From Paenibacillus sp. CC-CFT747 (GTDB lineage: Bacteria; Bacillota; Bacilli; Paenibacillales; NBRC-103111): DNA of 64,000 bases. A program made the position numbers and the translations under genes. The stretch covers positions 3,967,501 to 4,031,500 of the forward strand of contig CP106741.1 of assembly GCA_030323305.1 (NCBI GenBank), written 5' to 3'. The notes under the pieces are model-generated. The model saw only the letters and a program-made list of their open reading frames with translations, ran no database searches and was not told the origin of the DNA. Shown here piece after piece: positions 1-64,000 of this stretch (within the stretch, counting starts at the first letter, position 1; every line of letters begins with the position of its first letter).

Positions 1-1
1 C

Positions 2-3000
2 GACAATTTGAAGGCGGAAGTTTCGAAGGAAAGGAGTTATTCCGGAGCCCAAAGCCTGCGAATGATCGATAACGACTCCAAAGCGTCTCTTCAAGTATTC
101 AGCTCGATGCTTCCGGTGACGGAAGGCAAAACCTACCGATTTCAAACCCAAGCTTATGTTCAAGCGAAGAGCGTGCGCCTTTATGTGCACTTTAAAACCA
201 AGGGCAGCAATACCATGACCGAGGGGTTCAATTATTTGGCCAACACGGTCGGATCCTGGACCAAAGTGGAGCAGGAGCTGGTAGCTCCTCCGGGGGCGGA
301 ATATGCCCAAGTTTCCTTTTATTATGGGGCTTCGGGAACGGGGACGGTCGCCTTCTTGGATGATGTGAAGCTGGAGGAGAAGACGGCGACGAGCACGCTC
401 ACACTGCCTTATTCGGATACAAGTATTGATCTCGGTGAGCCGGTTCAGATCGGCATTTCCCAGCGCGCGGTGATCGGAGTAGGTGCCGATGGGAAAGAAG
501 AGCAGTACATAACGACCACCGGTTCGCCGGCCGGCTTCACTGTAGTGGACCTGCTGACGGGCAAGCAGAAATTCTCGCAGCGGGTAGAGGGCGCCACGGA
601 CACGATCTGGGGGATGGACCGCGGGTCGGACGGGAACATCTATTTTGCTTCGACGGGCAAGCTGTACCGTTATGTGGTCGCCACGCAGAAGATTGAGAAC
701 CTGGGAACCAACCCGACGGGGACCACGACGATGTACGATGTCAAAGCCAGCCCGGACGGCAAAATTTACGGAGGCACCTTCCACACGACCGATAACGGAA
801 GAGTGTACGAATACGACATTGCCACCGGGCAGTTCCGGAATCTGGGAATCGCCAAGGAAGGCGAAGCCTACGCTATCGGCCTCGGGGTGACGGATAAGTA
901 TCTGTATGTGGGAACAGGCAGCCATAGCGGCTTGGTCCGTTACGACCGGAAGACCTTGGCCAAAGAAGATTTGACCATTCCCGGCGTAACGGGGGAGAAG
1001 GACAGGAAGCTCGGTGAGGTGGAAAGCTACAACGGCTTCTTGTTTATTTACGGCGGGGATAGATTCCATGTGGTAAAGGAAGATACGCTCGAGTTGATCC
1101 AGACGCTTCCTTTCCAAGCCAAGATCTCTGCCCCGAATCCAGACCATCCGGATACGATCTATTACAAGCTGAACGATGAACTTTATTCTTATAACATGAC
1201 CACCAACACGGCGGCCAAGGTGGAAAGCATTCACGAGCCCCTGCCGGATACCGCCTTTAAAGTATCCCAATGGGTGAAGGCGGACAGCGGCCGGTTCGCG
1301 GGTAAATGGGCGCTGTACAGCATGGCGGCGTTCGGCGAAACCTTCGTCTTCGAGCCGGAAAGCGGCGAATACGAGACGATCTTCGATGAGCTCGCGGCGA
1401 TCGGGACCAGCGTCAATGTGCTGGAGTACAACAAGGGCCTTCTCTACATGAGCGGATTCCAGCGCGGCATGAGCGTGATGGACACCTCAACGGACAAGCT
1501 CATTTACAACGTTCCCGCGTTCCATCAGTCCGAAGGGGTCGGTTTCTATGGGGATGCCGCGTATTTCGGAGCCTACCCGGGTGCGAAAATGTACCGCCTC
1601 GATATGTCCAAACCGCTGAACTATAACGAATTCGGCTGGAGCAATCCGGGCCTTGCCCTCGACATCGCGGATAACCAGAATCGCCCTTATATCATCAAAA
1701 GCGGCGGGGGCAAACTGTTCACCGGAACGTTCCCGGCAAGCGGCTTTGAAGGAGCATTGTCCATTCTAGAGGAGCAGAAGGATGCCGGCGGAACCGTAAC
1801 CGGGGTTACCTACAAGACGTATCCGAACCTGATCCCGAACCAAACCATTATCGGCCTTCAATATTATGAGCCAAGCGGGAAGCTGTTCGGCAGCACGACC
1901 GTGTACGGCTATTTGGGCTCGGTAAGCCCTACCCCTCCCACGACGGAAGGAAAGGTATTCGTGTTCAACCCTTCGACGGGGGCGGTGGAGCATTCGTTTA
2001 CTCCGAAGGTTCCGGGCGTTACCGGAGAAGTCAAGATTATCGGGGACCTGTCCCTCGGTCCGGACGGACTGATCTGGGGGTTCAGGATGCTTTTGTCAGC
2101 ACGACCGCGGGCTATGATGCCTCGGTTTTTGCCATCGATCCCGTTACCTACAAGGTAGTCAAAGCGAAGAAGATTACCCAATCGCCTTACAGCACGAGCA
2201 AATTCCGGCCTTATTATATCCGCTGGTCCAAGGATGGTATTATGTACACCACGGTCGGACGCAAGGTGTATGCGATCGATCCGAAGACCCTGGAAGCCAA
2301 AGCCGTTCTGCCGGGCAAAACGATTAACAACTTGACGCTGGCCGACAATGGGGATATGTATTATACGGAAGGTACGAAGCTGTACAAGCTGCCGATCGCG
2401 CTGAAGGCTTCCCAGCCTGTTCTTGCAAAGCCTCGTTTGCTCTCGGGTGAATCCGCCACCGTTTCCACCGAGCTCAGCATGGCCAATCAGTCCGACCGGG
2501 ATTTCAGCAAAGCCGTGATCACGTATGAATCCGATCACCCTGACATTCTGAGCGTGAACGGAAATACGGTTACCGCCGTAGCTCCGGGAACGGCGAACCT
2601 GACGGCCCGGGTAAGCTTTGAAGGCCAACAGGCGGCTTCTGAAGCCCTTACCGTGACGGTAGGCGAGAATACGGCCCCTGTCCTGGGCGGGCCGGAGGAT
2701 CAAGTGTGGGATTGGCATGCCGCCCCACAGACCCTGCCTTTTACCGTGAGCGATCAGCAAACCGAAGCCGGTGCACTCACCGTGACGGCTTCGAGCAGCA
2801 ACCCGGCGCTTGTTCCGGATTCCGGCATCTCCTTGAACGGAACGGGAGCCGGCCGGACGGTAACGATCGTACCCGCGGCCGGTAAGACAGGGGAAACCAC
2901 GATTACCTTAACGGTAAGCGATGGCGTCCTCACCTCATCGAAGTCGTTTACCCTTCGCGTTACCCGCGACGAGGCCAGCTATTATCCGGTTATCAGCCCA

Positions 3001-3594
3001 ATCGGGGACTTGACGGTTCCGGAAAGCTCGGCTGCCGTGGAGGTTCCGTTCTCGGTAAGCGATAACGATGTGGAGGCGGGCCAGTTACAAGTAACGGCCG
3101 TTACGAAGGACGAAGCTCTTCTTCCGCAGGCCAATCTCGAAATAACCGGAACGGGCTCCAGCCGTGTTCTCCGTTTGAAGCCGGCACCGGATCAAACGGG
3201 CAGCACATCGGTCGAGCTGACGGTGACGAACGGGACTTACCAATCCACCGCTTCCTTCAATGTGACGGTAAAGCCGGCCGTCGCCCCGACGATCACGACC
3301 CTGCCGGACCTGACGATCCATGCGAATGCCAGCACGGGCCAGCTTGTGTTTAACGCAGCCGATACCCGTACGCCGGCCGGTATGCTGATCGTCACGGCTC
3401 ATTCCAGCAACCAGGCTCTCGTGCCGGACGGTCAAATCGAGCTGTCCTGGAACGGTGAGAAGCGCTTCGTCAAGCTGAAGCCTGTGAAGGGGCAGTCGGG
3501 AGAAATCACCATCACCTTGACGGTGCAGGACGAGGATGGCCTGGCCTCCACGTCGGCCTTCCAGGTTACGGTTCTTCCTGGCGGCAAGAAGTAA
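2..3594 (+). CDS. Secreted beta-propeller protein with carbohydrate-binding and Ig-like repeats (5' end missing, one frame break)
   Basis: The frame is open from the first base, so the N-terminus lies outside the window. The first 125 or so residues resemble a CBM4/9-type jelly-roll. A long stretch of repeated propeller blades (NIYFASTGKLYRY, KIYGGTFH, LIWG motifs) follows to about base 2420. Then come one Big_2-like domain (2430-2665) and three tandem Ig/cadherin-like repeats of about 95 residues (2680-3585) with the recurring pattern SSNxALVPxG...G.TxITLTVxDG. The frame changes after the G5 run at 2076-2080; adding one G makes it continuous, about 1197 codons. There is no sortase motif or membrane anchor at the C-terminus. 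It is probably extracellular and may bind polysaccharide; no catalytic residues are recognisable. A terminator follows. Confidence 0.7.
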
Positions 3595-3644
3595 CAGGCA
3601 TCCGTTATCCTGGAAAACTGAGCTAAGATTAGAACAAGCCAACC

Positions 3645-3684
3645 AACCTTGGTCCTTGATTGTGGACCAAGGTTGTTCTTGTTT
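3645..3684 (+). terminator. Hairpin terminator after the propeller protein
   Basis: Perfect 11-bp arms AACCTTGGTCC (3645-3655) and GGACCAAGGTT (3664-3674), 8-nt loop, then a T-rich tail. It separates the secreted protein from the PIG-L deacetylase. Confidence 0.85.
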
Positions 3685-3780
3685 AGCGCTGTCCCCGCTG
3701 AAACAGACCGCTTATTTCTTAGGTAATCGGCCGCCAATATATGGTAAACTTAGGGTAATCCCATGGAGAGGAGCTAGTCT

Positions 3781-4491
3781 ATGAACATACTGGCCGTCGG
3801 CTGCCATCCGGATGATCTGGAGATCGGCTGCGGGGGAACGTTATCGAAATATGCGGCGCAGGGCCACGCCGTCACCATGGTTCATGTGGCGAACGGTAAC
3901 AAGGGGCACAAGGTCATTCCATCCGAGGAATTGAAGCGGATCCGCGCGCAGGAAGCCCGGAACGCAGGCGCCTTAATCGGAGCGACGGTCATCAGCCTCG
4001 ATGTCCCCGATCTTGCCGTCCGATCCGACAACGACGAATGGGTCCGGCGGCTGGTTGACGTGATCCGCCAAACGGAGCCTGACCTTATCATTACCCACCC
4101 TCCCGAGGACTACATGAAAGATCACATGGAGGTGTCCAAAGCGGTTTTCGATGCGAGCTTCTCCGCCACCGTTCCCTATTATGAGGCTTCGGTGCCGGCT
4201 CCGGCTCATCCGAAGGTCGCGCCTATCTTCTATATGGACACCTTGGCCGGTGTCGGCTTCCTGCCGGAGGAGTACGTCGACATTACCGATCATATCGAAA
4301 CCAAGATCGCCATGAATGCTGCGCATGAAAGTCAGATCCGCTGGCTCTACGAGCATGACGGCATCGATTTTCTGGATTTCGTGCGGACCGTTTCCAAATT
4401 CCGAGGCCTGCAGTGCGGCGCAGGATTCGCCGAGGGGTTCGTACAAGCGAAGGCGTGGCCTCGCCTGACGGCCGGCAGACTTCTTCCCTAA
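3781..4491 (+). CDS. PIG-L family (LmbE/BshB-like) zinc-dependent deacetylase
   Basis: A 236-residue protein starting MNILAVGCHPDDLEIGCGG. The HPDD motif at residues 8-11 provides two zinc ligands and the catalytic Asp typical of PIG-L enzymes; the third zinc His is in KDHMEVSKAV near residue 117. The family removes N-acetyl groups from GlcNAc-type substrates, as in bacillithiol synthesis (BshB) and N-acetylchitobiose metabolism. GAGAGGAG lies just upstream of the ATG. A Gfo/Idh/MocA dehydrogenase starts 33 bases downstream, so the pair is likely co-transcribed and suggests modified amino-sugar metabolism. It is not beside other bsh genes, so calling it bshB would be unsafe. Confidence 0.85.
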   Translation: MNILAVGCHPDDLEIGCGGTLSKYAAQGHAVTMVHVANGNKGHKVIPSEELKRIRAQEARNAGALIGATVISLDVPDLAVRSDNDEWVRRLVDVIRQTEPDLIITHPPEDYMKDHMEVSKAVFDASFSATVPYYEASVPAPAHPKVAPIFYMDTLAGVGFLPEEYVDITDHIETKIAMNAAHESQIRWLYEHDGIDFLDFVRTVSKFRGLQCGAGFAEGFVQAKAWPRLTAGRLLP

Positions 4492-4524
4492 ACGGAAGCA
4501 TCCCCTTGAACAGGAGCTGAATCG

Positions 4525-5499
4525 ATGACTTTGCGAATAGGTTTTATTGGGGTGGGCGGAATTGCCCAGCATCATATGCTGCAGCTGAAAGAAATTCCTG
4601 AAGCTCAGGTCGTCCTGGTGTACGACGTAAACCGGGAAGCCACGGAGCAAACGGCCGCCGGGCTTGGGGCCAGAGCAGCCGGAAGTGCCGATGAAGTATT
4701 GGACAAAAGCCAGGTGGACGCCGTCTATGTGTGCGTGCCGCCTTTTGCGCGGGAGGAACTGGAGGTGACGGCAGCCCGGCGGGGAATCCCCTTCTTCGTG
4801 GAGAAGCCGCTTGGCGTTGATCTGGAGCTGGTCCGCCGCAAAGCAGCGGTAATCCGGGAGAGCGGCGTCCTCCATGCAGTCGGCTATGTCCTGCGCTATT
4901 ACGATACGGTACAGAGGGCCAAGAACTATCTGCAGAACAAGCCTTATCACCTGGTGCAGGCGAGTCGTCTCGGAGGAAGTCATCCTTCGAAATGGTGGAA
5001 GCAGCTGGACCTGTCGGGCGGGAATCTGGTGGATGCGGCCACCCATCAGGTGGACCTGCTGCGGTATGCCGCCGGAGAGTTCAAGGAGGTTTTTGCGTCC
5101 TTCGGCCAAACGGCCATCCGTCAGCTGGACCCGGACGCGACCATTTACGATTCGGGCGCGCTGTCCTTTACCATGCAGTCGGGAGCGGTAGGCAGCCTCA
5201 CCGAATCCTGCATGTCGACTATCCATCCAGGTAACGAGGTGCGGGTGTACGGAAGCGACTTCTTCCTGGAATTAAGCGGGAACGGAAGAACCCTCCTGAT
5301 TAAGGATGCGGGCGGCGAGCAGACCTGGACGTCCGAGAAGAATGCCTTTCTTGAACAGGCAAGGGCCTTCCTTCAGGCCGTATCCACAGGTTCCCGGGAG
5401 CCCATTCTCTGCGACTATGATGACGGGCTGAAAACACTCGAATTCACATTAGCGGCTAACCGGTCGGGCTTGGAACGGCGGGTCGTGGAGCTCGCTTAG
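4525..5499 (+). CDS. Gfo/Idh/MocA family NAD(P)-dependent sugar dehydrogenase
   Basis: 324 residues. The N-terminal Rossmann fold starts IGFIGVGGIAQHH (G-x-G-x-x-A), and the conserved EKPLG motif near residue 93 carries the catalytic Lys. The C-terminal half (DAATHQVDLLRYA) is the substrate-binding alpha/beta domain with the usual HxxD-like pair. The family oxidises or reduces cyclic polyols and sugars such as inositol, glucose and UDP-sugars; the substrate cannot be told from sequence. It follows the PIG-L deacetylase by 33 bases and is closed by a strong terminator, so the two form a short operon. Confidence 0.88.
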   Translation: MTLRIGFIGVGGIAQHHMLQLKEIPEAQVVLVYDVNREATEQTAAGLGARAAGSADEVLDKSQVDAVYVCVPPFAREELEVTAARRGIPFFVEKPLGVDLELVRRKAAVIRESGVLHAVGYVLRYYDTVQRAKNYLQNKPYHLVQASRLGGSHPSKWWKQLDLSGGNLVDAATHQVDLLRYAAGEFKEVFASFGQTAIRQLDPDATIYDSGALSFTMQSGAVGSLTESCMSTIHPGNEVRVYGSDFFLELSGNGRTLLIKDAGGEQTWTSEKNAFLEQARAFLQAVSTGSREPILCDYDDGLKTLEFTLAANRSGLERRVVELA

Positions 5500-5525
5500 T
5501 AGCAGGAGAAGAATAACGAATAAGC

Positions 5526-5568
5526 AGGCGATCGCTAACCGGAGAAGCACCGGAGCGATCGCCTTTTT
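5526..5568 (+). terminator. Hairpin terminator
   Basis: Perfect arms AGGCGATCGCT (5526-5536) and AGCGATCGCCT (5554-5564) followed by T5. It ends the deacetylase-dehydrogenase operon and faces the 3' end of the minus-strand LysR gene. Confidence 0.9.
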
Positions 5569-5618
5569 GCATGGCGGGTCTGACGCTTTATTTCATTAGA
5601 GGGAAGAGACCCGGCCGG

Positions 5619-6497
5619 TCATTCCATCGTTTCAATAAATTGACTGGCGCAGGTGGAGAGGGGGACCTGACGCATGGTCAGGATGCCGACCTGGGAAGGA
5701 GGGATGTCCACGTCGAGCTCAATCTCGAACAGGGACCCCTCTTCCAGCTCCTTGGCTACGAATTCGCGGGTGATGTAGGAAATGCCCAGACCATTACGGG
5801 CGAATTCAATTAGCAGCTCCACGCTCCCAACTTCAATCTCGGGCTTGATGGCATACCCGTAGCTTTGGAACAGCTCGGTAATGCCTGTCCGGGCCCGGCT
5901 GTTCCGGGAGAACAGGATGATCGGGTACTGCAGAAGCTGGTCCAGGGACAGCTTCCTTCCCTTCAGCTCGGAATAGCGGGTGCCGGCTACGAAGCCGTCC
6001 TGCAGCTGGATGTTCTCCCTTACCTTCAGCTGAGGATCCACAATGGGCAAACGGACGACGCCCATGTCGATGGAGCCTTCCTTCAGAAAGGCAATGATTT
6101 CCGGCGTCGTTCCGTGCTTCAGGTGGAGGCGGATGCCGGGATGGAGCCGGTGAAACTCTTCGAGATAGGGCTGCAGGTAATGCTTGAATAATGAATCGCT
6201 GCCGCCGATTCTCAGCTCGCCGCTGTCCAGATTTTTGAGGGCGGCCATCTTCTCCTCCGCCAGCGTGAGCAGGGTTTGGGATTGTTCGATATACGAGAAC
6301 AGGACGGCTCCCTCTTGCGTAAGCGTAACGCCTTTGGAGCTGCGGTAAAACAAGGTGAGGCCGAACCGGTCCTCCAGCTGTTTGATGGAGTGGCTGACGC
6401 TCGGCTGGGTCAGGTGAAGCATTTTGGCCGCCTGGGTCAGGCTGTTGGTCTTGGCGGCCCAGTAAAACACTTTGTACAATTCATAGTTTATGGTCAT
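5619..6497 (-). CDS. LysR family transcriptional regulator
   Basis: 292 residues. The N-terminal winged helix-turn-helix is clear (residues 1-60, NSLTQAAKMLHLTQPSVSHSIKQLE without its flanks), followed by the LysR substrate-binding domain starting near GELRIGGSDSLFK. The ATG is divergent from transketolase, with 107 bp between the two start codons. In this family such an arrangement usually means the regulator controls the divergent gene and itself. Two short palindromes lie in the shared region (see 6521-6547). The effector is unknown; a pentose-phosphate or sugar-phosphate signal would fit the neighbours but is inference. Confidence 0.9.
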   Translation of the reverse strand: MTINYELYKVFYWAAKTNSLTQAAKMLHLTQPSVSHSIKQLEDRFGLTLFYRSSKGVTLTQEGAVLFSYIEQSQTLLTLAEEKMAALKNLDSGELRIGGSDSLFKHYLQPYLEEFHRLHPGIRLHLKHGTTPEIIAFLKEGSIDMGVVRLPIVDPQLKVRENIQLQDGFVAGTRYSELKGRKLSLDQLLQYPIILFSRNSRARTGITELFQSYGYAIKPEIEVGSVELLIEFARNGLGISYITREFVAKELEEGSLFEIELDVDIPPSQVGILTMRQVPLSTCASQFIETME

Positions 6498-6520
6498 AGA
6501 CAGGATTTATGGCTCCTATG

Positions 6521-6547
6521 GAATCTATTCATTACTCGTATGGAGTA
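6521..6547. promoter_or_regulatory. Candidate LysR operator between the LysR gene and tkt
   Basis: Two adjacent perfect inverted repeats: GAAT-CT-ATTC (6521-6530) and TACTC-N5-GAGTA (6533-6547). The second has the partly dyadic T-Nx-A form expected for LysR binding. Both lie in the short divergent intergenic region. Binding is inferred. Confidence 0.45.
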
Positions 6548-6604
6548 TATCCGTATTATAGTGGAATCAGATACAGGATACCAGAGCTTGGGAGGACTAG
6601 AACT

Positions 6605-8599
6605 ATGCTTATAACTAAAACGGTGGAGCAGTTATCCGTCGATACGATCCGGACGCTTTCGATCGATGCGGTCAACAGCGCCAACTCGGGACATCCGGGA
6701 CTGCCGATGGGGGCGGCCCCGATGGCTTATGCGCTGTGGGCAAATGTCATGAACCATAACCCCAACCATTCGAAGTGGTTTAACCGCGATCGCTTCGTGC
6801 TGTCCGCCGGTCACGGCTCGGCGCTGTTGTACAGCCTTCTGCATCTATTCGGTTATCAGGTGACGATCGAGGACCTGAAACAATTCCGCCAGCTGAACAG
6901 CCGGACGCCGGGGCATCCCGAATTCGGCCATACCGATGGAGTAGAGGCTACGACGGGACCGCTCGGGCAGGGATTGGCCAATGCCGTCGGAATGGCGATG
7001 GCGGAAGCGCATCTCGCCTCCAAATTCAATCGCGACGCTTTCCCGGTCGTCGACCATTATACGTATGCGCTGGTGGGCGACGGCTGCTTGATGGAAGGCA
7101 TCTCCTATGAGGCGATGTCCATGGCCGGGCACATGAAGCTGGGCAAGCTGATCGTGCTGTATGATTCGAACGACATTTCGCTTGACGGGCCTCTGTCCCT
7201 CTCGTTCGGGGAACAGATGAAGAAGAGAGTGGAGTCCGCCGAATGGGAATATTTGCGGGTGGAGGACGGCAACGACCTGTCGAGCATCACCGAGGCGATC
7301 CAGGCCGCCAAGCAAAATACGGAACAGCCGACCCTGATCGAAATTCGCACCATCATCGGGTACGGCAGCAAGGCGGCGGGGACGAACAAAGTCCACGGCA
7401 ACCCGCTCGGGAAGGAAGAAGCCAAGGCAACGAAGGAAGCGTACGGCTGGACGTATGAGGATGAGTTTACCGTTCCGGAGGAAGTGAAGGCCCATTACGC
7501 CGAGCTCCGGCAGAAGGGGCAGGCCAAGGAAGAAGAGTGGAACGAGCTGGTCCGCTCCTACCGGGCGAAGCATCCCGAGCTCGGCCAGGAGCTCGACCGG
7601 GCGATGGACGGGAAGGTCTCTCTGGAGGCGGGCGACATCCTCACCTTCGACACTTCGAAGGCGCTATCCACCCGGGTCGCGAGCGGCGAGACCATCAATC
7701 ATCTGGTGGGTATCGTTCCTTCGCTCTTCGGCGGCAGTGCCGATCTGTCCCACTCGACGATGACGGATATTCGCGGAGAACAGAAGTTTGCGGTAGAATC
7801 ATATTCAGGGCGCAACGTTTACTTCGGCGTCCGGGAGCATGCGATGGGAGCGGCCGGCAACGGCTTGGCCCTGCACGGAGGCGTGAAGCCGTTCGTCAGC
7901 ACGTTCTTCGTGTTCAGCGATTACCTGCGCCCCTCTATTAGGCTCGCGGCCCTGCAAAAGCTGCCGGTCGTGTACGTGTTTACCCACGATTCGATTGCCG
8001 TCGGCGAAGACGGGCCTACGCATGAGCCGGTGGAGCACCTCGCCGCGCTGCGCACCATCCCGGGACTGACGGTGATCCGGCCGTCCGATGCCAACGAGAC
8101 GGCAAGCGCTTGGGCGTATGCGCTGCAGCAAACGGAAGGGCCGGTCGCCCTCGTGCTGAGCCGGCAGAATCTGCCTGTCTTGGAGGCGACCAAAGGGAAC
8201 CTCGAAGGGGTGGCGCGCGGCGGATATATCCTCGAAGAAACCAATGGGCAGCCGGACCTCATCCTCATCGCGACCGGCTCGGAAGTCTCACTTGCGTTGA
8301 ACACCAAGGCGGAGCTCGAGCAGCAGCAGCTTTCGGTTCGTGTGGTGGCCATGCCTTGCCGGGAGCAGTTCGACCGTCAACCGGACGCTTACCAAGAGCA
8401 GGTTCTGCCGGATTCGGTGACCAAGCGCCTGGTCATGGAAGCGGGAATTTCCCTCGGCTGGGACCGTTACGCGGGAGCGGAAGGGAAAGTGCTGTCGATC
8501 GAGAGCTTCGGCGCCTCCGGACCAGGAGGAGCGGTCATGGAATCGTTCGGTTTCTCCGTAAGCAACGCCGTTCGTTTGGCTAAAGAAATCCTGAAGTAA
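6605..8599 (+). CDS. tkt: Transketolase
   Basis: 664 residues, the normal length for bacterial transketolase. It transfers two-carbon ketol units between pentose-phosphate sugars using thiamine pyrophosphate and Mg2+. Visible hallmarks are the N-terminal [12 protein letters not shown], the TPP motif GDGCLMEG with a downstream DSND, the [16 protein letters not shown] segment, and the C-terminal domain ending in EILK. I chose the ATG at 6605 because GGGAGGA sits just upstream and the protein then starts at the family's usual position; the frame is open further upstream. A transaldolase-family gene starts 27 bases downstream, so the two are probably a non-oxidative pentose-phosphate operon controlled by the divergent LysR regulator. 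Confidence 0.97.
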
Positions 8600-8626
8600 A
8601 TTTACTTTCCAAGGAGGTTGTCAACG

Positions 8627-9295
8627 ATGAAACTGTTTATTGACACGGCCAACGTAGAGGACATCAAGAAAGCTTATAAAGTCGGACTGTTGTCCGGGGT
8701 TACGACCAATCCTTCACTGGTTGCCAAAGAGGGAGTAAAATTTGAGGACCGCATTGCCGAAATCCTGCAGGCCGTGCCCGAGGTCGAATCCGTTTCGGCC
8801 GAAGTCACGCCGGATGCTCTTACGGCAGAAGACATGATTGCACAGGCCAATGAACTGATCAAGATCAACAACGGAGACAAGAACATCACCATCAAGCTTC
8901 CGATGACGCTCGAAGGGCTGGAGGCGTGCCGTTACCTGACCCGCAAAGGCGTAAAAACCAACGTGACGCTGGTCTTTACCGTCAATCAAGCACTCTTGGC
9001 CGCGCGGGCGGGAGCCACTTACGTATCTCCTTTCCTCGGCCGCTTGGATGACATCTCCGAGGACGGGGTTCTGCTGGTTACGAAAATCGCGGAGCTGTTC
9101 CGCATTCACAACTTCGATTCCCAAATTATCGCCGCCTCGGTCCGGCATCCGGACCATGTGACCCGGGTAGCGATGGCGGGCGCTCATATCGCCACCATGC
9201 CGTTCTCCGTCATCGAACAAATGGCCAAGCATCCCCTGACCGATCAAGGGATGGCCAAGTTTGCGGACGATTGGAAGAAGACGAAGCTTTCTTAA
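8627..9295 (+). CDS. tal: Transaldolase / fructose-6-phosphate aldolase family protein
   Basis: 222 residues, the short form of the family (MipB/TalC type). It starts [16 protein letters not shown], has the Schiff-base Lys in IKLPMTLEG, and the conserved [13 protein letters not shown] and [20 protein letters not shown] segments. In Bacilli, proteins of this length usually act as transaldolase in the non-oxidative pentose-phosphate pathway; sequence alone does not exclude fructose-6-phosphate aldolase activity. AAGGAGG at 8611-8617 fits the ATG at 8627 better than the in-frame TTG at 8618. It is co-transcribed with tkt and followed by a terminator. Confidence 0.93.
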
Positions 9296-9320
9296 ACCTG
9301 TCTTGATGATTAAACAAGGA

Positions 9321-9342
9321 AGAGGCCCAAGGGCCTCTTTTT
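9321..9342 (+). terminator. Hairpin terminator after tkt-tal
   Basis: AGAGGCCC-AA-GGGCCTCT followed by a T5 tail. Confidence 0.88.
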
Positions 9343-9495
9343 GCATTATAGATGAAAGATAGAACCCCGGGGAAACCGTTCTGCAGCCGATCTAGGTCCA
9401 TATCAAAATCGGGTATGTTTTTGCAATAGGCCGCTATTCTTTGCTCTCTTCTCTCATGGTACCCTATCGGAAGAGAGACCAAGAAAGAGAGGGCG

Positions 9496-10446
9496 ATGAA
9501 GGTGAAGTACCGCACATTGGGAGGGACGGGGCTTCGGGTATCGGCGCTTAGCTTCGGCGCCTCGTCACTAGGATCCGTTTTTCGGGAAACCGATGAATCG
9601 GAAAGTATCCGAACCGTGGAGGAAGCGGTCGACAGCGGCATCAACCTGATCGACGTGTCCCCTTATTACGGCTTGACCAAAGCGGAGACGGTGCTGGGTA
9701 AAGCGATCGCTTCGATCCCGCGGGACCGGTTCCTTCTGTCGACAAAGGCCGGGCGTTACGGGGACCGGGAGTTCGATTTCTCGGAGCGCCGCATCCTGCA
9801 AAGTGTTGAGGAAAGCTTGGCCCGGCTGCAGACCGATTATGTGGACATCCTGTTCCTCCATGATATCGAATTCGTTCCGTTCGAGGAGGTGGCGGAAGGG
9901 GCGTTCCGCGCGCTGGAGACCCTTAAGCAGTCCGGCAAAATCCGGTTCGGCGGCGTGTCGGGGCTTCCCCTGACCGTTTTCGAGAAGGCCCTTGCCCATA
10001 CTTCGCTTGATGCGGTGCTGTCCTACTGCCATTATTCCTTGAACGACACCGCGTTGCTTACTATCCTTCCCCTGCTCGAGGAACGGGGAGTCGGCCTCGT
10101 GAACGCTTCGCCGCTCTCGATGGGCCTCCTGGGTCATCGCCCGGTGGCCGAATGGCATCCCGCAAGCGGGGAAATAAAACGGGTGTGCCGGGAAGCGGCC
10201 GCCTATTGCGAACGCCACGGGGCGGATCTCGCCAAGCTCGCCGTTCAATTTGCGACAGCCGAGGAGCGCATCCCCACGACCCTGGTCAGCACGGCCAACC
10301 CGGACCATATCCGCCGCAACGTCCTATGGACCGAGGAGCCGATGGACGAGTCCCTGTTGAAGGAAGTGCTCCGCATCCTGGAGCCGATCCGCAACCAAAC
10401 CTGGGTGAGCGGGCTGCCGGAGTATAACCCGGAATTGCCTGCCTGA
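9496..10446 (+). CDS. Aldo/keto reductase, L-galactose/L-fucose dehydrogenase-like
   Basis: 316 residues. The AKR TIM barrel is recognisable from RTLGGTGLRVSALSFG at the N-terminus and the catalytic tetrad: Asp and Tyr in LIDVSPYYG, Lys in LLSTKAGRYG and His in LFLHDIEFV. The SPYYG...STKAGRY arrangement resembles L-galactose and L-fucose/D-threo-aldose dehydrogenases, which oxidise sugars to lactones with NAD(P)+. That sub-assignment is inference. It is monocistronic, with a ribosome site AGAAAGAGAGGG and a strong terminator. Confidence 0.85.
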   Translation: MKVKYRTLGGTGLRVSALSFGASSLGSVFRETDESESIRTVEEAVDSGINLIDVSPYYGLTKAETVLGKAIASIPRDRFLLSTKAGRYGDREFDFSERRILQSVEESLARLQTDYVDILFLHDIEFVPFEEVAEGAFRALETLKQSGKIRFGGVSGLPLTVFEKALAHTSLDAVLSYCHYSLNDTALLTILPLLEERGVGLVNASPLSMGLLGHRPVAEWHPASGEIKRVCREAAAYCERHGADLAKLAVQFATAEERIPTTLVSTANPDHIRRNVLWTEEPMDESLLKEVLRILEPIRNQTWVSGLPEYNPELPA

Positions 10447-10479
10447 TCCCGCCCGAAGAACTATAACGTCTTCCCTCTA

Positions 10480-10506
10480 AAGCCCGCCGGCACCGGCGGG
10501 CTTTTT
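10480..10506 (+). terminator. Hairpin terminator
   Basis: AAGCCCGCCGG-CA-CCGGCGGGCTT, 11-bp perfect arms, ending in T5. Confidence 0.92.
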
Positions 10507-10714
10507 GGCTGTTTTCCCGAGGAAATCCCCGGATCCCGGCCTCCCCATATTCAATAATCGGCGATATACAATTTCCGCAAACCCGCGCCGGAACTGGATT
10601 ATCGTATACCTCTTCGAAACATGTCTATGGTGTTACTTCCTCTTTTGCGTTTGAATAAGAGACGTACCGTAAACATCAGGCCGTTACAAAAATGGCGGAT
10701 AAGGAGAAAGAGAG

Positions 10715-11665
10715 ATGAGTAATCCTACTGTTCAGCTGAGCGCTTCCCGGGAGACCGCTCTGCGCTTGCAAAGGAGAAGGCGTTTCCGGATGAACATCCC
10801 GCTCATGGTTATGTTCTCGCCGATCCTCGTTTATTTTATTCTGTTCAAATACGTCCCGATGGGCGGGCTCATCATAGCCTTTAAGCAGTACAACCTGGCT
10901 GACGGCATTCTGGGCAGCCCTTGGACGGGACTGGATAACTTCCGGCTTCTGTTCAATAGCCCCATGATGGTCACGATCATTAAGAACACTTTCGTGATCT
11001 CCATCCTGTCGGTTCTGGTATCCTTTCCCTTCCCGATTCTTCTCGCCATCCTCCTTAATGAGGTGCGGGGAATGGTATACAAACGGACGATCCAGACGCT
11101 GGTGTATTTGCCGCATTTTTTGAACTGGGTTATTATCGGTTCATTTGTGGTTCTCATTTTCGCCCAGGAACAAGGCGTCATCAACAAAATCATCTCGGCG
11201 CTCGGCGGGGAGAAAATCCAGTTTCTTTATAACAAGTCCACCTGGCTCGGGGTTTTTCTGGGCTCCGGCATCTGGAAGGAAGCGGGGTTCGGGGCCATCA
11301 TCTACCTGGCGGCTCTCGGCAATATCGACCCGAGCTTATATGAATCCTCGAGCATCGACGGGGCCAACAAGCTGAGGCAGATGTGGCACATTACGATTCC
11401 CGGCATTGCGCCCGTCATTATTTTGATGCTGATTCTCTCGATGGAGCATGTCATGGATGTCGGCTTCGATCAAATCTATGTGCTCAAGAATCCGATGGTC
11501 GGCGATATCGCGAACGTCATCAGCGTCTGGAGCTATGAGGTGGGGCTTGGCCGCGGTCAGTTCAGTATAACGACGGCGCTCGGCTTCTTTCAGTCCTTGG
11601 TCGGCCTGGTCCTCGTGCTCGCTGCGAACAAAATCGCCCGGAAATTTGGCCAAGGGCTATGGTAA
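10715..11665 (+). CDS. ABC sugar importer permease, LplB/YteP type (importer 1)
   Basis: 316 residues with a basic cytoplasmic N-terminus (LQRRRRFRMN) and six predicted membrane helices. The cytoplasmic EAA loop is YESSSIDGANKLRQ...TIPGIAP. The early KYVPMGGLIIAFKQYNL segment is typical of LplB/YteP permeases that import oligosaccharides. AAGGAG precedes the ATG. The second permease starts 12 bases downstream and the binding lipoprotein is third. No ATP-binding subunit is encoded nearby, as is usual for this family, which shares an MsmX-type ATPase. Confidence 0.93.
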   Translation: MSNPTVQLSASRETALRLQRRRRFRMNIPLMVMFSPILVYFILFKYVPMGGLIIAFKQYNLADGILGSPWTGLDNFRLLFNSPMMVTIIKNTFVISILSVLVSFPFPILLAILLNEVRGMVYKRTIQTLVYLPHFLNWVIIGSFVVLIFAQEQGVINKIISALGGEKIQFLYNKSTWLGVFLGSGIWKEAGFGAIIYLAALGNIDPSLYESSSIDGANKLRQMWHITIPGIAPVIILMLILSMEHVMDVGFDQIYVLKNPMVGDIANVISVWSYEVGLGRGQFSITTALGFFQSLVGLVLVLAANKIARKFGQGLW

Positions 11666-11677
11666 AGGAGTGACGGG

Positions 11678-12557
11678 ATGAGAACATCTTTAGGAGAAAA
11701 ATTTTTTACGGAGTCAATGCCTTCCTGCTGGGGCTCCTCGGCATCAGCTGCATCCTGCCGATTCTGCATATCGTTTCCTTGTCCTTAAGCTCGGAGCACG
11801 CGGTGATGTCCGGATTCGTCGGACTCTGGCCGGTCGGGTTTACGACGGATTCCTATAAGCTGCTGATCGAGGGGACCAACATCGTGAACGCCTTTAAGAA
11901 CAGCGTGGTGATCACCGTCGTGGGGACGGCCTTGAATATCCTCTTCACCATTCTTGCCGCTTATCCGCTGTCCCGGACGTATTTCTACTGGAGAAAGCCG
12001 CTCAGTCTATTGATCGTCTTTACCATGCTCTTTACGGCCGGCCTTATCCCGAGCTATTTGCTGATCAAAAGCCTGGGACTTGTCAATAGCTATGGGGCCT
12101 TGTGGCTGCCGGCTCTTGTGAGTGTCTACAACCTTCTGGTTCTAAAAACCTTTTTCGAGAACATCCCGGGGGAGCTGGAGGACGCGGCGCGGATTGACGG
12201 CTGCAGCGAAACGAGGCTCATCATGCAGATCATGCTTCCGCTGTCCATGCCGGTGATCGCCACCCTGGTGCTGTTCTATGCGGTAGGCCACTGGAATTCG
12301 TTCTTTAATGTTATGATCTATATCAATTCCTCCGACAAGCATAACCTGACCGTGCTCGTCCAGCAGATGATCATGAACAGCCAGCTGGCCCAGCAGGTGA
12401 CGGAAGGCCAGTTCAGCGACGACCTGACCCAGTCGGTCACCCCCAGTCGATTCAATCGGCCGGTGTCATCGCCATGCTGCTTCCGATGCTGATCGTGTAT
12501 CCTTTCCTGCAGAAGTATTTTGTCAAAGGGGTTATGATCGGCTCGATCAAAGGATAG
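11678..12557 (+). CDS. ABC sugar importer permease, YtcP/LplC type (importer 1; two frame breaks)
   Basis: Partner permease of the upstream gene, ending in the diagnostic QKYFVKGVMIGSIKG. The EAA loop is EDAARIDGCSETRLIMQIMLPLSMP. The ATG at 11678 follows AAAGGAGTGACGGG. The frame breaks twice: after the A5 run at 11697-11701 and after the C5 run at 12440-12444. One extra base at each gives a single 293-residue protein with six membrane helices and the normal family ending. I regard both as base-calling deletions. The mechanism is that of a type I (CUT1-like) importer inner-membrane subunit. Confidence 0.85.
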
Positions 12558-12660
12558 AGAAGGCTCGGTTGATTACAGGTGGAGGTGAGGCCGGCAGGAA
12601 GGATGCTCCAATTCATGAATATCTAAGCTTGGCTTATTCGAAAAAGGGAGGACAAACGGG

Positions 12661-14282
12661 ATGATCAACAAAAAGAAAAGCGCCCTGCTGGCGATGACGA
12701 CCGTTCTGGCGGCGGGTTCCTTACTCGCAGCCTGCGGCAAAGAAGGGGATAAAGGTGAAGGCGCCGGGAAAGCTTCGGAGGGCGCTGACGGCAAGAAGGG
12801 CAAAATCTCGGTGATGGTCTACGACAGAGGCAGGGTGCCGGCTGAGGAAGGGACCTATGACAAGAACCGCTGGACGGATTGGATTAACAAGAATGCTCCG
12901 GCCGAAGTGACGTTCGTCCCCATTCCGCGCAACAAGCCGGAAGACAAGCTGAACGTCCTTCTCGCTTCGGGCTCCGCGCCTGATTTCATTCAGGATTACA
13001 ATCCTTTGAACAAGAATGCCTGGTATGCCTCGAAGCAGCTGATGCCGCTCGATGACCTGATCGAGAAGCACAGCGTGGAATACAAGGCTCTCCTGAACAA
13101 GTATCCGATCCTGCGCAAGCTGGGTACCCAGGACGATGGCAAGCTCTATGAGGTCGGAGCGTTCACCCAAACGGATATCAACTGGGTTTTCCTGGTGAGG
13201 AACGACTGGCTGAAGAAGCTGAACCTGGAAGTGCCGAAGACAACCGAGGAATTGTATAATGTCGCCAAAGCCTTTACCGAGAACGATCCGGATGGCAACG
13301 GCAAGAAGGATACGTTCGGGATCTCCTTGGAGGCGGATTTAACCAAAATATCTTCAACTGGATCTTTGGTCTGCCTGGCGCCGGCTATGCTCTGGAGGAC
13401 GGCAAAATGGTCTATCCGTGGAAGCAGATGGAGGCGATTGCCGACTTCAAGAAGCGGTTGTACCAGGACGGTCTGATCGATAAAGATTTCGCGGCGGATG
13501 CCAATGGGGAGAAGGCCAAGCGGGATTTTGTCAACGGCAAGATCGGCTTCTATACGATGCAGTGGGCGGACGTGAAGGCGACCTTCGAGGCCCTGAAGAA
13601 AAACGTGGCGGACGCCCAGCTTGTGCCGATCGCGCTGCCTAAGAGCTCCTTCGGTCAATTCGTTCCCGCCCTGAATCCGCCGGCTCAAACGCCTGGAGTG
13701 GTTAACGCCGCCGCCAAGGATCCGGTTGCCGTCATCAAATATATCGACTTCCTGAACAAAGAGGACACGGTCAAGGCCTTGAAGTGGGGACTCGAGGGCG
13801 AGCATTATAAACTCGATGGCAATGGCTGCCCGGCCCCGGTTAACCTCGAGAAGAACAAGAAGGAAAAAGACTGGAACGCCGACTATTCGATGGTAAGCAG
13901 CTCGACCGATGCGACCCGCAAGTGCGATCCCCGCATCATGGAGATCGATACGAGCTCCCCGGTAGGGCAGGAATACAAAGCCATTCTGGAAACGGCCCGT
14001 AAAATCTACTTGAATCCGGCTACTCCTATGCCAGGCTTCTTCCTGAATGCTCCGGCCAAGCCGAACGAGCTGGATATGATCGAGCAGAGCGTATCCAAGC
14101 TGGGAGATGAATATACGAAGGCCATCGTGACCAAGGACTATACGCCGGAGAAAGCCACCCAAACGGCCAAGGACATGTGGACGAAGGCCGGCGGCGGAAA
14201 AATCGATGAATGGTACAACACCTTTTACAGCAAGAACAAAGACAAAATCGTAACCGTTACGGATATTTACGAAAAGAAATAA
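12661..14282 (+). CDS. Extracellular sugar-binding lipoprotein, LplA type (importer 1; one frame break)
   Basis: The N-terminus is a lipoprotein signal ending in a lipobox, LLAACGKEG, so the mature protein is anchored by a Cys near residue 22. The rest has the features of about 500-residue LplA-type solute-binding proteins: ASGSAPDFIQDYNP, an Asp-rich NDPDGNGKKDTFGI motif and a long C-terminal helical lobe. The frame breaks near 13329 in a G2; one extra G gives 540 residues and restores SLGGGFNQN. It is the substrate-capture subunit for the two upstream permeases. A terminator follows, so the AraC gene downstream has its own transcript. Confidence 0.87.
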
Positions 14283-14294
14283 AGCATTGCGGAT

Positions 14295-14325
14295 AAGGCG
14301 CCTTCTTCTCAAAGGCGCCTTTTTT
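14295..14325 (+). terminator. Hairpin terminator after importer 1
   Basis: AAGGCGCC (14295-14302) pairs with GGCGCCTT (14314-14321), followed by T6. Confidence 0.9.
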
Positions 14326-14381
14326 CATGAAATGACCGGCTTAAACCGCCTTCACGCTTCCGGTCGAGGCGGGAATGTCTA

Positions 14382-14410
14382 TTGACAGAAAGATGTATAT
14401 TGCTCAGAAT
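14382..14410 (+). promoter_or_regulatory. Candidate promoter of the AraC regulator gene
   Basis: A perfect TTGACA at 14382-14387 is followed after 17 bp by CAGAAT (four of six matches to TATAAT). It lies after the terminator and about 50 bp upstream of the next start codon. Confidence 0.4.
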
Positions 14411-14460
14411 AATAACTTCAGTAATAAATGGAAGTATCCATCAAGTTTGGGGGGACGGGA

Positions 14461-16698
14461 ATGCCGGGTAAGTGGTTCAAACGGCTGCTTCTTTCCTATT
14501 TGCCGATCTTCGTCCTCGTTATCTTCAGTTTGTCGATTCTCTTTTTTGTCATCGTCAACAAAGTGTCGCGCGAAGAGGCGAAGCAGGCCAATCAAGTGTT
14601 CATGGAGCAGGTGCTCGTCCAGCTGGACCGGACACTGGAGCTGATCAGCCAGCAGATCATGAAGGAATCGAACTCCAATAACGGATTGAAGGACTATTAC
14701 TTCAAACCGTCGCTTGATACGTTCGGAAGTCTTGTGGTGCCTTCGGAAAAATTGCGGGAGTTCGTCGGGGGCCTTCCTCTCATCGACTCCATTTATTTAT
14801 ACCGGACGGCCGATGAAATGGTGCTGAGCACCAATTCGCTTATGCCGCTCAGCCAGTTTGGCGACCAGGCATTCGCGAGGACGGTCCTGAAGAACGGGGC
14901 GCCGCCTAAATGGCTGCCCGTGCGCGCTTACCGGGAGTTTGCCGACCAGTCCCCGGTCAACGTGGTGACGCTTGTCCGGAATGTGCCGCTGCTGGGAGGG
15001 GAAAAAGGGTTTCTCGTTGTCAATGTCGGGGTGGACAAGATCGCAAAATACGTGATGGAAATGTCCAGCTCGAAGTTCAGCTACATCCAGCTTGAGGATC
15101 AGAACGGAACCTTCCTTCTGAATACGTCGGATACGCGCATGCGGTCGGAGATCAATTCCGCCGTTTCCAGCTATACCGGGTGGGTTATTCACAGCGGGCT
15201 TCACGACGGGGGCTTGTTCTATGTGTTTTCCCATATTCACTGGATCTGGCTTGGGGTAGCGGCGGGATTGGTTATACTGGGAGCGGTTTGGCTCATTGTC
15301 GTTACCCGGCGGAATTACCGTCCGGTGGAAATGATCGTCGACCAGATTCGCCAGTTCGCCGTGCAGAGAACCCAGCTGCTTGCGGCTTCGAGCGGCCAGG
15401 ACGAGTTCCGCTTTATTGAAACCGCCTTGAGCCGGCTCATCGAGCAGTCCAACGAGTACGACCAGCAGTTCCGTGAGGACCTGCTGTACCGGCGTCAATA
15501 TTTTTTTCAAGAAGCGATTACGGGCAGCCGGGTGATCACCGCCGAGGATTGGAACGGCGAGCTGAACGGGCTGACATCGGCCGGGGACAAGCGGAGGCTC
15601 TTCGTCGCGGTGATTGAGATCGACAAGTACCAGGAATTCCAGAATCAATATAACCAGCGGGACCAAAGTCTGCTTAAATTCGTTGTCAAAAGCGTGGTCA
15701 GCGAAATGGCGGAGAAGCATGACCTTGCCGTATGGGCGGAATGGATCGGCAATGAAAGGCTCGGCGTGCTGTTTGGAACATCGGTTGAAGAAGAGACAAG
15801 CCTGCAGGTTCTGAAGAAGCTCGGGGAAGAGCTGATCGGCTGGGTGGAGGCTAATCTTCATTTTTCCGTGACCTCGGGCTTTGGCTCAGGTGTCGAAGAG
15901 GTGGGCGAAATTCCTCTTTCCTATGAGGATGCGATCAACGCCTTGAAATACAAGACGGTGCTCGGAGGATCGGGTACGTTTCTGTATGCCGAGATGAAGA
16001 CCCAGTCGGTTCATACGATCTACGACAACCTGGAGGTCATCCGCAAGCTTTCCTCCTGCTTCAAGCAGAACAATGAGGAGTGGGAGGCGATCTTCCGGGA
16101 AGTGTTCATGAATTTGCGGAACAACTTGAGCTCGAAGGAAGAAATCGTCATTGCGGCGAATTACTTATGCTACCATCTGAACCAATCGCTTAAGGAAATG
16201 GCCCAGGAATACCGAGGCCTCTGGGAGAGTGAGATCCACCCCCAGATGATGGCCGCCGTGGAGAATTTTGAAACGCTCGATGAACTGGAAGAACGGTATG
16301 CGGAGCTCCTGAGCCAAGCCTTCCGGCACCTGAGCCGGATGCGCGAGAAACGCTCGGGCCATACGCTGATTAAGGACATCAAGACCTATATCGAAGATCA
16401 TTATGATGACCCCAACTTATCCCTGCAGATGATCAGTGATCATTTTCAATTGAATACCAAGTACGTCAGCCAGTTGTTCAAGGACGAAATGGGGGAGAAA
16501 TTCGTGGATTATTTGGCTCATCTGCGAATCCGCCATGCCAAGGATCTTCTGAAGGAAACGAAGGCCCCGGTCCAGGATATTGCCATAAAGGTGGGGTATA
16601 CTCATTCTCTTTCGTTTATCCGTATGTTCAAGAAAGTGATGAACGTCACCCCGGGAGATTACCGCAAGCAGAATACTCCGGCAAGAGGACAGGAGTAA
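14461..16698 (+). CDS. Membrane-anchored AraC family regulator with extracellular sensor
   Basis: About 745 residues. An N-terminal membrane helix (residues 10-33, LLLSYLPIFVLVIFSL) is followed by an extracellular Cache-like sensor and a second helix near residue 270 (WIWLGVAAGLVILGAVWL). A cytoplasmic linker comes next, and the C-terminal 100 residues carry the AraC double helix-turn-helix (LSLQMISDHFQLNTKYVSQLF and SLSFIRMFKKVMNVTPGDYRK). The ATG at 14461 sits after GGGGGGACGGG; an in-frame upstream ATG at 14428 lacks a good ribosome site. Such proteins sense extracellular sugar, or a loaded binding protein, and activate neighbouring importer and hydrolase genes. Likely targets are importer 1 and/or the glycosidase operon downstream. 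Confidence 0.9.
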   Translation: MPGKWFKRLLLSYLPIFVLVIFSLSILFFVIVNKVSREEAKQANQVFMEQVLVQLDRTLELISQQIMKESNSNNGLKDYYFKPSLDTFGSLVVPSEKLREFVGGLPLIDSIYLYRTADEMVLSTNSLMPLSQFGDQAFARTVLKNGAPPKWLPVRAYREFADQSPVNVVTLVRNVPLLGGEKGFLVVNVGVDKIAKYVMEMSSSKFSYIQLEDQNGTFLLNTSDTRMRSEINSAVSSYTGWVIHSGLHDGGLFYVFSHIHWIWLGVAAGLVILGAVWLIVVTRRNYRPVEMIVDQIRQFAVQRTQLLAASSGQDEFRFIETALSRLIEQSNEYDQQFREDLLYRRQYFFQEAITGSRVITAEDWNGELNGLTSAGDKRRLFVAVIEIDKYQEFQNQYNQRDQSLLKFVVKSVVSEMAEKHDLAVWAEWIGNERLGVLFGTSVEEETSLQVLKKLGEELIGWVEANLHFSVTSGFGSGVEEVGEIPLSYEDAINALKYKTVLGGSGTFLYAEMKTQSVHTIYDNLEVIRKLSSCFKQNNEEWEAIFREVFMNLRNNLSSKEEIVIAANYLCYHLNQSLKEMAQEYRGLWESEIHPQMMAAVENFETLDELEERYAELLSQAFRHLSRMREKRSGHTLIKDIKTYIEDHYDDPNLSLQMISDHFQLNTKYVSQLFKDEMGEKFVDYLAHLRIRHAKDLLKETKAPVQDIAIKVGYTHSLSFIRMFKKVMNVTPGDYRKQNTPARGQE

Positions 16699-16731
16699 AA
16701 CGCCAAGCTTCAATTGGATACCGACAGAAAG

Positions 16732-16758
16732 CGGCGCCGTTCAGGCAGCCGTTTTTTT
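16732..16758 (+). terminator. Hairpin terminator after the AraC gene
   Basis: CGGC-GCC stem with a single-base bulge (16732-16751) followed by T7. Confidence 0.7.
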
Positions 16759-16931
16759 GGTTTTGCGCCAAAAAGGCCCATCTACCTTTTTCATTCGTAT
16801 ACCTTTTCGGTTTTCCGGAGTTTTGCTTATGGAAAGATTATTGTCTATGGATACGCGTTGCCGTTTGGCTTTTACTTAAGAAGGCAATAAGACGGAACTT
16901 ATTATAAAGATGAGCGAGGAGGAAAGGAAGC

Positions 16932-19900
16932 ATGAAAGGATTACGAAACCGGCATGCATGGACCTTCCGGAGGGGATGGCGGCACTGCTGACCGCGCTGC
17001 TTCTGTGGACAGCAGGGCTTTACGAGGCTTCGGCGGTATGGGCGGCGGAAGCGCCCTTGACCCCGACGGATGACACGTATGCCAATGCGGGAACCAAGTC
17101 GGAGCAATCGTTCGGAAGTTCTCCCGATCTGTTGGTTAAATATCAAGCCGCGGATCCGAATGTGACCCGGCAGGCTTACCTTCGCTTTGATGCGAAGAAC
17201 TACCGTCCGGAAGCCGTAGGCTCTGCCAAACTTAGGATATACGGAAGCGTGACGGAACCGGGGGTGTCCAGCGTGCGGATCTCCGTTTACGGCGGAGGGC
17301 AGGACGGCTGGGCGGAATCCACCTTGAACTGGGGAAGCAAGCCGGAGCCGGAATTCTATCTGGGCCGGTTCGACGTCACTCCTACGGCGGGATGGTACGA
17401 GGTGGACGTGACTTCGTATATCCGCAAGCAAGCCGGGGAGGACGGAACCGCCACACTGATTCTGACCCAGGAGACCTCTCCCGGCTATGTGGTCACGTTC
17501 AAAAGCAAGGAAGATTCCTTACATAAGCCTCAATTGCTTATTTCTGATACCGCGGTTCAGCCGGACGCCCCATCCTGGCCGGCCGGCAGCGCCTTGCTTG
17601 GAAAGGGAGCTTCGGGATCCGCTCTATCCTTAAGCTGGACTCCTGCCTCTTCGGGCAGCGGGGAGATAACGGGTTACCGCGTTTACCGGAACGGGGAGCT
17701 CCTTCAAACCTTGCCGGGCACCACGCAAGAGTATACGGTAACCGGCTTGCCGGACGGGAAGAGATACACGTTCCAGGTACAGGCGGGGGATTCGGCCGGC
17801 CGCTGGAGCACCGACGGGCCCATCTACAGCACCATCCAGACGAGGATCCCCACGGATGACGCTTATGTAAACGCGGGGGCATCGGCAGACAAAAATTTCG
17901 GACAATCGGCGGATCTGCTGGTGAAGAACAATGTCGCCGATCTGACCCGGCGTTCCTACCTGCGGTTTGATCTGAACGGGATGAAGCCCGAAGAGATCGG
18001 ATCCGCCAAGCTAATGATCTACGGGGCGATTACCGAAGCGGGTCCGACCTCTTTACCTACCTCGATAGCCGGGGGTGAAGTTCAGGATTGGAGCGAGCAG
18101 TCCATCACGTGGACCAACAAGCCGGACACCGAACACTATCTCGGCAAGTTTACGATTAACCGGACGATGAAGTGGAACGAGGTGGACGTCACCTCCTACC
18201 TTCGCAAGCAGGCACCAGGGGCGGCCTCGCGACCTTCTCGCTGTTCCAGGAGATTTCTCCGGGCTACGCTACTGTATTCAAAAGCAAAGAGGACATCCAT
18301 AAGCCATATTTGCTTATTTCCGCTTTGCCTGCGGATGGGAACGCCCCGTCTTGGCCGGCAGGAAGTGAGCTCGCGGCGACCGATGTGCAGGAATCGTCCT
18401 TAAAGCTTAGCTGGACGAAGCCAACGTCTTACGGCGGGGCCGAGCTTACGGGCTACCGCCTCTACAAGGACGGCGCTCTCCTTCAGGAGATTCCGGCAAC
18501 AGCCAGCACGCTTGCCTTGAACGGGCTCCAAAGCGACAGCCGGTACACCTTTCAAGTGCAGGCGGGAGACAGTGCGGGGCGCTGGAGCACGGACGGCCCG
18601 CTGGTGACCGTGCGCATGCCGGGCAACGAAATCGTGCAGGTCAAGCAAGGCCATGTATTCGTGCAGCCGGAATCGGCTCAGTTTAAGGTTCGGACCGGAA
18701 GAAGCAGCGCTCAATGGATCGTGGAGGATGCTTGGGGACGGGAAGTGAAACGAGGCTCTTCGCCTGTAGCTGGAGGGGAACTTCTGCTTTCCGTACCGGT
18801 AGAGCAGAGGGGGTATTTTACCATCCGGTTCAGCCTGGAAGCCCCCGGCCTGGAGCCGGTCGTGTTGAGCACGCCGTTTGCCGTGCTGTCTCCTTTCGAT
18901 GTGAAGGCGGTACCGGAATCCCCGTTCGGGTTTGCTACCCATCTGCATCGGACCGGGACGGGTTGGGGCCCGGATTTGATTGATCTTATCCAGGCTTCCG
19001 GAGCCAAGAACGTAAGGGATGGAATCGAATGGAACGGAATCGAGAAGCAGAAAGGCCAGTACACCTTCGCCCCGGTGCCGGACAATTATATGGCGAAGCT
19101 GAAAGAGCGGCAGGAGGACATGCTGTTCGTGGCCGGCTACAACAACCCGCTCTATGACAATAACAGCACGCCTTATACGGACGAAGGGCGCCAAGGGTTC
19201 GCCGACTATGCTAAATCGTATTTCGATCATTACGGAACCCAGCTGAAGTGGCTTGAGGTGTACAACGAATTTAACATCGCCTTCGGCGACCGGGGGAACG
19301 GTCCCGCGGATTCGAGGCCGGATTATTACTACCCCTTCTGAAGAGAACGTTTGAGACGGTAAAAGCCGAAAGGCCGGACGTTACGGTAGTAGGCATGGCG
19401 ACAGCCGGCGTGCCGCTGAGTTGGATGGAAGAGGTGTTCAAGCTTGGCGGACTACAATATATGGATGCGGTTTCGATTCATCCTTATCAATATCCGGCGG
19501 CACCGGAAGGCTTGATCGGCCAGCTGGCCGCAGTCCAGAACCTGATCCGCCAATACAACAACGGGCAATCCAAGCCGTTATGGATCAGCGAGTTCGGCTG
19601 GCCGACGCAGGAAGACAGCAGAGGCATCGATGAGAAGACGCAGGCGGATTATCTGGTGCGCGGCCACGTGCTGGCACTGGCGGGCGGCGTTGAGAAAATC
19701 TTCTGGTACGATTTCATGAATGACGGAACGAAGGCGGATTACAACGAGGACAACTTCGGGATTATCCGCAATGCCGCCGACCCCCAAGGAAAGCATACCC
19801 CGAAGCCGGCCTATGCGGCCTACGCCGCCATGACCCGGGAGCTGACCGGAGCGGATTACGTCCAGAAAGAATCGACACCGGACGGCATTTACAGCTATGC

Positions 19901-22328
19901 GTTCCGCAAGGAGGGGACGGACCTTCACGTCGCCTGGTCGCTGAGCTCCCAATCCATGGCGATTAAGACCTCGGGGCCGGTGGACATCACGGACCTGATG
20001 GGCAATACCCAAACCTACACCCCGCTCGATGGAAAGGTTTATATCACCTTGAGCGGAGAGCCGGTTTACATCAAAGGAACGATCGAAGGGTTGGTCCAGG
20101 ATTCCACCTTTACGGTGACCTCGGGAGATAAGGCGGTTGCCACGGAGAAGGTGCAGCTCGATGTGAGAATGGTCAACCCGCTCGCTGAGCCGCTGTCGGT
20201 TTCGCTGGCTTCCGAGAACCAGACGGTAGAGCTGGCGGCTGACGCTCATGGTACGGTTAGCGGCACCTTAAAGCTCGGATCCGTTGATCACACCGGTATC
20301 AAGCATGTCCGGGGAGACCTTCTCTCCGGAGGGAAACGAATCGGTTACTTGACCCATCAGGTTCGGATAGGCGAGCCTTACGAGATTCGGGTGCGTCCCG
20401 TAGTGGCCGATGAAACGGCCCGTCTTGGGAAGATGAACGTGACCGTAACGAACCGCTTTAGCGGCCAATCGCTCCGTGTTCTTAAGGTGGATTGGGCCAT
20501 GAATGCTCAGACCGGTTCCATGGATTCCGGAAGGGAGGTGGCTCCGCTCGCCGAAGAGACCTTCTCGTGGGATGTGGGTCCTGTGGATTATGACAAGAGT
20601 TACTCCTATCAAGTGACCGTTGATCTGGAGGGCTTCGGACCGATTACCCTCTCGGGCAAAGTGGAATATAACCCCATTGCCTACAAAACCGTTCAGGTGG
20701 ACGGCGTTCTGGACGATCCGGCCGCCGCTCCCTTAATCGATCTATCGAAGGCAAACAATAAAATTTCCGGCTATGGCGGTACGGACGATGCCAGCGGGCT
20801 GGTCTGGCTGAATGCCGACCGGGATAACCTCTATATAAGCGCGAAGGTCACCGACAATGTGTGGGCTTATCCCGCCGGAGGAGGCGATCAGTGGCAGAAC
20901 GACGGCTTTCAGTTCGCCCTGGCCGCCGGAGTACCGGGAGAGAGCAAGGCTTGGTACGAATTCGGGATGGCGGAAACGCCGGCCGGCCCGCAAATCTACC
21001 GGTTCCTCTCGCCGGCCGGGCTTCCGACGGGCCGCCTTGACAATGGGAAGCTTGTCATCGTCCGGGATGAGGCCCAGCATACGACCACCTATGAGATGGC
21101 TCTTCCGTGGTCCGAAATAAAGCCGATCCGGCCGGAAACGGACGAGGTCGTCAGTTTCTCGCTTCTCTTAAACGATAACGACGGCGTACAGCGCCGCGGT
21201 TATATCGAATGGGGCTCGGGTATCGGAGGAGCCAAGGATCCTAAGCTGTTCCGGACGATCGAATGGATGAAGCCCGGCTCCCAGCTGAAGCTGGAGCCGG
21301 CCGAAGGAACGTACAGCGATTCCATCGAGCTTAGGGCCACCTTAACCGATCCGGCCGGCCGGCCAATCGCCGGCGAATCCGTAGATTTTGAAGTGGAGGA
21401 GGGCTTGGTCGGCTCTGCCGTTACGAACCAAGAGGGAACGGCGTCGATCCGCTATACGATCAAGCAGGGAGCCGGTTCCTCGGCGGAAACCGTCGGGTAC
21501 CCGACGCGCGCCCTATACAAGCCCAAGGCCGGCTCGGCCTACAAAGAAAGCACAGGGGAATCCAAGCTGACGGTCGGCAAGGAGCAAGCCTCCTTGACGG
21601 CGGCAAGTCCGTCCCTGATAACCGTCGGAAGCGGGCAGACGCTTGACGTTGCTTTGGTCCAGAACGATGCGGAGCCTGGCCGGATGGAAGGCATCCCCGT
21701 GGGGGCCGTCATTACCCGGCTGCTTCCGAATGGCACCCGCGGCGACACGGCGGTAACCGAGGCCGTTTATTCGACGGATGCTTCCGGAACGGCTCATCTA
21801 CCGGTTCAGCTGGCAGCCGGATTATATGAGATCCGCTATGAGATTCAGCCGAATCCTTACTATCAGACGGCATCCACCATCGCAACTGTACTTGTTGCGG
21901 ACCGCCTGCCGGACACGGCCAGCCTGAACGGATTTCTTCCGCTCCCCGGGGGCGGAGGTCCTCTCGGCCAGAAGGCGGGCAAGCTTCACTTTACTCTGCA
22001 GGGCGAGCGAACGCCGGGAGGGGAACTATCGGGCCAGCTGCGTTTCCATGCCGAACCTCAGGGGCTGGACTTGACTAGCCGCTCCTTGCGGTGGCTGGCG
22101 GCAGCGGGCTCCGAAACCTATATCCAGGCAGAGGCGGAGGACCAGCAGGCGAACCTTTACCTGGTGCGTATCATCGCCGCTGGCGGAGAAGACAGCGGAA
22201 GCCCCTCTCCCCGGATCAGTGTGCAGATGTGGAAACAAGAGGGCGATAAGGAAGAGCCGTTCTATGCGGCGTTCCTGCAGCCTTTGCGAGGAAACTTTAC
22301 CTTATCATCAGGAGGTCAAACCGCATGA
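16932..22328 (+). CDS. Giant secreted clan GH-A glycoside hydrolase with duplicated binding/FN3 modules (three frame breaks)
   Basis: The reconstructed protein has about 1799 residues. Order: signal peptide to about residue 41 (ending AVWAAEA); CBM96/DNRLRE-like module 43-201; FN3 208-300; a second such pair 304-563; Ig-like segment to about 653; clan GH-A TIM barrel 656-973; CBM9/DOMON-like module 1253-1446 (starting VQVDGVLDDPAAAPLI); Big_1-like domain 1453-1543. Probable catalytic residues are the acid/base Glu in EVYNEFN and the nucleophile Glu in WISEFGWPT. The frame breaks after the G4 runs at 16972 and 18218 and the C4 run at 19332; one base each restores continuity. The ATG at 16932 has GAGGAGGAAAGGAAG upstream and, with the first correction, yields a textbook signal peptide. 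ATGA overlap couples it to the GH105 gene, which suggests an acidic, pectin-like polysaccharide substrate. Confidence 0.82.
17060..18620 (+). repeat. Intragenic tandem duplication of the binding-module + FN3 unit
   Basis: Two units of about 785 bp, starting near 17060 and 17845, encode the same module pair. Both start with TDD-Y-NAG and end with the same FN3 phrase (FQVQAGDSAGRWSTDGP). The proteins are highly similar while the DNA has diverged, which points to an old duplication kept by selection. Confidence 0.85.
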
Positions 22329-23376
22329 TTCCCATAGCGGAAACAGCAGCACGCGTCTACGGTTACATGATTCATGATCACTCCAGGCAATGGGGGATGG
22401 ACAGGGAGGCCTGGGACTGGGTCCCGGGCGTCGGAGTGATCGCTATGTTGGAGTACGGGGAAACCTTCAAACGCCGCGAGGTCCTGGACGATCTTCATGA
22501 ATGGGAGCAGCGCAACCGGGTGAAGTCGGCGGAGCTGAAAGTCATCAACTCGATTGCGCCGTTCGCGATTTACGCTCCTCTATTTCGGCACACGGGTGAT
22601 TCCTATTATTATGAAGCATCCGTCCGGGTTGCCAACTGGCTGCTTCGGGAAGCCCCCGCACAAGGGAAGGGGCCTTTGAGCATACCGTAACGGAGGCGGC
22701 TCAATTCCCCGAGCAGGTGTGGGCCGATACGGTCTTTATGGCGGTGCTGTTCCTGGCAAGAACGGCCAGGCTGACCGGCCATGCCGAATATGCCAAGGAA
22801 GCAGTGGAGCAATCCTTGATTCATATGCGGCTGCTGCAGGACAAGGAGACGGACGTTCTGTTTCACGGCTGGAACTGCATCACGTCCGATCATATGTCCG
22901 CCGCCCGCTGGACCCGGGCCAACGCTTGGGTGGCGGCCGGCATACCGAAGATTGTTTCGGAGGTCGGAGGGCTTGCCCCAATTCCCGATGAACTGCGGAT
23001 AAGGTATGAGCGTCTGATGAAGGGCCTCATCCGGTATCAACAGGACGACGGGCTGTGGAGCACGGTCATGGACCATCCCGATTATTACCGCGAGGCGTCC
23101 GGCAGTGCCGGCATCGCATGCGGAATTCTGCGCGGCATCCGCAGCGGCTGGCTCTCTCCGGAGCTCGCGGAAGCAGCCGATCGGGCCCTTCCCGCCTTGG
23201 CGGAAAGGATCGAAGCTGATGGATGTGTGAGCGGGGTATCCGGCGGAACCCCGGTCATGGAAACAGTCGAAGCCTATAACCGCATCGCCTGTTACCCGAC
23301 CCTGTATGGGCAAGGGCTGATGCTGATGCTGTTGAACGCCTTCGAAGCGGCTAAGGCAGGGGAGGAAGGACGATGA
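22325..23376 (+). CDS. GH105 unsaturated uronyl hydrolase (YteR/YesR-like; one frame break)
   Basis: About 350 residues, (alpha/alpha)6 barrel, cytosolic (no signal peptide). GH105 enzymes hydrolyse the unsaturated galacturonyl or glucuronyl residue left at the non-reducing end by polysaccharide lyases, as YteR and YesR do on rhamnogalacturonan fragments. Supporting motifs are EQVWADTVFMAVLFLART with the catalytic Asp, RWTRANAW, and YREASGSAGIACGILRGIR. The ATG overlaps the stop of the upstream glycosidase (ATGA) and its own stop overlaps the next ATG, so translation is coupled across three genes. The frame breaks in the C5 run at 22653-22657; one C restores APRTREGAFEHTV. Confidence 0.87.
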
Positions 23377-25070
23377 GCACGGACATAGGGAGGGCCGCTT
23401 TGCTTAAGGCGCTGGAAGAGAGGGAGCCTGATTACAACGCGTCGATACGCATGCTGCGAAGGCCCTTTAGCAGCCCCGGGTACCATACGACAATCAAGCA
23501 GGCGGACTACGTTCACCCGACGCGGGAAACCGTTCAGTACGCGGTGGCCCTTCTTGACAGCGGCCAGGACACCTGGCGGGAAAGAGCCTTCTCCATCCTG
23601 GAGCAAATCGTGTCTCTGCAGGACGACGACCCGGCATCCCCTACATACGGAATCTGGTCCTGGTTCTACGAGGAGCCGCTTTCCCAAATGGCCCCGCCTG
23701 ATTGGAATTGGGCGGACTTCTGCGGAAAACAGCTGGTGCTGGCGGACGTCCGGCACGGGGCTTCCTTTCCGCCTGCCCTAAGGGCGGCGGTGAAGAAAGC
23801 CATCTACAACAGCTGTGAGGCGATCATCAAGCGGAATGTCGGACCGGAATATACGAACATCGCCATCATGGGGGCCTTCGTCACCTTGATCGCGGGGGAG
23901 CACTTCAGAGAAGAGAAGTTTCGCCTCTACGGCTTTGACCGGCTGGAGCGCTTCTACCGGCATACGAAGGAGCAGGGCACCTTCCAGGAATACAACAGCC
24001 CCACGTACACCATTGTTGCCATTGAAGAGCTTTCGAGCATTGCGACGGAAACGGAGAGCCCGGAAGCCCGTGCCATGATCGAAGAGCTTCTGGACGGGGC
24101 CTGGGAGATGGCTGCTTATCATTTTCATCCTGCGGTGAAGCAGTGGGCCGGGCCGCACAGCCGGTCTTACGACAAGCTGCTTCCGCCGGAGAAGCTCTCT
24201 TTATCCAGATGGCGTGTGAGGGTCACCTTCACTTGCTCCCGGAGAGCGAGTTGATCTATAACCTGACCTGGTATGGCAACCGGATCTCCTGTCCGGCCAA
24301 GTACCACCCGCTTTACCGGGAGGTGCAGGAAAGGCATGGAAAACAAGCGGTCGCCAAAAGAGCGGACGGCTCAAGCTCGAGAGAAGCTTATCTCTATATG
24401 AACCCGCGGGTTTCCGTCGGCAGCTTCAGCTCCAATATCATGTGGAACCAGTGCCGCAATCTTCTGGCTTATCTCTCGAACGGGCCGGCCTGCACGTATA
24501 TCCACTTCCGTGTTCTCCACGACGGCTACGACTACTGCTCGGCGGTCTATAACGGGATTCAAGAACAAGGCAGCGTTCTGCTCGGCGTGACCTTCGCAAC
24601 GAACGGCGGCGGCACGCACCCTAACCTGAACCCCGTGCATGGACGCATCACCGCTTCGGATCTAAGGCTGCGCTTCGAAATCGGCGGCTCCTGGATCAGG
24701 TAGCCGTTGACGGGCAGGGCGATCTTGTGAATGTCCGGGTGGACGGCCATCATGTTAAGCTGGGCAAGCTTTATGGAGCCTTTGGCGGGAAAACAGACTT
24801 CTTCTGGGAGATTCATAAAGAAGAGGCGCAGGTAAGCGTCGATCTGGTGATCCATTCGGGGAAGCCCGGACGTTGGATTTCCATTCCCTCTCGAAGGCCT
24901 GCTTCCTTCTGGCTTTCGATGTGGGGGAGGCGGACCGCGTCCTCCAGGCGGAAACGAAGGAGGCGGGCAGCAGCGTAGAAACCGAGGTGCGTTTTGGTGA
25001 AAACACTGTTCTGAGCCTGCAGCTTCCTACCGCGCCGGATGAGCTCCTTAAGCTTCTGCATCGATCGTAA
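23373..25070 (+). CDS. Uncharacterised protein, probable (alpha/alpha)6 barrel with C-terminal beta domain (three frame breaks)
   Basis: I do not recognise the family with confidence. After correction at the T3 run at 24200, the G2 near 24685 and the C3 run at 24865, it is about 566 residues. The first 280 are helical with conserved-looking aromatic/polar motifs (WSWFYEEP, NWADFCGKQL, EYTNIAIMGAF, EYNSPTYT, GPHSRSYDKLL), reminiscent of the toroid domain of heparinase II/III-like polysaccharide lyases. The second half is beta-rich (YLYMNPRVSVGSFSS, HDGYDYCS), like their sheet domain. There is no signal peptide. It is the third gene of the GH-A/GH105 operon, joined by an ATGA overlap and followed by a terminator, so it probably acts in the cytosol on the same oligosaccharide. 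Lyase or hydrolase activity is inference. Confidence 0.6.
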
Positions 25071-25116
25071 CCGCTATCCGGTTATTCTTAGTCAGCAACC
25101 TCAACCAACTGGCAGG

Positions 25117-25143
25117 CGCCCGCTTATAGCGGGCGTCTATTTT
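25117..25143 (+). terminator. Hairpin terminator closing the glycosidase operon
   Basis: CGCCCGCT-TAT-AGCGGGCG followed by a T-rich tail. Confidence 0.85.
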
Positions 25144-25207
25144 CGTTGTTAACAATCTAGTCCGACCCCTTCTCCAAACCCATCTATGCTGACAAGAAAA
25201 TTCATGT

Positions 25208-25222
25208 TATGGTTAGACCATA
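25208..25222. promoter_or_regulatory. Candidate FadR-family (GntR) operator upstream of the second AraC gene
   Basis: Perfect palindrome TATGGT-TAG-ACCATA, matching the TGGT-N3-ACCA form bound by FadR-subfamily GntR regulators. The same core recurs at 37483 and 38418. It overlaps a possible -10 (TATAGAT just downstream) about 95 bp before the start codon. Confidence 0.6.
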
Positions 25223-25316
25223 GTATAGATAGTAATAGGGAATAGCTTTCCGGTCTCTCCGCTGCGAATAATAGGGACGAGTCAGCCGGCGGCTGTTGAA
25301 GGAGGAGGCGAAACGG

Positions 25317-27329
25317 ATGACGTCACAAGATAAGTATACTTTCCTTGTAAAAGCGTTGCTGGTTATGGTGATGGTCTCCAGTCTGCCGCTGCTGCTGTTT
25401 AGTTCGTACAACATCAACCTGGTCATTACGAAAGCGATGGAGATGGTTAATTCCAAAAATCAAAACGAGCTTACCCGTACCGGAGTGCTGATGAATAACA
25501 GTCTCCGCCAGGTAAGGGAGCTGGCCAATTCGATCATGACGGAGAAAGCCTTTGCCAGCACTCAAACCGAGAGCGGCAAATGGAAAGCGCTTCAGCTGCT
25601 GACGGAAAAGCAGTTTGCTAACCCTTACATCAAAGAAGTGACCCTATACAACGAAAATCAGAAGTACATGCTCATTCCCAGTTACGGCATTGACCGGAAC
25701 ATGAGGTATCGTCCTGATCCGGAAATGGAAGCGGCGGTCTCCCGCATGTCCTTTTATGAAGTAAAGACGACGGATACCAAGACAGATGACGGGCACTATA
25801 CCGTGGATCTAATCGGCAAGCTCCCGGTCGTGACAGAGGATCGAAACAGCCTGATCATTCACCTCGACATCGAGAAAATCTACTATGACTTTCTGAAACA
25901 GCTGAACGTGGACCCGGAGCTTTACGATTATTATTTGACGAATGCGGAAGGGACCGTTCTTTATCATCCCAATCTGGCACTCGTCGGCCAAACCTTCTCA
26001 GGGCTTGAAGCAAGCAAGCCCGACCGAAAGATCAACACTTACCAGCTGGACTCCATGAACTGGAAGCTTGTGAGTGAAGTGAACAGCCGTCTTCTCTACC
26101 GCGATGTCACCGTTCTCCGCGGAAGAATGGTGACAATCGCTATTGCCGCCTCGGTGTTACTCCTCCTTCTTGTTGTAATGGGCCTTAGGTATCTGTATAA
26201 ACCGTTTCGCCATATCGCCCAGCGTGCCGAGGAGAACGAGGTGAAATGGAGGAAAACCATGCTGTACCGGTTAATCAAAGACCCGCAGCCCCGGGGTGCC
26301 GATCTTGAACGATTTCTTCCGGCTTATTCCTCTTATTTACTTGTAGTGGTGTTCATGATTAAGCACGGGGAGGAGGCCGTCCCGGACCCTTCCTCCATCT
26401 TGGGGATGGTGGAGGATCGCCTGGCCAAAATGTTCCGCGCAGACTTCTTCCGGGAGGAGCGGGAAATGATCTCGCTTGTTCAGCTTTCCGATCCGGATAT
26501 TAACCGGTTTCTGACGGAGCTGATGCTTGAACTGGACGGGGACTTGCTAGAGCAGCTGATGATCTGCGTAGGAGGCGTTCATTCCTTGCCCGATATTCAT
26601 AATTCGTACACGGAAGCGATGTATGCCTGTAACATCGGACGGATCTATTCGAATACGGATGTCTACTGCTTCAGCAAGCTGCCCATGGACTATGAAACCC
26701 GGAATCTGGCCATTCCCGCTGTAGAAGAGATGGAGCTGGCGATCCGGCAGCATAACGAGAAAGCTTATTCCGAAGCGTTGGATGTACTGTTCTCGGATAA
26801 GCTTACGGTGGTGGACTACAATTATAATTTTTATTTGACCGTTTCCCTGCTCCTTCGCCTGTACGGACAAGAAAGCTTATCCTTCCTTCAGGAGCTGAAC
26901 CGGCTGATCACGGAGCGGGGGATCATGAACATCACGGGAGTGAAGCAATTTTTCCTCTCCAAATTTCAAACCTTTCAGAAGGAATACGACGGGGATACCA
27001 AAAACTATTTTCACAAAATTGAAGCCTTCATTGCTTCTAAGTATCGGGTTAACTTTTCCTTGGACGAATTGGCGGAAGCAGCCGGCGTAACCAAGCAGCA
27101 CCTCATTGCCCTGTTCAAGCAGTTTTACAATCGGACGCCCGTCGAATATATAAACGAATACCGGATCGAGAAAGCCAAGCAGCATCTGGCCGATTCGGCC
27201 GCTAGAATATCCGACGTCGGTATCCTGGCCGGTTTCAACAGCAACAGTTATTTTGCGAAGGTGTTCAAGCAATACACCGGCATTACCCCATCGGAGTACC
27301 GCCAGCTCATCCACAACCGGCAGCCGTAA
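25317..27329 (+). CDS. Membrane-anchored AraC family regulator with Cache sensor
   Basis: 670 residues. The first membrane helix is in LLVMVMVSSLPLLLFSS, followed by an extracellular dCache-like sensor (residues about 40-260) and a second helix (TIAIAASVLLLLLVVMGL). The last 100 residues form an AraC double helix-turn-helix (FSLDELAEAAGVTKQHLIALF ... FAKVFKQYTGITPSEYRQL). The ATG at 25317 is 8 bases after AAGGAGGAGG and is preferred over the in-frame TTG at 25296, which overlaps that site. It directly precedes importer 2, its probable target. The palindrome at 25208-25222 suggests it is in turn repressed by a GntR-type protein. Confidence 0.9.
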   Translation: MTSQDKYTFLVKALLVMVMVSSLPLLLFSSYNINLVITKAMEMVNSKNQNELTRTGVLMNNSLRQVRELANSIMTEKAFASTQTESGKWKALQLLTEKQFANPYIKEVTLYNENQKYMLIPSYGIDRNMRYRPDPEMEAAVSRMSFYEVKTTDTKTDDGHYTVDLIGKLPVVTEDRNSLIIHLDIEKIYYDFLKQLNVDPELYDYYLTNAEGTVLYHPNLALVGQTFSGLEASKPDRKINTYQLDSMNWKLVSEVNSRLLYRDVTVLRGRMVTIAIAASVLLLLLVVMGLRYLYKPFRHIAQRAEENEVKWRKTMLYRLIKDPQPRGADLERFLPAYSSYLLVVVFMIKHGEEAVPDPSSILGMVEDRLAKMFRADFFREEREMISLVQLSDPDINRFLTELMLELDGDLLEQLMICVGGVHSLPDIHNSYTEAMYACNIGRIYSNTDVYCFSKLPMDYETRNLAIPAVEEMELAIRQHNEKAYSEALDVLFSDKLTVVDYNYNFYLTVSLLLRLYGQESLSFLQELNRLITERGIMNITGVKQFFLSKFQTFQKEYDGDTKNYFHKIEAFIASKYRVNFSLDELAEAAGVTKQHLIALFKQFYNRTPVEYINEYRIEKAKQHLADSAARISDVGILAGFNSNSYFAKVFKQYTGITPSEYRQLIHNRQP

Positions 27330-27376
27330 GCGAATGACAACCCTGGCCCATGGGCTTTTATCATGGCCCGGCGGGA

Positions 27377-27403
27377 TTGTAACGATATTCGGATCGTTGT
27401 AAC
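27377..27403. promoter_or_regulatory. Candidate AraC binding region before importer 2
   Basis: Two direct TTGTAAC repeats start exactly 20 bp apart (27377 and 27397), two helical turns as expected for an AraC-type operator. Between and overlapping them is a perfect AACGAT-N6-ATCGTT palindrome (27381-27398). It lies about 150 bp upstream of the binding-protein gene. The same TTGTAACCAT word recurs at 56050. Confidence 0.4.
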
Positions 27404-27548
27404 CATAGGCCTCTCCCTAGGAATTTCAAGCCATCTGAATATTTTGGGATTGAAACCGGCCGGTTGATCGACCATGATGACCGTATCACCAAGCTAAAGC
27501 CGAGCGAGTCCAGGAAACCAAAGAAAACCCAAAGGAGGAATGGGAAGG

Positions 27549-29063
27549 ATGGGACGAAGCAGCGGAAAGGGGAGGTCGAAGGCGTGGTTTCTTTCAGCCG
27601 TGTCACTTGCTGTCATGCTCTCAGCATGCAGCTCCGGAACACCCAAGGACAAGGAGGTGGCGGTGGCCGACACAGCCGCTCCGAAGAAGGCGGCCAAAAT
27701 TGTAGCGTTGTCCTACAATCCATCGTATGACCGCAAAGGATCACCCGAGGAGAAGCATGTGCATGATCTCATCCAAGAAAAAACGGGAGCGGACGTGGAG
27801 GTTATCTTTACCCCGAGCGATCAGTTTGCGAGCAAACGGAACCTGATGCTTTCGTCTGACGAGCAGCTGGATTTTGCCGAAGTTTCCGTTAGCGATGCCA
27901 TCGACTTGTATAAGAACAATGCCATCATCGCCGTAGACGACCTGCTGAATACCTACGGGCCGAACCTCAAGAAGAATGTGAAGCCGCAAGCCTTCAAGCA
28001 GGTTACCTTCCAAGGCAAAATTCTCGGGATTCCCCGGGAAGCTCCCGTCATTACGCCGGACGCGCTGCAAATCCGCAAGGACTGGCTGAAGAACCTCGGG
28101 CTTTCCGTTCCCAAAAGCATAGAAGACTTCGAGAAGGTCATGGACGCCTTCAAGAATGGGGACCCCGACCGTAACGGCAAGAACGATACCTATCCGCTCA
28201 CGACCGGATGGGGCAACTTCGGCAAGCTGGAGACAATATTCAGCCCGAATTTCTTGCCTCAAGCTATGGCCTGGTGGAAGGACAGCGACGGCAAGCTTAA
28301 GCCGGCCGAGCTCCATCCCGGTTATTCGGCGATGATGGCCAAATTCGTGGAATGGAACAAGAAGGGGTACATTTGGCCCGACATGCTGCTCTCCAACATG
28401 GCCAAGCAGCAGGAGGTCATCGCCCAGAACAAAGCAGGGACCGTTGCCGGCTGGTTCTCCTCCACCATTGTGAATGCTCATGACGTCCTGCGCAAGACGG
28501 TTCCCGACGCGGAATACCAGCCGATCATGCTGGAGGGCAAGGGAATCAACAAGCTGGAGACAACCTCTTATGCCGGAACCGTTATGGTGATTTTCAAGAA
28601 GAGCAAGCATCCGGAAGAAGCGATGAAGCTGTTCAATTTCGAAGGAACCTATGACGGATGGCTGCTGGGCACTTACGGGGTGGCCGGGGAGAACTACAAT
28701 ATGCTTCCCGACGGCATGATCGAATTCATTTCCGACGACAAAACGGATATTAACAAAGCCAAGTATTATGCGAAATATTCGTGGGTCGGCATTGTATGGG
28801 ACGGCAAGCCGGCTTGGCCGATCAAAACCTGGGTTGGCGAGCAGTACAACCTGAAGAAGCAGCAGGTCGAAAGCCTTCCGCGGTTTGACTCCATCGACAA
28901 GACCGTGTTCTACGATCAAACGAAATGGAAGTCTTCTTCCCGGCTGAACGATATGAAGACCTATTTGGATGAACAAAAAGTAAAGGTCTTTACAGGGGAA
29001 GTTCCCGTCAGCGACTGGGAGAAAATCATGAAGAAATGGCTGGAAATGGGGGCCAGCAAATGA
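27549..29063 (+). CDS. Extracellular sugar-binding lipoprotein, LplA type (importer 2)
   Basis: 504 residues, intact. A lipoprotein signal ends in LSACSSG, with the anchoring Cys near residue 25. The body has the LplA-family layout: SYNPSYDRKGSPEEK, SDQFASKRNLMLSS, and the calcium-site-like NGDPDRNGKNDTYPLTTGWG. AAGGAGG ends 10 bases before the ATG at 27549; the ATG at 27540 is too close to it. It delivers an oligosaccharide to the permeases at 29170 and 30153. Confidence 0.93.
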   Translation: MGRSSGKGRSKAWFLSAVSLAVMLSACSSGTPKDKEVAVADTAAPKKAAKIVALSYNPSYDRKGSPEEKHVHDLIQEKTGADVEVIFTPSDQFASKRNLMLSSDEQLDFAEVSVSDAIDLYKNNAIIAVDDLLNTYGPNLKKNVKPQAFKQVTFQGKILGIPREAPVITPDALQIRKDWLKNLGLSVPKSIEDFEKVMDAFKNGDPDRNGKNDTYPLTTGWGNFGKLETIFSPNFLPQAMAWWKDSDGKLKPAELHPGYSAMMAKFVEWNKKGYIWPDMLLSNMAKQQEVIAQNKAGTVAGWFSSTIVNAHDVLRKTVPDAEYQPIMLEGKGINKLETTSYAGTVMVIFKKSKHPEEAMKLFNFEGTYDGWLLGTYGVAGENYNMLPDGMIEFISDDKTDINKAKYYAKYSWVGIVWDGKPAWPIKTWVGEQYNLKKQQVESLPRFDSIDKTVFYDQTKWKSSSRLNDMKTYLDEQKVKVFTGEVPVSDWEKIMKKWLEMGASK

Positions 29064-29169
29064 TCGAGGACCGGAATGCCGACTATGCGGAGCAAAGCAA
29101 ATAAAGGGTCCGCGTTCTGCTTTCCCTTTACGGGGGCAGGACGCTCCTTGTAAGAAAGGAGGAAACGCC

Positions 29170-30159
29170 TTGAAGGGGTCTCCAGCCGCGCCTGCCGATA
29201 AGAGCGTTCTCCATTCGGCTCCTCACGGGGCGGCCGTCAAACGAAAAGGGCGGATGTTCCCTCTCTGGAGGTATAAATTCCTTTACCTCCTGCTGCTGCC
29301 AGGGCTGCTGCATGTCGTGATCTTTCACTATGTTCCGATGTATGGGATCGTCATCGCCTTTCAGAACTTCAGCCCTTACGCCGGGGTGAGCTCCATTTTC
29401 CAAGACCCCCAATGGGTGGGTCTGGACCATTTCCGCGCCTTCTTTCAGTCGTATTATTTCGGAAGAATTATCGGCAATACGCTCCTGATAAGCAGCTACA
29501 AAATTCTGTTCGGGTTTCCCGCCCCCGTTATCCTGGCTCTGCTCCTGAATGAAATCCGGCATGCCCGCTTCAAAAAAGTGGTTCAGACCATTACTTATTT
29601 GCCGCATTTCCTGTCATGGGTTATCCTTTCCGGCTTGATCCTGACCCTGCTGTCCCCGACAACCGGGATGGTCAGCAAAATCATCATGAACCTGGGCGGT
29701 CCGCAAACCAACCTGCTCGCGAGTCCGGATTTTTTCCGTCCCCTCCTGGTTGGAAGCGAAGTATGGGCCGGAGTCGGCTGGGGGAGCATCATCTATTTGG
29801 CCGCTCTGGCGGGAATCGATCCGGCCCAATACGAAAGCGCTAAGATGGACGGGGCCGGCCGGTTTCAGCAAATGCTTTATATCAGCCTTCCGGGGATGGC
29901 CAACATCCTATCCATTATCTTTATCTTTGCGGTCGCCGGCATTCTGAATGCGGGCTTCGAGCAGGTGCTGCTGCTTTATTCTCCGAACGTATACAGCGTC
30001 GGCGATATTATCGATACGTATGTTTACCGGGAAGGCCTGATTAACAACAAGTATTCGTACGCACAGGCCGTCGGATTGTTTAAGAACGTCGTCGGTCTGG
30101 TGTTCCTGCTTGTCACCAACTACATCGTGAAGAGGTTGGGGAAGGAGGGCATATGGTAA
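29170..30159 (+). CDS. ABC sugar importer permease, LplB type (importer 2)
   Basis: 329 residues, intact, with six predicted membrane helices. HYVPMYGIVIAFQNFSPY near the start and YESAKMDGAGRFQQMLYISLPGM (the cytoplasmic EAA loop, quoted in part) mark an LplB-type permease. The start is probably TTG at 29170, which has AAGAAAGGAGG upstream; no better ATG lies nearby. The last codons overlap the ATG of the second permease. Its partner is the binding protein 107 bases upstream. Confidence 0.92.
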   Translation: MKGSPAAPADKSVLHSAPHGAAVKRKGRMFPLWRYKFLYLLLLPGLLHVVIFHYVPMYGIVIAFQNFSPYAGVSSIFQDPQWVGLDHFRAFFQSYYFGRIIGNTLLISSYKILFGFPAPVILALLLNEIRHARFKKVVQTITYLPHFLSWVILSGLILTLLSPTTGMVSKIIMNLGGPQTNLLASPDFFRPLLVGSEVWAGVGWGSIIYLAALAGIDPAQYESAKMDGAGRFQQMLYISLPGMANILSIIFIFAVAGILNAGFEQVLLLYSPNVYSVGDIIDTYVYREGLINNKYSYAQAVGLFKNVVGLVFLLVTNYIVKRLGKEGIW

Positions 30160-31015
30160 GGAAGACGGCATTTGATTACGCCAATAGCGCATTTATGCTT
30201 CTGTTCTGCTGCAGCATCATCCTGCCTTTCCTGTTCGTCATCAGCCAATCGCTCATGTCCAATGAGGATGTGCTGAAATACGGGGTTACCCTGATCCCCA
30301 AGCACGTGACCTTCTATGCCTATAAATACTTGCTGGTGGACAATACCTTTCTTTATCGGGCCTTTGCCAACTCGGTGTTCGTCACCACAGTGGGGACGGG
30401 GCTTTGTCTGCTGGTAACCGGAGGCATGGCATACGCCTTATCCAAAAAATACTTGCCGTACCGCCATGCCATCACCCTGTTCGTCATGGCCACCATGTTT
30501 TTCAGCGGCGGTCTTATTCCGTCCTACCTTCTCGTGGTAGGGCTGGGGCTGAAAAACTCCTTGTGGGCTTTAATGGTGCCTTCCTTTCTGAGCGTATGGA
30601 ACATGTTCTTGCTTCGAAATTTTTTTATGGAGCTCCCCGCGAAGTGGAGGAATCCGCTTATCTGGATGGGGCGAACGATGTGACGATTCTCGGAAGGATC
30701 GCGATTCCGATGTCGCTTCCCGCCCTCGCTACGATCGGATTGTTTTATGCGGTTGGCTTCTGGAACAGCTGGGTGCCGGCATCCATTTATTTGAATGACC
30801 CGGACAAATGGCCTTTGCAAATGCTGGTGAAGACACTGCTGACCTCCTTCGATCCAAGCCAAGGAGGCGGCTCCCAGGATCTGCTGATGGTCCTCTCGAA
30901 GGACAGCGTCCGCTCGGCCGCCGTCATCCTGACCACACTGCCCATTATGCTGGTGTATCCCTTCCTGCAAAAGTATTTTGTCAAAGGCATTACCGTCGGT
31001 TCGATCAAAGGGTAG
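30153..31015 (+). CDS. ABC sugar importer permease, YtcP type (importer 2; one frame break)
   Basis: Starts inside the end of the LplB gene (ATGGTAA overlap) and ends in QKYFVKGITVGSIKG, the hallmark of YtcP/LplC permeases. The frame breaks in the C4 run at 30634-30637; one extra C restores NFFMELPREVEESAYLDGAND, the start of the EAA loop, and gives 287 residues. It completes importer 2, which has no local ATPase. Confidence 0.87.
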
Positions 31016-31041
31016 CATTTAATAAAGGAGAGGGAGCTTGC

Positions 31042-32540
31042 ATGGGAAAGCTGCTTTTTTGGGACGACACTTCTATCGAGCACCGGTCGGAGGTGAGGTT
31101 CGTCCCCCACCGTCCGGAGAAATGCCGGGCCAATCCGCTGATGGCCGGAAACGCCTTCCATGGAGGGCCCCAGACGGTCATGTACACCGCTCAGAACCGG
31201 CTGTTTCAGATGTGGTATGCCAGCACGAACGCTGCCAAGGAACCGGTTCTGCTCTGTTACAACTCACGGGACGGAATAACGTGGGAAGCGCCGGATTGGG
31301 GAGTTTATGACGATCCGACTTTTCCCAATGTCGTCATGAAATCGGGCTGCCCCGGGGTTCCGCATGTGAATTTCAACATCCAGCGGATCGTACGGGACGA
31401 ACAGGAGCCCGATCCGGACAAGCGATACCAAATGCTCTACTTTGACCGGTCGCCGGAAACCGGCCTCCATGGTGTGGGGGCGGCGGCTTCTCCGGACGGA
31501 ATCCATTGGACGCGGATGAATGGAGGAGATTTCGTTTTCCGCGGCCACGACGCCTTTAATGTGATGGTGGATAAGAAGAACGGACGGTACAACGGCTATC
31601 ACATTCAGCTACTGACGAAGGGAGCTTCCCCGTATACGGCCCATGACAACGCTCCCGCCATCCGGAGAGTAGTGGGGCTTCGAACAAGCGGGAATTTCCG
31701 GGACTGGACGGAGCACGGACAAATTATTACGGTGGACGGGGCCGACCCGGTCGATTTGCAGCATTATTTTTTTCGGTAAGCGCCTATGAAGATTACTATG
31801 TGGGGCTGCTCAATGCGTATTATACCGAGTCCCAGGTGGGGGATACGGTCTTTCTGTTCAGTAAGGACGGCATCCATTGGGATAAGCGCTACGCCGGCTA
31901 TAAGCCGGACAGCTTTCTCCCTTTGGGGGAGGAGGATGAATGGGACAGCGGCTTCCTGTTTTCCGTGCAAGAGCCCGTTCCGGTAGGCGACCGGATCTAT
32001 TTCTACTACCAGGCGATGAACCGTCCGCATAACTGGATCGCCTGGTTCGAGAACGAAAGGGACTTCCTTGGGCGGTTATCCGCCCAGCGGCAGTGGGAGG
32101 CCAAGCTCGGCCAACGGAAGGTGTACGAGAAGGAGGTGATTAAAGCCTTATACGAGGAGCTGGCGGCCAGGGTGGAGAAACGCCAGCAATCGGAGCAGGC
32201 ACAGTTTATCCGGGGAATGGGTCTGGCCACTCTGCGGGAGGACGGGTTCGTCTCCTTAACCGGCCGGAAGGAGAAACCCGGCTTGGTGATCACCAAGCCG
32301 TTTCCTCTAGGGGAGAAGCTTTTCGTTAACGCAGACTGCCGGGCGGGAACGCTGACGGCCTCGTTGACCGACGAAGCGGGCAATCCGTTAGAAGGAGGGG
32401 AAGCGTGCCACCTTTCCGGCCAAGACGGAACCCGATTGGAGCTTCCTTGGAGCTCCCTGCGGGGGGCGGAGCGGGCTGGACGTAACGTCAAGCTCCATCT
32501 GACCCTGCAGGATTGTCATTTGTACTCCGTTGTTTTTTAA
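31042..32540 (+). CDS. Cytosolic five-bladed beta-propeller glycosidase-like protein (GH32/43/68 superfamily; one frame break)
   Basis: About 499 residues without signal peptide. The repeated blade pattern S-x-DGIxW (NSRDGITWEAP, ASPDGIHWTRM, FSKDGIHWDKR) and segments such as FQMWYAST and IYFYYQAMN are typical of five-bladed propellers related to GH32/GH43. A C-terminal beta-sandwich-like region (LTASLTDEAGNPLEGGEA) also fits that superfamily. I could not assign the three catalytic acidic residues safely. The frame breaks in the T7 run at 31767-31773; one T restores QHYFFSVSAYEDYYVG. It lies 26 bases after importer 2 and probably acts on the imported oligosaccharide. Confidence 0.72.
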
Positions 32541-32561
32541 GCGTAGCGAGGGGTTATCAGG

Positions 32562-35500
32562 ATGAGGAAGGGGATTGGAAACTTGAAGCCCCGTAATCAT
32601 AGGGGTTCTCATGATTTTGCTGCAGCCCTTCGGAGGGCTGCCGATTTCCCGTGCATCTTCTCTTCCCGGAAATGTTGGTTATCTGGAACCGGACGCGAGT
32701 CCCACCCAGGGGCTTTGGCCCAATTTGGCAGTACCGGCGCCGCTTCCTTCGGCTCCATGACCATGAGCATCGGGGTGGATCTCGGCACCATTCAATCCTT
32801 TAACGAAATCCGTCTCACGGACAGCAAGGAATGGAATGCCGTAACCGAAGCGGAGCTATCCGTTTATGTGAGCGACACCAACAATGGAACGGAGAACAGC
32901 TACCGCCCTGTCACCGGCTGGACGTTTCACAAGGAAGGCAGCCTCATTCTTCTAGATGGCTTCCACGAAACCGGCCGGTATGTGAAGGTACATGGCCGGT
33001 TTGCTCCAGGCGCCCGGGATCCTCTGACCCAGAGCAGCCTGCAGGCTGTGATGAGCGTGCACTTTACCCCGGGCGATCCCCCGGGCAAGCCACGAGAATT
33101 CAGGCCGCAACCATGGGATACGTCAACAACGATCCCGATGGGACCCAGGCGGTGGGAAGCTGGGCGTATAAGGGTGCGGCGGCGATGGATTACCAGAACC
33201 GGAGCGTCGGGATTAATCTAGGCTCTCCGACCCGTGTCTCGCAGCTGGAGCTCGCCGACAGCAATACCGATTCCCGCGGCACTCTGGCCGATTATAAGCT
33301 CTATTACAGTGATGATAATGCCGCATGGACCCCGGTGGAGATGAGCGGCGTCCGTTTCGACAGCCGGATGGAGCAGGGGCGCACGCTTCACCGGTTTACC
33401 TTTGCTCCCGTGAAAGCTCAATTCTTCAAAGTAAATTCCCTCTATTCCGATTCGTCCTGGAAGTGGCAGCTAACGAATCTCCAGCGCGACGTTAAGGCGT
33501 ACGGGCCAGGCTCCGAGCTGGGAGGCCAGCTGGGCTTTACCCGGATCGGTTACTTGGATGAGGACGCCAACCCGGAAAGCAGCCCGATGCGGAATTGGGG
33601 CCATTCGGCCGACCTCGCCCTCGATTACAACGGACGCAGCCTCGGAATGGACATGGGGAGCATCAAGACCGTCGGTGCCGTTACTTTGACGGACTCTAAC
33701 TCTGCCGCCCGGGGCGACAAGACAAGCTATTCGGTCTACACCAGCTCGGACGACAGCCGCTATACCTTAATACCAAGCGAACAGATACGATGGAGCCAAA
33801 CGTTGATCGATAACCGTCTCGTCTATACCATCGGATTCGAGCAACCCTTAACCACCAGGTATTTGAAAATCCATACGAATTACCGCGACAGCGACTTTTC
33901 CTTTGTCCTGTCCGGTGCCGCCCGGTCGCAGATTCGGGTCTACGCCCCGCCTGCCGCGAACCAGCCCGGGCCTGCCGATCCCACCCGCCTGGAGACTCCC
34001 TATCCCATCGGCTCCGCTACGCAGCTGTTCGTGAGCCGTGATCTGGTGGAGTCCACGAACCAGGTGTCCTGGCAAGTGATAGCGGGTCAAAAATCCCCCG
34101 ATCCGATCATCGAAGTCGGGCCAGGGGACGAATGGCGGTATATTATGGGTGGGGATGTAATCTACAACGCCGGCGAAACCGACACAAAATTTGAGATGTG
34201 GTATATGGTTCAGAATACGAATAACAACAGCATCTCCAGCTATTATGCCAAAAGCCCCGACGGCCTGCATTGGGAACGCAGTCCGGATTATAAGCTAACG
34301 GTGAATGGAACTCCATTTTCGGCCTATTCCGCCAGCGTTCGAAAGGATCCGGACGCTCCGGCTGCCGAACGCTACAAGATGGCCATGTTTAACTTTGCCA
34401 GCTCGGCAGGCCAATACTACACCAGCACGCTGATCTCTCCTAACGGGATCGAGTGGACGTACAAAAACCAGAGGGCGGTGCTGGGCTACGATTTTGCCAT
34501 CACGGTCTGGGACCGGTTCCGTCAGGAATATGTGATGATGACCAAAAGCAATGAATCCGATCCGGGCTTCGGCAATCGGCTGCGCCGTATTTTCCATACT
34601 TCCACGTCCTCGGATTTCGAACAGTGGACTCCGACCATCAAGAGCTTGGAAGCCGATGCCATCGACAACAACTTTGCTTCGATTGCGGAGCGGTATGACC
34701 GTGCCAAGCCGATATTTGAGACGCCCCTTGACCGGGGGTTCATGCGGGCCGACATCTATGCCACGGCTTTCTATCCTCATGAAAGCGGCATGATCGGTTT
34801 CCCGCTCGTTCATTATATTAATAACAAGAATCCGCAGAAAGGGGATGATGACGGAGTAAGCGAGGTTCAGCTGGCTTTCTCAAGAGACCAGCGAACGTGG
34901 CAGCGGGATTTCCGCGAACCGGTCCTCCCAACCGGAACAGCCCGGATTCATCCGGATCTGCCCAGTCCGCTCCCACGGGACAATGCAGCCGTTTCCGACT
35001 GGGACAGCGGCTGGATGTATACGGCCATGCATGCCTTGGATGTGGGGAATGAAGTGTGGATGTACTACAACGGAAGCAACACCACCCATGCGGCCGATGC
35101 CATCTACAACAGCGCTTGGAGATATGACCCGGATACGAATCCGTCTGGCGTTTATACGTGGGAGATCGGCTTGGCCAAATGGCAGAAGGGCCGGTTTGTT
35201 TCGGTCCATACGCCGGCAAGCGGTACTGTGACAACCAAGCCGGTCCTGTTTGAGGGCAACACCTTGGTTATCAATGCCAGGACGGGGGCAGGCGGCAGCG
35301 TAAGAGCCGAGATTTTGGATAGGGAGAACCGGGTGCTCGTTCCCCTTTCGGAGGCGGTAACCGGGGACACCTTCTCGGGCACGGTCCGTTTTGCCGGGCA
35401 GGGGGGCATTGGCTTCGTTTGCCGGTAAACCGGTAAAAGTGAAATTTTACCTGGAGAATGCGGAGCTCTTCAGCTATGGCTTTAAGTCCGATTCCACCCC

Positions 35501-36227
35501 TCCGGTGACGCAGTCAGAGGTGCAAGGTACGAAGCAGACTTCCTGGTATACGGATGACGTAACGGTCACCCTGTCGGCAGCCGATGACTTCTCCGGTGTG
35601 GATCATACCGAGTACAGTCTCGATGGAGGCCAGTCGTGGCATATCTATTCTACTCCTATCCGGATAACGGAGGAGGGACGGCATCCCCTTCTGTACCGCT
35701 CTAAGGATGGAGCGGGAAATGGGGAGGCCGTCCAAGCTGCGGACATTCCGATTGACAAGACTCCGCCGGATATCCAAATAACCGGTGCCGCCATCTATAC
35801 CGTCGACCAGCAGGTGCGAATCGCTTGCACCGCCGGGGACACCGTCTCGGGGGTAGTGTACAGCTCCTGCTCTTCTCCACTGGTCGATTCCCCGGCTTAC
35901 CGGTTAGGAATCGGTACCCATCGGGTAGAGGCGGTGGCCGTTGATGAGGCGGGGCATCGTATGACGGAGGCCGCGGAATATGAGATTCAGGCGAGTGTGC
36001 CAAGTATGATCCGTTTGCTTAAGCAGTGGGCGGGAGAAGGCTTGAACGCCGGAGTGGCCAACTCGCTGATGGGAAAGCTGGAGCATGGCCAGACGGACGC
36101 CTTCCTGCATGAGGTTTCCGCCCAGAAGGGCAAGAAGCTTTCCGACGAGCAGGCGGAGGCGTTAGCGGCAATGGCTTTGGCCTTGACCAGCCAGCCGAAT
36201 GGTATGGGTCCAGACAACCCTGCGTAA
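32562..36227 (+). CDS. Large secreted five-bladed-propeller protein with three discoidin-like modules, OmpL47-like repeat and FIMAH domain (three frame breaks, start uncertain)
   Basis: About 1205-1220 residues. Three related modules (near 32660, 33100 and 33530) share the pattern GY-x-DxDxxP...W, then a G-(V/M)-(D/N)-L/M-G-S/T phrase and LTDS, like F5/8 type C modules. A propeller (33990-35390) resembles the upstream cytosolic protein, with the C-terminal sandwich phrase ASFAGKPVKVKFYL. Then come an OmpL47-type repeat (EYSLDGGQSWHIYSTPIRI), an Ig-like segment and a FIMAH domain at 35998-36180 (AGVANSLMGKLEHG). Frame breaks occur at the C3 run at 32719, the C5 run at 33078 and the G6 run at 35401; the last looks like an extra G or a 2-base loss. 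The signal peptide is unclear: ATG 32562 and ATG 32611 are in different frames and a further error there is likely. Confidence 0.68.
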
Positions 36228-36317
36228 GAAAGCGGCAGAACCGGAGGCGGAGCCTTCGGTTCTTGCCGCAGCTGGCACAAGGAAAGAAGAATCTTACCTG
36301 GAAAGGAAGAAAGGATT

Positions 36318-37435
36318 ATGGAGAAAATCGGCTTCGGAGTGGTCGGCTGCGGCTTTTTTGGCGGGGAGTTCGCGAGAATCCTTCAGGAAATGGAGGAGGC
36401 TAAGGTAACAGCCGTTCTGGGAGGGAGCGGACCAAGCGCCAGGGAAGTGGCGGCACAGGTTGGCTGTGAGCTGGAGGAGGGGCTGGAGAAGCTGGTCAGC
36501 CGGAGCGACGTTCACGCTGTCGTGGTGGCCAGTCCGAATCATCGGCATAAGGAAGCCGTTCTGGCGGCCGCGCGTCACGGCAAGCATGTCTTCTGCGAGA
36601 AGCCGGCCGCCTTGAGCCTGGAGGATGCCCGTGAGATGGTGCTGGCTTGCCGGGAGGCAAAGGTCCAACTGATGGTCGGCCATATTCTTCATTTCTTCCG
36701 TGGAATCGAACAAGTCAAGAGCTGGATCCGTTCGGGTGCAATAGGCCGGCCCCTCGTCTGTCATGCGGAGCGTACGGGCTGGGAGAAGAAGCAGGAAGGG
36801 GTGAGCTGGAAGAAGAGGCAGGACGAAGCGGGGGGCACCTGTACCATCATATTCATGAGCTGGATCTCGTGGTGGCGCTGATGGGGACCGTTTCCTCCGT
36901 AGGAATGATGGCGGGGAATTTGGCCCATACCGGCGAGGGATTTGGAGATGAAGACGATGTGCTGCTCGTCAGCCTGTCCTTTGCCGAAGGCGGCTTCGGC
37001 ACGCTGCAATACGGCTCGGGCTTTCAATGGGGAGAGCATTATATCAAGATCAACGGCTCCGAAGGGGCGATCCAAATAGACTTTCGGAATTCGGTCGTCG
37101 AGTGGCGGGCGGGTGGCGTGACCCAAGCGGTTATCGGGCTGCACGGGGATCCCGACGAGGATGCGGAGCGGGTCCGCTTGTATCGGATGCTGGATGGCGG
37201 CGTGATCTATGGGGATCCGCAGAAGCGTCCGCCGGCTTTTCTGCGCACGCCCATGCGGAGGGAGATGCAAGCCTTTTGCGGAGCCATTCAAGGGAAGCCT
37301 ATGGAGGAGGATAAAAAGCTTCTGTTCGACGGAACAGCGGCCCTTCATTCCGTAGCGGCGGCTTCGGCTGCTCTTCAAGCCAGAGACCGGCAGCAAATCG
37401 TCAGGCTGGACTCCGTGCTGAAAGATTTTCCTTAA
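36318..37435 (+). CDS. Gfo/Idh/MocA family dehydrogenase (one frame break)
   Basis: 372 residues after adding one G to the G6 run at 36830-36835, which restores GGHLYHHIHELDL, the conserved substrate/cofactor site. The N-terminal Rossmann motif is GFGVVGCGFFGGEF and the catalytic Lys lies in FCEKPAALS. The family oxidises or reduces sugars with NAD(P)H. It follows the secreted propeller gene by 90 bases and may handle a released sugar. GGAAGGAAGAAAGGA serves as ribosome site. Confidence 0.85.
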
Positions 37436-37481
37436 GGAAAATCATTTACAAGAAGCCCAGGCTGCGTTATATATGTATATA

Positions 37482-37494
37482 ATGGTATGACCAT
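37482..37494. promoter_or_regulatory. Candidate FadR-family (GntR) operator upstream of the SDR gene
   Basis: Perfect palindrome ATGGT-ATG-ACCAT directly after a TATAAT-like -10 (TATATAAT ending at 37482), about 28 bp before the start codon of the next gene. Same core as at 25208 and 38418. Confidence 0.6.
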
Positions 37495-37521
37495 AATATC
37501 GAGAGGAGGCCGACCGAAGAT

Positions 37522-38322
37522 ATGAACGTGATGGATATGTTTAAGCTGGACGGGCAAGTGGCCGTTGTGACGGGCGGCTCCGGCTTGTATGGGGCACACA
37601 TTGCGGAAGCTTTATGCGAGGCTGGGGCAACGGCTATTTTGGCTTCCCGCAGCCTGGAGAATTGTGAGCGTCAAGCCCGTTTGTTTCAAGAGAGAGGCTA
37701 TGAGGCAAGGGGAGTGCAGCTGGACTTGTCGGACGAAGGAAGCATTGCCGCTTTTGCCGCTATTATGGAGAAGGAATACGGCGGGGTGGACATTCTTGTC
37801 AACAATTCCGTTTCGCGGACGGGACTGAATGATTTGGAGCAGACGACACCCGAAGGCTGGCAGCAGGCCCAGCAGGTGAACGGACTTGGCGTTATGCTTC
37901 TTAACAAAGCCATCATCCCGATGATGCGTCGGAAGAACAAAGGGAATATTATTAACATTTCTTCCATTCAGGGAATATTGGGTCCTCATTTTCCTGTTTA
38001 TGCCGGAACCGACATGACCAGCGGAATAGAATACACCTATGCCAAATGGGGACTGGTGGGGATGACCAAATGGCTTGCCAACTTCTACGGGAAGGACAAC
38101 ATCCGCGTCAATTGCATCAGTCCCGGCGGTTACAATCCGGTCGGCACGGAGAAGGAAATCCGTTCCGAGCCTTTTCTCAAGCAGTACATAGAACGTACGC
38201 CGCTTGGCCGGATGGCGGAGAACGACGATATTAAGGGCGCCGTCGTGTACCTGGCTTCCGACGCTTCCAAATATGTGACCGGTCATAATCTCGTGCTGGA
38301 TGGCGGATGGAGCAACTGGTGA
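37522..38322 (+). CDS. Short-chain dehydrogenase/reductase, gluconate/sugar dehydrogenase-like
   Basis: 266 residues, intact. The cofactor loop is VVTGGSGLYG, a variant of TGxxxGxG common in gluconate-5-dehydrogenase-like SDRs. NN(S)VS, the Ser of NISSIQG and the YTYAK pair (Y-x3-K) form the active site. The C-terminal VTGHNLVLDGGWSNW is typical of the classical SDR fold. It probably interconverts an alcohol and a ketone on a sugar or sugar acid with NAD(P). GAGAGGAGG lies 14 bases upstream. A GntR-type operator covers its promoter, tying it to the importer and catabolic genes that follow. Confidence 0.88.
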   Translation: MNVMDMFKLDGQVAVVTGGSGLYGAHIAEALCEAGATAILASRSLENCERQARLFQERGYEARGVQLDLSDEGSIAAFAAIMEKEYGGVDILVNNSVSRTGLNDLEQTTPEGWQQAQQVNGLGVMLLNKAIIPMMRRKNKGNIINISSIQGILGPHFPVYAGTDMTSGIEYTYAKWGLVGMTKWLANFYGKDNIRVNCISPGGYNPVGTEKEIRSEPFLKQYIERTPLGRMAENDDIKGAVVYLASDASKYVTGHNLVLDGGWSNW

Positions 38323-38370
38323 AGGGAGCAGGTGATCCTCCGGTTCTTTAAGCGGATAACGAGTTTTTCG

Positions 38371-38399
38371 TTGACAATTGGTGGAGGAGCCGATAGGAT
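38371..38399 (+). promoter_or_regulatory. Promoter of the importer 3 operon
   Basis: TTGACA (38371-38376), 17-bp spacer, TAGGAT (38394-38399). The 287-bp gap between the SDR and binding-protein genes holds this promoter and the operator at 38418. Confidence 0.65.
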
Positions 38400-38417
38400 G
38401 AGAATAAATCGGTAATC

Positions 38418-38428
38418 TGGTCTAACCA
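38418..38428. promoter_or_regulatory. Candidate FadR-family (GntR) operator of the importer 3 operon
   Basis: Perfect palindrome TGGT-CTA-ACCA, placed 18-28 bases after the -10 box, where a bound dimer would block elongation. The regulator is probably the GntR protein at 41801. Confidence 0.62.
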
Positions 38429-38609
38429 TTATATATTTAAGAGGGTAAACTTATAATTTTTCTCTGGTTGGAGTAATGGAGGATGTGCCTAATGATGAAC
38501 AGACCGGTCGTTTCTTTCTTCGGAGGAAGTCCGGGCCACTCATCTGATACATAAAATCCAGTCATCATGAGTTCGGCAAAATGGCTATATAAAGGGGAGG
38601 CTCATGGGT

Positions 38610-39951
38610 ATGAAGCGGAAAATGTTTCTCGGGATGTCCATGGTATTGATTGCAGGGATGGTATCGGCTTGTTCCAGTCCGTCGAACGGTTCGGGCGCAG
38701 GCAGCTCAAGCGCGCCAGGCAATTCGGCTTCGTCATCGCCTAAGGCCGAAAATGTGGAGCTCACGTGGTGGACGGACAGCAATGCGGACCTGCAAGACAT
38801 TTACAAGCAGTACAAAGCGGACTTCGAGAAAGCCAATCCCAATGTCAAGATCAACATCGTAGCCCAGCCGGATGACAAAATTCAGGAGCGGATCAGCATC
38901 GCGGTCAACACGAACGCTCTCCCCGACATTCAAGAGGGCAGCATTGGCTGGCCATTGACTTATGCCAAAAGAACCTGCTCGTCCCGCTGGACGACATCAT
39001 TCAGAAGGACGACTTTGATCCGGGCGTCCTTAACTCGCTCGCCGTCGATAAGAAGAGCTACATGTATCCCTTCAGCTTCACCGCCTCAGCCATGATGGTC
39101 AACCGGGATTTGTTCAAGGCCAAGAACGCCGAAAATTTGCTCCCGAAAGACATGGGAACCTGGACCTACGACCAGTTTAAAGAAGCCGCCAAGGCGGTCA
39201 ACGAGCCCTCCAAGCAAATTTATGGCTTCGGAACCTATGCCGGAGATATCGGAGGCGACCAGGGCCATCACATGTTTCTGTGGGGGTTCGGGGCCAAAAC
39301 CTGGGCCGACGACAACATGACGGCTGTGCTGAACTCTCCCCAAGGAGCAGAAGGGCTGGAATATCTGATCAAGATGGTGGAAGAAGGCTTGACCCCTCCC
39401 GGAACGGCGGGACTGAAGGCCGGTCAGGTCATCAACGAAATGTTCCTTCAGGGCAAGGTCGCCATGACGTTCGGCAGCATCGGGAATTTCTCGGCCTTTA
39501 ACAAGGCATGGAACGAAGGCAGCGCCAAAAAGTTCGATGTCGATCTGGTTCCTTATCCAAGCAAAGACGGAAAATCCTCGAACACGGTGCTTTTCGGTTC
39601 CAGCTATTGGGTGTGGAACACGAAGAACGAAGCCAAAATCAAATGGTCCAAGGAATTCGTCAAATTCGTCAACACGAAGGAGAACATGTCCAAGCTGACC
39701 AAGCTTCCTTCGATTATCGTTCCGCTCAAATCCCTGGCGGGAAGCTACGATGCCAACTCCGCTCAAGGCAAGACCTTGAAGCTTTTCCAATACGCGGGGA
39801 ACATCGGGGTGGCGATTCCCGGTTATTCCGAAACCCGGGCTGCTTTCACGCCGGAGCTTCAGGCGGCGTTCACGCGTAAGAAAACCCTCAGCAGGCGCTG
39901 GATGCGTGGGTAACCAAGGCGAATGAAATAGTCAAGAACGCATCGAAATAA
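38610..39951 (+). CDS. Extracellular solute-binding lipoprotein, CUT1 family (importer 3; two frame breaks)
   Basis: 447 residues. A lipoprotein signal ends in MVSACSSP, followed by a Ser/Gly-rich linker. The body is a type I (SBP_bac_1) sugar-binding protein: ELTWWTDSNAD, NTNALPDIQEGS, YMYPFSFTASAMMVNRDLF, VAMTFGSIGNF. The frame breaks in the A4 run at 38967-38970 and the C3 run at 39885-39887; corrected, the end reads QQALDAWVTKANEIVKNASK and stops at 39951. The ATG at 38610 is 9 bases after AAAGGGGAGG; the ATG at 38604 is too close. It is the first gene of the 38.6-47.5 kb operon and, unlike the other three binding proteins, is of the shorter MalE/UgpB-like type. Confidence 0.88.
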
Positions 39952-40028
39952 AGCTGGACGGAAGGGGCTGCCGGTTAACCAAGGCAGCCTTCTTCCTAGA
40001 ATGCTGGGGAGAGAGGGGGCAGCCGTCC

Positions 40029-40902
40029 ATGTCGAGCCGGCTGGCGAAGGATTATTGGGGATATTTTTTCATCGCCCCGTTTCTGCTTGTGTTTCTCTTA
40101 TTCGAAATTTATCCGTTTGTGGATGCCCTTTATTTGAGTCTTTTCGATTACGGTCTCGGGAACAAGGAATGGGTGGGGATGGCTAATTATGTATCCCTTT
40201 TCAAGGACGAGGTATTCCGCCGGGCTCTGCTCAACACCTTCCTGTATGTGGCAGGGGTGGTTCCCGTTACATTGATGTTCTCGATCCTTGCCGCCAGTCT
40301 CATTATCCATAAGTCGGCGGCCGCCGCTTCCTTCTTCCGGGCCAGCTTCTACCTGCCCATTATCGCCTCTCAGGTTATTCTGTCGACCACTTGGCTGTGG
40401 ATCTACAACCCCGTGAACGGGATTGCGAACTACCTGCTGTCCCTGCTGAATCTGGGACCGGTGACTTGGCTGTCCGGGTCGGCGGCAACCGCCTTGGTCT
40501 CCGTCATGATCGTGGTGGTGACATGGAGTGTCGGACAGCCGATCATTCTCTTCCTCGCGGCATTAGGGAGCATTCCCCCTCTTATTATGAGGCGGCTTCC
40601 ATCGACGGGGCTTCGGTGTGGACCCAATTTTGGCGGATTACCCTTCCGCTGCTGAAGCCGACCGTTCTCTATGTCGTTATTACAAGCACGATAGGGGCAT
40701 TTCAGACGTTTGTAGCCGTTCAGCTGCTGACGGGCGGGGGCCAAGCTACGGAACGACAACGGTCATGTACCTTCTCTACCAGACGGCGTTCCAGTTTGGG
40801 AAACTGGGATTGGCTTGTGCCATGGGCGTCATTCTGGCTTCTATGATTTTCATCATTTCCATCATTCAGTTCCGGTTTCTGAAAACGGACGTTGAATACT
40901 GA
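40029..40902 (+). CDS. ABC sugar importer permease, MalF/UgpA type (importer 3; two frame breaks)
   Basis: About 291 residues with six membrane helices. It begins LAKDYWGYFFIAPFLLVFLLF, has the EAA loop YYEAASIDGASVWTQFWRITLP, and ends FRFLKTDVEY. The frame breaks in the C5 run at 40575-40579 and the G5 run at 40736-40740; both corrections restore conserved sequence (SIPPSYYEAAS and GGGPSYGTTTVMYLLY). It pairs with the permease 20 bases downstream. No ATPase is encoded nearby. Confidence 0.87.
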
Positions 40903-40922
40903 GGAAGGGGAGGAGCAATCAG

Positions 40923-41738
40923 ATGAGGCTGCTGAAATGGGGTTCCGACCTCCTGCTTTACGCATTAGCCTTGTTTTTTCTATTTCCGCTGTACTGGATG
41001 ATAACCGGTTCGTTCAAGAGCCAGTCGATTACTATCAAAATGCCGCCGGAGTTAATCCCGTATCAGCCGGTCTTAACGAACTACAAGTCCCTGATGAAGA
41101 GCAGCGCCGTCTTCGATTGGCTGGTCAACAGCGTGCTGGTGGCCGGTCTCGCGACGTTCTTTACCTGCCTGATCGCCACGATGGCCGGCTATGCCTTGAC
41201 CAAGAAACGGTTTGCCGGAAGGGGCCTCATCTTTGGGGCGATTATCGCGACCATGATGGTTCCCCGGCAGCTCGGGCTGGTGCCCATGTTCATTCTGATG
41301 AGAGACCTGCATCTCGTTAATCATTTGGCAAGCGTCATTCTGCCAACGCTCGCGCTTCCCTTCGGGGTGTTTCTGATGAGGCAGTTCAGCCTTACCGTCC
41401 CGAACGAGCTTCTGGAAGCCGGGCGGATGGACGGCTGCTCCGAAATCGGATTGTTTACAAGAATTTTCCTTCCCTACGTGCAGCCGGGCATCGGGGCGCT
41501 GGCGATCTTCATTTTCTCCTTCTCGTGGAACGATTATCTCTGGCAGCTGGTTATGCTGAGCGACACCCACAAGATGACGATCAATGTCGGCATCTCGACC
41601 TTGATCAGCGAGTTCAATGCCAATTACGGGATGCAGATGGCGGGGGCGACCTTAGGGTTTATCCCTGTTCTGGCCATGTTCCTGATGTTCCAAAAATACT
41701 TTGTGAGGGGAATCACCGTGGGAGGCGTTAAGGGCTGA
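40923..41738 (+). CDS. ABC sugar importer permease, MalG/UgpE type (importer 3)
   Basis: 271 residues, intact. Six membrane helices, the EAA loop LLEAGRMDGCSEIGLFTRIFLP and the C-terminal QKYFVRGITVGGVKG are typical of CUT1 MalG-type subunits. It overlaps no neighbour, and GGAAGGGGAGG precedes the ATG. It works with the MalF-type permease and the lipoprotein to import a mono- or oligosaccharide or a sugar conjugate. Confidence 0.93.
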   Translation: MRLLKWGSDLLLYALALFFLFPLYWMITGSFKSQSITIKMPPELIPYQPVLTNYKSLMKSSAVFDWLVNSVLVAGLATFFTCLIATMAGYALTKKRFAGRGLIFGAIIATMMVPRQLGLVPMFILMRDLHLVNHLASVILPTLALPFGVFLMRQFSLTVPNELLEAGRMDGCSEIGLFTRIFLPYVQPGIGALAIFIFSFSWNDYLWQLVMLSDTHKMTINVGISTLISEFNANYGMQMAGATLGFIPVLAMFLMFQKYFVRGITVGGVKG

Positions 41739-41800
41739 TGTTCAGGAGGGCGGCGGAAAGTCGTTTCCATTCCAAGGACGAATAGAGAGAGGGAAAGACA

Positions 41801-42481
41801 GTGGATAAACCGGAAAAAGTAAACCTTTCCCACCTGGTAACCGAACGAATCAAAAGCTTTATTCTGGACCGGGAACTGAAAGAAGGAGATAAGCTCCCTT
41901 CGGAGAAGCAGCTGGTCGAATCCCTTGAGGTAAGCCGCACCGTGGTAAGAGAGGCCCTTAAATCCCTGGAGCTGCTCGGCATCGTCAAAATCAAAACAGG
42001 TGACGGGATCTACGTGGACGGGTTGTCCTTGAAGCCGATCCTGGATCAAATGTCCTTCCGCTGGAAGCAAAGCGAAACCCGCATGAAGGAATTGTGGGCC
42101 ACACGGCGCATTCTGGAGCTGGGGGCGGTAGAGATGGCAATCAAGCATTACGACTTGGACCTGATTAGTCAGATGGAAGAATGGAATGAAGCCTTTAACC
42201 GGAAAATCGCTCTGCAGCAGGTTCCCTCCGAAGAGGATCTTCAGTTCCACCGGACCCTGTTTAAAGCAACGGGCAACCATACCTACTTTGAGTTCTCGGA
42301 AGTGCTGACCGACTTTTTTATCAATATCCGGCAGCTGCATTTTGGAAGCATGGAAGGGATGAAGCTGTCCCTTCTGGAGCACCGGACTATCGTCAAGCGG
42401 ATCCGGGAGAAAGATATGGCGGGGGCCAAGCGGGAAATGGACCGCCATTTGAGACCGCTGAGGCGTTATATAGACCAATAG
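41801..42481 (+). CDS. GntR family regulator, FadR subfamily (FCD domain)
   Basis: 226 residues. The N-terminal winged helix is KLPSEKQLVESLEVSRTVVREALKSLE (quoted across its core), followed by an all-helical FCD ligand domain with metal/ligand residues in EEDLQFHRTLFKATGNH and EHRTIVKRI. The start is GTG at 41801 after GAGAGAGGGA. FadR-type proteins are usually repressors released by a carboxylate ligand such as a sugar acid or lactate. Three TGGT-N3-ACCA palindromes at 25208, 37483 and 38418 are probable targets. The gene sits between the importer and the catabolic enzymes, so its ligand is probably an intermediate of that pathway. Confidence 0.9.
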   Translation: MDKPEKVNLSHLVTERIKSFILDRELKEGDKLPSEKQLVESLEVSRTVVREALKSLELLGIVKIKTGDGIYVDGLSLKPILDQMSFRWKQSETRMKELWATRRILELGAVEMAIKHYDLDLISQMEEWNEAFNRKIALQQVPSEEDLQFHRTLFKATGNHTYFEFSEVLTDFFINIRQLHFGSMEGMKLSLLEHRTIVKRIREKDMAGAKREMDRHLRPLRRYIDQ

Positions 42482-42490
42482 GGGGATCGA

Positions 42491-43695
42491 ATGTTTGCCG
42501 TATGCAGCACATGTCAGCACCGTACCGATAATCCGGCTTTGTACGCCTGCCCGGTATGCGGAGACGGAGTCCTGCTGATGCATTATGATGCCCCCTCCGC
42601 AGGCTGGCGGGACGAAGGGCAGGCAGGCATTTGGAAGTACCAGGAGCTTCTGCCTCCTGTGCCGCTTAACCACCGGGTTTATTTGGGGAAGGGGCAACCC
42701 CACTCATCCGAAGCGTTTCACTGGAGAAACGGCTGGGGCTCGGGGAGTTGTATTTTAAATATGAAGGAAGCAACCCTACAGGTTCTTATAAGGACCGGAT
42801 CGCCGCCATGGGCATTTCCTGGGCGCTGGCCCATGGCCGTAAGGCCTGCATTGGCACCACCTCGGGCAATGCCGGAGCCGCCGTGGCCGCCTATGCCGCG
42901 AGGGCGGGCGTTCCCTATCATCTGTTCGTGCTGGAGCATATGGCAGAGACGAAGCTGGCCCAGGTGCTTGTCCATAACGCCCGGGTCAGAAGAGTCGCCG
43001 GGTTCGGAACAAGCCCGGAAGTGGGAGACACGGTTTTCCGTCGAATCTTTGAAGCGGCCGGCTTGAAGGATTGGGAGGTGATGATTACCGCTTTCCGCTA
43101 TAACCCTTACGCCATGGAAGGGGTCAAAACCATCTCCTTCGAATTGGCCGAGCAGCTGCAGACCGTACCTACCCAGGTCTATACCGCTGCGGGAGGGGCG
43201 GGACTTTTTGTAGGCGTATGGAAAGGCTTTGAGGAATTGGTCCAATATGGTCTTCTCTCCGCCAAGCCCCAGTTGGTCGCCGTCCAGTCGGCCGGCTGCT
43301 CAAACATCGTGAGAGCCTACGAAGCAGGAGAGGAACAGCCGGCACCGGGGGCCTCCACCTCCGAAATATCCGGGCTGCAAGTTCCGAATCCACCTGACGG
43401 CAGGGTGGCCTTATCGATTATGAAGAAGGGCGACGGCTCGGCTCTTGCAGTGGAGGATGAAGCGATATGGGAAGTGCAGCAGCAGCTGGCGGAAGAGGAA
43501 GGAATCTTCTGCGAGCCGGCGGGTGCGGTCTCCGTCGCCGGAATGATGAAATCTCTGCAGGGGAAGGAGGGGAACCGCTCGCAGCGGGTCGTCTGTGTCA
43601 TCAGCGGAGCCGGCTTTAAAGACAGCGCCAGGCTGTCGGCCATGACCGCCGATAAACCGGTTCCCCTGCTTCCGGCCGACGGACTGGACATTTAA
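42491..43695 (+). CDS. Threonine-synthase-like PLP-dependent enzyme (one frame break)
   Basis: About 401 residues, fold type II PLP enzyme. An N-terminal Cys4 zinc ribbon (CSTC...CPVC) is followed by LIRSVSLEKRLGLGELYFKY, the PLP Lys in NPTGSYKDR, the phosphate/glycine loop TTSGNAGAAVAAYA and a C-terminal CVISGAGFKD. This matches threonine synthase, which makes threonine from O-phosphohomoserine, but thrC normally sits with hom and thrB. Here it is embedded in a sugar operon right after the GntR gene (10-base gap), so a beta- or gamma-elimination/replacement on another amino-acid-like substrate is as likely. The frame breaks in the G4 run at 42691-42694; one G restores LGKGATPLIRS. Confidence 0.82.
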
Positions 43696-43715
43696 CCGAG
43701 GGAAGTGACAAGAGG

Positions 43716-44756
43716 ATGACCACGATTTCCATAGGCCTCATCGGGCTGGGCCGCTTTGCCGCCCTGCATGGCCGTATCTGGCGCCAGATGCCCCATGTCC
43801 GGGTTGCCGCCATTTGCGATAGGGATCCGCAGCGCTTCGAGGCTTTCAAGGAGTGGTTCCCGGAAGCCAACAGCTACACGGATTGGCAGGAGATGCTGAG
43901 CCGGGAGAAGCTCGATGCGGTGGATGTGCTGACCCCGGAGCACCTGCATGCCGAGCCGGTCCTCGCTTCCCTGCAGGCAGGAGCCCACGTCTTTGTTGAG
44001 AAGCCGCTGGCGCACACTCCCGAAGAAGCGAAGAGGCTTGTTCAAGCAGCGGCTTCCTATGATCGGCACCTGATGGTCGGGCATGTGCTGCGATTCGATG
44101 CCCGCTACGCGGCGGTGAAATCCGAGCTGGAGGAAGGCCGCCATGGCCCGATCCGGTCCATCTATGCCAAGCGTAACAACGGGAAGAAGTTTTTTCCGAT
44201 CTACAACCGGATTCATCCGGTCTTCATTCTGGGCATTCATGACATCGACCTGATGCAATGGTATATGGAGGACCGGGTGCGGGAAGTGATGGCGGTCGGC
44301 ACCAACGGGACGGAGGATACGAAGGATGCCGGCGCTCCCACCGACCTCAGCTGGGCGATGCTGACCTTCCGCCGTGGAGGGATCGGTATTCTGGAGAACC
44401 ACTGGCTGCTGCCGGACGGGGCCCCGTCATTCGCGGATATCCGGATGGAGATTGCCGCCTCCCACGGCTCCCTGGTAATCCAAGAGCCGGATTATGGCGT
44501 GCTGAGGACGGACAACGCCAAGACGGAGGGCCTCTCGCTGCATAACGGGTTCGAGCTTCACGGACAGATGCGGGGTCCGCTGGCGGCCGAGCTGGAACAC
44601 TTCATCGAGTGTGTAAGGACCGGGACTCCATCGAACCTGCTGCGCCCCCTCGATGCCTTGCAAGCCGTTCAGGTAGCCTGGGCCATTCAAGAGTCCGCCA
44701 AGTTGGGGAAACCGGTACGCCTCGAGCCGCTTGAAGGACGGGACCCGGGGCCATGA
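43716..44756 (+). CDS. Gfo/Idh/MocA family dehydrogenase
   Basis: 346 residues, intact. Rossmann motif IGLIGLGRFAALHG, catalytic Lys in VEKPLAHT, and the substrate-site pair in GIHDIDLMQWYM. It starts 21 bases after the PLP enzyme and its stop overlaps the next ATG (ATGA), so it belongs to the same transcript. It probably oxidises or reduces a cyclic sugar or sugar acid with NAD(P). It is the third enzyme of this family in the window; the substrate is not predictable. Confidence 0.9.
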   Translation: MTTISIGLIGLGRFAALHGRIWRQMPHVRVAAICDRDPQRFEAFKEWFPEANSYTDWQEMLSREKLDAVDVLTPEHLHAEPVLASLQAGAHVFVEKPLAHTPEEAKRLVQAAASYDRHLMVGHVLRFDARYAAVKSELEEGRHGPIRSIYAKRNNGKKFFPIYNRIHPVFILGIHDIDLMQWYMEDRVREVMAVGTNGTEDTKDAGAPTDLSWAMLTFRRGGIGILENHWLLPDGAPSFADIRMEIAASHGSLVIQEPDYGVLRTDNAKTEGLSLHNGFELHGQMRGPLAAELEHFIECVRTGTPSNLLRPLDALQAVQVAWAIQESAKLGKPVRLEPLEGRDPGP

Positions 44757-45497
44757 AGCTTTCGGAACAAGTGTATGTTGTGGGCGGAGGGGATTTGGGC
44801 TACCGTATCAGCAGTCCGTTCGACTGCAATGTGTTCCTACTCGACGGGGGCGGCGAGTATGCCATGATCGATGCGGGGGCGGGGATAAATCCGGGAGCCA
44901 TTGAGGCTAACCTCATCGCGGACGGAATTCCGCCCGAGAAGATCCGGGCTCTGATCCTCACCCATGCCCATGCCGATCATGCCGGAGGAGCCGCCTATTG
45001 GAAGAAGCGCTGGGGAGCCGAGATTATGGCCGGAGCTCTAACCTCCGACATCCTGGCAAGCGGGGATGAGGAGCGGATCTCCCTGCCCGATGCGAGAAGG
45101 GCGGGGGTTTATCCTCCGGAGTATCGGTTTGAGTCTTGTAGGGTAGACAGAGTTCTGAAAGAGGGCGACCTTGTCCTTGTAGGGAGCCTCTCTCTTCGGA
45201 TCTTGGCGGCACCCGGCCACAGCGCCGATATGATGGCCTTCTGCTGCCTGGAGCTTCAAGCTCTTTTGGCGGGGATGCCGTTTTCGAGGGGGAAAGCTTG
45301 CCGTCCTGAATACGTATGACTTCTCGCTTGAGGATTACCGGAGGACGATAGCGGATATGGCGAAGCTCCCCGTCGGGCAATTGTTCCCCGGCCACGGACC
45401 CGCTGTTCTGCATAAGGCGGATGAACCGGTCCGGCAGGCGCATGAGCGCTTTGAACGGGGGAAGCCCCGCTCCGCCTCGTGTAAGGCGGAATCATAG
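44753..45497 (+). CDS. Metallo-beta-lactamase-fold hydrolase (two frame breaks)
   Basis: About 248 residues with the MBL motif THAHADHAGG (residues 67-73), a second ligand His in AAPGHSADM, and a late His in LFPGHGPAV. Two single-base losses 20 bp apart (T4 run at 45264-45267 and G5 run at 45288-45292) break the frame; corrected, the segment reads FGGDAVFEGGKLAVLNTYD with the conserved metal-ligand Asp. The family hydrolyses thioesters, lactones or phosphodiesters; a lactonase would fit a sugar-oxidising pathway. Overlap with the upstream dehydrogenase shows translational coupling. Confidence 0.83.
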
Positions 45498-45525
45498 AAA
45501 GATGATCCAAACAGGAGGCAGGCAC

Positions 45526-46531
45526 ATGACCTATCCCATCATACAGAAGCAAGAGGAAGAGGTATGGGGGGATTGTCTTCCCGGCCGGAAAATTTCTTCT
45601 TCTTTGAAGCTCCCGGGCGATTCGGGAGAGTCCTTTTCCTTCCGGTTCTTCAGCTGGCGGGACCGGCCGAAGGCCCTTGTCTTCTGGTGTTCGCAGGCAT
45701 ACATGGAGACGAGTACGAAGGAATGGAAACGATTCTTCGTCTCTACGCCCAATTGTCGCCGGACGATATCCGGGGAAGGCTGATCATGGTACCAGCCGCT
45801 AATCCGTATGCCTATCGCGGCGGAACCCGAATCACCCCGGAGGACGGGATGAACCTGGCCCGTGCTTTTCCGGGCGATCCCAACGGTTCCTTGACGGAAA
45901 GGCTGGCGTTCGAGCTGCACCACCGGTTCCTGACCCGAGCAGATTTCCTGCTGGATCTGCACAGCGGGGGACCCATTATGCCGTGGCGACCTTGGCCGGA
46001 TACTACCATGCGGATTCCGAGCTTGGCCGCCGGTCCCGTGCCGCAGCCGAAGCCTTCGGAACCGCTCTGCTGTGGGGGCACACCGACATTGCCGGGGGCC
46101 GGAGCATTTCCTCCGCCCAGTCTCTAGGCATTCCCTGGCTGTATACCGAGGCTTTCGGAGGGCAGCGAATCCGCCCGGAGGATTCGGAAGCGTTCTTTAC
46201 GGGGACGCTGCGGCTCATGCGCCACCTGGGCATGCTTACCGGCCCGGAGCGCTGGAAGCTGGATAAGGAGCCGGTTCCCCTTAAAACCATTTATGGGGAC
46301 GGCAATTTTGATGCTTCCGTTGTTTCGGAGACGGATGGATTTTTTATTCCTGCGGTGCCGCTTGGGTCTGAGGTTGCCTGCGGGGATAAGATCGGGGCTA
46401 TTGTCAGCTTAACGGGCGCCGAGAGGCAGGAGGTTCGCGCTTATGCCGACGGGTACCTTGTGATGGTGGTGGGAACCCCGAAGGTGGAGCGGGGACAACC
46501 GTTATATTTGCTAGCATCATTGAAGCCATAA
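45526..46531 (+). CDS. AstE/AspA-like zinc deacylase (M14-related; two frame breaks)
   Basis: About 335 residues. The zinc motif H-x2-E is in FAGIHGDEYEG and the second His in DLHSGGTHYA, with the NPYAY...TR...DGMNLARAFPG block typical of succinylglutamate desuccinylase/aspartoacylase relatives. These enzymes cleave N-acyl amino acids or acylated amines. It starts 28 bases after the MBL gene with ACAGGAGG. The frame breaks near 45640 (T/C run) and in the G5 run at 45966-45970. Deacylating an N-acylated amino-acid-like intermediate for the PLP enzyme is a reasonable but unproven role. Confidence 0.82.
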
Positions 46532-46582
46532 CAAAGACTCAGGATTAGGCATGATCATTTGGCTGAGGATAAGGGAGTGAAG

Positions 46583-47469
46583 ATGACGATGAAAGACGGA
46601 TTTTATACGGCGCTTGGAACACCGCTTGACGACTCGGGCCGGCTTCTGGCCGGCAGCTTGGTCAAGCACGTCGAGGACCAGCTGACGGCGGACCCTTCCG
46701 GGCTGCTGGTGATGGGTTCTATGGGGATCCAGCCCGCTATCCAGGACTCCGAATATGCGAAAGTGGCACGGATTGCGGTAGAAGCCGCAAAGGAGTTTGC
46801 CCCGTGCAAGTGGGGGTCATGGACAATTCGGTGGGCCGGGTCGCGGATCGGATCCGAAGCCTGGAGGGACTTCCCATCGACGGGGTGGTCGCGACCACGC
46901 CCTACTATTTCCCGCTTACCCAATCGGAAGTCCTTGCGTTTTTTACGCATATCGCCGACCTATCGCCTTATCCGGTCTATTTGTACGACCTTCCGGGTGT
47001 GACGAAGACGAAGATCACGGCGGCCACGGCGATAGATTTGATGAAGCATCCCAACATAGGGGGCATCAAGACCGGAGACCTGCCGACCGCCCGCGTGCTG
47101 AGCCGGGCGAAGGAAGAGATCAAGCCGGATTTTCACATCCTGTTCAGCGGCTTGGATGTGTTCGATACCGCTTATGCGTACGGCATCCGCAAAAACCTGG
47201 ACGGCATGTTCAGCTGCACGACGGCTTTGGCGGGAAGCATGTACAGAAGCCTGGAGCAGGGAGACACCCGGCAGGCCTCCGACGATCTGGACCGTATTCT
47301 GAAGCTTCGGGATATGTTCGTGGAGGTCGGGGTGTTCCCGGGCTTTACGGCGGCGATGAATCGGCTTGGCTTCGAAGGCCGGTTTCACGCGGACTATACC
47401 CCTTCCCTTTCGCCGGAGCAGGAGGATAAGGTCCGAACGTGCATGCAGTCCATCGGATTGATCCGTTAG
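46583..47469 (+). CDS. DapA/NanA family class I aldolase-like protein with atypical motif (one frame break)
   Basis: About 295 residues, TIM barrel of the DapA/N-acetylneuraminate lyase/KDG aldolase family. The Schiff-base Lys is in IGGIKTGD and the catalytic Tyr in VYLYDLPGV. The usual G-x-x-G-E phosphate/carboxylate loop reads GSMGIQPA, lacking the Glu, so the substrate probably differs from classic members. The ATG at 46583 follows AAGGGAG; the frame opens earlier. It breaks in the C4 run at 46800-46803; one C restores FAPVQVGVMD. As last gene of the operon it may split the chain to pyruvate or another 2-oxoacid. A terminator follows. Confidence 0.84.
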
Positions 47470-47506
47470 AAACAACATCATAGCTTGGACCATTCAGCAA
47501 GCGAGG

Positions 47507-47529
47507 CCTGCCGGTTGGCAGGTCTTTTT
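47507..47529 (+). terminator. Hairpin terminator closing the importer 3 operon
   Basis: CCTGCC-GGTT-GGCAGG followed by TCTTTTT. Confidence 0.85.
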
Positions 47530-47649
47530 GTATGGAGCATGCCCCGAGGCACGCATCTTCTTGCCGGTGAAGGAGGGTTTGGCGGCGGCCAGAGCGAAAG
47601 AAGAAGGAAGCAGGTTTTCTTTTGGCATTCTTGGAAAGGAGTGGGTTCC

Positions 47650-49987
47650 TTGGTCAATAGGCTCTGGTCCATCGTCCGCCATAAGCATTACTATTTCAAA
47701 ATGGTCACCTTTACCATGTTGATCTGTCTGGTGCCTATCATCGTTATGAGCCTCTTCTTCTACCACAATGTTCAAAGCTCCATGCGCCAGGAGATCGAAA
47801 AGGCCAACGACCGGTATGTGAATCAAATCGTCCAATCCCTCGAGATGGTGGTCAAGCAGATCAATGACGGCTTTGCGCTCTTTATGACGAACCGGATCTT
47901 CGCCGAATTCGAGCTCTATTCCTTGAACAATTATTACAACGAATTTGACGACAAGTACAAATCGGACGACATGCCGGCTCTCCTAAACTATATCAACAGC
48001 AAGGCCGCCTTGCTGGAAAACCTCGATAAGCTGCGAACCTCGAACAAATACATCCAATCGATCTATTACGTCAATTACGACAAGGGACTGGTCTTCACAT
48101 CCGGCTACCGGCAGTATCCCCTTGCCGGCTTCTACGACAAAGGCTGGGACAAGGGCTTGGAAGAGAATACCCTCAGCTATCCGATGATTGAAGAGGTGAG
48201 AGAATCCGTTCAGCCGGATGGGAGTACCCTGCGGGTGGTTCCCGTTATTTTTCGCCCCTTCTCCAAAAGCTACTGCGTCATTATTAATTTGAATACGGAA
48301 GCCATCTACCGGAATATCGTAGGCCGGCTCGGGGAGAGCAATCTCTCCATCGCCGCCTTCTCCCAGAACGGGTCCCCCTCCTTTACGACGCCCAAGCGGC
48401 CGAAGCCATAGACAATGTCTCCCACGCCATCACCGAACAAACCGTGACCTCCGATCCGACAACCGGGTCCCGTACCCTTCACAAGCTCGATCGGGAGGGA
48501 CGGCTCATCACCTGGAAATCCTCCGAAGGCTTGGGCTGGAATATCGCGGGCATTGCCGATTTAAACAAAATGTACCAAAGCTCGGTCCGTGTTCAAAGGC
48601 TTTTCTTGACCGTTACCCTTCTGCTCCTTCTGGGATCCGCCGTTCTCACCTTCCTTAGCAGCAGAAGCATGTACAAGCCCATTCTCCGCTTGCTTCAGCT
48701 TATCAATACCGGAGATTCGGCAAGCCGGTCGAAGGGGAGTTTCAGCTGATCGGCCAAAGCCTGGCCGACGCCTTCGAGGCGCGGAACAAGCTGCAGCTGA
48801 AGCTGAAGGAGAGCTTCCCGGCTTACCAGGAGAAATTTGTCCGCTCGCTGCTTAGGAGCCCGGGCTGCGGAATAGAGGAAGCACAGGAAAAAATGGCATT
48901 CTTCGGCCTTTCCCTGGAGCCGGAGGGCCTCTATCTTCTTCTGGTCTCTCTGGACTGGAGAGAATTAAAGGCGGCCCCGGATATCGAGAGCCGGGAACTG
49001 GAGCATCTGTCCGTTATGGAAACGATGGCCGCTGCCAGCGGATCGTCCCGGAATTCCTTGCTGGTGGAGCTGGCGGATGGGGGGATCGTGGTGCTGATGA
49101 ACGCGGAGGAAAGCGAGAGGGCGGTGGTCTTCGCTGCGGCGGAACGGATTCGGGAGGGGCTCCTGGCTGCCCATGGCCTGGAGGGAACAGTCGGAATCGG
49201 AGGCTATTGTGACAGCGTCCGGGATCTGCCGCGTGCCTTCCGGGAAGCCAAGGAAGCCTTGAATTACCGCAAGTTTGCCGGGGGAAGCGTGGTTTATACC
49301 GGGGATATCCGGATGGAATCCGTAGCACCCGCCCCTTATCCGAAAGAAAAGGAAATCTCGCTTATCCTCAGCATCAAGAATGGCGACGAGAATCAAGCCA
49401 CCCGCATTTTCCGCGATTTCGCCCAAGAGGTATGCACCGACCCGGCCCATGCCTCCTTCACGGAGGTGCAGCAAATCTTCCTGATTCTGCTTGTCCGGTT
49501 AATGGAGACGGCCCGGGAGCTGAGCATAGACGGGAAGGAGATGCTGCCCGACCGCGAGCCCGTCTTCGCCGTCTTCCTGAAGAAGACCGAATGGAGGTCC
49601 ATGCTCGAATGGTTCGAGGGGCTGATCCGGGCGATGACGTCCCGGATTGAGGACGCCTTCGAACAGAAGAACAACAAGCATGTGGAGAGAGCTAAGAACA
49701 TCTTGGAGACGGAATGCGGGGAAGCCTCCCTGACCATGGTGGCGGAACGCCTCAATCTTAACCCGGCCTATTTAAGCCGAATCTTCAAAGAGCACAGCGG
49801 AATTACCTTTACCGATTTCTTGAACAAGGAACGGATCCGTCGCAGCCAAAAGCTTCTTCTGGAGACGGACCTGCTGGTGCAGGAGATCAGCAGCCGACTC
49901 GGGTATTCGCAGGTTAATTCGTTTATCAAGCTGTTTAAGGCGATGACGGGCTTCACTCCAAGCGAGTACCGCAAGAATCGGGGATAG
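47650..49987 (+). CDS. Membrane-anchored AraC family regulator (two frame breaks)
   Basis: About 779 residues. N-terminal membrane helix (FTMLICLVPIIVMSLFFYH), extracellular Cache-like sensor, second helix (LFLTVTLLLLLGSAVLTFL), cytoplasmic linker, and a C-terminal AraC double helix-turn-helix (LTMVAERLNLNPAYLSRIF ... SFIKLFKAMTGFTPSEYRK). The start is probably TTG at 47650, seven bases after AAAGGAG; the upstream open frame covers a terminator. Frame breaks are the C5 run at 48374-48378 and the A2 at 48722. It precedes importer 4, its probable target. Confidence 0.86.
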
Positions 49988-50111
49988 CCTGCGATACTCT
50001 TATCTTTACGGGGATGGACTTTTTTTACCTATGTCATCAAATCGCCCCCTCGCGTAAGAATTGCCTCATTGGCGAGCCCCGGAGGCGGGGCTACCATTAA
50101 GACAGTGACGT

Positions 50112-50156
50112 AAGCGGGCAGGGAAGCGAAGGTCAAAAGCTTCCCATACGCTTTGC
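50112..50156 (+). promoter_or_regulatory. Two-tier stem-loop in the leader of importer 4
   Basis: Inner arms GGGAAGC (50121-50127) and GCTTCCC (50139-50145) are nested in outer arms AAGCG and CGCTT (about 50113 and 50149). It has no T-run, so it is not an intrinsic terminator. It lies 30 bases before the start of the binding-protein gene and may be an mRNA stabiliser or operator. A second strong hairpin, AGCCCCG-GAGG-CGGGGCT, is at 50075-50092. Confidence 0.5.
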
Positions 50157-50181
50157 CGTTGCAAGATACTACAATGGGGGA

Positions 50182-51801
50182 ATGCGTATGTTGGATACGA
50201 AAAGGAAGTCTAAGGGGAATAGCCTAATCGTCCTGACGACTTCGGTTATGGCGGTTAGTCTGCTGTTGTCTGCCTGTGTAAAAGGCAAAGGCCCGGAAAG
50301 CCAAGACGCCGGTTCGGATCCACAAGTCGATCCATCGAACCCCTATAAGAAGCATCTGGAGATTACCTGGATGGGACACAACGCCATCGGCAAAATCTAC
50401 GGGGAAACCCCCATGCAGAAGCTCATTGAGGAGAAATTCAACGTCACCATCAAGCCGGTTCCCATCGATATTTTTAATCAGGAGCAGGTCAATCTCTATT
50501 TTGCCGACGGGAAAACCGCGGATTTTATCCGGTTGAACGGAACCTTGGCAGGAAATAGCGCGATCATGGACCAAGGCGTCTTCAAGGAAATCCCCGAGGA
50601 AACGCTCCGTAAATTCATGCCGAATTGGATGAAAGCTTTGGAGGGCATGGTCGACCCCAAAATTGTAAAAAGTTCCATGTACTATGACGGCAAGCTGTAC
50701 AGTGTGCCTTTCTTCAACTATGCCCAGCTGCAGCCTTGGGTCATGGCCATCCGCAAGGACTGGCTGGATAACGTGGGAATCACCAAGATGCCGGAGACGA
50801 TGGAAGAGTATCACGAAGTGCTGAAACGTTTTACTTATAACGACCCCGACAAGAACGGGAAGAACGACACATACGGCGGCCACGGCTTGCAGCTGTACCT
50901 GAAGGGTGCTTTCGGCATCGGCGCTCCGGATGTGAACTACTATGCAGACAAGAGCGGCAAAGTTTCTGCAACCGCTACCACCGATAACTACAAGGCGTAC
51001 TTAAAGATCCTTCAAAGCTGGTATAAAGAAGGGCTGATCGATCCGGAATCGATCACCGACCAGCGTCCGCAGCAGCGGGTTAAATGGAGCACCGGCAAAA
51101 TTGGCGTTCTGGCCGACCATCCGTGGTGGTATGCCTCGAATACGGTGGGCAACTTAACGAAAATGCTGACCGACAATAACCCGAATGCCAAGGTTGAGTT
51201 TTTCAAGCCGTTTGCGGGACCGGACGGGCAGAAGGCTACCGGAAACATTCCTTTTCCCGGAATGCAGTTCGGCTTCGGCTTCGGGAAAGACACAAGCGAC
51301 GAGAAAATCCAGCGCATCATGGCCATCAAAGATTATTTTGCCGCGGACGATGAATTCTGGACCCGTGTATTCTATGGAGAAGAGGGCAAAGGATATACCC
51401 GGACACCCGAGGGGATAATCCAGGTCACGCCGGAATACCAGAACGTGGATAAAACGGTAGCGGAGGGGTCGAACCAGTATTTTGCCCTTCGCCCGGACAC
51501 GTGGGAATACCAGAAGAAGAATATCATCTATAAAGTCGATATTCCGGCCTATGACATCGCCATGAACAGCCCGGTCGTCTACAACACGGTCAATTTCGTC
51601 ACGACCTCCACCAACAAAGCGGCGGCCAAAAGCGGAGCGGCGGTCAACACGCTTGTCCGGGAGTTCGAAACGAACGCGATGACCGGAAAGCTCGATATCG
51701 ACAAGGAATGGGACGCGTTCAAGAAGAAATTCCTCGAGGTCGGAGGACAGGCGATTATCGACGAATACCAGAAGCAGTATGACGCCGTCAACAAAAAATA
51801 A
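50182..51801 (+). CDS. Extracellular sugar-binding lipoprotein, LplA type (importer 4)
   Basis: 539 residues, intact. The lipoprotein signal ends LLLSACVKG. The body has the LplA layout: HNAIGKIYGETPMQK, FADGKTADFIRLNG, and the Asp-rich NDPDKNGKNDTYGGHG. AATGGGGGA precedes; ATG 50182 or 50188 may be used. It pairs with the permeases that follow 36 bases downstream and shares their transcript. Confidence 0.93.
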   Translation: MRMLDTKRKSKGNSLIVLTTSVMAVSLLLSACVKGKGPESQDAGSDPQVDPSNPYKKHLEITWMGHNAIGKIYGETPMQKLIEEKFNVTIKPVPIDIFNQEQVNLYFADGKTADFIRLNGTLAGNSAIMDQGVFKEIPEETLRKFMPNWMKALEGMVDPKIVKSSMYYDGKLYSVPFFNYAQLQPWVMAIRKDWLDNVGITKMPETMEEYHEVLKRFTYNDPDKNGKNDTYGGHGLQLYLKGAFGIGAPDVNYYADKSGKVSATATTDNYKAYLKILQSWYKEGLIDPESITDQRPQQRVKWSTGKIGVLADHPWWYASNTVGNLTKMLTDNNPNAKVEFFKPFAGPDGQKATGNIPFPGMQFGFGFGKDTSDEKIQRIMAIKDYFAADDEFWTRVFYGEEGKGYTRTPEGIIQVTPEYQNVDKTVAEGSNQYFALRPDTWEYQKKNIIYKVDIPAYDIAMNSPVVYNTVNFVTTSTNKAAAKSGAAVNTLVREFETNAMTGKLDIDKEWDAFKKKFLEVGGQAIIDEYQKQYDAVNKK

Positions 51802-51836
51802 GAGCTGGCCATCATATAGGACAGGAGGGATAGCTG

Positions 51837-52782
51837 GTGAGCGGTACCGCTGTCGGTGCTTCAACTGCAGCTGCCAGAAGAAAGCGTCTGGCTCGTCCGA
51901 ATGGGAAATACGGCTACTATTATTTAATGGCGGCGCCCGCTTTAATCGGGTTCTTCCTCTTTCATTATGTCCCCATGTACGGAGTCATTCTCGCCTTCAA
52001 GGATTACAAATTCGCTTTGGGGATTATAGGAAGCCCCTGGGTCGGCTTCGAGCATTTTGAGCGCTTCTTCACGGATCCGTTCTTTTGGCGCATTCTGAGG
52101 AATACGGTAGTGATCAGCTCCCTTCATATTCTGTTCGGATTCCCGGCGCCGATTGTTCTCGCGCTGCTGTTCAACGAGCTCGTTCACAAACGGTTCAAAA
52201 TGGCCATGCAAACCATTTCCTACCTGCCCCATTTCATGTCCTGGGTCATCCTCTCGGGTGTCCTGATCGAGGTGCTTTCCCCGTCCCGCGGGGCCGTTAA
52301 CTACCTCATTACCCTGTTGGGGGAAGCCGGTTTATTTCCTCGCGGACTCCCATTACTTTGTCGGGGTGCTGATCGCGAGCCACGTATGGCAAAGCGTCGG
52401 ATGGGGAAGCGTCGTCTATTTGGCCGGCATGGCCGGTATCAACCCGGACCAGTATGAATCGGCCCGAATCGACGGCGCCACCCGTATTCAGCAAATGCGC
52501 TACATCACGATTCCCTCGCTCGTTCCGATCATGACGATTCTCTTTATCTTAAGCGTCGGCGGGATTTTGAATGCCGGCTTCGATCAAATCTTCAACCTGT
52601 ACAACCCGGCCGTTTATCATGTGGCCGATGTCATTGACACGTATGTGTACCGCGTAGGCTTGCTGGAGACGAAGTACGGGTTCTCAACAGCTGTCGGGCT
52701 TGTCAAGAATGTGGTGGGCCTGGTGCTGGTGCTGTCCGCCAATTGGATCATCAAACGGTTTAACGAATACGGATTATGGTGA
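51837..52782 (+). CDS. ABC sugar importer permease, LplB type (importer 4; one frame break)
   Basis: About 314 residues with six membrane helices, HYVPMYGVILAFKDYKF near the N-terminus and the EAA loop YESARIDGATRIQQMRYITIP. The start is GTG at 51837 after ACAGGAGGG. The frame break at the G5 run 52319-52323 is of the rare gain type: removing one G restores LLGKPVYFLADSHYFVG. The second permease starts 11 bases downstream. Confidence 0.87.
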
Positions 52783-52792
52783 GGTGAACGGA

Positions 52793-53680
52793 TTGAATGC
52801 TCAGAATCATAGACGGCTCGCAGACAAGCTTTTTGATATAGGCAATTATACCTTTATGATCGGGCTTTCCCTCTTGTTCCTCTACCCCTTCTGGGATCTG
52901 CTGATGCTGTCGTTGACCGCACCGGCTTATGTGGACCGGCTCGGCCTGCGTTTCTGGGCGCACGGTTTCAACCTGGATTCCTACCGGCAGGTATTCCGGT
53001 CCGACATCATCTCCTACGCCTATGCCAACACTGTTTTTCGGACCGTGGTGGGGGCCGGCTTGACGGTGCTCGTCACGCTTGGCGCGGCGTTCGCCCTCTC
53101 CCAGAGGAAGCTGCCCCTGCGCAATACGATAACCCTGTACATCCTGATGACGATGTTTTTTCATGGAGGCTTGATCCCCTCTTACCTGAACATGAAGTCG
53201 CTTGGTTTGATCGGTTCCAAATGGTCGCTGATTCTGCCGTCTCTTGCCAATGCCTGGTACATTATCCTGGCCCGCAATTTTCTGATGACGTTTCCGAAGG
53301 AGCTGGAGGAATCCGCCATCGTGGACGGGGCTAACCCGCTGCAGGTGGCGTACCGCATTCTGCTGCCGCTGTCGATGCCTATTGTTGCCGTGATTGCCTT
53401 ATGGTCGGCCGTCAGCCATTGGAATGCCTGGTTCGATGCCATGATTTATTTACGGGATAAGCATGACTATGTGCTCCAGCTGCTCGTTCAGAAAATTCTG
53501 CAGCAGGACCGGATCGATCCGACGAATACCGGAACGTACATCCAGATTACTTCCCAGGTGACCAGCCAAACGATCAAAGCGGCGACGATTATAGCCGCTA
53601 CCTTGCCTATTATTCTCGTTTACCCGTTTCTTCAGAAATATTTCGTCAAAGGTGTCATGGTAGGTTCGCTCAAGGGCTAA
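52793..53680 (+). CDS. ABC sugar importer permease, YtcP type (importer 4)
   Basis: 295 residues, intact. EAA loop ELEESAIVDGANPLQVAYRI and C-terminal QKYFVKGVMVGSLKG are typical. The start is probably TTG at 52793 after GAGGTGAACGGA, since earlier in-frame ATGs lie inside the LplB gene. It completes importer 4 and is followed 37 bases later by a sialidase-fold gene. Confidence 0.9.
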   Translation: MNAQNHRRLADKLFDIGNYTFMIGLSLLFLYPFWDLLMLSLTAPAYVDRLGLRFWAHGFNLDSYRQVFRSDIISYAYANTVFRTVVGAGLTVLVTLGAAFALSQRKLPLRNTITLYILMTMFFHGGLIPSYLNMKSLGLIGSKWSLILPSLANAWYIILARNFLMTFPKELEESAIVDGANPLQVAYRILLPLSMPIVAVIALWSAVSHWNAWFDAMIYLRDKHDYVLQLLVQKILQQDRIDPTNTGTYIQITSQVTSQTIKAATIIAATLPIILVYPFLQKYFVKGVMVGSLKG

Positions 53681-53716
53681 CCCCGGGAGAAGAACCAGCA
53701 GCCGACCTAAGGGGGA

Positions 53717-54892
53717 ATGACGGTGAACCATCGGATGGAAGGAAGAGTGGAACTTGGCGAACCTGTAGTCGTTTCGCAGGCTCCGGAAACCGTTCGGGCT
53801 TGGGGACCTTGGCAGTTCCCTGTTGCGCACAGACTGCCGGACGGCCGGCTGTGCGTGGAATTCCATAAGGAGGCGGATTCCATCCTCGCCTACGGGCTGC
53901 CAAAAGGGTATGCCGTCTCCGGGGACGGAGGGGTAAGCTGGCAGGAGACCCCTCCTATGGAGACAGGGCTCCAGCTTGCCGGCGGGGACCGGCTGGCCCC
54001 TTATCTTAAGAAGAGTGAGGAGGTACCGTCCCGTGCCATTGAAGGAGAGCCGGTATCGGAGAACCGGTCCTCCTACGGACCTCTCCAAGCTTACTACAGG
54101 GTGAAGGATTTGCCGAAGGGCCATCAGGCCTTCTATTTCAAGAGGAAGAAGGCGGGGGAAACGGAGTGGAAGGAGGAGCAGGTGTTCATTGAGATTCCGG
54201 ACGCCTTGAAAATGAGTCAGTCCGGCTATCTTCCCCATTCCGCCTTCTGGCGGATGAGAGCGGCGCCGGACGGCTCGATCTGGGGGATCCACTACCAGCA
54301 TGCCAGGACCGCGGATCAGGCACCGGTTCATTTCCATTGTCTATTCTTTCGTTCGACCGACGAAGGGCGGTTCTGGGAGTACCGCAGCACCATTGCCTAT
54401 GAGCCGGACCCGCAGGCCGATGAGAAGAGCCTGCTTAGGGACGGATTTACGGAGCCGGATGTCTGTTTTCTTCCGGACGGTTCGCTTTATGCGTTATTTC
54501 GCACGACGGCCGGCCACGGCATTGGCCCTTTGTACGAGAGCCGGTCGCTGGATAACGGGAAGACGTGGAGCCGGCCGGCCGTATTCGATTCCCTTGGGGT
54601 GTGGCCGAATCTTCTCCACCTGCCGGAAAGTGGCATAACCTTGGCGGTGTACGGCCGGCCCGGCTTGTTCCTGCGTTATTCGCAGGATCCGGAATGCCGG
54701 GTCTGGAGCGGCCGGGAAACCGTCATGCTCTCCGGGCCGCAGGAGGGGATTAATCAGGACACCTGCGCTTATGCGGGCCTGATTGCCTTGAACGGTAAGC
54801 AGGCGCTGTTGGTGTATTCGGACTTCCAGTACCCGCGAGCGGACGGCGTGCCGTGCAAAACCATACTGGCGAGAAAAATCACCATTACCTGA
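53717..54892 (+). CDS. Cytosolic sialidase-superfamily (BNR/Asp-box) protein
   Basis: 391 residues, no signal peptide. Asp-box motifs S-x-D-x-G-x-x-W are seen in SGDGGVSWQ, STDEGRFWE and SLDNGKTWS, the signature of six-bladed sialidase-fold propellers. Conserved-looking charged residues (WQFPVAHRLPDGRL, GFTEPDVCFLPDG) line the predicted active face. It follows importer 4 directly and probably hydrolyses or isomerises the imported oligosaccharide. The family also includes exo-rhamnosidases, ulvan-related enzymes and non-catalytic proteins, so the substrate is open. Confidence 0.78.
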   Translation: MTVNHRMEGRVELGEPVVVSQAPETVRAWGPWQFPVAHRLPDGRLCVEFHKEADSILAYGLPKGYAVSGDGGVSWQETPPMETGLQLAGGDRLAPYLKKSEEVPSRAIEGEPVSENRSSYGPLQAYYRVKDLPKGHQAFYFKRKKAGETEWKEEQVFIEIPDALKMSQSGYLPHSAFWRMRAAPDGSIWGIHYQHARTADQAPVHFHCLFFRSTDEGRFWEYRSTIAYEPDPQADEKSLLRDGFTEPDVCFLPDGSLYALFRTTAGHGIGPLYESRSLDNGKTWSRPAVFDSLGVWPNLLHLPESGITLAVYGRPGLFLRYSQDPECRVWSGRETVMLSGPQEGINQDTCAYAGLIALNGKQALLVYSDFQYPRADGVPCKTILARKITIT

Positions 54893-54935
54893 ACCGGAGA
54901 AGAATCCGGTGTCGGGCCCTCAGGAGGAAACGAGG

Positions 54936-56005
54936 ATGAAGCTTCGGAAAATCAAAGACCTGGTGATTTACAAAGACGGACAGTACAATACTTTTCCCAA
55001 CGCGGTCTCTCTTTCGGATGGAACGCTGATGGTGGGCTTTCGCCAGGGCCGGGATCTGCGGCGTTTAATCGGCAAGCATATGCATATCGATCCGGCCTCC
55101 AAAGCGGTTTATGTGAGATCCTCGGACGGCGGGACCTCTTGGGAGACAGCCGCTAACCTGCTGCATGACGATTATCTATACGGCATACAGGATCCTTGCT
55201 TGAACGTGCTGAAGGACGACACTTTGTTAGCTACGTTCTTTACCTGGAAGGCGAATGCCAAGGAGGAGGGAGGAGCCTAAGGCCGGCGGATCATGTCATG
55301 GAAGACAAATGGGTCGGCCAACTGGAAGGCTTGTACTCCATTCGTTCTACGGACAACGGGGCAAGCTGGGACGCCCCGGTCCGGATTTCGGCCGGCGCTG
55401 CCGCCGTCCGGGGCAATGCCGCTGAGCTTGGGGATGGATCCCTTGTCCTGGCTACCTATGGAGGAAACGAGTTCGGGGATAAGATGACCATCGTCCGAAC
55501 AACGGACCGGGGGCTTACCTGGACGCTGTCGGCCGTTCTGGAGCACGAGGACTATAAGCTTCAGGAACCTAACCTCTTTTTGGCACCGTCGGGTAAATTG
55601 GTAGCCTTCATCCGGACGGCCCCCAAACAGAAGGGAGGGTCCCCCGAGACAGCCTGTCCGCTCCTGACGGCGGAATCCGTGGACGGAGGAAAGAGCTGGG
55701 GCGGACTGACGGAACGTCCCTTTTATTCCCCGAGCCCCTTTCACGCCCTTCGTCTGCGAAGCGGCCGGGTGCTCGTTTCCTATGGCTACCGGCTGGAGCC
55801 CTATGGGGTCCGCGCTTTCCTGCTGGATGCGGAGTGCGGTTTTGAAGAGGTGGAGGAAACCGTGCTGCGGGAAGACGGACTCGGCACCGATATCGGGTAT
55901 ACCAGCTCGGTTCAGCTTCCGGACGACAGCATCCTGATCACGTATTACTATTACGACGAATCGGACTGCCGGTACATTGCCGGAACGATTTGCCGGGAGG
56001 ACTAG
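54936..56005 (+). CDS. Cytosolic sialidase-superfamily (BNR/Asp-box) protein (one frame break)
   Basis: About 356 residues with four Asp-boxes (SSDGGTSWE, STDNGASWD, TTDRGLTWT, SVDGGKSWG) and no signal peptide. FPNAVSLSDGTLMVGFRQGRD near the N-terminus is typical of the fold. The ATG at 54936 follows CAGGAGGAAACGAGG. The frame breaks in the G3 run at 55268-55270; one G restores KEEGRSLRPADHV. It is adjacent to the first BNR gene and probably acts on the same substrate. A sialidase active-site Arg triad could not be assigned. Confidence 0.77.
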
Positions 56006-56037
56006 GGCCGCCATTCGGAATTATTAAGGCTTTGTGA

Positions 56038-56067
56038 TTGACAGAAGTTTTGTAACCATCCTACACT
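56038..56067 (+). promoter_or_regulatory. Promoter of the secreted propeller-like gene
   Basis: TTGACA (56038-56043), 18-bp spacer, TACACT (56062-56067). The spacer contains TTGTAACCAT, the same word as at 27397. Confidence 0.55.
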
Positions 56068-56198
56068 TGGTTTAGGCAGGGGTGGAAAATGGTACCTCTG
56101 ATTCCAAAATGATGAAGGACCTTTGCTGCGAATGGAGTGTTCCGGAGCCCTATGTCCAAGTAAGGAATGACTAAAATCCTGTTTAGGAGGTCCTGAAT

Positions 56199-57179
56199 TT
56201 GAATCAGTTCAAGAGTAAGTGGAAAGCCCGTTTGCTGGTATCGGCCGCCGCTGTCATGCTCCTGCTTGTTTTCAACCCTTCTTCCTATGCCAGTCCGGGG
56301 CTGCACAAGGATTACTGGGTGGCGGTCACCGATCAGGGCTCGGAAGAAATTCGTGTTTATGACCCGGAGAAAAGCAATTGGGATGACAAAAACGCCCTCA
56401 AATGGTCGTGGGCTCCGTCCGAGTCTAACGGATTTGAGGGACTCACGGTGGGATGGGGACTGCCGTCCGACGTCAAGCTGAGGGAAGGCCGGACAGGCGG
56501 GAAATACATGCTGGTGACGGATTCCCGCGGTCTTGCCGCCGTCGTCCCCTATCCGTCAGGCAACAGCCGAACATGGGGTGTGATCGTGGGCGGCAACCCG
56601 CATGCCGCCGAGCTGCTGCCTGATGGAAATGTCGCCGTAGCGGCGAGCGCGGGCGGCTGGGTACGACTTTATACGGCATCTCAAGGTCCTGATTCTTCTA
56701 CTTACACCCAGTTTACGCTCCCAGGCGCTCATGGTGTGTTATGGGATCCGGAGCGGGAAGTGCTCTGGGCGGTCGGAGACTATTATTTGGTGGAGCTGAA
56801 AGTCAAGGGAACCCCGGATGCCCCGATTCTGGAAGAAATTCACCGGAAGCGCCTGCCGACCAACTGGGGACATGATCTGTTTGCCGTTTACGGGGATACC
56901 GACAAGCTGTGGGTCACGTCCAATACCAAGGTATACCAGTACAGCAAATCAGAGGACGCCTGGCTGGAAAACTATGAAGGCGCAAGTGACATCAATCACC
57001 ACTGGGTAAAAAGCATCAGCAACCAGCCGTCCGGCCAGGTCGTCATGACGAACCAGAAGGCGGGAACGAAATACACCTGGACCACCGATCAAGTTGACTT
57101 CGTTCTGCCGAACGATATTAGGATGGTAACCGGCGGCGCCTTCTATAAGGCCCGTGTCTGGAATTCCGATTATCAATAA
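56199..57179 (+). CDS. Secreted propeller-like protein of unknown function (DUF6528-like)
   Basis: 326 residues, intact. A classical signal peptide (RLLVSAAAVMLLLVF, cleavage near SSYA-SPG) precedes a repetitive beta-rich body with DQGSEEIRVYDPE, HGVLWDPEREVLWAVGDYYLVEL and HDLFAVYGDTDKLWVT, which suggests a beta-propeller. I associate it with the DUF6528 group from memory, at low confidence. The start is TTG at 56199 after TTAGGAGGTCC. It has its own promoter and may bind extracellular polysaccharide for importer 4 or be an uncharacterised hydrolase. Confidence 0.72.
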   Translation: MNQFKSKWKARLLVSAAAVMLLLVFNPSSYASPGLHKDYWVAVTDQGSEEIRVYDPEKSNWDDKNALKWSWAPSESNGFEGLTVGWGLPSDVKLREGRTGGKYMLVTDSRGLAAVVPYPSGNSRTWGVIVGGNPHAAELLPDGNVAVAASAGGWVRLYTASQGPDSSTYTQFTLPGAHGVLWDPEREVLWAVGDYYLVELKVKGTPDAPILEEIHRKRLPTNWGHDLFAVYGDTDKLWVTSNTKVYQYSKSEDAWLENYEGASDINHHWVKSISNQPSGQVVMTNQKAGTKYTWTTDQVDFVLPNDIRMVTGGAFYKARVWNSDYQ

Positions 57180-57264
57180 GAGACAGGAAGCGATAAAGAA
57201 GTCAACAACTGGTAGGGTGAGAAGAAGTGAACCTTCGTGTTCGCGAAAGACTGTCTATAAAAAG

Positions 57265-57305
57265 AAAACGGATTGGAGACCATGGTGTCTTCAATCCGTT
57301 TTATT
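57265..57305. terminator. Bidirectional terminator between convergent genes
   Basis: Long imperfect stem built on AAAACGGATTG and CAATCCGTTTT with T-rich tails on both strands. It serves the plus-strand gene ending at 57179 and the minus-strand exporter ending at 57372. Confidence 0.85.
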
Positions 57306-57371
57306 TTGAACCCATATTGAATCTACTCTTTCGCGGAAGCTGCTTTTTTCCTGTTGATTCTATCCCTTACC

Positions 57372-58580
57372 TTATTCCATCGGATTTCTCCGTTCTGCGA
57401 GATAGCAGCCGATCCCAAGAGCCAGGGCGAGTCCCACGAGAACGGCACCGACCCACGGCAGAGCAGTCAAGGACAGATGGGTGATCACCGCTCCGCCGAT
57501 GAAGGCACCCGTAGCATTGCCCAGGTTACCGGCGGAATGACTAGTGGTCGAGGCCAAAGCGGGTGCCGACCGGGCCAAGCTCATGATGCGGACCTGCATC
57601 CCCGGGAAGACGGCGAAGGAAGCGGCTCCCCATAGAAATATCGTCACGACGGCGGCAGCGGGATGGTGAACGGTGAGCGTAAAGGCGGTCAGGATAACGC
57701 AAATCGTAAAATACAGGCCAAGCAAGGAAGGCATCAGCTTCCAATCCGCCAGCTTCCCGCCGAGGAGATTGCCGGCCGTTACCCCGCAGCCGAAGAGGAT
57801 GAGAATCCAGGTTACACTGTGCTCGGCAAAGCCCGTCACCTGCACGAGCAGCGGGGTGATATAGGTAAAGACGGCAAACAGGCCGGCATTCCCCAGAACG
57901 GCGATCACCAGAAACAGCAGGAGCTTGCGGTTGACCATATCCTTAATCTGGTGGAGGACGCTGACGGGCTGCTCCTTCTGGAGGGACGGGATGAAGAGAA
58001 GGATGCCGACCAAGGTCACGGCCCCCATGAGGGCAATCGAACCGAACGAGGCCCGCCATCCCATATGCTGGCCGATATAAGTACCCATCGGAACGCCGAT
58101 GATATTGGCAATGGTAAGACCCGCCATCATCATGGAGACGGCTCCGGCCCGTTTATCCGGATGGACGAGGCGGGAGGCAATCACCGCACCGACCCCGAAG
58201 AACGTCCCATGGGTTAAGGCCGTGATCATCCGGGCGGCCATGAGGACGGCATAACTTGGGGCAAAGACCGAGAGGACGTTGCCCCCAATAAACAACACCA
58301 TCAGGAGACAAAGCAATTTCTTCTGGGGGATTTTGTGGGTAAGCACCGTCAAGAGAGGGGCCCCTACGGCTACTGCCAGCGCGTACATGGTAATGAGCTG
58401 CCCCGCTGCGGAAATGCTGACGTTCAAGTCTTCGGCGACGTTAGGCAGAAGACCCATGATGACGAATTCTGTCATCCCGATCGCAAACGCCCCAACGGTA
58501 AGGGAAAGCAGAGAGAGGGAAAGGCTGCCCGGGCAGCGTCTCCTTGAAGCTTGGGCTGTGTTAATTCCATGATGTTCCAT
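57372..58580 (-). CDS. MFS exporter, DHA1 family (AraJ/YdhP-like)
   Basis: 402 residues with 12 predicted membrane helices. TVGAFAIGMTEFVIMGLLPNVA at the first helix and the MFS loop around RAGAVSMMMAGLTIANIIGVPMG are hallmarks of the AraJ/YdhP sugar and drug efflux group. It probably exports sugars, arabinose-like compounds or an antibiotic by proton antiport. The operator-like palindrome 58585-58600 overlaps its ribosome site, so it is likely inducible. Confidence 0.9.
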   Translation of the reverse strand: MEHHGINTAQASRRRCPGSLSLSLLSLTVGAFAIGMTEFVIMGLLPNVAEDLNVSISAAGQLITMYALAVAVGAPLLTVLTHKIPQKKLLCLLMVLFIGGNVLSVFAPSYAVLMAARMITALTHGTFFGVGAVIASRLVHPDKRAGAVSMMMAGLTIANIIGVPMGTYIGQHMGWRASFGSIALMGAVTLVGILLFIPSLQKEQPVSVLHQIKDMVNRKLLLFLVIAVLGNAGLFAVFTYITPLLVQVTGFAEHSVTWILILFGCGVTAGNLLGGKLADWKLMPSLLGLYFTICVILTAFTLTVHHPAAAVVTIFLWGAASFAVFPGMQVRIMSLARSAPALASTTSHSAGNLGNATGAFIGGAVITHLSLTALPWVGAVLVGLALALGIGCYLAERRNPME

Positions 58581-58584
58581 TCAC

Positions 58585-58600
58585 CTTTCTATCTAGAAAG
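58585..58600 (-). promoter_or_regulatory. Palindromic operator over the MFS ribosome site
   Basis: Perfect CTTTCTA-TC-TAGAAAG starting five bases upstream of the MFS start codon and containing its ribosome site (AGAAAGGTG on the minus strand). A related TCTAGAAAC lies at about 58701. The size and symmetry suit a MarR- or TetR-type dimer. No such regulator is encoded next to it. The rest of the gap up to 58805 holds nothing I can identify. Confidence 0.5.
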
Positions 58601-58804
58601 CAGAAAGCCTGCCGGCTGATTCGTTCCACTTACAAAAATAAAGCAGATTCCCTTATTATTTCGCTTAACGGGCCAATAGGCAACAGGCGTCGGCAAAAGT
58701 TCTAGAAACCTTAACACGAAAGGGGGAAATTGGATAAAGCCAAAGGGATGGTGGAGATCGCCATCTCCCGTCTGTCCGCTCTCGGCTCCCCTCGATGGAT
58801 AGCA

Positions 58805-58843
58805 CGAAAACAGCCCTCTGAAGCTAAGCTTCGGAGGGCTGTT
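58805..58843 (-). terminator. Terminator of the minus-strand aldo/keto reductase gene
   Basis: AACAGCCCTC-T-GAAGC-TAA-GCTTC-G-GAGGGCTGTT, one internal mismatch, with a T4 tail on the minus strand. Confidence 0.85.
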
Positions 58844-58861
58844 AGGTTGCGGTACGCAGGA

Positions 58862-59848
<987 letters not shown>

Positions 59849-59981
59849 ACTCTCACTCCCTTTTCCCGAATTGGTTAACCCGTCGGCTGCTCCCCTTATC
59901 TCTAGCTAAACTATACCATTCGGGCAAAGGAGGAATCAAAAGCGTAGAGGGCGAATCCAGTGGAATGGGACCTTAGCGTTA

Positions 59982-60010
59982 TTGAAAAGAGATATCCTAT
60001 TGTTTACGAT
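59982..60010 (+). promoter_or_regulatory. Promoter upstream of cutC
   Basis: TTGAAA (59982-59987), 17-bp spacer, TACGAT (60005-60010), 86 bp before the cutC start. The 247-bp gap between the divergent genes also holds a TATAGT-like -10 on the minus strand near 59910-59920. Confidence 0.55.
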
Positions 60011-60095
60011 AACAAAATGGGTATCTAGTGGACCCCGGAATGCGGTGCCGAGCTTCCAAGAAAGAGTTATAGTTGACAACAAGGAGGGAAGAGGC

Positions 60096-60811
60096 ATGCT
60101 GTTAGAAGTGATTGCGGTGACACCGGAGGAAGCGCGAACCGCTATGCGGGCCGGTGCCGACCGGATCGAGCTGGTCAGTGCATTGTCCGAAGGCGGATTG
60201 ACCCCAAGTCTCGGCTGCGTGCTGGAAACGCTGGAGGCGGCGGACGGCATTCCCGTGAATGTGATGATCCGACCCCACAGCCGAACTTTTGTCTATGACG
60301 AGCAGGACCTCCGGGTCATGGAACGGGATATTCGTGTTCTTGCCGAGACCGGCGTGCATGCTTTTGTCCTGGGGGCCTTAACCGCGGATAACCGAATAGA
60401 TGCGAAGGCGCTTCGAAGATTATTGATGCGGCCGGCGGCAAACCGGTCACCTTTCACCGGGCCTTCGATGAGGTGCTCCATCAAGAGGAAGCCCTCGAAA
60501 CCTTAAAGGGGTTTTCGTCTATTACGACGGTTCTCACTTCCGGCGGACACCCGAGAGCGCTCGACGCCGTCCCGAAGCTGCGGAAGCTTGAAACGCTCGG
60601 CCGTGAGCGGAACATCGCTATCCTGGCGGGTTCCGGCCTGAAGATTGAATCTCTGGAAGCCTTTATTCGTTCAAGCGGAGTGCGCCAGGTTCATTTCGGA
60701 ACGGGCGTGAGGCAAGGCGGTGCGCTGGACGGGAACATAGATCCGATGAGGATCGCGGCGATTAAACAGATCTTTGCAGATATGGAGTTAAGGGGAGGAC
60801 TTGCTACGTGA
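60096..60811 (+). CDS. cutC: CutC family protein (one frame break)
   Basis: 238 residues, TIM barrel. The N-terminal EVIAVTPEEARTAMRAGADRIELVS region, NVMIRPHSRTFVY and the C-terminal VHFGTGVR are CutC signatures. Its role in copper homeostasis in E. coli is disputed; in Firmicutes it often lies with sugar genes. The ATG at 60096 follows AAGGAGGGAAGAGGC. The frame breaks near 60424; adding one G restores LLDAAGGKPVTFHRAFDEV, the conserved core. It overlaps the next gene by GTGA. Confidence 0.88.
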
Positions 60812-61838
60812 CGGAGAAGAAGATAATCACAGGACCCGCCGTATTGGTCGAGGAATACCGGGGCCATACGGTGGAAAACATCCACATGGGCCATATTTGC
60901 GGTGTCGGCGCAAACGGGAAAATCCAATACGCGGTTGGAGACACGGAGTATTTAACCTACTTGCGCTCGTCCGGCAAGCCGGTTCAGGCGCTTCCGGCGA
61001 TCAAGGCGGGAGTGGAGGAAGCGTTCGGGTTAGAGGAGAATGAAGTCGCCGTTATGGCGGGTTCCCACCGGGCCGAGCCGATGCACGTCCAGGCCCTTAC
61101 CTCCTTGATGGCCAAAACCGGCATAGCCGAGGAGCAGCTTATCTGTTTACCGACCTATCCTCTTGCCGTTTCGGCGCGCGACGCTCTTATCGCGAAGGGG
61201 AACCGCCGAGGCGCATCTACCACAATTGCTCCGGCAAGCATCTCGGCATGATTTCCTACTGTAAGCATCGGGGACATGCCATGGAATCCTATGCCGATCC
61301 GGACGGGCCGCTTCAGCGGGAAATCGTGGATACGCTCGCCATGCTTGCCGAGATGCCCGCAGATGAGGTCGTGCTCGGCACGGACGGCTGCGGATGCCCG
61401 GTTTTTGCTATCCCGTTGTTCCGGCTGGCCACGGTGTATTTGAAGCTTGCCGTACCCGCCTTGGTGGAGGATCAAGCGACCCGGTCTGCCATAGAGAAGC
61501 TGACCGCCATCATGAACCGGCAGTACGGCTTGGTGTCCGGGACGAACCTGATCTGTTCCACCCTGCTCATGGATGACAACATTGTCGCCAAGGGCGGCGC
61601 CAAAGGGGTCTATTGCTTCGGACTGCGCCGGGAGCAGCTGGGCTTTGCGCTGAAGGTGCTTGACGGCTCCGAGGAAGAATGGCCGCTTATTGTCGCTTCG
61701 ATTCTGGAACAAATCGGGTATGACCGGCAAGAAACGATTGTCCGCTTGCGCCAGCTTGCTCCTGCCGTAATCCGCAACGACAACAAAGTGGCGGTTGGCG
61801 AGAACCGGCCGGTGTTTCAACTGGCGGTACCGGAATGA
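60808..61838 (+). CDS. Asparaginase II family protein (PF06089 type; one frame break)
   Basis: About 343 residues. RSSGKPVQALPAI, AVMAGSHRAEPMHV, NCSGKHLGMI and GTDGCGCPVFAIPL are the conserved blocks of the Rhizobium-type L-asparaginase II family, unrelated to the classic AnsA/AnsB fold. It hydrolyses asparagine to aspartate and ammonia in characterised members. The GTG at 60808 overlaps the cutC stop and follows AGGGGAGG. The frame breaks in the G4 run at 61197-61200; one G restores AKGEPPRRIYHNCSGKH. A terminator follows. Confidence 0.88.
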
Positions 61839-61874
61839 GAAGGTATATTTTTCATTAGCCGAACATCTAAACGA

Positions 61875-61907
61875 GCCTCTAGCCCCCGAAAGGGATAGAG
61901 GCTTTTT
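61875..61907 (+). terminator. Hairpin terminator after the asparaginase gene
   Basis: GCCTCTA (61875-61881) pairs with TAGAGGC (61896-61902), followed by T5. Confidence 0.85.
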
Positions 61908-62044
61908 GCTGTGTGGAAATTTTCGCGAAAACGTCTTTAACCACAATTAGGAATATGGTATAGTGAAAATGAAACGAAGGTATCACTCAATAAAACCGAT
62001 CACAACATTGTATTCCTATAATCCAAAGGAGGTAGAGGGGAAAG

Positions 62045-62919
62045 ATGGCTGGCGTACCGGAAATAGTTGGCGATATCCGGGCGGATCTTGGGGAGGGACC
62101 GACTTGGGAAGCTTCCAAGGGGTTTTGCATTGGGTGGACATTCCATCCCGGAAGCTTTATACCCTCGACCCGGGCACTGGTATCCATAAGCAGATTCTGC
62201 TTAACGGAATGATCGGAGTGGCCGTGCCCAGGCGTTCCGGCGGTTTTGTGCTCGCGATACAGGACGGGTTTTATACTTATGAGGATACGGCAGGAGCGGT
62301 AAAGCTCCTTGATCCCGAAGAGCACCTCCCCGGCAACCGCTTCAATGACGGAAAATGCGATGCGGCCGGACGGTTCTGGGCGGGAACCTTGAGCATGAGC
62401 GGGGAGAAGGGGGCCGGCAGCTTATATTGCCTGGACACCGACCTCCGGGTCAGGAAGGCCGTCGATCAAGTCAGCATCGCAAACGGCTTGGGCTGGAGCC
62501 CCGATAACAAGGTGATGTATTTTATCGATTCGGCTGCCCGCCAAGTCACTGCTTATGATTATGATTTGGCCAGAGGGAGCTTGAGCAACCCGCGGACGGC
62601 CGTTGCCCTTCCGGAAGGGAACGACCTGCCCGACGGGATGACCGTCGATGCGGAAGGAATGATTTGGATCGCCCATTGGGGAGGCGGTCAAGTCACCCGT
62701 TGGAATCCGGGCGAAGGAACCCTCCTGGAGAGGATCACCCTGCCTGTTTCCCTCGTTACTTCCTGCACATTCGGCGGGGATCGCCTGGATGAGCTGTACA
62801 TCACATCGGCGAAAGCGGACCTGAGTGACAAGGAAAGGGAGGAGCAGCCCCTGGCGGGCGGCTTGTTCCGGCTGAAGACACGAACAACCGGACTTCCCGC
62901 TTATCCGTTCGGCGGATAG
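62045..62919 (+). CDS. SMP-30/gluconolactonase/regucalcin family protein (one frame break)
   Basis: About 291 residues, six-bladed propeller with one divalent metal. Metal ligands are Glu in GEGPTWE, Asn in IANGLGWSPD and Asp in LPDGMTVD; substrate residues lie in NRFNDGKCD. Members hydrolyse sugar lactones. The true start is the ATG at 62045, with AAAGGAGGTAGAGGGG upstream; the frame changes in the G4 run at 62119-62122, and one G restores ASKGVLHWVDI. A longer open frame from 61963 in the downstream phase gives an unrelated N-terminus. It lies 35 bases before nagA. Confidence 0.87.
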
Positions 62920-62954
62920 GCTGGAGCCTAAGACGGGAAACAGGAGGCAGGCGA

Positions 62955-64000
62955 ATGGCGGAGAACAGCATCAAAGCCATTATAAACGGAACCATTGTAG
63001 GCCGTGACCGGTTGATTCCGGACGGGGTGGTTCTCATCAAGGACGGGTACATAACCGGCTGCGGGGAACGGGGAGCGGTTTCCCTTCCCGAGGAAGCGGA
63101 AATCTGGGACGCGGGGGCGACTATATTGCTCCCGGATTCGTTGACATTCACTGCCATGGAGGCGGCGGCGTCTGGTCGTGGGAGCATCCTTATGAGTTCG
63201 CTCTCGCTCATCTGAACCGCGGAACGACCGCGATCCTGCCGACCTTCACCTACAATGAAAGCAGGGAACAGGTCCGGGAGGGTCTGCAGACGATCCTCAA
63301 AGCGATGAATTCCGGCAAGCCGTTCTCTTCAGCCTTGGCGGGGATTCATATGGAAGGCCCGTACATTAACAAGAAATACGGGGCGGTCACCTCCCCGATC
63401 CGGCCTGTGGACCCGGAGGAATACCGGGAAATCCTGCAAACGGCCGGCGATCGGATCAAGGTATGGACGCTCGCTCCCGAGTTGGACGGCCAGGAACAGT
63501 TCGTGAAGGAAGCGTCCGAGTATGATATTTCGTTCTCGGTGGGGCATTCGGAGGCGACGCCGGAGCAGATCTTCCGGTTCGTCCCGTCGGGTCTTCGGAT
63601 AGGCTGCCACTGCACGAACGCCTCGGGAACGACTCCTCGCCGACCCGGTATGCCGGCACGCGGGAGGTCGGCGTCGACGAAGCGGTTCTCGTTCATGATG
63701 ATATTTACGCGGAGGTCATTCCCGATGCGGAAGGGATTCATGTCCGGCCCTTGATGCTGAAGCTGATTCATAAGACGAAAGGAACGGACCGCGTCATCAT
63801 CATTACCGACGCCATGCCGGAGGCGGGCGTGGAGAATGGAGACCCTTCCGACGTGAACTGGAATCACCTGGGGCAGCTGGCCGGAAGCCGGCTGACGATG
63901 GACCAGGCCGTCCGCAACATGAGGAACCACGCTTCCGTCGGCATGGTGGAGGCCTTCCGCATGGCGTCCCTTAACCCGGCCCGGGTGATCCGGCAGGAGG
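62955..64000 (+). CDS. nagA: N-acetylglucosamine-6-phosphate deacetylase (3' end outside window; two frame breaks)
   Basis: About 349 codons of an amidohydrolase that converts GlcNAc-6-P to glucosamine-6-P and acetate. Visible motifs are the metal-binding GFVDIHCHGGGG, the Glu in HMEGPYIN, His in SVGHSEAT and IGCHCTNA, and the catalytic Asp in IIITDAMPE. The ATG follows AGGAGG. The frame breaks in the G5 run at 63113-63117 and the G3 run at 63625-63627; corrections give GGDYIAPGF and ASGNDSSPTRYAG. The C-terminus is cut by the window end. It may share a transcript with the lactonase. Confidence 0.88.

Follow-up and report, generated by a model that had tools for sequence, protein, structure and literature searches.

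A gene of an unnamed family overlaps a GH105 gene

The window, a stretch of 64,000 nucleotides from Paenibacillus sp. CC-CFT747, carries a gene cluster in which a gene for a two-domain protein of an unnamed family follows a GH105 gene (Table 1). The start codon of this gene (ATG at 23373) overlaps the stop codon of the GH105 gene in the sequence ATGA, and its own stop codon ends at 25070, consistent with the translational coupling that an earlier note on this DNA had proposed. The same note had named the partner a GH105 enzyme, an identification with which its closest solved structures agree. In the secreted protein encoded upstream, the glycosidase barrel matches Glyco_hydro_cc and is similar to PslG and 5jvk. 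Gfo/Idh dehydrogenase genes lie downstream in the cluster.

Table 1 Features of the gene cluster and of the lyase-fold gene, in window coordinates. Residue numbers are those of the modelled relative L014.
Feature	Position	Strand	Remarks
Secreted protein with two CBM96 modules and PslG-like glycosidase barrel	16910..22328	+	Split in assembly; 1799 codons in intact copy
GH105 unsaturated uronyl hydrolase	22325..23376	+	Split in assembly; ATGA-coupled to the next gene; closest solved structures include GH105 proteins
Unnamed-family gene, two domains (toroid and beta-sheet)	23373..25070	+	Several frames in the CP106741.1 assembly; 566 codons in intact same-species copy
YTNIAIMG motif with invariant Asn N162	23850..23873	+	Aligned with heparinase III N240 and GH154 N177; 81/81 members
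EYNSPTY motif, terminal invariant Tyr Y212	23988..24008	+	Aligned with heparinase III Y294 and GH154 Y229
WAGPHSRSY motif with invariant H262, R264 and Y266	24144..24170	+	R264 aligns with GH154 R285
MWNQCRN loop of the beta domain, no His	24440..24460	+	Place of the lyase catalytic His; equivalence assigned manually by strand order
LHDGYDY to GGGTHPNL, conserved His/Asp of the beta domain	24515..24628	+	Possible metal site (inferred)
AraC-type regulator	25296..27329	+	Weak Cache-domain match below Pfam cut-off
Lipoprotein, read as ABC-transporter solute-binding protein	27540..29063	+	From position and signal sequence; no Pfam match at E 0.01
Two ABC-transporter permeases	29170..31015	+	Second split in assembly; assigned by eye from translation

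In the window assembly the gene occupies more than one open frame. Three profile matches, whose window positions were converted from genome coordinates, fell in different frames at about 23391-24203, 24194-24694 and 24691-24924, and the final open stretch reaches 25067, beyond the third match. In G001, a genome of the same species, the gene is intact as a single frame of 566 codons, the approximate length that had been expected of the repaired protein, and the window gene is 97% identical to this copy over query residues 1-277. Across 36 kb, the two genomes are 96.0% identical with 55 gaps, 46 of which are single-base, and in the window 13 of the 19 genes compared are spread over more than one frame. 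The frame breaks are a trait of the window assembly and are not specific to the lyase-fold gene. Because 13 of 19 compared genes are broken and 46 of 55 gaps involve a single base, sequencing or assembly error appears a likelier source of the breaks than real decay.

The intact cluster of G001, with transporter genes assigned by eye, reads in order: ABC permease, binding protein, AraC regulator, 1799-codon secreted protein, GH105, lyase-fold gene, second AraC regulator, and second binding protein with permeases. By a crude test, the intact copy of the lyase-fold protein has no strongly hydrophobic start; the test found such a start in 4 of 81 family members, all four of them MAG proteins.

Distribution of the family and database searches

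To survey for relatives, we scanned one genome per species with a pattern, which confirmed 171 of 179 candidates, and kept the best 80 of the 171. Most of these come from Paenibacillus and Cohnella, with some from Planctomycetota, Armatimonadota and unplaced MAGs. The gene is one open frame in all 80; 79 copies are full-length at 551 to 699 codons (start choice by the analyst) and the other, L087, runs off a contig end. A profile built from 50 members (A1) matched at E<=0.001 in 80 of 104 genomes of the window's bacterial family, distant relatives counted in. Of 299 genomes drawn evenly from the phylum, 5 matched, one of them the genome from which the window comes. Residue counts given below refer to 81 members, the 80 relatives plus G001.

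The earlier note could assign no motif to the protein, and our searches of Pfam, NCBIfam and PDB sequences agree. Among 50 members scanned, no Pfam or NCBIfam match exceeded its curated cut-off and only scattered matches were seen (best E 0.007); neither the pieces of the window gene nor the intact G001 copy gave a Pfam or NCBIfam family. PF07940 (heparinase II/III) was not among the 13 families matched by any of the 50 members at E<=1, nor was PF10022 (GH154/DUF2264). Searched against PDB sequences, A1 had no match at E<=10, including to solved members of PL33, PL35 and PL40 (the PL40 chain was confirmed in the sequence set and the PL33 and PL35 chains in the fold library), and none to the GH154 entries 9O4U, 9NWF and 8OI4, all of which are in the searched set. 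PDB profile searches with sister groups A5 and A7 gave no match, a search with the more distant group A6 returned one repeat-protein match and two borderline matches and nothing else, and the tested member of the sister groups, L011, had no Pfam match. A literature search, in a partial collection and for a family that has no name, found no paper title or abstract opening describing the family or its reaction. Neither the profile search that the note had proposed nor Foldseek returned a strong match to a non-enzymatic family, and such a match is what the note had said would count against its reading. We place the gene in a new family of a known clan, one in which residues are combined in an unusual way.

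Both domains are predicted to adopt a polysaccharide-lyase fold

We modelled L014 from Paenibacillus sedimenti, the closest named relative, which is 72% identical to the window protein over the matched N-terminal part. The best AlphaFold model (pLDDT 95.3, pTM 0.93) is helical between residue 2 and about residue 315, a stretch that forms an N-terminal toroid, and continues with the beta strands of a C-terminal beta-sheet domain, the same helical and beta-rich halves that had been read from the letters of the window gene. Foldseek against the PDB gave 36 matches at E<=0.001, comprising 34 polysaccharide lyases, one dermatan sulfate epimerase and one phage tail protein. The lyases represent families PL8, PL12, PL15, PL17, PL21, PL35, PL39 and PL40. 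Heparinase III (4fnv, PL12) ranked first and the dermatan sulfate epimerase second (E 2.2e-8), and the two-domain fold was nearest to heparinase III, PL15 and PL35, with modest TM-scores of 0.29 to 0.48 by query length.

VIA comparison of the whole model placed mostly toroid-only matches first among the matches listed. These were epimerases and hydrolases with Z up to 16.8; the top rows, a cellobiose 2-epimerase (Z 16.8) and a GH8 xylanase (15.4), span residues 1 to about 317 and stand above any lyase, so the toroid alone is no pointer to a lyase. A PL17 lyase matched with Z 14.5 over 451 residues (rmsd 6.9). GH154 chains were absent from the 50 whole-model matches listed, which is uninformative. 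Modelled alone, the beta domain (pLDDT 95.0) had no Foldseek match at E<=0.001; ranks 1-6 were lyases (E 0.0012 to 0.009), with other proteins mixed in from rank 7. All 50 of its best VIA matches listed were lyases or dermatan sulfate epimerase (Z 12.3 to 8.1), the closest of them being the PL15 protein Atu3025 (Z 12.3 over 201 residues). A polysaccharide-lyase fold is thus well supported for both predicted domains, and the likeness to toroid-fold lyases that had been suspected from the sequence reappears in the structure prediction.

Profile comparisons with known families

For comparison with known families we used A1 and a wider superfamily profile of 64 rows, in which A1 is combined with two related groups (A1 versus A5, E 1.5e-29). 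We omitted the more distant group A6 from it beforehand, since this group has His-His-Glu in place of the Asn and lacks the Tyr. We also disregarded the beta-domain part of a low-confidence alignment, where known loops are misplaced. Aligned by hhalign with 15 to 28 proteins of the heparinase II/III type, A1 gave E values of 0.015 to 0.065 and placed N162 and Y212 on Asn240 and Tyr294. With 28 such proteins the score was 29.65 (E 0.015) and that of the reversed control 27.8; we therefore rejected homology to the heparinase type from A1 alone, and count its signal only alongside the wider profile. The superfamily profile matched the heparinase-type proteins at E 2.7e-5 (score 51.5, reversed 32.9, 0 of 30 shuffles as high); the catalytic Asn and Tyr were again paired with N162 and Y212.

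Against 29 GH154 (DUF2264) sequences, a set with a member that hits the dehydratase 9O4U at 7.4e-105, the superfamily profile gave E 0.0094 (score 29.4, reversed 13.7, 0 of 30 shuffles as high), below its match to the heparinase type; the signal from A1 alone was weaker, at E 0.018 to 0.039. The superfamily alignment pairs N162, Y212 and R264 with N177, Y229 and R285 of GH154. GH154 itself matched the heparinase-type set at E 0.0043 in the same register, with its Arg on the Asp column of the FGD motif, and matched PL8, also at E 0.0043, in a different register that leaves Asn and Tyr unpaired. Toroid profiles can therefore score against each other without a common active site.

Two other candidates were rejected. 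A1 matched 20 PL8 (Lyase_8_N) proteins at E 0.67, with 46 of 60 and 20 of 30 shuffles scoring as high. The superfamily profile matched them at E 0.14 over 26 columns, a score reached by 0 of 30 shuffles, so a distant link to PL8 may exist; by default the alignment leaves the catalytic residues unpaired, and a PL8-type active site was set aside. A control of 11 verified GH88/105 toroids gave E 0.13 with A1 (3 of 30 shuffles as high), 0.11 with the superfamily profile (2 of 30) and 0.29 with GH154 (7 of 30), no clear sequence signal for a toroid hydrolase of the GH88/GH105 type.

The putative active site combines lyase and GH154 features

All 81 members have the five residues N162, Y212, H262, R264 and Y266; W358-N359-Q360 and H416 are found in 80, with one gap that probably reflects a truncated copy. 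In the profile alignment the catalytic Asn and Tyr of the lyases are kept, N162 and Y212 falling on N240 and Y294 of heparinase III. The third lyase residue, a catalytic or activating His, sits on a beta-domain loop in PL12, PL33, PL35 and PL40, according to three reports (PMC11848413, PMC12088678, PMC12915356). At this place, as located by strand order, the loop after the third beta-domain strand has no His and reads W-N-Q in all 80 covering members (M-W-N-Q in L014). We infer from strand order that the W-N-Q loop occupies the lyase His site. With a loose alignment setting, the partner of H262 in heparinase-type proteins is the FGD-motif Asp. R264 pairs with Ala in the first heparinase-type sequence and with Asp, Ala or Gly in others, and so with no conserved Arg.

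Asn177, Tyr229 and Arg285 of GH154 are each present in 29 of 29 GH154 sequences, and default hhalign pairs them with N162, Y212 and R264. An equivalent of GH154 Tyr289 is missing, the position Arg+4 being Thr268 in L014; invariant Tyr266 lies at Arg+2 instead and may serve as a stand-in. GH154 Trp178 likewise has no equivalent (Ile163 in L014). The family has a GH154-type Asn-Tyr-Arg set and, judged by strand order, is without the lyase-type His, yet it retains a lyase-type beta domain. Because the beta-domain His is lost and Asn-Tyr-Arg is common to the family and GH154, a dehydratase competes with a lyase as the function of this protein.

Gene neighbourhood across the family

Of 80 loci, 34 have a GH88/105 gene within 5 kb (adjoining on the same strand in 26) and 19 have a PL22 gene at that range (adjoining on the same strand in 13); 47 loci have one or the other within this distance and 33 have neither. 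Counted as genes over the 80 loci, some with shorter flanks, there are 39 GH88/105 genes within 5 kb versus 3 at 5-10 kb. Because the loci are akin to each other, the counts cannot be treated as independent. The proteins from which the profiles were built, 7 for GH88 and 3 for PL22, came from the very loci that were counted afterwards. Three groups of eliminases were checked near the gene, and were found in 0 (GH154), 0 (PL8) and 1 (heparinase type) of 80 loci. A smaller scan began from 50 loci, 2 of which were lost to a simple gene caller. Of the 48 left, 43 have a neighbour upstream on the same strand, and this was GH88/105 in 13 of 43 (among the best 25 of 33 families listed). PL22 was found in 10 of 43 further neighbours, hand-picked from 113 (best 25 of 73 families listed).

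A putative uronate eliminase supplying GH105

GH88 and GH105 enzymes require an unsaturated substrate. The protein is probably a cytosolic uronate beta-eliminase of some kind, either a dehydratase or an exo-lyase, and its substrate would contain a uronic acid. Between the two, we consider dehydration slightly more likely than exo-lyase cleavage, and tentatively favour a putative uronate dehydratase that makes the unsaturated uronic-acid end for GH105.

As a cofactor-independent cytosolic beta-eliminase, the enzyme would attack the uronic acid at the non-reducing end of an oligosaccharide brought into the cell, leaving the 4,5-unsaturated end that GH105 requires, by a dehydration such as that of the GH154 enzyme BcGDH. 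N162 would stabilise the carboxylate or enolate, Y212 would take the C5 proton with the help of R264, and a second residue, perhaps Y266, would protonate the leaving C4 hydroxyl, in a pocket shaped by the beta domain. The upstream secreted hydrolase would be expected to leave saturated ends, so a cytosolic eliminase would be useful. In the resulting pathway, the secreted hydrolase would cut an acidic polysaccharide, the ABC transporter would import the pieces, the lyase-fold enzyme would make the unsaturated end and GH105 would remove it.

The strongest alternative, a plausible reading that we place second, is a putative cytosolic exo-lyase that performs the same beta-elimination with the rest of the chain as the leaving group, as in PL15 Atu3025, with GH105 or PL22 acting on the products. 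The lyase-like two-domain body, the proximity of the beta domain to Atu3025, the best superfamily score going to the heparinase II/III type with N162 and Y212 on its catalytic pair, and the PL22 gene near 19 of 80 loci all fit such an enzyme. Against it stand the invariant W-N-Q, where the PL12, PL33, PL35 and PL40 loop bears its His, and R264, which meets Ala, Asp or Gly in heparinase-type proteins. A dehydratase also faces objections: Y289 and W178 of GH154 are not kept, BcGDH has no second domain, the heparinase type outscores GH154, and only 34 of 80 loci have GH88/105 within 5 kb.

Other readings carry far less weight. A uronyl C5-epimerase like dermatan sulfate epimerase 1, which has the fold and the Tyr in common with these lyases, would account for the second-ranked Foldseek match and for Z 9.9 with the beta domain; it would yield no unsaturated end for the coupled GH105, and we think it improbable. 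We give an equally small chance to a glycoside hydrolase with an alpha/alpha toroid: the toroid alone is common to many hydrolases and epimerases, as the leading VIA rows illustrate, but those rows end at about residue 317, the longer matches and beta-domain rows are lyases, and GH88/105 proteins give no clear sequence signal. Least likely of all is an enzyme of a 3-keto-glycoside pathway. The downstream Gfo/Idh genes are suggestive of one, as is a match of the window GH105 to NF051900 (beta-galactosidase BglB, a name tied to such a pathway), at 260.9 bits and below the cut-off of 420. A similar Gfo/Idh gene lies within 5 kb in just 1 of 80 relatives' loci, on which count we rejected this pathway, and the partner is matched well by solved GH105 proteins. 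The earlier note had allowed for a cytosolic lyase or hydrolase serving GH105: the fold supports its lyase-like toroid enzyme, a hydrolase now looks unlikely, and a dehydratase has joined the lyase as a competitor.

Returning to the dehydratase, we suggest still more guardedly that the protein could be the first recognised member of a new uronate dehydratase family, with a lyase two-domain body and a GH154-like Asn-Tyr-Arg site. If so, clusters without a recognised lyase, in a large group of soil-dwelling bacteria, would gain their missing source of the unsaturated end, and polysaccharide lyases would be linked, in a way open to testing, to the uronate dehydratases described of late. In the window's bacterial family, it and its sister groups would turn dehydration into a standard option in place of beta-glucuronidases. 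Annotators could name a gene that every Pfam and NCBIfam model misses, and the residue pattern opens a test of chain cutting versus water removal within one fold.

Comparison with known systems

The catalytic domain of BcGDH (9O4U) is a toroid. In a 2025 report (PMC12269599), GH154 enzymes are proposed to dehydrate uronates and so to prepare terminal glucuronate that is saturated for GH88, with Tyr229 as the proposed base and Tyr289 as the proposed acid. Ten alanine variants of BcGDH, N177, Y229 and R285 among them, were without activity; the authors describe the test substrate as poor, so that small defects could pass as activity loss (PMC12269599). GH154/DUF2264 (PF10022) resembles our family in its in-register Asn, Tyr and Arg and in its partnership with GH88/GH105, and differs in that BcGDH has no second domain whereas our family has a beta domain of lyase type (PMC12269599).

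PL12 heparinase III (PF07940) shares the two-domain fold and the aligned Asn240 and Tyr294. In contrast, its His424 corresponds, by strand order, to the W-N-Q loop and its FGD Asp to H262, and PF07940 is not matched. The lyase reports give Asn/Tyr/His sets of N238/Y291/H444 for PL33, with relatives in PL12, 15, 17, 21 and 39 (PMC11848413), N192/Y246/H401 for PL35, with others tabulated (PMC12088678), and N245/Y305/H485 with Asp358 for PL40 (PMC12915356). PL33 and PL35 lyases are like our family in fold and in the Asn and Tyr of the triad, and unlike it in their catalytic His, which our family lacks, and in the absence of a PDB sequence match. The exotype alginate lyase Atu3025 of PL15, whose exo action is taken from its PDB title, has the nearest beta domain; no sequence relation to it is detectable, and the His311/Arg314/His531 set given for it in PMC12088678 was not recognised in our family.

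A second GH105-feeding system is the ulvan oligosaccharide dehydratase P29_PDnc (PL37), which dehydrates a terminal uronic acid for GH105 and is unrelated to GH154 by sequence (PMC8511951). What appears to be the same protein was modelled as a toroid plus a beta domain (PMC6168547). P29_PDnc is like our putative dehydratase in feeding GH105 and in its toroid and beta domain, and unlike it in its proposed catalytic residues, which are Asp, Arg and Lys, with Tyr306 dispensable (PMC8511951).

Frame breaks and the genes around the gene with a predicted lyase fold

Comparison with a genome of the same species revealed that 13 of the 19 genes compared in window positions 10199–46166 need more than one reading frame here. 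Frame breaks are thus widespread across this assembly, and genes in the window that look broken should therefore not be taken for pseudogenes. A GH154/DUF2264 dehydratase gene in the window's own genome, about 50 kb downstream of the studied gene, is split into two frames as well.

In NCBIfam, the GH105 gene has a match to NF051900, a model that bears the name beta-galactosidase BglB. Because the intact GH105 copy of the same-species genome scores 260.9 bits, under the model's cut-off of 420, this name could lead annotators astray. The protein encoded beside the transporter had no Pfam or NCBIfam match at an E value of 0.01; by eye, its sequence resembles a beta-propeller hydrolase.

Features of the region (window positions unless a contig is named)
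Feature	Position	Remark
GH105 gene	22325–23376
Conserved His and Asp of the beta domain	24515–24628	LHDGYDY to GGGTHPNL
498-residue protein	about 31039–32540	adjoins transporter; length in intact copy
GH154/DUF2264 dehydratase gene	G000:C1:4042907–4043967	outside window, about 11 kb beyond its end

Relatives of the studied protein

In a sub-group of relatives (loci L020–L057), a PL22 oligogalacturonate lyase is encoded beside the studied gene, either in place of GH105 or alongside it, hinting that the substrate in this sub-group contains galacturonate. PL22 lies within 5 kb of the gene in 19 of the 80 loci, six of which carry both PL22 and GH105.

Several additional groups of proteins of about 550–690 residues from the same bacterial family are distantly related to the studied family (L124–L143, alignments A5, A6 and A7; L011 and L013). 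Neither of the two members scanned, L011 and L013, had a Pfam match. In the A6 alignment, His-His-Glu replaces the Asn (N162 in L014) and the Tyr (Y212) is missing, so this group may use a different mechanism.

The conserved His and Asp residues of the studied protein's beta domain could form a candidate metal site resembling the Mn or Zn sites of the polysaccharide lyase families PL35 and PL33.
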